A DNA stretch of 34,989 bases from the NCBI GenBank assembly GCA_903929765.1, contig CAIYVX010000070.1, forward strand, positions 1 through 34,989, written 5' to 3'. The stretch's first letter is position 1; each line of letters begins with the position of its first letter. A program made the position numbers and the translations under genes. The notes under the pieces were generated by a model, which saw only the letters and a list, made by a program, of their open reading frames with translations, ran no database searches and was not told the DNA's origin. Source of the stretch: an uncultured Planctomycetia bacterium. GTDB lineage: Bacteria > Planctomycetota > Phycisphaerae > FEN-1346 > JAACEH01. Of this stretch, positions 1 to 34,989 are shown piece after piece.

Positions 1-27
1 AGCATTGCTGGGGGACGCTGTTTCTTC
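1..27 (+). repeat. Family C palindromic repeat, cut by window start
   Basis: Right half of the CCCCCAGCA-N-TGCTGGGGG palindrome followed by ACGCTGTTTCTTC. Fuller copies lie at 3575-3607 (inverted), 31695-31726 and 32610-32645. The left arm lies outside the window. Confidence 0.75.
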
Positions 28-38
28 TTTTGCTTCTT

Positions 39-92
39 CACCCCTTTCCCTCGGGAGAGGGTGGCCCTTCAGGGCCGGGTGAGGGGTTGAGG
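39..92 (+). repeat. Family A repeat, long form
   Basis: An outer palindrome (CCCTCGGGAGAGGG type) is followed by GGGTGAGGGG, with an inner hairpin GGCCCT-TC-AGGGCC at 63-76. It matches the copy at 1780-1833 almost base for base. Other long copies (7086, 8062, 32372) keep the frame but carry different inner stems. Confidence 0.85.
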
Positions 93-141
93 CTCTGAAC
101 CGCTCACCGCCATATCACCCACCGAACGCTACAAAGAAGAA

Positions 142-180
142 CACACTTTGGCCCCGGCTGCGCCGGGTCTTCAAAGTGTG
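142..180. repeat. Intergenic hairpin CACACTTTG/CAAAGTGTG
   Basis: Perfect 9-bp outer arms at 142-150 and 172-180 enclose a second stem, CCCGGC (153-158) with GCCGGG (162-167), around a 3-base loop. There is no T-run after it, so it is not a standard terminator. It is probably another member of the palindromic elements that fill the spacers here. Confidence 0.55.
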
Positions 181-258
181 GCACCCGGAAAACCATACCA
201 CCCACGCCGCTGATTATGGCACGCCTCGGCCCTTCCTGCAATCCTAACTAAAAAACAA

Positions 259-287
259 TTATCGTCGCGTGAAAGCTCGGTTAGAAT
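259..287 (+). promoter_or_regulatory. Possible sigma70-type promoter of the lipoprotein gene
   Basis: TAGAAT at 282-287 is a fair -10. TTATCG lies 17 bases upstream as a weak -35, in a short AT-rich patch. A start about 30 bases before the ATG would leave the purine-rich ribosome site GAAAGGGG in the leader. Confidence 0.3.
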
Positions 288-323
288 GGACCACCTGGAT
301 TTCCAGCGAAAGGGGAAACTCTC

Positions 324-1766
324 ATGGTCCGCGCCGCCACACTGTTCGTCCTAGCCGCCCTCCTGGCCGCCGGCTGCGCGCCGCCCGCCCCGCCCCCCGG
401 CCCCACCGGCCTCCTGGCCCTGACGCCCGACCAGCGGCTCGAACTCCTCCGTATCGTCACGCCGGTCGAATGGCCGCGCCGCCAGGTGAGTAAATCGTCA
501 TTTGAAATCGCCATCTCCACGGGAACCGAGGCCGATGTCCACCCGACCGCCGGCGAAAAAAATTCCCCGCCCGTCGAACTCATCTTCACCGTCTCCGACC
601 GCCGCCCCGCCACCGACACTTCAGCCTTGCTCAAAACCGACACGCTGACCAGGCTCAGCTACGAGGTCGTCGATTTCTACGGCCGCAAGGTCGCCGGCGA
701 TACTCCGGGCTTCGTCTCCGTGCCCCAGGGCAGCGCCGCCGAATGCAAGGTCGCCCTCGCCGGTCTGACCCAGGCGGGCTACTACGAAGTCACCGCCCAC
801 CTGACCTGGGGCGACAAACCCGACAAATCCGAACTGACCGCCCGGCAAGGCTTCGCCATCATCGACCCCACGATTGACGCGACTTTCGCCCGCTGGTCGC
901 CCGATCGCGCCGAAGCGAATCAGGGGACCGCGACACTGCCGCCCGAACCCGACAACGCCTCGCCGCAACTGCGGGACTGGGCGCTCGTCCGCCGCGCCGT
1001 TTCGGTCCTGGCCGCCGGAGGCAACCTCGACCTCCCCGCCACGACCACGCACGACCCGGCCTGCTGCGCCGTCCTCGCGCCGCTCTATGCCCTGCTCGAC
1101 CAGGCCCGGGCCGCCACTGCGGTCTGGCCGCGCCTGCCGCTCATCAAAAGCCCGGTCTTCGCCTCAAAGGACCGCGCCGTCGCCGTCCTCTGGACCGAAG
1201 CCCCGGGCGACGCCGCCGGCGGAACCGCCGAGCGCGGCCTCTTGACCATCCCCGACGCCGACACGCTCGAAGCCTTCGATTGCCAGGGCCAACCCATCGG
1301 CCTGTGGCGCGGGCGGGCGCTCCTGTTGCCGCTCGGCGAAGCGCCGATTTACGTCACCTCACGCGTACTCGGCGCTGCCGCCCTGGCCGCCAAACTCGCT
1401 CCGGCGGCGATGAAGAATTTCACGCCGCTGGCCGTCCGCATCCTGCCGATCACCACTCCCGTCGGCCCGCAGGCCACGGTCACGCTCGAACTGGTCGCCC
1501 TTACTTCCGGCGGCACGGACGTGACCGTCGAAACCGTCGGACCCGAAGGCTGGACCGCCGCCGACGCGCCGCAAAAAGTCCACGTCGATCCGGAGCACCC
1601 GGCTCGCCTCGCCGTCCGGTTCAACAAAGCGGTGCGGCGCGTCGAGAACAGCTATCCGTTCCTGGTCCGCCTGAAGACGGCCGACTGGAAAGACGAACGG
1701 GTGCTGGTGGCTCAAGAAGCCGTCGCAATCCCTGCGGCGAAGGGTAGCGCGGGGTTGGGGAAATAA
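324..1766 (+). CDS. Putative lipoprotein of unknown function, 480 aa
   Basis: I do not recognise the family. The N-terminus is a signal peptide of the lipoprotein type: R3, a hydrophobic stretch over residues 6-16 and Cys at 18 in an A-A-G-C setting, followed by a proline-rich linker. This predicts a lipid-anchored, exported protein. The remainder is soluble, with no later membrane helix. Residues 75-190 and 380-465 look like beta-rich domains with alternating hydrophobic residues; the second resembles NEW3/Ig-like surface modules (evenly spaced V-T-V-E-T and L-A-V-R-F strands), which is an inference. The start is supported by AAAGGGGAAA just upstream. Codon use is strongly G/C at third positions, as in most of the window. 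The gene is followed at once by a family A repeat and converges on the next gene. Confidence 0.75.
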   Translation: MVRAATLFVLAALLAAGCAPPAPPPGPTGLLALTPDQRLELLRIVTPVEWPRRQVSKSSFEIAISTGTEADVHPTAGEKNSPPVELIFTVSDRRPATDTSALLKTDTLTRLSYEVVDFYGRKVAGDTPGFVSVPQGSAAECKVALAGLTQAGYYEVTAHLTWGDKPDKSELTARQGFAIIDPTIDATFARWSPDRAEANQGTATLPPEPDNASPQLRDWALVRRAVSVLAAGGNLDLPATTTHDPACCAVLAPLYALLDQARAATAVWPRLPLIKSPVFASKDRAVAVLWTEAPGDAAGGTAERGLLTIPDADTLEAFDCQGQPIGLWRGRALLLPLGEAPIYVTSRVLGAAALAAKLAPAAMKNFTPLAVRILPITTPVGPQATVTLELVALTSGGTDVTVETVGPEGWTAADAPQKVHVDPEHPARLAVRFNKAVRRVENSYPFLVRLKTADWKDERVLVAQEAVAIPAAKGSAGLGK

Positions 1767-1779
1767 TTGGGGGCCGTTT

Positions 1780-1833
1780 CACCCCTCTCCCTTGGGAGAG
1801 GGTGGCCCTTCAGGGCCGGGTGAGGGGTTGAGG
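1780..1833 (+). repeat. Family A repeat, long form
   Basis: Same frame and same inner stem (GGCCCT-TC-AGGGCC, 1804-1817) as the copy at 39-92. It sits between the stops of two convergent genes (1766 and 1845), where a folded element could act on both 3' ends. Confidence 0.85.
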
Positions 1834-1844
1834 CCAGAAACCTA

Positions 1845-2513
1845 TTAACGCACTCCGTAATTCCGCCTGCGCCGTGCGTTGATTTTCTCGGCAGATTTGT
1901 ACGCGTCAACCATTGGATAAGCCCATAATAAAGCCAAAGCTACCATCGAAAGACATATCAAGAGGCAGGAACCGCTGAGTCCCGCAAAGGCTGACCCAGA
2001 GCGAGCCGCTAGAGCTCCCGGAAGAATCGAAATACCAAAGAACGCACCGAGGCATAGAAAAAGAACGACCGGCCAGCAGAAGAAAAATAATAACCCCTTG
2101 CCGAAATGGCCGTTGTAGAACTGGCCGAGGCCCGGCCAGAAGAAACAAAGGATTGCAGCCACTCCAGAGTTTTTCATTCCTCCACCGTCCACCACTACGA
2201 CCGTTTGTTGAACAGGCGGCGGGTCGAAATCAGGTATCGCAATAGCAACCGGCGGGGATTGGTGCCTGTAATCGTGGCTCCTCTCGATGGTCGCGACCAA
2301 GCCAGCCAACGGGTCAACCGTTGCGTTATCCGACGCCCCACTATCAGTCTCTTTAGGTAATGTCTCGTAGTGGGCCGGGATACCAGCGCTCGCCTCGAAA
2401 GCTTCTGACAAACCAAAGGTTTGTCCACACTGTTGGCAGGCAATTTGTGTCGCGAGCGTAAGGGTATCTCGGACCGAGTACTGCTTCTGGCAGAAGGGGC
2501 AGCGAACTTTCAT
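1845..2513 (-). CDS. Zinc-ribbon and TM2-like membrane protein, 222 aa
   Basis: The start at 2513 is chosen because GGAG lies 8 bases upstream and the zinc ribbon begins at once; an upstream in-frame ATG at 2570 would only add a nonsense-like tail. Residues 1-35 form a ribbon with Cys 5, 8, 26 and 29 (the MJ0042-like pattern common in planctomycetes). A low-complexity linker follows, then from about residue 114 a TM2-domain-like segment: K-N-S-G-V, a hydrophobic helix with P-G-L-G-Q-F-Y-N-G, a second helix, and a third helix near 182-202 ending in V-D-A-Y-K. TM2 domains are of unknown molecular role. GC content is about 50 %, clearly below the flanking genes, and this is shared with the next leftward gene. 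A TATATT at 2552-2557 on this strand could be its -10. Confidence 0.75.
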   Translation of the reverse strand: MKVRCPFCQKQYSVRDTLTLATQIACQQCGQTFGLSEAFEASAGIPAHYETLPKETDSGASDNATVDPLAGLVATIERSHDYRHQSPPVAIAIPDFDPPPVQQTVVVVDGGGMKNSGVAAILCFFWPGLGQFYNGHFGKGLLFFFCWPVVLFLCLGAFFGISILPGALAARSGSAFAGLSGSCLLICLSMVALALLWAYPMVDAYKSAEKINARRRRNYGVR

Positions 2514-2591
2514 GGTTGCCACTCCAAAATGGTAAAAGGAAGGTACCAATAAATATACGCGATTCAGCAATGCGGTAACTTTCCAAACGAC

Positions 2592-3395
2592 TTACGCCTC
2601 GCGCGAAATTCGTTTGCGGACGACGTCCAGCGGAAGTGGCTCACGGCCCCCGTGGTGAATGACGCGGTGGCAGTTAGCGCAAATAGCCTCCACATCATTT
2701 ATCGTCACAGTACGTCGTTTCTTCTTGCTCTTTGAGATAGGTCGCAAATGGTGTATCTCAATGCAGGATTTGCCCCAATCGCCGAAGATACGGGTTGGGT
2801 CTTTTCCGCAGACCACGCACCGGGAACCTTTCTCGGCGAGAACCATTTTCCGGAGTCTAGGGTTTCGATAGGCTATCTCCGCCTTTACCTCGGCCGCGCC
2901 TCCCTCAGAGAGTTCCCAGTTCTGATCGGTCTCTGCGGCTCTCGGTTTCGTCCGTTCTTTGCCCCCGTGACTTGTTTGTACAGAGCCGTCGTCTTCGCTC
3001 AACTCGGAAACGTCCCTCGCTTTTTTTAGTTGCTCAAGAGTCGTGTAAATGTGGACGACTCGCATTCCCGTGCTGTTTCCAATCGGCGGTCGCAACTCCT
3101 GTCTTTGTTCCCCTCTGATACGCCATATTCGCCTACCACTTTTTTCCCCGATTCTTTTTGTCCACTTCTTTGCCGACACAAAGTAGTAAATGCCGCCATG
3201 CCCCTGTGCATCTGGATGGTCCTGGCTGAGGTAAAATGCGAGGTAATCGGTACGGTACTTTGGAAAAGGAGGCCGTCTTGGGAACCCGTAGTCCGTGTCG
3301 CCGGGTTCAGCATCGTTACGGTTTCGACAAACGACGAGAACGGAGTCTTTACCCTTGTAGATTAATTCCTCGTGGGATTTTGGAGTACGGGGCAT
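2592..3395 (-). CDS. HNH endonuclease with unrecognised N-terminal domain, 267 aa
   Basis: The C-terminal third is a classical HNH (McrA-like) nuclease: a zinc pair C193-x2-C196, the catalytic E-I-H-H at 213-216, N232, a second pair C239-x2-C242 followed by H243, and H247/H248. HNH enzymes nick or cut DNA with one metal ion. Residues 10-130 form a separate domain that I cannot name (Y-L-A-F-Y, G-G-I-Y-Y-F-V-S, R-R-I-W-R-I). A charged linker joins the two. A DNA-recognition role for the front half, as in modification-dependent restriction enzymes, is inference only. The start at 3395 is fixed by AGGAGG about 6 bases upstream. A good promoter precedes it. Low GC and repeat-rich flanks suggest an acquired gene. 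No methyltransferase or helicase partner is in the window. Confidence 0.82.
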   Translation of the reverse strand: MPRTPKSHEELIYKGKDSVLVVCRNRNDAEPGDTDYGFPRRPPFPKYRTDYLAFYLSQDHPDAQGHGGIYYFVSAKKWTKRIGEKSGRRIWRIRGEQRQELRPPIGNSTGMRVVHIYTTLEQLKKARDVSELSEDDGSVQTSHGGKERTKPRAAETDQNWELSEGGAAEVKAEIAYRNPRLRKMVLAEKGSRCVVCGKDPTRIFGDWGKSCIEIHHLRPISKSKKKRRTVTINDVEAICANCHRVIHHGGREPLPLDVVRKRISREA

Positions 3396-3457
3396 GATTG
3401 TCCTCCTGTTTCTGAATGCCGTATCGGAAACCAGTGCGTACTGCCAACTTGCGATCA

Positions 3458-3486
3458 ATAATGCTTATCTGGCTCAAGGATGTCAA
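3458..3486 (-). promoter_or_regulatory. Promoter of the HNH nuclease gene
   Basis: On the minus strand there is a perfect -35 TTGACA (3481-3486), a 17-base spacer and CATTAT (3458-3463) as the -10. This gives a leader of about 55 bases ending in the strong AGGAGG site. Confidence 0.6.
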
Positions 3487-3574
3487 GGGCCAAACCCTTC
3501 TATCCATCCTCGTAAAAATCATTCGACTGTTAGCGTGGTCCGGCGAAGACGGGCCACGATAAACCTTGCGAAAA

Positions 3575-3607
3575 GAAACAGCATCCCCCAGCAGTGCTGG
3601 GGGCTTC
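3575..3607 (-). repeat. Family C palindromic repeat, inverted copy
   Basis: CCCCCAGCA and TGCTGGGGG arms with a single central base occupy 3585-3603, flanked by the family tail (GAAACAGC on the plus strand). An A/G-only tract of about 30 bases follows. In the window, only this copy points leftward. Confidence 0.8.
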
Positions 3608-3650
3608 AAAAGAAGAAGAAAAAGAAGAAAAAATTATTTCTCGCGCTCGG

Positions 3651-3700
3651 GTACCACGGGCTTGCGCCGCGTGGCTACTTCCAAACGCCGCTACGCGGCT
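3651..3700. repeat. Two adjacent small hairpins in the HNH-nadB spacer
   Basis: CCACG-GGC-TTGC-GCC-G-CGTGG at 3654-3674 and GCCGC-TAC-GCGGC at 3687-3699, followed by a long A/C-only run (3701-3740). No gene is visible in 3396-3821; the spacer consists of the promoter above and these repeats. Confidence 0.5.
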
Positions 3701-3800
3701 GAAAAACAACAAAAACAACGACAACACCAACAGCAACGCCAAGCGGAAAACGGCATTTGATTGCGGCGGCTGCAAACAACGCATCCGCCCTACATAACAG

Positions 3801-3826
3801 CGGTGCGTGCAAGCACGCACCCTACG
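3801..3826 (-). repeat. Family B hairpin (CGTAGGG type), overlapping nadB stop
   Basis: Read leftward it is CGTAGGG with a perfect 9-bp hairpin GGTGCGTGC-TT-GCACGCACC. The TAG inside CGTAGGG (3822-3824) is the stop codon of nadB, so the element has replaced or created the end of that gene. Confidence 0.7.
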
Positions 3827-5459
3827 TGTCCGCCTTCAGCCCGCGCGTGATATGCCGTTGCCACTTGCCGTCGTCGCGGGCGGGGAAGTCGGAGCGGAAA
3901 TGGGTGCCGCGACTCTCGGTCCGTTCGCAGGCCGAACGGGCGATGAGGCGGGAGAGGGTGAGCATGTTCTGAAGTTCCCAGCCCGCCGGGCCGGCAAATT
4001 CCTTGTCCAAAACGTAAGACTGCCAGAATTCGATGATCTCCTCGGTTTCGCGGAGATGCCGCTCGTCGCGCTCGATGCCGACGTTCCGCCACATCACCGC
4101 CCGGAGCGAATTCCCCACGTCGCCCACGTCGAGGACGGTGCGGTCGCTGCGGGCCACCTTGAAACTGAGGTTCGACCGCAGCGGGCCGGGCGAACCGTTG
4201 GCGGCCAGCCGCTCGATCACGTCGCGGCCGGTGCGATAGCCGTAGACGATGGCCTCCAACAGACTGTTGGAGCCGAGGCGGTTGGCCCCGTGCAGCCCCG
4301 TGCAGGAAACCTCGCCGGAGGCGTAGAGCCGCTCAACCGTGGTGCGGCCGAGGGCGTCAACGCAGACGCCGCCGACCATGTAATGAGCCGCCGGGCGGAC
4401 CGGAATCAGGTCGCGGGCGATGTCGATGTCGAAGTCTTTGCAAATCTGCTTGATGAACGGGAAGCGGGCGTAAAGCTCCTTTTGCGGCAGGTGCTTGAGG
4501 TCGAGGAAGACGTTGGTCGAATCGGTTTTGGCCATTTGCCGCACGATGGCCCGGGAGACCACGTCGCGGGGGGCGAGTTCGGCGTCTGGGTGGTAGTCGG
4601 GCATGAAGCGGACGCCGTTGCGGTCCACCAGTCGCCCGCCCTCGCCGCGCACGGCCTCGGAGATGAGGGCTCGGCTCGCACCGGCGATGTAGAGCGTCGT
4701 GGGGTGGAACTGGTAGAACTCCAGGTCCGAGAGGTCCGCCCCGGCCCGGTAGGCGATGGAGACGCCGTCGCCGGTCGCCAGGTCGGGATTGGTCGTTTCG
4801 CGGTAGAGCCGCCCTGCCCCGCCGGTCGCGAGGACGGTGAACCTGGCCCAGCAGACCGTGAGGCCGGAGTGCGGCTGCCAGAGCAGCGCCCCGAGGCAGG
4901 CCCCGTCGGCGGCGGTCAGGAGATCGATGGTAAAGGTCCGTTCGCGGAGGGCGATTTTGGGATGGACGCGGGCCTGGGCGGCCAGGATTTGCGTGATCTC
5001 GCGGCCGGTGGCGTCGCCGGAGGCGTGAAGAATCCGCCGGGCCGAGTGGCCGCCCTCCCGCGTCAGGGCCAGCCGCTCGCCGTCGCGGTCGAACGGCGTG
5101 CCCCAGGCCAGGAGTTCGCGAATCCGCTCCGGTCCTTCCCGCACCACCATCTCGACCACCGCCGGGTCGGAAATGCCGCAGCCCGTGGCCAGCGTGTCGG
5201 CAGCGTGCAGCTCGGGCGAATCGGCTTTTTCGTCGATAACCGCCGCGATGCCGCCCTGGGCGTAATAGGAATTCGATTCGAGCAGTTCGCCCTTGGTGAC
5301 GACCAGCACCCGACCCTCGCCGGGAGCCTCGGCAATTTCCAGCGCCGCCCGCAACCCGGCCACGCCCCCGCCGATCACCAGGCAATCGGTGAAAATTTGC
5401 GGCAACCCCGTCGTCTCAAACCCGACCAGGTACCGCCGAAGATTCCTGTGCCGCACCAT
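3822..5459 (-). CDS. nadB: L-aspartate oxidase, 545 aa
   Basis: NadB is a cytoplasmic flavoprotein that oxidises L-aspartate to iminoaspartate, the first step of de novo NAD synthesis; NadA then makes quinolinate. Visible features: the FAD-binding G-G-G-V-A-G at 30-35, S-N-S-Y-Y-A-Q-G-G at 62-70, G-G-H-S-x-x-R with H-A-S-G-D-A-T-G, the Q-F-H-P-T block, E-x-x-R-G-E-G-G, R-D-V-V-S-R-A, and the C-terminal FAD contact region A-S-G-E-V followed by H-G-A-N-R-L-G-S-N-S-L. The last two rule strongly for NadB/fumarate reductase flavoproteins, and the soluble length with no partner subunits favours NadB. AAGGA lies just upstream of the ATG. The stop codon lies within a palindromic repeat. No nadA or nadC is in the window. 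The gene is divergent from hemL. Confidence 0.93.
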   Translation of the reverse strand: MVRHRNLRRYLVGFETTGLPQIFTDCLVIGGGVAGLRAALEIAEAPGEGRVLVVTKGELLESNSYYAQGGIAAVIDEKADSPELHAADTLATGCGISDPAVVEMVVREGPERIRELLAWGTPFDRDGERLALTREGGHSARRILHASGDATGREITQILAAQARVHPKIALRERTFTIDLLTAADGACLGALLWQPHSGLTVCWARFTVLATGGAGRLYRETTNPDLATGDGVSIAYRAGADLSDLEFYQFHPTTLYIAGASRALISEAVRGEGGRLVDRNGVRFMPDYHPDAELAPRDVVSRAIVRQMAKTDSTNVFLDLKHLPQKELYARFPFIKQICKDFDIDIARDLIPVRPAAHYMVGGVCVDALGRTTVERLYASGEVSCTGLHGANRLGSNSLLEAIVYGYRTGRDVIERLAANGSPGPLRSNLSFKVARSDRTVLDVGDVGNSLRAVMWRNVGIERDERHLRETEEIIEFWQSYVLDKEFAGPAGWELQNMLTLSRLIARSACERTESRGTHFRSDFPARDDGKWQRHITRGLKADT

Positions 5460-5633
5460 GATTCCTTATTCCCATCCTCCCCCGGCCACACAGCGAACTC
5501 TCGCCGGCAGCGGGGGATCAACGATTGTACCCCGAGCGGAGCGGGGATACAAGGACGGGCGTCGGGGGCGATTTCGGACTCCCGCCGACACCAGCGACAC
5601 GCTACAATACAGCGGCAACGGCAACAAAACAGA

Positions 5634-5677
5634 CCACGGGCAAGATGCCCGTGGGACTCATGGGCGGGACGCCCGTG
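5634..5677. repeat. Paired hairpins in the nadB-hemL spacer
   Basis: CCACGGGC-AAGAT-GCCCGTGG (5634-5654) is followed by CATGGGC-GGGAC-GCCCGTG (5659-5677). The stems repeat the GGGC/GCCC theme and are flanked by CAACAGA/CAACAAA-like tracts like those beside the other spacer hairpins. Confidence 0.55.
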
Positions 5678-5703
5678 CCACGGTGAAACAGCAACAGAAA
5701 CAG

Positions 5704-5731
5704 CCGGACAGGGCATAGCCCTGTCCCTACG
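5704..5731 (-). repeat. Family B hairpin (CGTAGGG type)
   Basis: Leftward CGTAGGG followed by a perfect 9-bp stem GGACAGGGC-TAT-GCCCTGTCC. The frame is the same as the copies at 3801, 32437 and 32551 but the stem sequence differs. It ends 15 bases before the hemL start codon, on the opposite strand. Confidence 0.75.
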
Positions 5732-5745
5732 AAAGAAAAAGCGAT

Positions 5746-7032
5746 ATGATAAAATATGAAAAATCGCGCGCGGCGTTTGCGGAGGCGCAGCGGGTCATCG
5801 CCGGCGGGGTGAACAGCCCGGTGCGGGCGTTTAAGGCCGTGGGCGGGGAGCCGCTGTTTATTTCGAGAGGAAAAGGGCCGCATATTTTTGATCTCGATGG
5901 GAACCGGTACATCGACTATGTGTGCAGTTGGGGGCCGCTCGTTCTCGGCCACGCTCATCCGGCGGTTGTGGCGGCGCTGGAGAAGGCGATGCATGATGGG
6001 CTGTCGTTCGGCGCGCCCACGGAGCGGGAAACGCGGCTGGCCGAGGTGATTTGCGGCGCTATGCCGTCGATTGAAAAGCTGCGGTTCGTCAACTCCGGGA
6101 CCGAGGCCACGCTGTCGGCCATCCGCTTGGCGCGCGGAGCCACGGGGCGAGATTTGATCGTCAAGTTCGCCGGCTGTTACCACGGCCACGTCGATTCGCT
6201 GCTGGTGTCCGCCGGCAGCGGCGCGCTGACGCTGGGCCGGCCGTCCAGCCCCGGCATTCCCGCGGGCGTCACCGGCGACACGCTGGTGGCCCGCTATAAT
6301 GACGCGGCGGGCATCATCAAACTCGCGGCGGCGCAGGGCGACCGCATTGCCGCCATCATCGTCGAGCCGGTGGCCGGGAACATGGGCGTCGTGCCGCCGG
6401 AACCGGAATTTCTGGTAACACTGCGGAAAATTGCGGACGAACACGGTATAATCCTCATCTTCGATGAAGTGATGACCGGCTTCCGCGTGGCCTGGGGCGG
6501 GGCGCAGGCGCTTTACCAGGTGCGGCCCGACCTGACCACGCTCGGCAAGATCATCGGCGGCGGCATGCCGGTGGGAGCTTACGGCGGCCGGCGCGACCTG
6601 ATGGACCAGATCAGCCCGGACGGTCCGGTTTACCAGGCCGGCACGCTGGCCGGGAACCCGCTGGCGATGGCCTGCGGTCTGGCAACGCTGGAAGAGTTGT
6701 CGGCGGCCGGGACGTACGAAGATCTCGACGCGGCCGGGGCGAAGCTGGCGGCGGGGCTGACGGCGGCGGCTAAAAAAGCCGGTGTGGCAACTTTCGGGAC
6801 GCGCGTCGGTTCGATGCTCGGCACGTTCTTCACCGCCGGGCCGGTGCGTGATTACGAATCGGCGACCGCCAGCGACACGGAAAAGTTCGGCCGGTTTTTC
6901 CGCGGGATGCTGGAGCGCGGAATTTACCTGGCCCCGAGCCAGTTCGAGGCGATGTTCGTGAGCACGGTTCACGGCCCGGCGGAGATCGAGGCCACGGTCG
7001 TTGCGGCGGAAGAGGTTTTTGGGACACTTTAA
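5746..7032 (+). CDS. hemL: Glutamate-1-semialdehyde 2,1-aminomutase, 428 aa
   Basis: HemL is a PLP enzyme that turns glutamate-1-semialdehyde into 5-aminolevulinate in the C5 route to haem and other tetrapyrroles. The length is normal for the family. Visible marks: G-G-V-N-S-P-V-R near residue 20, N-S-G-T-E-A at 117-122 (cofactor phosphate), C-Y-H-G-H-V-D at 144-150, F-D-E-V-M-T-G-F-R at 239-247 (the Asp that contacts the PLP ring nitrogen) and the Schiff-base Lys 268 in T-L-G-K-I-I-G-G-G. The ribosome site is poor (GAAAG about 11 bases upstream in an A-rich leader) and a family B hairpin abuts it. Other class-III aminotransferases are less likely given the G-G-V-N-S-P-V start and the complete GSAM motif set. 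No hemA is nearby. Confidence 0.95.
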
Positions 7033-7085
7033 TGGTCGGGTGGCATGGCGGTCGCCGTTTGCCGCCATGATTTGGTTCACGAGCT

Positions 7086-7134
7086 AACCCCTCACCCGGC
7101 ACTTCGTGCCACCCTCTCCCAAGGGAGAGGGGTG
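7086..7134 (-). repeat. Family A repeat, long form with variant stem
   Basis: Leftward copy. The inner hairpin is GGCAC-TTC-GTGCC (7098-7110) instead of GGCCCT-TC-AGGGCC: both arms changed together, so pairing is kept. Confidence 0.85.
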
Positions 7135-7143
7135 AAGAAGAAA

Positions 7144-7182
7144 CACCCTCACCCTACCCTCTCCCGTCAAGGGAGAGGGGTG
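7144..7182 (-). repeat. Family A repeat, short form
   Basis: Leftward copy lacking the inner hairpin: CCCTCACCC is joined by TA directly to CCCTCTCCC. It ends 5 bases before the AGGAGA ribosome site of the next gene. Confidence 0.8.
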
Positions 7183-7197
7183 AAACAGGAGAAGCCA

Positions 7198-8019
7198 ATG
7201 AAAGAATCTTCCCGCGAACTGACTCCGGTCCGGCTGGCGAACCCGACGGCCGAGAGTTTTGTCGCGTCGTTGAAGGTCGTCCACTTTTTCGCCATCGTCT
7301 TTTTCTGGCTGATCCTGGTGGCCATGCTGGTTCACCTGGGGGCGTTTGCGGCCATTCAATCGGGCTATTTCGATTCGGTCTTGCGGCCCGCCGAGCCGCA
7401 CCTGACGCTGCCGGCCGCCAGTTCGGCCGTTGCCGCCGCGCCGGCCCCGGGCCCCGCCATGAAAACTCAACTGCCCGCGCCGCCGGCGCCGGAGAGCGCC
7501 CTCGCGGCCGCCAGCGCCTCGGCCGCCGAGACCATCACGCCCAACGAACCCGCCTCCGCCACCGCCGTCGAGCGGCCCTGGTGGAACGCCGAGCGGGCCC
7601 GCGATTACATGCCGCTCTTTCGCCAGACGGCTTCGACCATGCGGCTGGTGGGCCTGCTCTGTTCGGCCCTGCTGCTGGTGACGCTGTTCGTCTACCTGGA
7701 AATTTCGCTCCTGGGGCGGCTGGCCGGCGTCCGCTATCTGACCATGAGCTTCTTCCTCATGCTCTTTTTCGCCTTCACGGTCTACAGTTGGGAACCGCTC
7801 CTGCCGGGCAACCGGATCGTCGGCTCGCTCTTCACGCTCGACGATCTGCTGAACTCCTACACCGTGCTCATGCAGCGCGGCAAGACGCTCCAGGTCAACG
7901 AGCGAGTCTTCTATTTCATCCGCTTCCTGGCCCTGCCGCTCTTGTCGTTCGTACTCCTCGTGTTCTCCTGGCTGCGCTTTCGCCGGGGCTACGAGGAGTC
8001 GGTGCTGATGAACGAATAG
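7198..8019 (+). CDS. Four-TM membrane protein of unknown function, 273 aa
   Basis: Not recognised. The start at 7198 is preferred to an in-frame ATG at 7045 because AGGAGA lies 6 bases upstream and the longer version would translate two palindromic repeats. It has one helix near residues 25-50, an Ala/Pro-rich extracytoplasmic or cytoplasmic linker (about 65-120), then three helices: one ending in F-V-Y-L-E-I-S-L-L-G, one in F-F-A-F-T-V-Y-S-W, and a last one ending R-F-R-R-G. The W-N-A-E-R-A-R-D-Y-M stretch before helix 2 may be amphipathic. It is followed 110 bases later by a zinc-ribbon membrane protein on the same strand; the two may be co-transcribed through the repeat between them. Confidence 0.65.
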   Translation: MKESSRELTPVRLANPTAESFVASLKVVHFFAIVFFWLILVAMLVHLGAFAAIQSGYFDSVLRPAEPHLTLPAASSAVAAAPAPGPAMKTQLPAPPAPESALAAASASAAETITPNEPASATAVERPWWNAERARDYMPLFRQTASTMRLVGLLCSALLLVTLFVYLEISLLGRLAGVRYLTMSFFLMLFFAFTVYSWEPLLPGNRIVGSLFTLDDLLNSYTVLMQRGKTLQVNERVFYFIRFLALPLLSFVLLVFSWLRFRRGYEESVLMNE

Positions 8020-8061
8020 GTTGGAACCGGTTGCCCGAGCAGCCCTGCGGTCACTGGCCAC

Positions 8062-8111
8062 AACCCCTCACCCGGCCCTGACGGGCCACCCTCTCCCAAG
8101 TGAGAGGGGTG
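8062..8111 (-). repeat. Family A repeat, long form with variant stem
   Basis: Leftward copy with inner hairpin GGCCC-TGAC-GGGCC (8074-8087). Its outer end GAGAGGGGTG lies 18 bases before the start codon of the next gene. Confidence 0.85.
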
Positions 8112-8129
8112 AATGAGGACACGAGCCCG

Positions 8130-9101
8130 ATGATTGCTTTTCAATGTCCCAGTTGCAAAGCTGAAATCGAAGTGCCCGACAATTACGCCGGACGCTCGGC
8201 CAATTGTCCCACCTGCAACCACAAAATCCGCGTCCCGGCCCACGCCGTCGCGTCCGACGAAGGCCCGCCGGAGGAGATGGACGACCCCTCGACCAACGTC
8301 ATCCGCGTCGAAGGCCGGGCTTACCAGGTTCCTCCGAAATTTGAAGGCATGCTCTTCGCCGCCGCGGGCGTCCTGGCCCTCAGCCCGGTCGCCCTGGTTC
8401 TGACCGGCGCGTACTATCAGATCTACACGCCCTGGGGCGCGGCCGGGCTTTGCGGCGCCGCCGTCGCCCTCTTCGGCCTGCTCCTCCTGCTGCCGGCCCA
8501 CTACAGCATCCGCCGCAGCCACGGCCGCAAGACCGGCGGCAAGTTTGCCCTCATCATCCTGGCCGCCGGCGTACTCCTGCTGGTCGCGTTTCTGTGCACG
8601 GCCCTGGTGGCCTTTGCCACGGCCGACCGCTCCAGTTCCGTCGAACGCCTCCAGCGCATCGCCAAGGCCCTCGGCGAGTATGCGGCGAACAACGGCGGCG
8701 CTTTGCCCGACTCGCCGGAAACACTGGTCAGCCAGCACTACCTCCCGGCCAGCACCTTGACCTGTCCCGAGGCCGTGGGCCTACGCTCCGGCACGCCGAC
8801 CTACCTCTATTACGACCGTCGCCTCGACCTGCGGGCCGACAAGGTTCCCTTCGACGGCGACCTGATCGTCTTCGTCGACGGCATCGAACACGAGGCAAAA
8901 GGAGATAAAGGAATCACCAGGGTTTACTTCGTGATCGAAATCGAAGGCCTGCGGCATCCCAAGGGCGGCATCGTCCGCGTGGACGCCGCCCAGCTCAAGG
9001 ATATTCTCAAGCAGCAGGCTCAGGCCGTCGGCCGCGTCCTCATGGAACGAACCAACGATAAGGCCGCCAAGCCGGCGCCGAAAAGCCCCGGCAAACCCTG
9101 A
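8130..9101 (+). CDS. Zinc-ribbon membrane protein with pseudopilin-like C-terminal part, 323 aa
   Basis: The start at 8130 is chosen because the zinc ribbon (Cys 6, 9, 26 and 29; C-P-S-C and C-P-T-C) begins directly and GAGGA lies 10 bases upstream. Three hydrophobic helices follow (about residues 70-93, 97-117 and 135-160). The C-terminal half starts L-Q-R-I-A-K-A-L-G-E-Y-A-A-N-N-G-G with L-P-D-S-P-E-T-L-V and a T-C-P motif. This resembles the globular part of type II secretion pseudopilins and DUF1559-type planctomycete proteins, in which a water-exposed domain follows a helix. The resemblance is inference; there is no prepilin cleavage site. It lies 16 bases before another zinc-ribbon gene, so the pair is probably one transcript. 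Confidence 0.7.
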   Translation: MIAFQCPSCKAEIEVPDNYAGRSANCPTCNHKIRVPAHAVASDEGPPEEMDDPSTNVIRVEGRAYQVPPKFEGMLFAAAGVLALSPVALVLTGAYYQIYTPWGAAGLCGAAVALFGLLLLLPAHYSIRRSHGRKTGGKFALIILAAGVLLLVAFLCTALVAFATADRSSSVERLQRIAKALGEYAANNGGALPDSPETLVSQHYLPASTLTCPEAVGLRSGTPTYLYYDRRLDLRADKVPFDGDLIVFVDGIEHEAKGDKGITRVYFVIEIEGLRHPKGGIVRVDAAQLKDILKQQAQAVGRVLMERTNDKAAKPAPKSPGKP

Positions 9102-9117
9102 CCGAAAGGCCGCCCCC

Positions 9118-9546
9118 ATGCTCGCCATGACCTGTCCCCAGTGCCACCGCAGCCTCATGCTCGAAGAAGAGTCGCGCGGGCAGATCACTTCCTGCCCCTA
9201 TTGCCAGACCGAATTTCGCGCCCCACTCTACGACAATGAACCCGCCGTCACCGCCAAGTCCGCCGGCTCGACCGCCGCCGACACCCTCGCCCGGGTCGCC
9301 ACGGTTTTCGCCGCCCTGGGCGCGGTCGCCATCGGAAGCCTTGTCGTCTCGAAGTTCCTGGGCCACCCGATTCCGGTGTCGCGCAGTTTGCTTCTGGGCA
9401 CCCTCGCACTGCCGGCCATCCCCATCGGCCTTTCCTGGTACAGCAATCGCCGCACCAGCGGCCCCGGATTCGTCTACGCTTCCCGCATTCTCGGCTACCT
9501 CTGGCTGCTCGGGCACGTTTACCTGGCCATGAACGGCCTGAAATAA
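9118..9546 (+). CDS. Small zinc-ribbon membrane protein, 142 aa
   Basis: N-terminal zinc ribbon with Cys 6, 9, 26 and 29, a Ser/Ala/Thr linker, then three hydrophobic segments (about 55-77, 85-103 and 118-138). Function unknown. It closely follows the zinc-ribbon gene upstream (16-base gap), and the spacing of the ribbon cysteines is the same (C-x2-C-x16-C-x2-C), so the pair may be diverged duplicates. GAAAGG precedes the ATG; an in-frame ATG three codons in is an equally possible start. Confidence 0.65.
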   Translation: MLAMTCPQCHRSLMLEEESRGQITSCPYCQTEFRAPLYDNEPAVTAKSAGSTAADTLARVATVFAALGAVAIGSLVVSKFLGHPIPVSRSLLLGTLALPAIPIGLSWYSNRRTSGPGFVYASRILGYLWLLGHVYLAMNGLK

Positions 9547-9588
9547 CGCCCCCCCCTTCTCCGCGCGCCGGCTTTGACGTAGACTAGA

Positions 9589-9607
9589 GGCTCCTAAGAA
9601 AGGAGCC
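9589..9607 (+). promoter_or_regulatory. Hairpin sequestering the transketolase ribosome binding site
   Basis: GGCTCCT (9589-9595), loop AAGAA, AGGAGCC (9601-9607): a perfect 7-bp stem whose right arm contains the AGGAG ribosome site, 7 bases before the ATG. In the mRNA the site would be paired unless melted or bound. A possible -10 (TAGACT, 9580-9585) would start transcripts inside the left arm and remove the effect, so transcript mapping matters. Confidence 0.55.
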
Positions 9608-9612
9608 GTTCC

Positions 9613-11520
9613 ATGCCCCTCAAAGCCGCCCTCGAATACAAAGCCCTCGAACTGTCGCGCCTGGCCGTGGAAATGACCACCGACGCCGGCACCGGCCACC
9701 CCTCCACCGCCCTCTCGCTCGCCCACGTCACGGCGGTCCTGATGTACCGCGTCATGCGCTGGAACCCAGCCGACCCGTGGGACATGCGGGCCGACCGGCT
9801 GGTCCTGTCCGAAGGCCACGCCGTCCCGATCGTCTACGCCGCCTGCCTCGATCTGGCCGTCGCCGTCGGCCGCTCGGCCGGCCAGTCGCGCCGCCTGCGC
9901 CGCGACGAAGTCCACGACCTGCGCAAGGCCGACAGCCTGCTCGACGGCCATCCCAACCCGGCCCTGGGCTTCCCCTTCTTCGACGCCGCCACCGGATCGC
10001 TCGGACAGGGCCTCAGCGTCGCCGCGGGGCTGGCCCTGGCCGCCCGGCTCACCGGCTCTCCGCGCCGCGTCTTCTGCGTCTGTGGCGACGGCGAAATGCG
10101 CGAAGGCCAGATCGCCGAGGCTATTGATTTCGTCAAGGATCACCATCCCGGCAACCTCTGCCTGATCGTCAACTCTAACCGCCTGGCCCAGTCCGACTAC
10201 GTCAGCCCGGAACAGTCCGCCGACGTGCTCCAGAAAAAACTTCGCGCCGCCGGCTGGGCCGTGCGCCGCGTTGACGGTCACGACGTTGCCGCCCTGGAAG
10301 CCGCCCTCTCGCGCTTCCCCAAGGGCAAGCCCCTCGCGGTCATCGCCGAAACCGTCAAAGGCTGGCACGTGGCCGAACTCCAGGGCCTGGGCCATCACGG
10401 CACGGCCCTGCCGCCGGAGGAAGCCCGCCACGCCATCGACGTGGACCTGAAGCTGCCCGACGTCCGGCCGACGGAAGACCTCACGCCGCCGAAGCCGAAA
10501 GGGAAAAAGCTCGCGGCGTGGCCTGCCCTCGTGCCGCTCGACCCGCCCGACTTCGCCGACAAGCTGAAAGCCGGCAAACTCGGCACGCGCAAGGCCTACG
10601 GCCTGGGCTTGCGCGATCTGGGACGGAAAAATTCGCTGGTCGTCGCCCTGGACGCCGACGTCAAGAACTCGACCTTCAGCGAATATTTCGCCGCGGCCCT
10701 GCCGGAACGATTTTACGAATGTAAGATTGCCGAACAGAACATGATCAGCGTGGCCTCCGGCCTGGCCGCCGGGGGCGCCCTGCCCTTCGCCAACAGCTTC
10801 GGCAAGTTCCTGGTCCGGGGCTACGACCAACTCGAAATGGCCGCCATCGGCGGGCTGAATTTGAAACTCGCCGGCAGCCATTCCGGCGTCACTCTGGCCG
10901 CAGACGGGCCGAGCCAGATGGCCCTGCTGGACCTGCCCGTCCTCCGGGCCCTCTCGCACACCCGCCTGGCCGACGGCCGCCCGATGGCCGTCATGCTCCT
11001 GCCGGCCGACGCCGTCTGCGCCTATAAGTGCGTGGAACTGGCCGCCCGGCACTTCGGCCCGGTTTACATCCGCACCCTGCGGCCTGAGTTGCCGCTCTTG
11101 TACCCGCCGGGCGAAACGTTCCAGATCGGCGGCGCAAAAGTTCTCCGCGACGGCGCCGATTTCTTCATCGCCGGTTGCTGCTACACCGTACACCTGGCCC
11201 TGGCCGCCGCCGAGAAGCTATCCGCCGAGGGAATCAGCGCGGGGGTTCTCGATTGTTATAGTCTTCCGCTGGAAGACGAGCGCGTGACCGCCCTAGCCCA
11301 GAACCCGGCGAAGAAAATCCTGGCCCTCGACGACAGCTACGTCGGCGGCATCGGCAGTGAATTGTCGGAAATTTCTGCGGCCGCCCGCGGGGCGAGGGTC
11401 GTCACGATGTGGGTGAAGGAAACGCCCAAGTCCGCGCGGGAACCGGACGAGGTCCTACGACAGACCGGCCTCGGCCTCGACGCCGTGGTCGCCCAGGCCC
11501 GGGAAGTGGCCCGAGCTTAG
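9613..11520 (+). CDS. tkt: Transketolase, 635 aa
   Basis: Transketolase moves two-carbon ketol units between sugar phosphates in the non-oxidative pentose phosphate pathway, using thiamine diphosphate (ThDP) and a divalent metal. Domain order is complete: an N-terminal ThDP-binding part with D-A-G-T-G-H-P, the S-E-G-H-A start of the active site, G-S-L-G-Q-G-L-S, and the metal/ThDP motif G-D-G-E ... N-S-N; a middle pyrimidine-binding part with the catalytic Glu in A-E-Q-N-M; and a C-terminal domain from about residue 500. A G-L-G-H-H-G-T loop is also present. The length is slightly below the usual 660 aa and resembles the more compact archaeal/animal-like transketolases. AGGAG lies 7 bases upstream inside a hairpin. 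Alternatives such as DXP synthase are disfavoured by the motifs and domain order. Confidence 0.9.
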   Translation: MPLKAALEYKALELSRLAVEMTTDAGTGHPSTALSLAHVTAVLMYRVMRWNPADPWDMRADRLVLSEGHAVPIVYAACLDLAVAVGRSAGQSRRLRRDEVHDLRKADSLLDGHPNPALGFPFFDAATGSLGQGLSVAAGLALAARLTGSPRRVFCVCGDGEMREGQIAEAIDFVKDHHPGNLCLIVNSNRLAQSDYVSPEQSADVLQKKLRAAGWAVRRVDGHDVAALEAALSRFPKGKPLAVIAETVKGWHVAELQGLGHHGTALPPEEARHAIDVDLKLPDVRPTEDLTPPKPKGKKLAAWPALVPLDPPDFADKLKAGKLGTRKAYGLGLRDLGRKNSLVVALDADVKNSTFSEYFAAALPERFYECKIAEQNMISVASGLAAGGALPFANSFGKFLVRGYDQLEMAAIGGLNLKLAGSHSGVTLAADGPSQMALLDLPVLRALSHTRLADGRPMAVMLLPADAVCAYKCVELAARHFGPVYIRTLRPELPLLYPPGETFQIGGAKVLRDGADFFIAGCCYTVHLALAAAEKLSAEGISAGVLDCYSLPLEDERVTALAQNPAKKILALDDSYVGGIGSELSEISAAARGARVVTMWVKETPKSAREPDEVLRQTGLGLDAVVAQAREVARA

Positions 11521-11521
11521 C

Positions 11522-12631
11522 CTACCGCTCGTCGAGCAGCCCGTGCCGCTGGGCGAAAATCCCTTCGAGCCGCACTTTGAGCGGCGGAAAACGCTTCGTG
11601 TCGTCCAGGTTTCGCCCAACCGCCGCCAAGAGCCGCACCAGTCCGTCGAAATCCGCCAGGCTGATCGTCTCGGCCGCCGGACGCCCGGTGGCGTCGTTCA
11701 TATTGTGATAGTTCCCCAGCGGCACGCAGCAGGCCGCCGCCTTGAACCCGTAAGTCTGAAAGACCGAGGCCTCGCACGTCCCGCCCGGCATCAATTTCCT
11801 CTGCCACAGGAACGCGGGATCCTCCGCCGCCACAGCTTCGGCGATGCGGCTCAGGCGGTAGGTCAGGTCGGGATCGAAGATGCTCGTCTTGTCGCCGACG
11901 CGAATGACCGGCCCGCCGCCGATGGGCGACTCGGGAAAACTTTTCGACGTTTCCAGCGTGATGTACCGCCCCGAGCGCGGCAGAGTCCCATCCCGGCAGG
12001 CCGCAATCGCCCCGACGAAGCCGGTTTCCTCGGCCCGCGTCAGCAGCACCCGCACGTCGCCGCGGAAGCCACGCTCGCCCAGCAGCACGTCGAGCGCCGC
12101 CAGCGCCGCCGCCACGCCCGCCGGATCGTCGCAGGAAGGGGCCAGGAGCCGCCCGGCTTTAATTCGCGGCACGCCGACGTCCCAGGTCAGAATGTCGCCC
12201 GGGCGGGCCGCCACATTGCGGGCGAAGACCACGCGCACCCGGCCGTCCAACCACGGCCCCTTGGGCCGGTGATATTCCACGACTCGGCCGCGCGCCGGCC
12301 GGTCGCCGTCGCCGTGCAGCAGGACGGGCGAACCGACGAAAAACCGTTCCAGCACATGGCCGCGAAAATCGGCCGTCACTTCCCGCGTTCCGTGAGCCTC
12401 GGCCACCACGAAGGCCGGATGATCCAGGTGGGCCGTAAAAAAAATCGGCGCCGCCGCCCGCCGCGCCGGGCCCCGGCGACGCAGAAAAAGGTTCCCGAAG
12501 CGGTCCGCTTCCACGACGACGCGCCGCCGCGCCGCCCAGGCCCGCACCCAGGCCACAACCCGCCCCTCGCGGCCCGCCGCCGTCGGCAGGCCGGTCAATT
12601 CCTTGAGCCACTGGTGATGCTTCGCCCTCAT
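11522..12631 (-). CDS. M42-family-like metalloaminopeptidase, 369 aa
   Basis: A two-metal (M20/M42 clan MH) peptidase fold is shown by the ligand set in order: H68-x-D70 in T-A-H-L-D-H-P, the bridging Asp in S-C-D-D-P-A-G-V-A, the catalytic and ligand Glu pair in T-R-A-E-E-T-G-F-V-G-A, a Glu in I-T-L-E-T, and a late His in G-N-Y-H-N-M-N-D. The D-D-x-A-G-V and E-E-x-G-x-x-G-A blocks are typical of M42 (glutamyl/leucyl aminopeptidase, FrvX/TET-like). The protein is probably cytoplasmic; no signal peptide is seen. GGAGG lies 7 bases before the ATG. The 3' end converges on transketolase with only one base between the stop codons. The substrate is not readable from sequence. Confidence 0.85.
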   Translation of the reverse strand: MRAKHHQWLKELTGLPTAAGREGRVVAWVRAWAARRRVVVEADRFGNLFLRRRGPARRAAAPIFFTAHLDHPAFVVAEAHGTREVTADFRGHVLERFFVGSPVLLHGDGDRPARGRVVEYHRPKGPWLDGRVRVVFARNVAARPGDILTWDVGVPRIKAGRLLAPSCDDPAGVAAALAALDVLLGERGFRGDVRVLLTRAEETGFVGAIAACRDGTLPRSGRYITLETSKSFPESPIGGGPVIRVGDKTSIFDPDLTYRLSRIAEAVAAEDPAFLWQRKLMPGGTCEASVFQTYGFKAAACCVPLGNYHNMNDATGRPAAETISLADFDGLVRLLAAVGRNLDDTKRFPPLKVRLEGIFAQRHGLLDER

Positions 12632-12694
12632 CCAAATTCCTCCATGGTGGTCCGGCCGGACTGAAACTTTCCGTCACCTGCGCACATCTGACCT

Positions 12695-12700
12695 TATAAT
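12695..12700 (+). promoter_or_regulatory. -10 element ahead of tpx and its upstream ORF
   Basis: A perfect TATAAT; no good -35 is visible 16-18 bases upstream. A start 6-8 bases downstream falls on or just before the ATG at 12708, so the transcript could be leaderless for the tiny upstream ORF. Confidence 0.45.
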
Positions 12701-12707
12701 GACGTTA

Positions 12708-12764
12708 ATGGAGCGATTTTGCAAGAACGAGAACGGAACGATGTTAAACAGGAGATCACTATGA
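12708..12764 (+). CDS. Possible 18-codon upstream ORF coupled to tpx
   Basis: ATG at 12708 opens an 18-codon frame that contains the tpx ribosome site and stops at TGA (12762-12764), overlapping the tpx ATG as ATGA. This arrangement is typical of translational coupling. Its fifth residue is Cys. The peptide itself resembles nothing I know; whether it is translated is inference from position only. Confidence 0.35.
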   Translation: MERFCKNENGTMLNRRSL

Positions 12765-13273
12765 CAAACCAGGAACGCACCGGTGTGGTAACGGCTCATG
12801 GAAATCCGATCACGCTGCTAGGTCCGCAGCTCAAGGTCGGCGACCGGGCGCCGGACTTCACCGTCGTCGACGAGGCGTTCCGGCCGGTTCGCCTGGCCGA
12901 CTTCAAGGGCAAAACGGTCCTGATCAGCGCCGTGCCCAGCCTCGACACCGGCGTCTGTTCCCTCCAGACCAAACGCTTCAACGACGAGGCCGAGAAGTTG
13001 CCGCCCGGCGTCGCGGTCCTGACCATCAGCGAGGATCTGCCTTTCGCCCAGACCAGGTTTTGCGGCGTTGAGAGCATCAAGAACCTCCGCGTTCTCTCCG
13101 ACTCCGTACACCGCGATTTCGGCCTGCGCTACGGCGTGCTGATCAAGGAGACGGCCCTGCTGGCCCGGTCGATCTGGGTCATCGGCCCCGACGGCCGCAT
13201 CCGCTACTGCGAAATCGTGCCCGAGTTGACGCACCATCCCGACTACGACCGGGCCCTGGCCGCCGTGAGGTAA
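12761..13273 (+). CDS. tpx: Thiol peroxidase, atypical 2-Cys peroxiredoxin, 170 aa
   Basis: Tpx reduces hydrogen peroxide and organic hydroperoxides with electrons from thioredoxin. The peroxidatic Cys 66 sits in S-L-D-T-G-V-C with Thr 63 in the expected position, and the resolving Cys 101 in T-R-F-C-G. Their 35-residue spacing and the length match the Tpx subfamily rather than BCP or AhpC. The start at 12761 is chosen over an in-frame TTG at 12719 because AGGAGA lies 5 bases upstream and family members begin near this point. It is cytoplasmic, with no signal. A tiny upstream ORF overlaps the start codon. It converges on the secretin gene, with a hairpin terminator between them. Confidence 0.93.
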   Translation: MTNQERTGVVTAHGNPITLLGPQLKVGDRAPDFTVVDEAFRPVRLADFKGKTVLISAVPSLDTGVCSLQTKRFNDEAEKLPPGVAVLTISEDLPFAQTRFCGVESIKNLRVLSDSVHRDFGLRYGVLIKETALLARSIWVIGPDGRIRYCEIVPELTHHPDYDRALAAVR

Positions 13274-13277
13274 ATAG

Positions 13278-13313
13278 AAAAAAGAGAGCCGGGCCCTCGC
13301 GGACCCGGCTCTC
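13278..13313 (-). terminator. Rho-independent terminator of the pilus-type locus
   Basis: A perfect 10-bp stem (GAGAGCCGGG 13284-13293, CCCGGCTCTC 13304-13313) with a 10-base loop. Read leftward it is followed by six T (13278-13283), so it terminates the secretin transcript. Read rightward from tpx it lacks a T-run, though the hairpin could still protect that 3' end. Confidence 0.85.
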
Positions 13314-13346
13314 GGAAAATCAGCATCGTTCGATGAACCCGTCAGA

Positions 13347-16300
13347 CTAGTTTGTGAACTCCTCCAGGCCTAATTCGGCTTCCTTCTCGCTCTGGATGAT
13401 GATGGTCGGCTTGACCAGGATCAGGAGGGTTTGGCTGCCCTTGTCCGAGGCCCGGTTGTTGAAGAGCCGCTTCAGGATCGGGATGTCGCTCAGAATCGGC
13501 ACGCCGGACTCGACGTCGTCCTGCTGGTAAATCTTGGAACCGCCGACCAGCAGCGTTCCGCCGTCGGGGACGCTGACTCTGGTGCGGGCTTCGGTAATCT
13601 TGATCGTCGGCAACTGGATGTTGCCGAGGGCCTGGCCGATGGTTTGGGTGGTGCCACCCGAGCCAGTGCCGGATCCGCCACCCACGCCGCTGGCGGTTGC
13701 GCCTTCCTGCACCACGAGCATACTGACCAGGTTGGCGATCTGCGGCCGCAGGTCAAGCTGGACGTACCGCCGGTCCGAACTGACCGTGGCCTTCACGTCA
13801 AGCATGGTGCCTGTCTCCAGAACGCCGACCGTCACCGAGAAGCCGACCGAGCCTTCGGCCACCACCGGGGTCAAAGCTGAGACGTAGGCCTGCTGAACGC
13901 CGTCCATAATCCAGGCCCGCTGCCCGTTCCACAGGGTCAGCCGCGGGCAGAAGAGCACGGTCGAGCGCAGGTCGGCCTGAATGGCCCGCAGCAGCCAGCC
14001 CACTTGCAAGTCGCCCAGGATGGCCCCCTGGAAGGTCATCCCGCCGCCGGAGGCGTTCGGCATCGCAATCTGGGGGCCAGTCGGGTTGGTCGGGTCTGTG
14101 CCGAATCCACTTGAGAAGGGGACGGCGCCGTTGGGTTTGAAGTACCCCGTTCCGATGGTGTTCAGGGCGGTCAAGCCGGGCAACATCTGGTCCGTGCCGG
14201 AGCCGTTCGTCGTGGTGTTATTCATGGTGAAATATGTCACTCCAGTGTGCTGATTGACATATTTAGCAGACCAATGGAAGGTCACGTCGTTCAGGAAGGC
14301 GTCGGTGACGGTGACAAACCGGGACTCGATGTTGACCATGATGGCCCGTTCGCGCCGCAGACTGTCGAGCAGTTCTGACAACTTTTTGTGTCCGTCGGCC
14401 GTCTGCGAGACGATCATCAGGCCGGTCTTGGCAAAGAACTGCATCGTCGCCCGACCGCCGGCGCTTTCCCACGGTTCGGTCGACTTGACCGATTTTTCGA
14501 TCAATTCCTGAAGCTTCTTGGTTCCATCCTCCGGCGTCTCGGTCGTGGTGGTTTCGCTGAAGAGGCCGCCACCGCCACCGCCGCCACCGCCGCCACCGCC
14601 GGAACCGGCGGAGCTCATGGCCGCACTGAGGTCAAACTTCGGGGCCGTCCCGCCGAAATCAGGTATCGGCGTCACCAGATCCTGCACGAAGTACTCGCGC
14701 ACCGGCAGGTCCGCATTGACCTTCGTCTTGGAGGAAACCAGCACCGTCCCGTCGTCCTGGACCATGGAGCTGAGCGTGTCAGGATTAAGAACCATCTTCA
14801 GGGCCTGCGCAACCGAGACGTCCTTGACGTTCAGGTTCATCGGCTCGTCCAGGTTCACGCCGGCATCGGTGATGCCCTTGCGGTCGATGACCACGTTGAT
14901 CTCGCGCGGCCGAGCCCGGGCCGCCTCGGCGATGAAGTCCAGCACGTTCCCCAGGCTCGTCTCGGTGAAGGTCAGGTTGATGCCCCACATCTCGCCGCTC
15001 ACCAAGCCCTTGGTCGCCAGCTTCTGGTTGGTGCGCGTCACGGCTTCGGTTTCGCCCGTGCTGGCCTGCACGGCTTTCATCCGTTTCTGCGTCAGGGCCG
15101 CCCATTCCTTGGCCGACGGGTAGTTCACCAGCCCGTGGAACGGAATCGCCGACTCCTGGACCTGCGTCAACGTCAGCTTCGCTTCCTGGTCGAACGTTTT
15201 CTTGACGGTAATCTCATCGGCCAGGTCGGCCAGATAGAGGTACTCGTCATGGAAGCGCCGGGCCCGCTCGTTCTGCGGATCGATGGCCAGGAGCTGATCC
15301 AGCGTGTCGGCCGCCTGCTTGTAATTGTGCAACTGGGCCTGCTGTTGCGAGGCGCTCCAGAGGCTGGCGACTTGCCGCACCCGATTCTCCCGGTCGCGGA
15401 TGCGCCGCTCCTGTTCGCGCTGCGCGATCTCGGTCAGACGACCAGTTTCCAGGGCCTGCAAACTCACCTGCCGCGCCGCCACGATCGAGGCCTGTTCGGC
15501 CTTGACTTCCTCGCGCAGATCCTCGGCCATCTCCGGCGTCAGATAACGATTCTCGTTGATCAGCCGACTGGCCAGACGAACCTGGTCCAGAGCATCATTA
15601 TAGTCCGACGGACTCCTGGCCGCGTCCTGGAGGGACTTGGCCGTGGCCACGGCTTCTTTCACCTTGGCCACCGTCCGCTGATTCTCCACGTCGATGCGGC
15701 TGGTCTCCTGGGCCACCAACGACTTCGGCGCTTCGCCCAGCATCATCGTCGCTTTCTCCAGGCCCGCCTTGGCTGCCGCATTGTCCGAATCCATCGACAG
15801 GGCGTTGCGGTAATGTAGCGTCGCCGGCCGGTACTGCGCCGTCTTCATGTCCTGCTCGGCCAGATCCATCTCCGCCCCCACCCGGGCCGCCTTGGCCTGG
15901 GCCTGAATCGCCGCCAAGTCCAGCGGCTTGGCTGCTGGAACCGGCGCCGGGGCGGCCGGCGTCACCACTTCGGCCGGCTTGACCACCGGAGCGACCGGGG
16001 TCGCCGGCGTCACCACTTCAACGGGCTTGGCCACCGGCCCAACCGGCTTGGCTTCCACCGTCACCACCGGAGCTGACTCAACCTTGACCGGCCGCACCTG
16101 ATCCGGCGTCACGATCGGCTTGGGTTCCGCCGGCGTCGTCACGGCCTGGGCCATCTTCGTTTCGGTCGCCACAGTCGCCACCGGCGCCGTCGCACCGCCC
16201 AGAATCGCCAGGCGGCTCTGGGCCTCGGCCTTGTCGGTCGCCGGCAACCGCACGTCGGCATTGACGACCGCCGTGTAGAGTTTCACGGCCTCGGCCTTGT

Positions 16301-16769
16301 TGCCGGCCTGATCGGCCTTCTTGGCCGCGGCCAGTTGGTCCTGGGCGTCCTTGCGGGCCGCCAGTTCGTCATCCGTGGCCACCTTGGTCAGGCTTTCGCG
16401 GCGTTGCGACTGCACTTCACTGAGGTAATCCAATTGCCGGGCTTTTTCCAGATGGGCCAGGGCCGTGACGAACTTCTTGTCGGCCAGGGCCGCTTCGCCC
16501 GCGGCGATCTCAGCCGACGAGGCCTCACGCTTCTGGAGGTCCTCTTTGGCTTTGGTCATGTAGAGTTGGGGCTTGTCTTTGTCGAAGTCCGCCAACTTCG
16601 ACGCATCGATACTCTGGAGCGTTTCGACCGCTTCCTGATATCGGCCTGCGTTGTAGGCGTCGATGCCCTTCTTCAGCTTGTCCGCATCGGTCTGTTGGGC
16701 CCAGACGGCGCCGCCGCAGACCACCAGGACCGTCGCCATCACCACCAGTGCGAAAAATGCGCGTTTCAA
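13347..16769 (-). CDS. TPR-containing secretin (GspD/PilQ-type), 1140 aa
   Basis: Secretins form the outer-membrane ring of type IV pilus and type II secretion machines. Order of parts: signal peptide (1-24), a helical TPR-like region with coiled segments (about 28-195 and 290-570), a Pro/Val/Ala-rich linker (about 196-280), an STN/N-domain (about 595-690), a run of 12 glycines near 726, a further N-domain (about 780-840), and the secretin core to the end, with the hallmark V-P-D-G-G-T-L-L-V-G-G near 1066 and V-P-I-L-S-D-I-P-I-L-K-R-L-F. The family is normally 500-750 aa; the long TPR front is typical of PVC-type homologues such as the Akkermansia pilus-locus secretin. It starts with TTG, six bases after a strong AAGGAGG. 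It is the last gene of a PilM-N-O-P-Q-like set; a 350-base spacer separates it from the gene upstream. Confidence 0.9.
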   Translation of the reverse strand: MKRAFFALVVMATVLVVCGGAVWAQQTDADKLKKGIDAYNAGRYQEAVETLQSIDASKLADFDKDKPQLYMTKAKEDLQKREASSAEIAAGEAALADKKFVTALAHLEKARQLDYLSEVQSQRRESLTKVATDDELAARKDAQDQLAAAKKADQAGNKAEAVKLYTAVVNADVRLPATDKAEAQSRLAILGGATAPVATVATETKMAQAVTTPAEPKPIVTPDQVRPVKVESAPVVTVEAKPVGPVAKPVEVVTPATPVAPVVKPAEVVTPAAPAPVPAAKPLDLAAIQAQAKAARVGAEMDLAEQDMKTAQYRPATLHYRNALSMDSDNAAAKAGLEKATMMLGEAPKSLVAQETSRIDVENQRTVAKVKEAVATAKSLQDAARSPSDYNDALDQVRLASRLINENRYLTPEMAEDLREEVKAEQASIVAARQVSLQALETGRLTEIAQREQERRIRDRENRVRQVASLWSASQQQAQLHNYKQAADTLDQLLAIDPQNERARRFHDEYLYLADLADEITVKKTFDQEAKLTLTQVQESAIPFHGLVNYPSAKEWAALTQKRMKAVQASTGETEAVTRTNQKLATKGLVSGEMWGINLTFTETSLGNVLDFIAEAARARPREINVVIDRKGITDAGVNLDEPMNLNVKDVSVAQALKMVLNPDTLSSMVQDDGTVLVSSKTKVNADLPVREYFVQDLVTPIPDFGGTAPKFDLSAAMSSAGSGGGGGGGGGGGGLFSETTTTETPEDGTKKLQELIEKSVKSTEPWESAGGRATMQFFAKTGLMIVSQTADGHKKLSELLDSLRRERAIMVNIESRFVTVTDAFLNDVTFHWSAKYVNQHTGVTYFTMNNTTTNGSGTDQMLPGLTALNTIGTGYFKPNGAVPFSSGFGTDPTNPTGPQIAMPNASGGGMTFQGAILGDLQVGWLLRAIQADLRSTVLFCPRLTLWNGQRAWIMDGVQQAYVSALTPVVAEGSVGFSVTVGVLETGTMLDVKATVSSDRRYVQLDLRPQIANLVSMLVVQEGATASGVGGGSGTGSGGTTQTIGQALGNIQLPTIKITEARTRVSVPDGGTLLVGGSKIYQQDDVESGVPILSDIPILKRLFNNRASDKGSQTLLILVKPTIIIQSEKEAELGLEEFTN

Positions 16770-17006
16770 GATCGACCTCCTTGGACCGGACCGCCCGCCG
16801 AAAAATCCGCCGTTCGACGCTTGGTCACCCGTTAGTTTTTACTGCCCTGCAACCGACTTCACACACCTCAAAAGCCTGCCGCCCGATTCACGGGTACGGT
16901 ATGGATGATTTTTTTTGGCCGTCCCGCCGGCCCCGGCTCGCGTAACAACACTGAAAACGCCTTCCGACCGCTCCGGCGCCCCAGACGGCGGCAGCACGGA
17001 AAAAAT

Positions 17007-17034
17007 AGTCTACCGGCTCTTAACGTAAAGGCAA
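17007..17034 (-). promoter_or_regulatory. Possible internal promoter ahead of the secretin gene
   Basis: On the minus strand, TTGCCT (17029-17034), a 16-base spacer and TAGACT (17007-17012). It would give a leader of about 230 bases. The spacer 16770-17119 otherwise holds no gene, only a C-G-rich hairpin and a T-rich tract. Confidence 0.35.
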
Positions 17035-17119
17035 GCAAAAACTGGCACTTATCTCTCGGCCTTCGCTCCCGCCGACGGAAGCCGGCGCTTTCAACTCCCG
17101 GTCGCGGCGGAATCTCCCG

Positions 17120-18859
17120 TTAGCGGGGGGGTTGGAACATCCCTCGTCCTCCCGGCGGCGGCAGGGGCGGCGGCGGAACCATGGATGGCCGCATCGCCGA
17201 CGAGGGGGGGGGCTGACGCGGGCCAGGTATCGGCCCCACCGGGCGCAGCGGCTTTTCCGGCGCAGGGGACTTGCCCGTCTCGGCCTCTTCCTTTTTCTGA
17301 TCCAGGCCGGCCTGATTCTTGTCGTCCCAGGCCAGACGCGATTCCAGCCGGTTGGCCAGATTGTTCCAATACAGCAAGCGTTCCGTCGGCCGCAGGTTGC
17401 CGCTGGAGCGCGTCGTGCCCTCGCCCAGGTCCACCACCGTCGCGCCGGCGTCAAAGGCAATTCTTTCCTGGAAACCCAACTTGACCGGCTGCCCGTTCTC
17501 GCCGCCGGGAATATACATATCCTCTCGCTCCGCCACGATGATCGGGTCGCCGAGGTCGAACGTCGCACTCTTCTTGTGATACCACCAGCCATGCTTCCAG
17601 GCATGGAGTTCGACATTCGCCCGCACTCCCGTGGCGGTGTTGAACTTGCTGGTGAAGTAGAACCGCACCAGCGGGGCCACGGTAATTGCGGCGCTGGGCT
17701 CGCTCCAGGCCCCCGGAATCTCGATCAGGTAACGCTCCTCCGGCTTGGTCTGCGCCGTCGGACCGTTGAAGATCGGATTGAAGAACTTGATCCGCACGCG
17801 GTACTGGAAAGTCTTGCCCACGTCGCTGGCGGCCTGTTCGTCGGTGAACCACAGGTCCGTCTGTTCGGCGGTCGCGGTGGCCGGACCGGCGTCCTCGGCC
17901 GACAGTTCGCCCGTCGCCCCGCTGTCGGACACCTTGCGGACCTCATAGGGTTGGAGCCATTCCTTGCCCGCCATCTTGTAGAACGGCGGATGCAGGAGGT
18001 CCTTAGCCCGCGACTGAATCGCCGACTGGAACTTCCTGACGGCGTCGACGTAGGTCTTCTTGGCGTTGGCGTTGATCGTACCGTCGAGCGCCTTGGCTTC
18101 CAGTTCCTTGACCCGCGGGACCGCCGGCTGATTCTTGACCTGCTCCAGACGAACCGTCGCGCGCGGCTGCCAGTCGCCCCACGAGCCGTCCGACATCTTC
18201 TGCCGCCGCTGGACCTGATAGTCGGTCGGCAGCGTGGCGTTGATGGTCGTGGAGTCCGGGGCGGCCTCGCGGCTCCAGAGCGTTTGCTGCCCCAGATTCA
18301 GCCGCGCCTGGCCGGAAATGTAGATCAAGTCGTTGCCGAATTGCTTGTCCTTTTCCTTGCCGCTCGGCTGATAACCCTTGTCCTGGATGAGTACCAGCGT
18401 CGTCGGGGCCACGAGCTTGGTCGGCAGCAGCCAGGGGTGGGTGGAAGAAGTGTTCGTGAGCACCTGCGGCAGATAAGGATCCCATTGTGTGCGGTCCGCC
18501 CAGGCCGGCGCCTGAGCCATGTGTTCGTCGGCAAAGGTCTTGGCCAGGGACGGCACGCTCACCAACAGGTAATAGACTTCCACGTCGCCCTTCTTATCCG
18601 GCGAGACGTTGGCGAGGTCGCCTTCTGGCAACCCCAGCAGGGTCCGCACGTCGGCGTCGTAATTATCCGGCAGCTTGAACAGTCCGCTTTGTTTCTTCAC
18701 CGCCTGGTCGTACTCGCCCACCACCGTCTCATAGCGCACGGTCGGCGCCTTGCGGCCCAGCAGCGAGTAGCCGACGATGGCCAGAAACACCACGGCCACG
18801 GCCAGGAAGGCCTTATCCGCATATTTGAGCAGTATGTCCTTGTCGATCCGTGCCGCCAT
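17120..18859 (-). CDS. Membrane-anchored periplasmic protein in the PilP position, 579 aa
   Basis: Not recognised by sequence. A cytoplasmic N-terminus with K-D-I-L-L-K-Y-A-D-K is followed by one helix at about 18-35; the rest is outside the membrane. The C-terminal third contains a beta-rich domain (repeated Y-R-V-R-I, L-V-R-F-Y-F-T-S-K-F, a W-K-H-G-W-W-Y cluster) and the protein ends in a proline/glycine-rich tail (from about 540). Its place between a PilO-like gene and the secretin matches PilP, the linker to the secretin in the PilMNOPQ alignment complex, but it is far larger than classical PilP (about 180 aa). It resembles the large accessory protein of the Akkermansia pilus locus in layout only. 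The start is supported by AAGGAGAGGAAG; the gene begins 15 bases after its upstream neighbour ends. Confidence 0.7.
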   Translation of the reverse strand: MAARIDKDILLKYADKAFLAVAVVFLAIVGYSLLGRKAPTVRYETVVGEYDQAVKKQSGLFKLPDNYDADVRTLLGLPEGDLANVSPDKKGDVEVYYLLVSVPSLAKTFADEHMAQAPAWADRTQWDPYLPQVLTNTSSTHPWLLPTKLVAPTTLVLIQDKGYQPSGKEKDKQFGNDLIYISGQARLNLGQQTLWSREAAPDSTTINATLPTDYQVQRRQKMSDGSWGDWQPRATVRLEQVKNQPAVPRVKELEAKALDGTINANAKKTYVDAVRKFQSAIQSRAKDLLHPPFYKMAGKEWLQPYEVRKVSDSGATGELSAEDAGPATATAEQTDLWFTDEQAASDVGKTFQYRVRIKFFNPIFNGPTAQTKPEERYLIEIPGAWSEPSAAITVAPLVRFYFTSKFNTATGVRANVELHAWKHGWWYHKKSATFDLGDPIIVAEREDMYIPGGENGQPVKLGFQERIAFDAGATVVDLGEGTTRSSGNLRPTERLLYWNNLANRLESRLAWDDKNQAGLDQKKEEAETGKSPAPEKPLRPVGPIPGPRQPPPSSAMRPSMVPPPPLPPPGGRGMFQPPR

Positions 18860-18874
18860 GCCTTCTTCCTCTCC

Positions 18875-20089
18875 TTACGGATTCGTCCCCGCCGCCGCCG
18901 TGGCCGTGGTGGGCGGCAAAGTCGGTCGCCCGCCTTCCTTGTCCGACGCCTCGAAGATCAGGCTCGTGCCTCGGATCACCACCGTGGCCAAGGCCCGCGA
19001 CCCGTACAGGCTCCGCTGGCCGGCCTGGGCCAGGAAAAGCGTCCTGGCGCCGCCCTCGGTCTCCGGCAGAATGGCGTAGTCCACGCTCTCCACCGTGATA
19101 AACGACCGCGTGCCGCCAAGCTGGCGGACCAGTTCCAGGTAGTTGCCGCCGTCGGCCGTCACCGTCACCTTGAACGGCAGGGCCAGGAACCGGCCGCCGT
19201 TGTTGTTCGAGGCAAGACCCGAGGGCACCGGGGCACGCACGCCATGGGCCTCCGGCGCCGCCCGGCCCGCCACAGCCGGACCGCCCTGCCCCGGACCGGC
19301 GCCCGCCGACACGTAGCGGTACCGCAGGCCCTCGCCGGAATAGCTCGACGCGAACGTCCGGCCCGTCCCGCCGGCCACCTCGTCCGCCGCACGGCCGATG
19401 ACGATCTCACGCAACTCCTTGACCACAGAGTTGGCCACCGTCTGCTCCGCGACAGGAAGATCCCGGCTCTTGAACCAGGTGTCGTTGGTCCGCTTGATGG
19501 CGTCGACGATGTCCTCCTGGAGCCAGATGTTGTCCTGCGATTCGCGCAGCGAGTTCTGGTTCTCCGCCTGATTGTGCGGCGGTTCGCCGCTGGCGGGGGA
19601 AATCCAGGGATCCCAGTAGAACGAGCCGGGCGAAGCCGTCGACGGCGCTTTGGCAAAGAGCGCCACCGTGACCACGCCGCCGCTCAGCGACTCCGGATCG
19701 CCCGCGTTCATCCGCGGCATGAACGACTGAAGCTTGACCACATAGCGGCTGCGGAAATCGAAGAGCCGGGTCCGCTGCTTCTCCTCGTTGTAAACCGGAA
19801 AGACCTCGGGCACCAGCACGTCCCAGGCGCTCTTGGGTTGCTCCACGTACTTCTGAATGTCCTTGAGTTGCTTGTCGCGGTACTCCGCCGCCGCCGCCGC
19901 TTTTTTCGCCGCTTCCGGGTTGAAGAACTGCCTGACGCCCTGGAGCGCACTCAGGCTTTTCTTGATCACCGCCTCGTCGCGCGACTTCTCGCTGTGCAGC
20001 ATGAAGGAAAGCACCAGGCCCGCGGCCATGAGTACCGCCGTCGAACCCAGCACCAGCACCCACCACCAATGGCGTTTCAGAAAATTCAT
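18875..20089 (-). CDS. PilO-like membrane-anchored periplasmic protein, 404 aa
   Basis: A short cytoplasmic head (M-N-F-L-K-R-H-W-W-W), one helix at about 11-32, then a charged coiled-coil-like stretch (35-100) and a folded C-terminal region with a V-T-V-T-A-D-G-G-N-Y-L-E-L-V-R-Q-L pattern followed by I-T-V-E-S-V-D-Y: the beta-alpha-beta arrangement of the ferredoxin-like domain of PilO. The same layout is known for the Akkermansia Amuc_1100-type protein. Assignment rests on this architecture plus position after the PilM/N gene (66-base gap) and before the PilP-position gene. In the T4P machine such proteins pair with PilN in the inner-membrane alignment complex. Sequence identity to textbook PilO is not visible by eye. 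Confidence 0.65.
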   Translation of the reverse strand: MNFLKRHWWWVLVLGSTAVLMAAGLVLSFMLHSEKSRDEAVIKKSLSALQGVRQFFNPEAAKKAAAAAEYRDKQLKDIQKYVEQPKSAWDVLVPEVFPVYNEEKQRTRLFDFRSRYVVKLQSFMPRMNAGDPESLSGGVVTVALFAKAPSTASPGSFYWDPWISPASGEPPHNQAENQNSLRESQDNIWLQEDIVDAIKRTNDTWFKSRDLPVAEQTVANSVVKELREIVIGRAADEVAGGTGRTFASSYSGEGLRYRYVSAGAGPGQGGPAVAGRAAPEAHGVRAPVPSGLASNNNGGRFLALPFKVTVTADGGNYLELVRQLGGTRSFITVESVDYAILPETEGGARTLFLAQAGQRSLYGSRALATVVIRGTSLIFEASDKEGGRPTLPPTTATAAAGTNP

Positions 20090-20155
20090 CTAGCCTTCTC
20101 CTCGAATTCTCATCACCCGCCCACCCGCCTGCGGCCCAGGAAGCGGTTGTTCTCG

Positions 20156-22336
20156 TTACGGCTTCGGCTCGGCCTCGTAGTCAACGTGGACCGTCGAGCC
20201 CACGTCGCTCAGGTTCACGTGCCAGACCAGTTCGAACCAATAGTCGTCGCCGCGCCACGGATTGACCGCCTGCTTCGCCGCAGCGGTGCCGGTCGTCGTA
20301 TGTCCGCTCATCACCGGCGGCACAGGGCTATCGGGTACCGGCGGCACGTCCGGCGCCGTGGCGCCCCCGGTCCCGGGCGTCGTCTTGGTCCGGTCTCGCT
20401 CATAGAAATAGCCCTGGGCATCCTTGTACGACATAATCTCGTTCTTCACCTGCACCTGCTGGAAATAGCCCTTCTGTTTCAGCCGGTCGATCAATTGATC
20501 CAGGGCCGGCGGCCTCTCGCCCGGAGCGTGCGGCGTCGTGGCCACCAGATGAATCTTGAGCACGGGAACGCCGTGACCACCACCGGCGGGGGCACCGCCG
20601 CTCGGAGGCGGCGCCATCATCGGCGGCGGCGCCATAGGCATCGCACCGCGACCCCCACGACCTGGAATTGGACCCGGCCCCAGCGGGCCATGGCTCGGTC
20701 CGCCCACCGGCGCGGCGACCGCGCCTTCCTTCACTATCTCCTCGTCGTAATCGCCCCAAACCTTGATTACCTCGATGCCCTTCAAATCCTGCCACTGCCG
20801 GTTGTCGCGGTTGTCCTTGCTCGGATCATAGCCGACGAACCCCGCCGGTTGCGGCAACACGTCCCAGACGTCCGAGGCGATCCAGTACCACAGGTCGCGA
20901 TATTCCATGTGCCGCGTCGCCGGCGTGGCCGTCGGCCCGCCGTTGAACATCGGCACCTTCAAGTCCACCGTGCGCTCGAGGTTCATGAAGGCCTCGACGT
21001 CGCGCTCTTTGGCCAGCAGGTCGGCCTTCTTGAGATCGAACTCTTTGCGATACTTGTCGTTATCCTGAATGAAACTGGAAACTTTGCTGAGCACGCCGGT
21101 CTTGGTCCTGGTCGCCTCGGCCATCGAACCGACCCGCGTGTCCCCGCCCGGATTGACGGCCTGGACCGCTTCCTGAGCACCGTAAGCCAGGAGGCCCGCT
21201 CCGACCACCAGCGCCGCCGCAGCCGCCGCCGCGAACGGCCGCTTGGCCTTCAGTTCCCGGGCCTTGGCGATTTCCGGCGGCAGGAGGCTGGTCGTGATCG
21301 TCCCCTGGCCGATGCCCTGGAGGGCCAGACCGTAGGCCACCCCGAACGAGACCACGTTCTCCTTGAACACCGGGGCGTTGACCACCTGGTCGCCGTGCAA
21401 GGTGTTGAACTGCTCCACCTTGATCACGTCCACGCCCAGGTTCTGCGACAGGAATTTCTGGAGTCCCGCCAGGCGGAACGTCGCCCCCATGGCCAGCACG
21501 CGCTCGATGCGGCTCTCCTTATGCAGACTCGTATAAAAGCCGATCGAACGCTGAATTTCCGTCAGGAGGTCCGAGAACGTCGGACGCATGGCCTGGAAGA
21601 CCTCGCGGGCGTACTTGCTCTCCGAGGCGTGACGCTTCAGATTCTCCGCCTTGGTAAACGTCAGCTTGAAGCCCTTGACCAGGGCCTGGGTGAAATTGTT
21701 GCCGCCCAACGGGAAGTTGCGGATCCAGACGCGGTAGCCGTCGGCGATGACCAGACTGGTGTTCTCCGCCCCGACGTCGACGAGCAGCGTCGCCCCGGCC
21801 CCTTCGCGGCGGTCGTAGCGCAGATAGTTATAGAGCGCCACCGGCGCCATCTGCATGATGTCGGGCGTGACCCGGACCTGGAGGAAATCGTTGACGTAAT
21901 CCTGGACGATGTCGCGCTTCATGGCGAAGAGGCCGACTTCGATCTCGGCCGGACCGCCGGCCGGCACGGCCATGACCTGATGCTGCCAGATCACTTCATC
22001 CAGATTGAAAGGTATTTGCTGCCGCGCTTCGTACCGGACGATCTCCGGCACCTTCCGCAACTCGACCGGCGGCAGTTTGATGAACCGGCTGAAACTGGCC
22101 TGGCCCGGCACGCCCACCACCACCAGGTCGCCCCGGACGCTGTTGCGGGACAGAAATTTGTCCAGGGCGTTGCGGATCAGTTGCTGCTCGTCCGCGTCGG
22201 GCTGGCTCAGAATCTTGGCGTGTTCGATGACGTCGAAGGAGACCGCCTCGACCTCGCCGCCATTGAGCCGCAACTTGATGGCTTTCAGAGCGCACTGCCC
22301 GACGTCGATGCCCCAGCAAGCCTTGGTTATCGCCAT
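20156..22336 (-). CDS. pilM: PilM actin-like protein with a PilN-like extension, 726 aa
   Basis: Residues 1-345 are PilM, the FtsA/actin-like cytoplasmic ATPase-fold protein of the type IV pilus alignment complex: W-G-I-D-V-G (phosphate-1 loop, 8-13), F-S-R-F-I-K-L-P, Y-E-A-R-Q-Q-I-P-F, D-V-G-A-E-N-T phosphate-2 loop, N-F-P-L-G-G-N-N-F and G-A-T-F-R-L. After it, at about 350-368, comes T-S-L-L-P-P-E followed by basic residues, resembling the I-N-L-L-P motif at the PilN N-terminus, which binds PilM; then one helix (about 370-390) and a large extracytoplasmic part with a Pro/Gly-rich segment (about 545-590). This suggests a PilM-PilN fusion. The start at 22336 is fixed by GGAGGAG upstream. No pilB, pilC or pilin gene is in the window. 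Confidence 0.85.
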   Translation of the reverse strand: MAITKACWGIDVGQCALKAIKLRLNGGEVEAVSFDVIEHAKILSQPDADEQQLIRNALDKFLSRNSVRGDLVVVGVPGQASFSRFIKLPPVELRKVPEIVRYEARQQIPFNLDEVIWQHQVMAVPAGGPAEIEVGLFAMKRDIVQDYVNDFLQVRVTPDIMQMAPVALYNYLRYDRREGAGATLLVDVGAENTSLVIADGYRVWIRNFPLGGNNFTQALVKGFKLTFTKAENLKRHASESKYAREVFQAMRPTFSDLLTEIQRSIGFYTSLHKESRIERVLAMGATFRLAGLQKFLSQNLGVDVIKVEQFNTLHGDQVVNAPVFKENVVSFGVAYGLALQGIGQGTITTSLLPPEIAKARELKAKRPFAAAAAAALVVGAGLLAYGAQEAVQAVNPGGDTRVGSMAEATRTKTGVLSKVSSFIQDNDKYRKEFDLKKADLLAKERDVEAFMNLERTVDLKVPMFNGGPTATPATRHMEYRDLWYWIASDVWDVLPQPAGFVGYDPSKDNRDNRQWQDLKGIEVIKVWGDYDEEIVKEGAVAAPVGGPSHGPLGPGPIPGRGGRGAMPMAPPPMMAPPPSGGAPAGGGHGVPVLKIHLVATTPHAPGERPPALDQLIDRLKQKGYFQQVQVKNEIMSYKDAQGYFYERDRTKTTPGTGGATAPDVPPVPDSPVPPVMSGHTTTGTAAAKQAVNPWRGDDYWFELVWHVNLSDVGSTVHVDYEAEPKP

Positions 22337-22402
22337 ACCACTCCTCCGCCCCGCCGCGAACATAATTCTCACGCATCCGCCACCAGCGGCAAGCAATTGC
22401 GG

Positions 22403-22432
22403 AGTCTAACACTCGTTGTAACTCACCGTCAA
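22403..22432 (-). promoter_or_regulatory. Promoter of the pilM-secretin locus
   Basis: On the minus strand, TTGACG (22427-22432), an 18-base spacer and TAGACT (22403-22408), giving a leader of about 60 bases to the pilM start. Confidence 0.5.
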
Positions 22433-22527
22433 GCCAAAACTTGCGGCTGTTTTGGCCGCCGGCCCGCGCCGCCGCGCCGCCGGGCGCCCATTTCCTTCCA
22501 CGCCACCCGCCCTTTCAGCAATTAATC

Positions 22528-22536
22528 TGGTATAAT
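22528..22536 (+). promoter_or_regulatory. Extended -10 promoter, probably leaderless
   Basis: TGG-TATAAT is a perfect extended -10 (TGn plus consensus) with no -35. Only six bases separate it from the ATG at 22543, so the transcript would begin at or within a base or two of the start codon. Confidence 0.55.
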
Positions 22537-22542
22537 GCCGCC

Positions 22543-23121
22543 ATGACCACGCCCACCGTCCAACCCGGTTCGCCACTGACCGAGGCCGATTTTCTCGCCG
22601 TCCGACTGGCCGAGAAGCGGCACCGCTCGATCAAATTCGCCGCCCGCGTCGCCGCGCTATCGGCCGTCAGCACGCTCGGCATCGCCGCCATCAGTCTCAT
22701 CATCACCATTCTCTACTTCGGTTTTTGGAGCGTGGTGGTCACGATTGGACTGACGGTAATCGGGGTCGTCGAATTCCGCGCCCACCGGGCCCTCCTGCGA
22801 ATCGACCCTGCCGCCTGCCGCACCCTGGCCCTGAACCAGCTCGCTTTCTTCGCCCTGATCGCCGTCTACTGCCTCTGGCAGATGATCACCTTCTCCATCA
22901 ATGACCTGCCGGCAGATTACCGGCAACCAATCACGGATGTCTACGGCCGGGGTTCCCTCCCAATGCTCGTCAACGGCTTCTACCTGCTGGTCATCGTCCT
23001 CAGCCTGGCTTACTGCGGCGGCCTGGCCCTCTACTATTACACGCGCCGCCGCCACGTCGAAGCCTTCGTCCGCGAAACCCCCGACTGGGTCCGCCGCCAA
23101 CTCCTCGAACTCGACCGCTGA
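22543..23121 (+). CDS. Four-TM membrane protein of unknown function, 192 aa
   Basis: Not recognised. The start at 22543 fits the promoter above; there is no ribosome site, which agrees with a leaderless mRNA. A cytoplasmic head of about 35 residues precedes four helices (about 38-60, 64-83, 98-118 and 148-170), then a basic tail (R-R-R-H-V-E) and a short amphipathic end. Many planctomycete genomes have such small membrane proteins next to ABC permeases. It ends 18 bases before the MacB-like gene, so the two are probably one transcript. Confidence 0.65.
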   Translation: MTTPTVQPGSPLTEADFLAVRLAEKRHRSIKFAARVAALSAVSTLGIAAISLIITILYFGFWSVVVTIGLTVIGVVEFRAHRALLRIDPAACRTLALNQLAFFALIAVYCLWQMITFSINDLPADYRQPITDVYGRGSLPMLVNGFYLLVIVLSLAYCGGLALYYYTRRRHVEAFVRETPDWVRRQLLELDR

Positions 23122-23139
23122 TTCAGGAGTGTTGTATCC

Positions 23140-24504
23140 ATGGGTTCATTCTATCGTACCTTGCGCACCGCGCTCCGTTCGTTGCGCTGCCATCCCGTGC
23201 GGTCGATTTTGGCGGGTCTGGGCATCGCCATCGGCGTGGCCTCGGTCATTGCCATGATCGAGATCGGGCAAGGGGCGTCCTACGCCGTGCAGCAGGCCAT
23301 CGCCTCGATTGGCGGCAGCGTCATCCAGATCGACCCCAGCGACCTGGTCAAGTCCGGGGCCAGCAGCGGCGCCGGGAGCCGCGTGACGTTGCTCCCCGCT
23401 GACTGCGAGGCGATCCGGCGGGAGTGCAGCGCCGTCGAGTGGGCCGCCCCCAGCGTCGACTGCCGCGCTCAAATAGTCTGGGGCCATCGCAACTGGTCGC
23501 CGATGAACATCCTGGGCGCCACGTCGGAGTTCCTGACCATCCGCAACTGGCTGCCGCTGGCCGAGGGCGAACCGTTTACCGACCAGGACGTGCTCAAAGC
23601 CGCCCGGGTCTGCCTGGTCGGCCAAACGGTCGTCCGCGAACTCTTTGCCGGCCAGTCGCCCATCGGCCAGGAAATTCGCGTCAAGAACGTGCCCATGACC
23701 GTCGTCGGCGTCCTCAGCCCCAAGGGCGCCAACATGATGGGCCGCGATCAGGACGATTACGTCGTCGCCCCGTGGACCACGGTCAAGTTCCGCTTGTCGG
23801 GCGCCCGCGCCGCCACCACCCCCGTGGCCGGGCCGACCGTCCAGGGCAACACCCTCAGCCAGCTTTACCCGAACCAGTCGATCAATCCGTATCCGCTGCC
23901 GTCCGCAGCACAACTGGCCGACTGGCCCCAGATGACTCGCTTCACCGATCTCGACGACATCTGGGTCGCGGCGAAGTCGCCGCAGGACGTTCCGGAGGCC
24001 ATCCGCCAGATTACCGACCTGCTGCGCCAGCGGCATCACCTGGGCGACGACCAGCCCAACGACTTCAGAATCCGCGACCTCACCGAAATCTCCCAGACGC
24101 TGGCCTCGACCCAGCGCCTGGTGACCAGCCTGCTGCTCTGGGTGGCCGTGATTTCGCTGGTGGTCGGCGGCGTGGGCATCATGAATATCATGCTGGCTTC
24201 CGTGCTGGAACGCACGCGGGAGATCGGCCTGCGCATGGCTGTCGGGGCGCGGGCCAGAGACATCCTCCGCCAGTTCCTGACCGAGGCCGTGATTCTCTGC
24301 CTCCTGGGCGGCGGGGCCGGAGTGCTGCTGGGCCGCAGCGCCGCCCTGGCCGTGACCGCCCTGCTTCACTGGCAGACTATTCCCTCGCTCGCCGCCATGG
24401 TCGCCGCCCTCGTGGCCGCCTCGGGATCCGGCATCATCTTCGGATTTTACCCGGCCTGGCGAGCCTCGCGCCTCGACCCCATCGAGTCGCTACGATATGA
24501 ATAG
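23140..24504 (+). CDS. MacB/FtsX-type ABC transporter permease, 454 aa
   Basis: Permease of the MacB family, which couples cytoplasmic ATP hydrolysis to movement of a periplasmic domain (macrolide, lipoprotein or peptide efflux, or mechanical signalling). Visible: N-terminal helix in [15 protein letters not shown], the MacB_PCD periplasmic domain (about 50-290), then three C-terminal helices with [25 protein letters not shown] and the end motif [18 protein letters not shown], all diagnostic. AGGAG precedes the ATG. The ATPase and the membrane-fusion partner usually found beside it are absent from this window, so its partner must be encoded elsewhere. Confidence 0.9.
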
Positions 24505-24543
24505 TATGGCGTTGTTGCTGTGGCTGTGCTTCTTCTGCGCCTG

Positions 24544-24577
24544 AAGCCTTAAGCCTTCGGCCTTAAGCCTGCTTCTT
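24544..24577. repeat. Family D repeat (CTTAAGCC type), overlapping a stop codon
   Basis: Repeated AAGCCTTAAGCC / GGCCTTAAGCC units. The leftward TAA stop of the receiver/ATPase gene (24563-24565) lies inside the repeat, as does the codon for its last residue. Other copies are at 31748-31779 and 32682-32711. Confidence 0.7.
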
Positions 24578-25426
24578 AAACTTCTTCCTCGCCGTGACTT
24601 CATTCCCCAGCGGATTGTAGGTCACTTCGTCCATGAACTTCCGCGACAGCAGAATCCCGAACCCGCCGTCGCGCAGCCCCAGCTTTTCCCGGACGAAGGT
24701 GTGAGCCAGGGCGTCGTCCCCGTGCGCTGCGTGCGGCACGTCCGCCGGATTGAACCCCTGGCCCTCGTCCCGAATCCGCACCGTCAGACCGTCCTCCGTC
24801 AGCGTGTAATCGAGATGGATCAGCAGGTCCGGGTCGTTGCGGTTGCCCCACTCCACCGCGTTGCGCCCGAGCTCCAGCAGGCAGTAGCGAATCTGCTGAA
24901 TCTCCTCCTCGCCCAGCGGGCTGCGGCTGTAGAGGCCGAGCAGCAACTCGTTCACTTCCGCCAGGTACGACAGGTCGCTCTGGAACGACAACTCCAGGTG
25001 GCCCTGCAAACCTTCGGCCCGCGCCTGGCCCACCTTCTCGATCGTGACCATGATGGCCCGAGCCAACTCCTCCGGCTCGAACGGTTTGGTCAGGTAAGCG
25101 TCGGCCCCGACCCGAATGCCGCGCACCTGATCGTCGCGCCGGTCCAGCGCCGTCAGCATCAGCACCGGCACCAGGTTGGTGCGCCGCGAGCACTTCAATT
25201 GATGGCAGACCTCGTACCCCGAAATCCCCGGCAGCATCAGGTCCAGCAGCACCGCGTCGGGCAACCGCTCCTCGCAGGCCGCCAGGGCGTCTTCGCCCGT
25301 CAGCACGCCGCGCGCCTCGAAACCCTTGAAGCGCAGCACCTCGGCCACCAGTTCGTTCATCACCGGCTCGTCTTCGACCACCAGGACGAACTTCCCCGCG
25401 CCGCTCGTTGTCGTCGGACTATCCAT
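24563..25426 (-). CDS. Response regulator fused to RsbW-like serine kinase/ATPase domain, 287 aa
   Basis: Residues 12-130 are a receiver domain: acidic pocket E18/D19, phospho-acceptor Asp 62 in L-L-D-L-M-L-P-G, T92, and Lys 114 in Y-L-T-K-P-F. Residues 145-280 are a GHKL ATPase of the HATPase_c_2 (anti-sigma factor RsbW/SpoIIAB) type: N-box E-L-G-R-N-A (185-190), D-E-G-Q-G-F (220-225) and G-G-F-G-I-L-L (254-260). Anti-sigma kinases of this kind bind sigma factors or phosphorylate an anti-anti-sigma partner on Ser/Thr, so phosphorylation of the receiver may gate a partner switch; this is inference. No sensor kinase or STAS partner is in the window. The first codons and upstream 44 bases are copied again near 27340. 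Confidence 0.88.
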   Translation of the reverse strand: MDSPTTTSGAGKFVLVVEDEPVMNELVAEVLRFKGFEARGVLTGEDALAACEERLPDAVLLDLMLPGISGYEVCHQLKCSRRTNLVPVLMLTALDRRDDQVRGIRVGADAYLTKPFEPEELARAIMVTIEKVGQARAEGLQGHLELSFQSDLSYLAEVNELLLGLYSRSPLGEEEIQQIRYCLLELGRNAVEWGNRNDPDLLIHLDYTLTEDGLTVRIRDEGQGFNPADVPHAAHGDDALAHTFVREKLGLRDGGFGILLSRKFMDEVTYNPLGNEVTARKKFKKQA

Positions 25427-25470
25427 AACCCTCTAGTATGCGCCGCCGCCGCCAATGGTCAAGCGCAAAG
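25402..25470 (-). repeat. Original copy of a 69-bp duplication covering the receiver gene start
   Basis: It contains the first eight codons, the ATG, the ribosome site AGAGGG and a promoter-like TTGACC-N16-CATACT, 8 bases before the ATG. It matches 27313-27378 with three mismatches and one 3-base gap in the GCC run. Confidence 0.85.
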
Positions 25471-25584
25471 GTTCCGGCGGCGGATAAATAGAGCGGTTCG
25501 GGGCGGTCAAGGGAGGCGCAAAAATAAGTGACTGTCCCGGGTTTCTGGGTTTCGGGGGTCTCGGGGCGGAGTGCTGCCCTGTTA

Positions 25585-27258
25585 TCAGGGGATGGACAGG
25601 CCGTTGATGAGCCGGTTCAGCAGAACGCGATCCGCCGTGACGGTGTTGCCGTCGCGGTTCAGGTCGAAGGCCCGATCAGGAATCCCGCCGACGTCCAAGC
25701 TGTCCAGTCGCTTGTTCAGCAGGCTGCGGCCGGACCCCGCCAGGTCGCCGTCGCCGTTGATGTCGCCCAGCCGCCGGACCTTGATCGTCAGGTCAGTCGA
25801 GGCCGAATTGCCCAGCTTCCCCGTCACCGTCACGTGCAACTGGCAATCGCCCACGCCGGCCACGTCGTCCGAGCGGAGGCTGCCCAGTATCAACTTCACC
25901 AGCGAACTGCCGCGAGGATCATTGCCCACCGTCACCGCGCCGCTACCCGTCTGGGTCACCGCAGTCGTGAACGATGTGTTGCCGCCGGGATTCAGAATGG
26001 TCACGGTCAGTGTGCTGGCGTGTGGCCCCAACAGGGCGGCCATCGTGCCCGGCGTGTTCTGATAAACCCAGTTGAAGTCTGTTGACACCGTCATGGCCAG
26101 CACAGGCGTAAGGATCACCGTGTAGTACCAACTCGCCCCGATAGCCGTGACACCCGCCAGGTCATCCTGCACGGGCGAGTGCCGTTCCGTCGTCGTCCCG
26201 TCGCCTAACTGGCCATACACGTTCCAGCCCCAAGACCAGACCGTGCCGTCGTTCTTCAGGGCCGCCGTATGGTAGGAGCCCGCCGCGATAGCCGCGACAC
26301 CCGTCAGGCCGGAAACCTGCACGGGCGAGTGCCGATCCGTCGTCGTTCCGTCGCCCAACTGGCCGGAGTCGTTGTCGCCCCAGGTCCAAACCGAGCCGTC
26401 GCTCTTCCGGGCCACCGTGTGGTATAAGCCCCCCGCGATAGCCGCGACGCCCGTCAGGCCGGAAACCTGCACTGGCGTGAGCCGCATCGTCGTCGTCCCG
26501 TCGCCCAACTGGCCATTCCCGTTCCAGCCCCAAGCCCAGACCGTGCCGTCGCTCTTCCGGGCCACCGTGTGTAAGTTGCCCGCCGCAATAGCCGCGACGC
26601 CCGTCAGGCCGGAAACCTGCACCGGCGTGAGCCGATTCGTCGTCGTCCCGTCGCCGAGTTCGCCATCGTTGTTGTAGCCCCAGGCCCAGATCGTGCCATC
26701 ACTCTTCAGAGCCACCATGTGTTGCCAACCTGTGGCAACAGCCACGACACCCGTCAGGCCGGGAACCTGCACCGGCGAGGGCCGTTCCGTCGTCGTCCCG
26801 TCACCCAACTGGCCGTGGGCGTTCCAGCCCCAGGTCCAGACCGTGCCGTCGCTCTTCAGGGCCGCCATCTGGAAGCCGCCCGCCGCGATAGCCGCGACAC
26901 CCGTCAGGCCGGGCACCTGCGCCGGCGTGAGCCGCGACGTCGTCGTTCCGTCACCCAACTGGCCATACGGGTTGCCACCCCAGGTCCAAACCGTGCCGTC
27001 GCTCTTCAGGGCCGCCATGTGATAGCCACCCGCCGCGATAGCCGCGACGCCCGTCAGGCCGGAAACCTGCACCGGCGTGAGCCGCGTCGTCGTCGTCCCG
27101 TCGCCCAACTGGCCATACCCGTTGTAGCCCCAGGCGAAAACGATATCGGATTGGGCCTGCGCGAGGGGTGGCGCCGCCAGCACGGCCAGCAACACAGCCA
27201 AGACCACTGCCACACACCGCTCTAGAAAACCCAGGACTGTCACCCTATTTTCCTCCAT
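25585..27258 (-). CDS. Secreted RCC1-repeat protein with C-terminal dockerin-like domain, 557 aa
   Basis: A signal peptide (about 1-36, ending A-Q-A-Q) is followed by seven near-identical blades of about 49-50 residues, each with W-G-x-N-x-x-G-Q-L-G-D-G-T-T-T and V-S-G-L-T-G-V: RCC1-type beta-propeller repeats, enough for a closed seven-blade ring. An Ig/cadherin-like beta domain follows (about 380-495). The last 60 residues hold two EF-like loops typical of dockerin type I: D-I-N-G-D-G, whose twelfth position is Gly instead of Asp, and a canonical D-L-N-R-D-G-N-T-V-T-A-D. Dockerins bind cohesins in cellulosomes; planctomycetes carry many that are unpaired. The start at 27258 is chosen for AGAGGA upstream; an in-frame GTG at 27240 is an alternative. 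It is probably cell-surface. Confidence 0.85.
   Translation of the reverse strand: MEENRVTVLGFLERCVAVVLAVLLAVLAAPPLAQAQSDIVFAWGYNGYGQLGDGTTTTRLTPVQVSGLTGVAAIAAGGYHMAALKSDGTVWTWGGNPYGQLGDGTTTSRLTPAQVPGLTGVAAIAAGGFQMAALKSDGTVWTWGWNAHGQLGDGTTTERPSPVQVPGLTGVVAVATGWQHMVALKSDGTIWAWGYNNDGELGDGTTTNRLTPVQVSGLTGVAAIAAGNLHTVARKSDGTVWAWGWNGNGQLGDGTTTMRLTPVQVSGLTGVAAIAGGLYHTVARKSDGSVWTWGDNDSGQLGDGTTTDRHSPVQVSGLTGVAAIAAGSYHTAALKNDGTVWSWGWNVYGQLGDGTTTERHSPVQDDLAGVTAIGASWYYTVILTPVLAMTVSTDFNWVYQNTPGTMAALLGPHASTLTVTILNPGGNTSFTTAVTQTGSGAVTVGNDPRGSSLVKLILGSLRSDDVAGVGDCQLHVTVTGKLGNSASTDLTIKVRRLGDINGDGDLAGSGRSLLNKRLDSLDVGGIPDRAFDLNRDGNTVTADRVLLNRLINGLSIP
26160..27140 (-). repeat. Seven tandem RCC1-encoding DNA repeats (147-150 bp each)
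   Basis: The units are alike at DNA level as well as in protein: the stretch CCCGTCAGGCCGG recurs at about 26302, 26449, 26599, 26750, 26900 and 27050. Synonymous sites are largely shared between units, which points to recent unit duplication or gene conversion. Confidence 0.85.
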
Positions 27259-27312
27259 CCATTGTCCTCTTTCGCGGTCGACCAACGGACAACGGTCGCA
27301 AACGCCAGCCCA

Positions 27313-27378
27313 CGCTCGTTGTCGTCGGACTATCCATAACCCTCTAGTGTGCGCCGCCGCCAATAGTCAAACGCAAAG
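27313..27378 (-). repeat. Second copy of the receiver-gene start region
   Basis: A 66-base copy of 25402-25470 in the same orientation, upstream of the RCC1 gene. It keeps the ATG and first codons; from this ATG (27337) a 30-codon frame runs to a TAG that overlaps the RCC1 leader. The 3-base loss shortens the promoter-like spacer and the -10-like box is CACACT. Confidence 0.85.
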
Positions 27379-27465
27379 ACCGGCATTCGATGATATTGAA
27401 GATGCCCTGAGCCGTGGTCGGCCACCTCATCTCGGGCCTGGTTGCGGTGGTTTTTACGGGCAACG

Positions 27466-28749
27466 TCAGTTGTTCCGATTGCGGACGTACTTGACCATGA
27501 GTTCCTGCCCTGGCATGGTGGCCCAGGAGTATTCTCTCAGCAGGTCGGACATCGTCGTCAACATCCAGGGGTGAATCTGCGTGGCGCCGTTCTTCGTGTA
27601 GACCACATCGTCGGCGATGAACACCGCCCCATGGATGATCCGGCCGCCTGTTTCCACGAGAAGCACCACGTCGCCGAACCGGGGATCATTGGTGACCTCA
27701 TAGTAGTCGGTCTTCAGCACGGTATTGAAGTGCTCGGGGTAAGGGAAGCCTGGATCAGACTTGTTCTGAAGAAAATTCAAGGCCGTCCAGAAGCAGTCGC
27801 GTATGACTACCGGACCGTCGGCCGTATTCTGCGGCTGCGGGAAGGAATAGAGCAGCCCCGCCGGCCGGGGCGGCAGGATCAACGCGATATTCGCCCAGAC
27901 CCCACCCGGAATCTGGTTCAGGGATTCGAACATAGCCTTGACGTCCGCGCGCCAGCATCCCTTGCCATAGTACTCGGTCAGGGCCTTGATGTCGGTCTCC
28001 GGCGTGACGTGCAACTTAAGAAGCAACGTGTTCTCGCGATAGATGGCCTGCGCAATCCGGCAGCGGTCGTCGTAGTTGGGCAGTTCCGACATCAAGCACG
28101 GCAGGCTGGAGAAGAACAGGCGATCCCCGCTGACTGACGACATCTTCTTAAACATGTTAACCGCCAGGCTTGAAGCACCACACTCGCGGAGATTCCTTTC
28201 AATGGTCGGTTTGTCAAACACGATGACCTGGCCCTCATTCTCGGAAAAGCGGCCGAGGACTTCCAGGAGCATCTGGCGCGCTTTGGGCGACATCGACACC
28301 ACGATCTCCCGAGGCGGCGTCAGTTCGAGGCCGACGGGAACGGTACGGAGGCATTCGGGGCGCAGCAACTGCGCTCGCGCGGCGGCCGGGAGCTCCGCGG
28401 CCTCGAGCAGTTTCACCAGATCCTCGCGCGAAAAACCTTTGAAGAGCCAATGCGTCTGCTTCGCTTCCCAATCTTTCATCGGCAGCAAGCTGTCCGGCGG
28501 CGCAATCGGCATCGGAATGCATTCGATCTCCCCCCACGGCCCGGATTTCAGAATTCGCGTTCCGGGAGCAGACGAATTGGGTGCGGCCTGCATCTGCCGG
28601 GTAGCCAAGATGCGGCCCAACATGAATGACAGGCCACAAGCCGCCAGCAGAAACGCAACGAAAACGACCACATATAACTTGCGCCGGGGCCTTCCGGTCT
28701 TCGCCGGTCTGTCCTGAGGCGGTTTCTTCTGCGGTGATCCTACGCCCAT
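27466..28749 (-). CDS. Membrane-anchored protein with possible NlpC/P60-like C-terminal region, 427 aa
   Basis: The family is not recognised as a whole. A basic cytoplasmic head (1-24) is followed by one helix (about 25-47), so the body is outside the membrane. Residues 60-300 show no familiar motif. Near the end, D-C-F-W-T-A-L-N-F-L, then G-D-V-V-L-L-V, I-I-H-G-A-V-F-I-A-D-D-V-V-Y-T-K-N-G, resembles the Cys ... His order and strand pattern of papain-like NlpC/P60 cell-wall hydrolases. This is tentative: the third catalytic residue cannot be assigned. GGGAGG lies about 10 bases before the ATG. GC content is a little lower than that of neighbours. It lies downstream of the structured RNA gene on the same strand. 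Confidence 0.65.
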   Translation of the reverse strand: MGVGSPQKKPPQDRPAKTGRPRRKLYVVVFVAFLLAACGLSFMLGRILATRQMQAAPNSSAPGTRILKSGPWGEIECIPMPIAPPDSLLPMKDWEAKQTHWLFKGFSREDLVKLLEAAELPAAARAQLLRPECLRTVPVGLELTPPREIVVSMSPKARQMLLEVLGRFSENEGQVIVFDKPTIERNLRECGASSLAVNMFKKMSSVSGDRLFFSSLPCLMSELPNYDDRCRIAQAIYRENTLLLKLHVTPETDIKALTEYYGKGCWRADVKAMFESLNQIPGGVWANIALILPPRPAGLLYSFPQPQNTADGPVVIRDCFWTALNFLQNKSDPGFPYPEHFNTVLKTDYYEVTNDPRFGDVVLLVETGGRIIHGAVFIADDVVYTKNGATQIHPWMLTTMSDLLREYSWATMPGQELMVKYVRNRNN

Positions 28750-28934
28750 CGTTCGTCAGCCTCCCTCTGGTCAACAGTCCACGGAATAGTACGCATTTAC
28801 CCCTCCCCACGCTGGTTTACAATATTAACGTACAATGCGGCAAAAAATTGCCCTTTATTCCAGACCCCGCGGCGGTTGGTGGGAGCAAAGTATTGTGCAG
28901 AACTAACTGTCGCTCTACCGGGGCGGCGCTCCCG

Positions 28935-28977
28935 AAAAAGAACCTGGGCCGACGTCGGCTCTTTTCGACGTCGGCCC
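28935..28977 (-). terminator. Terminator of the structured RNA gene
   Basis: Perfect 12-bp stem GGGCCGACGTCG (28946-28957) and CGACGTCGGCCC (28966-28977), 8-base loop, and TTCTTTTT immediately after when read leftward. No T-run on the other side, so the transcript is on the minus strand. Confidence 0.85.
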
Positions 28978-29427
28978 GGCTCAAAAATTCATCGCGGCCT
29001 ACGGTCGCGATGGTGCATATTAAATGAGGAGCGTCGCGCCGGGCAATAGCCTCCCCCGAGTTACGGTCAAGAGCTGCCGCCTCGATTCGAGACCCCCTTT
29101 GCGGGTCGCTCGCCAAAATCGATGCGTCTCAACCATAAAGGGATCGGCAGGGCCCTCCGCCCTTTGTTCCGAAAGTGGTCTTGCGGATTAGACCACTCTC
29201 TTCGCCTCTCCCCGCAACTTGCAGCGCCCAGCCCTTGTCGCCAAGAGCCTGCGCTTCTTAACGCCCGACCACGGACGCTCCTCGTTCGAAAGCCTCCTCT
29301 ATATTCTCGGCCGGCCACTTCGCCGGCGACGGACTGCGAAAACAACGGGGCCGAACTCGGCGTCCCTTTTCCCTTAACGGACGCTACGAACTCGACCCCG
29401 GGTATACGCACTTCTTGCTCCGCCCTC
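28935..29427 (-). ncRNA. Unclassified structured RNA gene, about 490 nt
   Basis: There is no plausible protein in 28750-29532. On the minus strand a strong promoter with an AT-rich upstream block (-35/-10 at 29434-29462) starts a transcript near 29427, and a 12-bp hairpin terminator ends it near 28935. Inside are many stems: 29347-29354 with 29392-29399 (one pair is G-U only in the minus-strand RNA), 29360-29365 with 29379-29384, GCCGGC pair 29310-29327, an 8-bp hairpin 29174-29197, GACCC/GGGTC 29091-29107 and CATCGCG/CGCGATG 28990-29012. I find none of the fixed core motifs of RNase P RNA, tmRNA or SRP RNA. The expression signals resemble those of abundant housekeeping RNAs. Its family is unknown to me. 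Confidence 0.65.
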
Positions 29428-29433
29428 ACTGAA

Positions 29434-29500
29434 AGAATAGTCCATACTCCGCGCAAAGTCAAGTCATAATCACAAAAATTTGCTTTTATTGTACAAGATA
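29434..29500 (-). promoter_or_regulatory. Strong promoter with UP-like element for the structured RNA
   Basis: -35 TTGACT (29457-29462), a 17-base spacer and -10 TATTCT (29434-29439): near-consensus with ideal spacing. Directly upstream (29463-29500) lies an A/T-rich block with A and T runs in an otherwise GC-rich region, as in UP elements of stable-RNA promoters. Confidence 0.75.
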
Positions 29501-29532
29501 TTTTTTCCGCCAAAGTCGCGGTTTGACGCTGT

Positions 29533-31596
29533 TTACCCTCCCTGGAATCCCGTTTCCCGCAACCGGCGATATAAATCGCACCGGGCCAGCAACGCCTCAT
29601 GCTCGCCCACGTCCACGATCCGCCCGGCGTCCATGACCACAATTCGCCGCGCCAGGCTGATGGTGGACAGTCGGTGCGCAATAATGATCACCGTCCGGCC
29701 GGCCGCGAACCGCTCCAGCGTGTCCTGGACGAACATCTGCGTCTCCTCGTCCAGGGCGCTGGTGGCCTCGTCCAGGATCAGAATCGCCGGATCGCGGATA
29801 ATCGCCCGGGCCAGGGCCAACCGTTGCCGCTGGCCGCCCGAAAGGGTCTGGCCCAGCGTGCCGACGTCGCCGTCGTAGCCGCCCGGCATTTTTTCGATGA
29901 ACTCCGCCGCATGGGCCATCTCGGCCGCCGCAACGATCTCCTCGCGCGTCACCCGCCCGGCCCGCCCGTCTTTGCGCATGGCCGGGCGGCTCCCGTAGGC
30001 GATGTTGTTGGCTATCGTGTCCTTGAACAGCATCGTGTCCTGCGACACGAGGCCGATCTGGTCCCTCAGGCTGCGCAGCGTCACGTCCTGAATGTCGCGC
30101 CCGTCGATGGTGATCCGACCGGAAGTAGGAATGTAAAATCGTGGAATCATGTTCACCAGCGTGCTCTTGCCGCAACCCGTCCGCCCGACCACGGCAATCG
30201 TCTCGCCCGCAGCAATCCGCAGCGACACGTCGCGCAGCACTTCGCCGGCCTCCGGGTTGTAGGAGAACCCGATCCGCTCGAAAGCCAGTTCCTTCTGGAG
30301 GCGCGGCAGGACCACGCCCAACCGGCCGCTCCGCGGCTCCGACGCCGCGTCGATCAACTCGAAAATCCGTTCCGCCGAGTTGCGAGCCATCTGGAGCCGG
30401 TTGTTCACGTCGGCCAGTTTCCGCATCGGATTGAAGGCCGCCACCAGCGCTCCGAAAAAGGCGATCACCATGGGAGCGCTCAGATCCTTTGCTCCCGATT
30501 CCAGAATGTAGGCAAAAATCACCAGGGCCACTGAGATCAGCAGCGTGGCGATGAATTCCAGCGTCGGACCCGAGGCCGCCCGCGTCCTGAACGCCTTCAA
30601 GGAAAATCTCAGGAACTGCCGCCCCTCGCGGAAAAACCGTTTCCGTTCCCGACCTTCCATGCTGTAAGCCTTGACCACCCGCAGCCCCGCCAGCGCTTCC
30701 TCCAGAATCCCCAGGATCGACGAGGCCGACATCAGCAGCCGCTTCGTCGCCCGCCGCATCCGCGCCGCAAACGTCCGCATCACGATCACCCCGACCGGCC
30801 CGACCACCACCGCCAACAGCAGAATCCGCGAGTCGATCCTCACCGCCATCATAATGGCCAGCACCAGCATCGCCACGCTCTGAAGCGGCTGAATCACCAG
30901 CGTCCCGAAAATCGTTCCGATACCTTCCTGAATGTAATAGGCGTCCATGATCAGCCGGTTGCTCGCGTCCGACGTGCCGCTCTTCTGAAAATACCCCAGC
31001 GGCAGACGCAGGACGTGGTCGAAGGCCCGATGGCGAATGTCCAGCGTCGCCCGGCTGGCCACCGAACCGATCAGCGACCCGTTGACGTAGCGCAGCACCC
31101 CGCGCAACGCCGTCACCGTGACGGTAAAGACCATGATCCAGAACAGCGTTTTCCACCGCTCCTTGGGCAGCGAACTGACCACCCGCTCCAGCAGATCGTG
31201 GTACTTGAAGCCCAGGATCGCTTTACCCTGGCTTTTGTCCACATATTGCCAGAGGCCGCCGCGAATCGTCCGGTAGCCCGCCGGAACTTTGACCTGGCGG
31301 GCCTCCAGATCGACTTCTACTTTCGTCGCCCCCGGGTCGGCCGGAACGATCTCAAAACCCGGCGGCACCCCGGTAAACGGTTGTTCGCGTTCCTGCTTCG
31401 TGCCCGGCTCTTTGACCTTCTGGGTGCCGACGACCACGGTCTTGCTGGTGTCGAAGAGCACCGTGAAGAGCGGCAGGAGCGTGGTGATGCTCACGAAATA
31501 GAGCACGGCCACCAGGCCCGCGCAGACCCAGGCCGCGGCCACCTGGTTGCGGTACGGCCAGACGAATTTCAGAACGCGTCGGAACGTTGTGTACAC
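29533..31596 (-). CDS. ABC exporter, fused permease and ATPase (MsbA-like), 687 aa
   Basis: Half-transporter that would work as a homodimer in the inner membrane to flip lipids or export drugs or peptides. The membrane domain (to about 390) has six helices; the C-terminal ATPase has Walker A G-R-T-G-C-G-K-S-T (about 474), Q-loop V-S-Q-D, signature L-S-G-G-Q-R-Q-R (about 582), Walker B I-L-I-L-D-E-A-T-S-A-L-D and H-loop I-A-H-R-L-S-T. Odd point: about 100 residues (about 48-145) are inserted between helices 1 and 2, far longer than the usual loop, probably an extracytoplasmic domain. It starts with GTG after GGGAGAG. Substrate unknown. Confidence 0.92.
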   Translation of the reverse strand: MYTTFRRVLKFVWPYRNQVAAAWVCAGLVAVLYFVSITTLLPLFTVLFDTSKTVVVGTQKVKEPGTKQEREQPFTGVPPGFEIVPADPGATKVEVDLEARQVKVPAGYRTIRGGLWQYVDKSQGKAILGFKYHDLLERVVSSLPKERWKTLFWIMVFTVTVTALRGVLRYVNGSLIGSVASRATLDIRHRAFDHVLRLPLGYFQKSGTSDASNRLIMDAYYIQEGIGTIFGTLVIQPLQSVAMLVLAIMMAVRIDSRILLLAVVVGPVGVIVMRTFAARMRRATKRLLMSASSILGILEEALAGLRVVKAYSMEGRERKRFFREGRQFLRFSLKAFRTRAASGPTLEFIATLLISVALVIFAYILESGAKDLSAPMVIAFFGALVAAFNPMRKLADVNNRLQMARNSAERIFELIDAASEPRSGRLGVVLPRLQKELAFERIGFSYNPEAGEVLRDVSLRIAAGETIAVVGRTGCGKSTLVNMIPRFYIPTSGRITIDGRDIQDVTLRSLRDQIGLVSQDTMLFKDTIANNIAYGSRPAMRKDGRAGRVTREEIVAAAEMAHAAEFIEKMPGGYDGDVGTLGQTLSGGQRQRLALARAIIRDPAILILDEATSALDEETQMFVQDTLERFAAGRTVIIIAHRLSTISLARRIVVMDAGRIVDVGEHEALLARCDLYRRLRETGFQGG

Positions 31597-31694
31597 GTCT
31601 CTCCCTCGAACCGTTGCGGATTATACCCTTGGGGCTTGAACTCCGCCACAAACCTGTTAAATTCTTTGCTGTGGTTGGTGTTGTTTTTTCTTAT

Positions 31695-31726
31695 GAAGCC
31701 CCCAGCATTGCTGGGGGACGCTGTTT
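31695..31726 (+). repeat. Family C palindromic repeat
   Basis: CCCCCAGCA-T-TGCTGGGGG with the family flanks GAAG before and ACGCTGTTTTTGT after. It lies in the 200-base spacer between two divergent genes. Confidence 0.8.
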
Positions 31727-31747
31727 TTGTTGTTGCTGTTTGTTTTT

Positions 31748-31779
31748 CCTTAAGCCTCAAGCCTTTGGTCTTAAGCCTT
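31748..31779 (+). repeat. Family D repeat (CTTAAGCC type)
   Basis: CCTTAAGCC, TCAAGCC and GGTCTTAAGCC units. It ends about 18 bases before the start codon of the next gene, close to its GAGG ribosome site. Confidence 0.7.
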
Positions 31780-31796
31780 CTTTGCGAGGTTCTTCC

Positions 31797-32366
31797 ATGC
31801 CCATCGGCGTCCACTGCAAAAAGTGCGGCAAGGTCGTCCAGATGCCCGATGCGTCCGCCGGGAAAAAGGCCAAGTGCCTGAAGTGTGGCGCCCTGCTCGA
31901 CGTGCCGCGCGCCGCCCGGCCGCCGCGTCCACCGCTGGCCCAGGTTGACGATTCGACGCCCGACGCCGGCGAACCGGCCTCCGGCCCGGCCCCGCACGGC
32001 GACAGCGGCGACCTCATCGCCCTCCCGCCCATCGGCGTGATGACGCCCTCCGGCCTGCCCCAGCGGCCCATCGGCCTGAGCCACCGAAGGCTCAGAACCT
32101 TCGCCCTGGCCTCCCGCGTCGTCGGCTTCGTCCTGGCCGCCCATTGCCTTGTCATCGGCATCGCCGGCATGATCTTCATCGTCGCCCGCCATCCGTCCGA
32201 CCTGGCCGTGGCCATCGGCTTTTTCTTCATCCTGTTGATCGCCGCCACGTTCTGTGCCACCGCCGGCCTCGTCGCCCGCCAGATACTCTTGGCCGTCCTC
32301 GAAATGAGCGAACGCCAGAGCCGCGTCCTCGACGAACTCGACGAAGTCCGCGAAAAGCTACCGTAA
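31797..32366 (+). CDS. Zinc-ribbon membrane protein, 189 aa
   Basis: The start at 31797 is chosen because the ribbon (Cys 7, 10, 27 and 30) begins at once and GAGG lies 9 bases upstream; longer in-frame versions would translate repeats. A proline-rich linker (40-90) is followed by two helices (about 100-124 and 133-158) and a charged C-terminal helix with a coiled-coil pattern (E-M-S-E-R-Q-S-R-V-L-D-E-L-D-E-V). The function is unknown; it is the fourth protein in this window with this type of front end. It lies between repeat clusters on both sides. Confidence 0.68.
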   Translation: MPIGVHCKKCGKVVQMPDASAGKKAKCLKCGALLDVPRAARPPRPPLAQVDDSTPDAGEPASGPAPHGDSGDLIALPPIGVMTPSGLPQRPIGLSHRRLRTFALASRVVGFVLAAHCLVIGIAGMIFIVARHPSDLAVAIGFFFILLIAATFCATAGLVARQILLAVLEMSERQSRVLDELDEVREKLP

Positions 32367-32371
32367 AATTA

Positions 32372-32422
32372 AACCCCTCCCCCTTGGGGGAGGGTGGCCG
32401 CTTTAGCGGCCGGGTGAGGGTG
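32372..32422 (+). repeat. Family A repeat, long form with variant stem
   Basis: Inner hairpin GGCCGCT-TT-AGCGGCC (32396-32411). Compared with copies at 39 and 1780, the arms differ at paired positions and remain perfectly complementary. It opens a 340-base run of six elements. Confidence 0.85.
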
Positions 32423-32436
32423 TTGCTTTTTCTTTT

Positions 32437-32466
32437 CGTAGGGGCAGAGTTTATCTCTGCCCTGCC
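32437..32466 (+). repeat. Family B hairpin (CGTAGGG type)
   Basis: CGTAGGG then GGGCAGAG-TTTAT-CTCTGCCC (32442-32462), an 8-bp perfect stem. Confidence 0.75.
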
Positions 32467-32479
32467 GTTGCTTCTTCTT

Positions 32480-32518
32480 CACCCCTCGCCCTTGAGGGGA
32501 GAGGGTAGGGTGAGGGTG
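32480..32518 (+). repeat. Family A repeat, short form
   Basis: Lacks the inner hairpin: GAGAGGGT joined by A to GGGTGAGGG, the same junction as the short copy at 7144-7182. Confidence 0.8.
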
Positions 32519-32550
32519 TTGTTGCTGTTTTTGCTGTCGTTTTTTGCCGT

Positions 32551-32582
32551 TCGTAGGGGCGACCCATGGGTCGCCCGTGCTG
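32551..32582 (+). repeat. Family B hairpin (CGTAGGG type)
   Basis: CGTAGGG then a perfect 9-bp stem GGGCGACCC-AT-GGGTCGCCC (32556-32575), followed by GTGCTGTTG. Confidence 0.75.
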
Positions 32583-32609
32583 TTGTTTTGCTGTTTTTTT
32601 GCTTCTTTT

Positions 32610-32645
32610 GAAGCCCCCAGCACTGCTGGGGGACGCTGTTTCTTC
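32610..32645 (+). repeat. Family C palindromic repeat
   Basis: CCCCCAGCA-C-TGCTGGGGG with the standard flanks and a following T/C/G-only tract of about 35 bases. Confidence 0.8.
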
Positions 32646-32681
32646 TTCTTTTGTTGTTTCTTTGCTGTTTCTTCCGCCGTT

Positions 32682-32711
32682 CCTTAAGCCTTAAGCCTTA
32701 GGTCTTAAGCC
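32682..32711 (+). repeat. Family D repeat (CTTAAGCC type)
   Basis: Three CTTAAGCC units, the last preceded by AGGT, followed by a run of T. Last of the six-element cluster in the spacer 32367-32822, which holds no gene. Confidence 0.7.
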
Positions 32712-32730
32712 TTTTTTTTCCGTTCCAAAC

Positions 32731-32759
32731 TTGCTTTTCCGTAGTTTGCAGGTTATATT
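32731..32759 (+). promoter_or_regulatory. Promoter of the CHAP/SGNH gene
   Basis: TTGCTT, a 17-base spacer and TATATT (32754-32759). The leader would be about 57 bases and contains GGAGGGGG just before the start codon. Confidence 0.5.
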
Positions 32760-32822
32760 GCATCTTTATAGCCATATTTCCGGCAGCGCTTTGATTGTTG
32801 TCACAACTCGGAGGGGGCATTC

Positions 32823-34989
32823 ATGCGATTTCGCGCCGTTTTGGTCGTCCTGGCCGTCCTGGCGCTCACCGCGCCGGCCATGGCGACGCAGCCATTTGGC
32901 ACGGCACTGGGTTCGTTTAACGGCGTTACGAATTATTCGAACTTCACCCACTCCTACGACAGCGGAACCCATAACACGAGTACGGGCGTCAATACCGGCC
33001 TGGAGTGGCAATGTGTCGAGTACGTCCAGCGCTTTTATTCCGTGCAGTACGGCCTGAACCTCCTCAGCCTGAACGGCGGATTGAATGCCAGTAGTTTTTT
33101 CAGTAACGCTGCCACTATGCACCTAACACCGTATGCCAACGGCGGCCCAACCGCACCGCAGGTCGGGGACATCCTCTGCTTCGGCCAGACTCCTTCTGGC
33201 CCCGGCCATGTGGCGATTATCCGCGCCGTCGGCTCAAGTTCGATTACAGTAATCCAGCAGAATGTTAAAAACGGCGACTCAGGTCCCAATGGCCCGGATG
33301 AAAACTACACATTTGATTACAACCCGGCAAGTAATATCGTTGACGTTCTGACGGCAGGCTTCTCACATCTCGGTCCCCCGTACTACTGCCAAGGTTGGCT
33401 ACGGAATCCGGCGGCGGCGAAGCCCTTGCCTACCTTTAGCAAGATGACTGTTTTCGGCGACAGCCTTTCCGACACTGGAAACGTCGTGAGTAACGGGTGG
33501 ATCTGGATGGCTTCTAAATATGAAGGCTACGTGGCAACGGACGGGCGTTTTACTTCCGGTCCTTCCTCCAACCCATCAAGCACGAACTGTGGGGTCTGGC
33601 ACGAGGTTCTGGCTGATGGCCTCAAGGCGACCGACCCCGACCTTTCCAGGGCCACGGCATCTGATGATGGTGGTGGTGATAATTATGCCCATGGCCGCGC
33701 GTGTACAGACGAAAGCGGCACGGTGGACGTCGGCGTATATCTAACCGTCCTAGGAGTCCAACCAGGATTCTATGTAACAGTAGATCAAGTGGGCAAGCAG
33801 GTGACCGACTACCTGAGTTCCACCCGTTCCCAAGACATCAGCACGGCCCTTATCGCTATCTGGGGCGGCGGCAATGACCTCATTGATGCCGCAGATGAAC
33901 TCGATGCGGATTACATCACGCGTGGCACCACGCCTCCTACGGCCTTGGATTTGGCGGCGAGTACGGCCGTTATAAATCTAAAGTATGAGGTGAACAGTCT
34001 CATTGCCGGCGGGGCGAAGTACATTGTCTGGCCCAATCTTCCAGCCCTGGACGCCATTCCGCATGTACGCAAGGTGCGTCGTCTTGATCCGTGGTGGTTG
34101 TACTACGACGACGCCTACTCGCCCGCCACCATAGCGGCTCTTGGCCATGCAGTGCAAACGTTCAAGACGAAGTGGTCGGCGGCCGTCCAAGACCTCCGGC
34201 TTAAAAACCCCGATGTGACCATCTATGCGTTCGACGTGCTGGCCCTGTTTAACCAGATGAAAAACCGCACCTATCCCTCGTACACCTTCACCAATGTGAC
34301 GGATGGCGCCTGTGGTGCGCCTGGCGTGACGAACGCCGATACCTATCTCTTCTGGGACGGCATGCATCCCACGCAGAAGGCCCATGCGATTCTGGGGACG
34401 GAGGCCTTTGGATTGATCGGGGGAAATCCGGCCTATGACGGCGTACCCATCATCGCGACCACCAAACCGACGGTCAGCGGCTTTGTCGTCACGCCGAACT
34501 CTTTGACATTGGGCGGCGCGGTGTCGATTACTTGCACAGTCTCGGACATCGGCGGAGCGGGACTAAACCGGGTGGAGTTGTGGCGAGCGAAGGATGCCGG
34601 GGGAACGCCGGGGGCGTGGGGGAAGGTCGGTACGCCGGTCAATCTGGCGGGGGTGGGGAACGGGCCGGTTCGGGCAGCGGGCATAGACACGCCGCCGCAG
34701 GCCGGCACCTGGTGGTACGGTGTGCATGTCGTGGACAATAGCGGCCACTGGAACGACGAACATAATTCACAAACCACCGGAAGGCCAATTCTTGGGCCGA
34801 TTCCGGTTACGGTAGCCGCGTCCGTGAGCAGTTCCGACGGCACGGTCTGGGCCTGGGGCAATAACGGGTGCGGCCAGCTTGGCGACGGGACGACGACTGA
34901 GAGGCATACGCCGGTGCAGGTTTCCGGCCTGACGGGCGTCGTGGCCGTGACGGCGGGGGGGGACGATTACACGTTAGCCCTGAAATCAG
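32823..34989 (+). CDS. Secreted CHAP - SGNH/GDSL esterase - RCC1 protein, cut by window end
   Basis: One frame is open from the ATG to the window edge (722 codons so far), after GGAGGGGG. Signal peptide about 1-21. Residues 55-145 are a CHAP domain, usually a peptidoglycan amidase or endopeptidase: nucleophile Cys 64 in W-Q-C-V-E-Y-V-Q and His 129 in G-P-G-H-V-A-I-I. Residues 208-535 are an SGNH/GDSL hydrolase: Ser 214 in F-G-D-S-L-S-D-T-G-N, block II N-Y-A-H-G, block III G-G-G-N-D (347-352), and Asp 512/His 515 in D-G-M-H-P. A beta-rich Ig-like domain follows (about 545-650), then at least one RCC1 blade very similar to those of the protein at 25585-27258. The likely role is secreted cell-wall or polysaccharide processing; this is inference. 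The C-terminus is unseen. Confidence 0.85.
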   Translation, partial: MRFRAVLVVLAVLALTAPAMATQPFGTALGSFNGVTNYSNFTHSYDSGTHNTSTGVNTGLEWQCVEYVQRFYSVQYGLNLLSLNGGLNASSFFSNAATMHLTPYANGGPTAPQVGDILCFGQTPSGPGHVAIIRAVGSSSITVIQQNVKNGDSGPNGPDENYTFDYNPASNIVDVLTAGFSHLGPPYYCQGWLRNPAAAKPLPTFSKMTVFGDSLSDTGNVVSNGWIWMASKYEGYVATDGRFTSGPSSNPSSTNCGVWHEVLADGLKATDPDLSRATASDDGGGDNYAHGRACTDESGTVDVGVYLTVLGVQPGFYVTVDQVGKQVTDYLSSTRSQDISTALIAIWGGGNDLIDAADELDADYITRGTTPPTALDLAASTAVINLKYEVNSLIAGGAKYIVWPNLPALDAIPHVRKVRRLDPWWLYYDDAYSPATIAALGHAVQTFKTKWSAAVQDLRLKNPDVTIYAFDVLALFNQMKNRTYPSYTFTNVTDGACGAPGVTNADTYLFWDGMHPTQKAHAILGTEAFGLIGGNPAYDGVPIIATTKPTVSGFVVTPNSLTLGGAVSITCTVSDIGGAGLNRVELWRAKDAGGTPGAWGKVGTPVNLAGVGNGPVRAAGIDTPPQAGTWWYGVHVVDNSGHWNDEHNSQTTGRPILGPIPVTVAASVSSSDGTVWAWGNNGCGQLGDGTTTERHTPVQVSGLTGVVAVTAGGDDYTLALKS

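Follow-up and report, generated by a model that had tools for sequence, protein, structure and literature searches.

A probable free-standing structured RNA gene shared by two genera of a Phycisphaerae family

The window (the whole 34,989-nucleotide stretch of DNA analyzed here) carries a minus-strand locus that we read, with a probability of roughly two in three, as a standalone gene encoding a structured noncoding RNA (ncRNA) of about 485 nt, equipped with its own promoter and terminator, belonging to an undescribed family and predicted to act in trans. Computation on the sequences of two genera shows a promoter, a terminator, a fold conserved through compensatory changes and no linked gene. 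These are the marks of large standalone structured ncRNAs, and the RNA is a new family of this known kind.

The locus occupies a gene-free gap (28750-29532) that is bounded exactly by two minus-strand ORFs, one for a 427-aa protein (27466-28749) and one for an ABC transporter (29533-31596). A preliminary description of this DNA had proposed, within a gap of about 780 bases, a near-consensus promoter (TTGACT-N17-TATTCT), a 12-bp terminator hairpin with a T-run and at least six internal stems, and each of these features was recovered. The promoter lies at 29462-29434 on the minus strand and matches nine of the 12 consensus letters; two promoter-like sites were seen in the region against 0.3 expected. 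The 12-bp core stem of the terminator spans 28977-28946; with GAGCC/GGTTC added, the stem reaches 28982-28940, and UUUUU comes next, at 28939-28935. The minus-strand RNA has a minimum free energy of -253.8 kcal/mol, compared with -205.1 ± 6.6 kcal/mol in dinucleotide-shuffled controls (z -7.4, 0 of 100 controls), and its predicted structure has about 12 or more helices. Over 28940-29425, the minus strand folds at -243 kcal/mol versus -201 kcal/mol for the plus strand, in agreement with the choice of the minus strand that had been argued previously from a G-U pair. The parts of the gene are as follows:

28935-29427, minus strand: whole RNA gene; the start (about 29427) and the U-tract end (28935) are placed from the promoter and terminator
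29434-29462, minus strand: sigma-70-type promoter TTGACT-N17-TATTCT; same -35 element and N17 spacing in the homolog
28935-28982, minus strand: intrinsic terminator, a 12-bp GC stem extending to 17 bp with one bulge, then UUUUU
29013-29411, minus strand: outer closing helix GUGCGUAU/AUAUGCAC (29411-29404 with 29020-29013), from the centroid fold and predicted for the window sequence only
29346-29400, minus strand: long hairpin of the 5' domain, CGGGGUCGAGUUCG...CGAGUUCGGCCCCG, then a U-rich stretch; homolog counterpart CCGGGGGUUGUGA...
29310-29327, minus strand: small GCCGGC hairpin of the 5' domain, from the predicted fold
29026-29283, minus strand: core domain closed by P1, GAGGAGCG(UC)/(GA)CGCUCCUC, from the fold and the homolog alignment
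29223-29255, minus strand: P3 stem-loop (AGCGC / GGCUCUUG...); its 8-bp distal helix covaries, with five double changes
29209-29221, minus strand: invariant junction strand CAAGUUGCGGGGA, 13 of 13 letters the same in both genera
29139-29213, minus strand: three-way-junction domain GGGGA..GGC / GCC..UCCCU; helices 5 and 6, 100% paired
29171-29200, minus strand: 11-bp hairpin GAGAGUGGUCU/AGACCACUUUC with five double compensatory changes; its loop holds the invariant UCCGCAA (29187-29181)
29149-29163, minus strand: hairpin AGGGC-GGAGG-GCCCU with an invariant GGAGG loop (alignment helix 8)
29061-29138, minus strand: long peripheral arm UUAUGGUUGAGA.../...UCUUGACCGUAA with 11 double compensatory changes (helices 9-13)
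28990-29012, minus strand: hairpin CAUCGCG...CGCGAUG between core and terminator, without a counterpart in the alignment of the homolog

We built a covariance model, R1, from the single window sequence (29287-29027) and searched 120 relatives with it. One strong, full-length match was obtained (G001:C78:87710-87985, 46.9 bits, E = 2.7e-9), the next-best match among the 120 genomes having an E-value of 0.16; BLAST detected no homolog in 60 relatives. The matching genome (record JAAYDY010000088.1, Phycisphaerae bacterium AS06rmzACSIP_597) is of a different genus and is the only other genome of the same taxonomic family examined; we refer to it as the sister genome. At this locus (L048), a promoter with the same -35 element and a spacer of 17 (TTGACT-N17-CATAAT, 9532-9560) and a 14-bp terminator (9999-10030) are present, and the RNA folds with z = -6.45, at -259.7 kcal/mol on the RNA strand versus -209.7 kcal/mol on the opposite strand. 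Identity between the cores of the two genera is about 55%, with invariant runs of 13, 9, 9, 7 and 7 letters (CAAGUUGCGGGGA, CGAGGAGCG, GGAGGGCCC, GGCGAGC and UCCGCAA), four of the five falling in P1, the junction strand and two loops. The outer seven modeled pairs of P1 are the same in the homolog and the next pair is compensatory.

Covariation with a related genome, which the preliminary description had named as a check on the RNA, was thus found in this sister-genus copy, where double changes keep the pairing. In an alignment fitted to the model (A4), 92.3% of cells are paired and 27 of the 91 pairs have changed on both sides with pairing kept, against 40 to 49% of cells and one to five double-changed pairs in controls in which the helix partners were slid. 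A4 holds two sequences only and is fitted to the structure, so its pair counts favor that structure. A MAFFT alignment made from sequence only (A3) gives a weaker signal, with 15 compatible versus 11 incompatible double changes, partly because hairpins are misregistered there; for both reasons the pair count is not to be read as a p-value. The E-value of R1, the promoter and the terminator are independent of this count. Covariation is strongest in the hairpin at 29200-29171, the long arm at 29138-29061 and the distal helix of 29255-29223. Since the same fold recurs with altered letters in a related genus, we conclude that the RNA is real, and the discrete, large, minus-strand structured RNA proposed earlier is borne out by the promoter, the terminator, the z score of -7.4 and the shared structure. 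A protein-coding reading was rejected. The best match in any frame (E about 9e-4, 52 aa long) is explained by conserved nucleotides, and the spacing of the two most conserved blocks changes from 21 nt to 22 nt between the genera, a shift that no reading frame would survive.

Within the reach of these tools, the family appears narrow, being seen so far in two genera of a single Phycisphaerae family, because model, motif and BLAST searches gave no further copy. A two-sequence covariance model (R2) found none beyond the two known, either when 397 genomes of the class were scored shallowly (four candidates per genome) or when all eight genomes of the order were scored deeply (150 candidates), and BLAST found none in phage and plasmid records. 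The exact motif CAAGTTGCGGGGA-N-TCCGCAA gave eight genome matches in the genome and viral collections against about 12 expected by chance (our estimate), and only one of the eight, in a record of the sister genome (L050), fits the model; a match in a metagenome-assembled genome (L049) looks coding by eye. A looser pattern matched 54 of the 397 class genomes, where inspection by eye gave no further candidate with the hairpin. Near-threshold R2 matches in two genomes (L058 and L060) were set aside, as they appear by eye to lie within a recombinase-like coding stretch, and a partial R1 match in another genome (G005, E 0.16) was not reproduced with R2. Distant copies could have been missed by these searches.

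The arrangement of conserved and varying parts suggests how such an RNA might work. Transcription would start at a dedicated sigma-70-type promoter and stop at an intrinsic terminator belonging to the same gene. The GC-rich P1 helix is predicted to close a domain with a three-way junction that would hold nearly all of the invariant single-stranded letters, namely CAAGUUGCGGGGA, the UCCGCAA loop and the GGAGG loop. Within the first of these, UUGCGGG (29217-29211) is complementary to UCCGCAA (29187-29181) in both genera and neither varies; the two could form a pseudoknot, and CAAGUUGCGGGGA and the loop are probably paired in this way. The covarying peripheral arms would then act as scaffold, while a protein, another RNA or further copies of the same RNA would bind at the invariant core. 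Taken together, the RNA is probably a trans-acting scaffold built around its invariant junction.

We considered whether the RNA could instead be a cis-acting leader (a riboswitch or attenuator) of the downstream gene for the 427-aa protein, sensing something and letting its terminator decide on read-through. Between the end of the RNA and that gene lie about 190 nt; both are on the same strand, and a terminator closes the RNA. In the sister genome, another structured RNA is found immediately in front of PEP-CTERM genes. However, the neighbors differ between the genera: an ABC transporter and the 427-aa protein flank the RNA in the window genome, whereas the homolog has a TPR protein upstream and, downstream, PEP-CTERM-like genes in the opposite orientation. 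Downstream of the homolog, its strand is free of genes as far as another structured RNA at a distance of 2.4 kb; this RNA lies directly in front of the first same-strand gene, which is more than 2.7 kb from the homolog. The sister genome contains no match to the 427-aa protein, and about 485 nt is very long for such an element. Across the two genomes, then, the conserved link to a downstream gene or pathway by which riboswitches and attenuators are recognized was not seen. We regard the leader as unlikely; the different neighbors and the lack of a same-strand gene downstream of the homolog argue against it and for a free-standing, trans-acting RNA.

The 427-aa protein is probably membrane-anchored and is without a Pfam match. 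Its remote relatives (25 to 29% identity) occur in three genomes of the class, one of which (G057) has five copies; an attempt to trace synteny through this neighbor met only these remote paralogues and none in the sister genome. Nearby in the window, a 592-aa protein (25585-27363, minus strand) contains RCC1 repeats in seven stretches, forming a type of beta-propeller more familiar from eukaryotes, and a 1140-aa ORF (13347-16769, minus strand) has a secretin domain at its C-terminus. With a simple pattern, no PEP-CTERM tail was recognized in the window.

The structured RNA that lies 2.4 kb downstream of the homolog (RNA2; L048:12452-12777, plus strand, z -5.55) is about 320 nt long, branched and, as far as tested, undescribed. 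A covariance model of RNA2 (R3) brought up two further copies in the sister genome, at E-values of 2.5e-21 and 1.3e-7; the additional loci are L114:1501-1821 and L115:1501-1775, both on the plus strand. The seven remaining genomes of the order gave no match. In the model-fitted alignment, 45 of the 112 pairs are double-changed, compared with three to eight when the partners are slid, and the copies end in a conserved terminator, GGGGGACG...CGUCCC. Each of the three copies immediately precedes a same-strand gene with a PEP-CTERM signal at its end, the signal of the third gene being below the Pfam cut-off (16.4 versus 20.7 bits). RNA2 thus looks like a possible leader or attenuator of exosortase substrates. 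A link between RNA2 and the RNA of the window (RNA1) through the core was rejected, as R2 does not match RNA2. RNA2 and the homolog of RNA1 share a 5' hairpin motif, CCGGGGGUUGUG... (L048:9588-9640 and 12495-12560), which is weak, its local alignment score being reached by 11 of 300 shuffles. We speculated that the standalone RNA1 and the leader RNA2 might form a lineage-specific superfamily of large ornate RNAs, with a 5' module in common and with cell-envelope proteins under their joint control. We hold this to be doubtful; if true, it would represent an RNA-based regulatory layer for exosortase substrates, undescribed before.

Another hypothesis is that the RNA is a regulator that acts in trans by base pairing, the exposed GGAGG loop serving as a decoy for, or antisense to, ribosome-binding regions. 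Between the two genera, this loop and the stem beneath it hardly vary. However, GGAGG is short, and an extensive rigid structure with conserved junction letters, rather than one open seed, fits a scaffold better, so that we consider this role quite unlikely.

The comparison with known RNAs bears on whether the locus could be a housekeeping RNA (SRP RNA, 6S RNA or another Rfam family) so divergent that it escapes detection. The RNA resembles RNase P RNA, tmRNA and 6S RNA in size or in the expression signals typical of housekeeping RNAs: it is large and single copy, with a promoter and terminator of the type usual for abundant RNAs. The search with Rfam covariance models that had been proposed was run (Rfam 15), and nothing in the whole window reached a gathering score. 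A permissive cmscan of the interval (E ≤ 5) returned only RF02932 and a 17-nt match, with no match to the models of RNase P RNA, tmRNA, 6S RNA or SRP RNA (RF00169 and the long forms), and a scan of the homolog locus (E ≤ 0.5) met no family. The preliminary description had likewise not found core motifs of RNase P, tmRNA or SRP RNA, and ARAGORN detected no tmRNA in the window; RNase P RNA (RF00010; G000:C114:25774-26156, 282.9 bits) and tmRNA (RF00023; G000:C94:51910-52266, 146.6 bits) of this genome are encoded on other contigs. RF02932 (Betaproteobacteria-1 RNA) matches 29279-29167 over the full length of its model (26.0 bits, E = 0.011) and was rejected as the identity of the RNA, since it misses the gathering score of 49.4 and the model rings across the class. 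Among 150 relatives, matches with E-values of 0.003 to 1 occur in 46 genomes, none above the cut-off, and the model also rings weakly, below the cut-off, in E. coli and Corynebacterium controls; given similar scores in unrelated genomes and the ringing in controls, we judge the match to be chance.

A disguised 6S RNA deserves separate mention, as RF00013 has no match in the window genome at E ≤ 1; the lineage may lack 6S RNA or have a divergent one. However, 6S RNA is a long hairpin with a central bubble, unlike the multibranched fold predicted for the 485-nt RNA here, and the sister genome has a separate, sub-threshold 6S candidate (G001:C27:162331-162515, 36.4 bits) besides the RNA homolog. 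We thus find a divergent housekeeping RNA very unlikely. The preliminary description had left the choice between a new family and a very divergent known one; the absence of an Rfam family and the homolog in a sister genus speak for the former, and the latter is disfavored. That the locus is no RNA gene at all, simply a GC-rich intergenic stretch with chance hairpins, would suit a GC-rich genome and the failure of BLAST among 60 relatives, and is made extremely improbable by z scores of -7.4 and -6.5, a promoter and terminator in both genera, the model match at E = 2.7e-9 and 27 double compensatory pairs.

We return to the free-standing, trans-acting RNA. Planctomycetota are poorly sampled for RNA, and the covarying homolog turns a guess from a single genome into a model that can be used for metagenome searches, probing and imaging. 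Few bacterial RNAs combine such size with an elaborate conserved fold. Among them, OLE, ROOL and GOLLD are large ornate ncRNAs of conserved structure and poorly understood function that have been reported as homo-oligomers (PMC12286853), and these assemblies were unexpected. Neither the window nor the interval has a sequence or covariance-model match to any of the three, and no phage, prophage or tRNA-island setting of the OLE/ROOL/GOLLD type was seen for the RNA described here. The OLE and ROOL examples are longer, at 577 and 659 nt, respectively (PMC12286853). Like those RNAs, however, the RNA of the window is large and elaborately branched, and OLE, ROOL and GOLLD (PMC12286853), while not its families, may be what it works most like.
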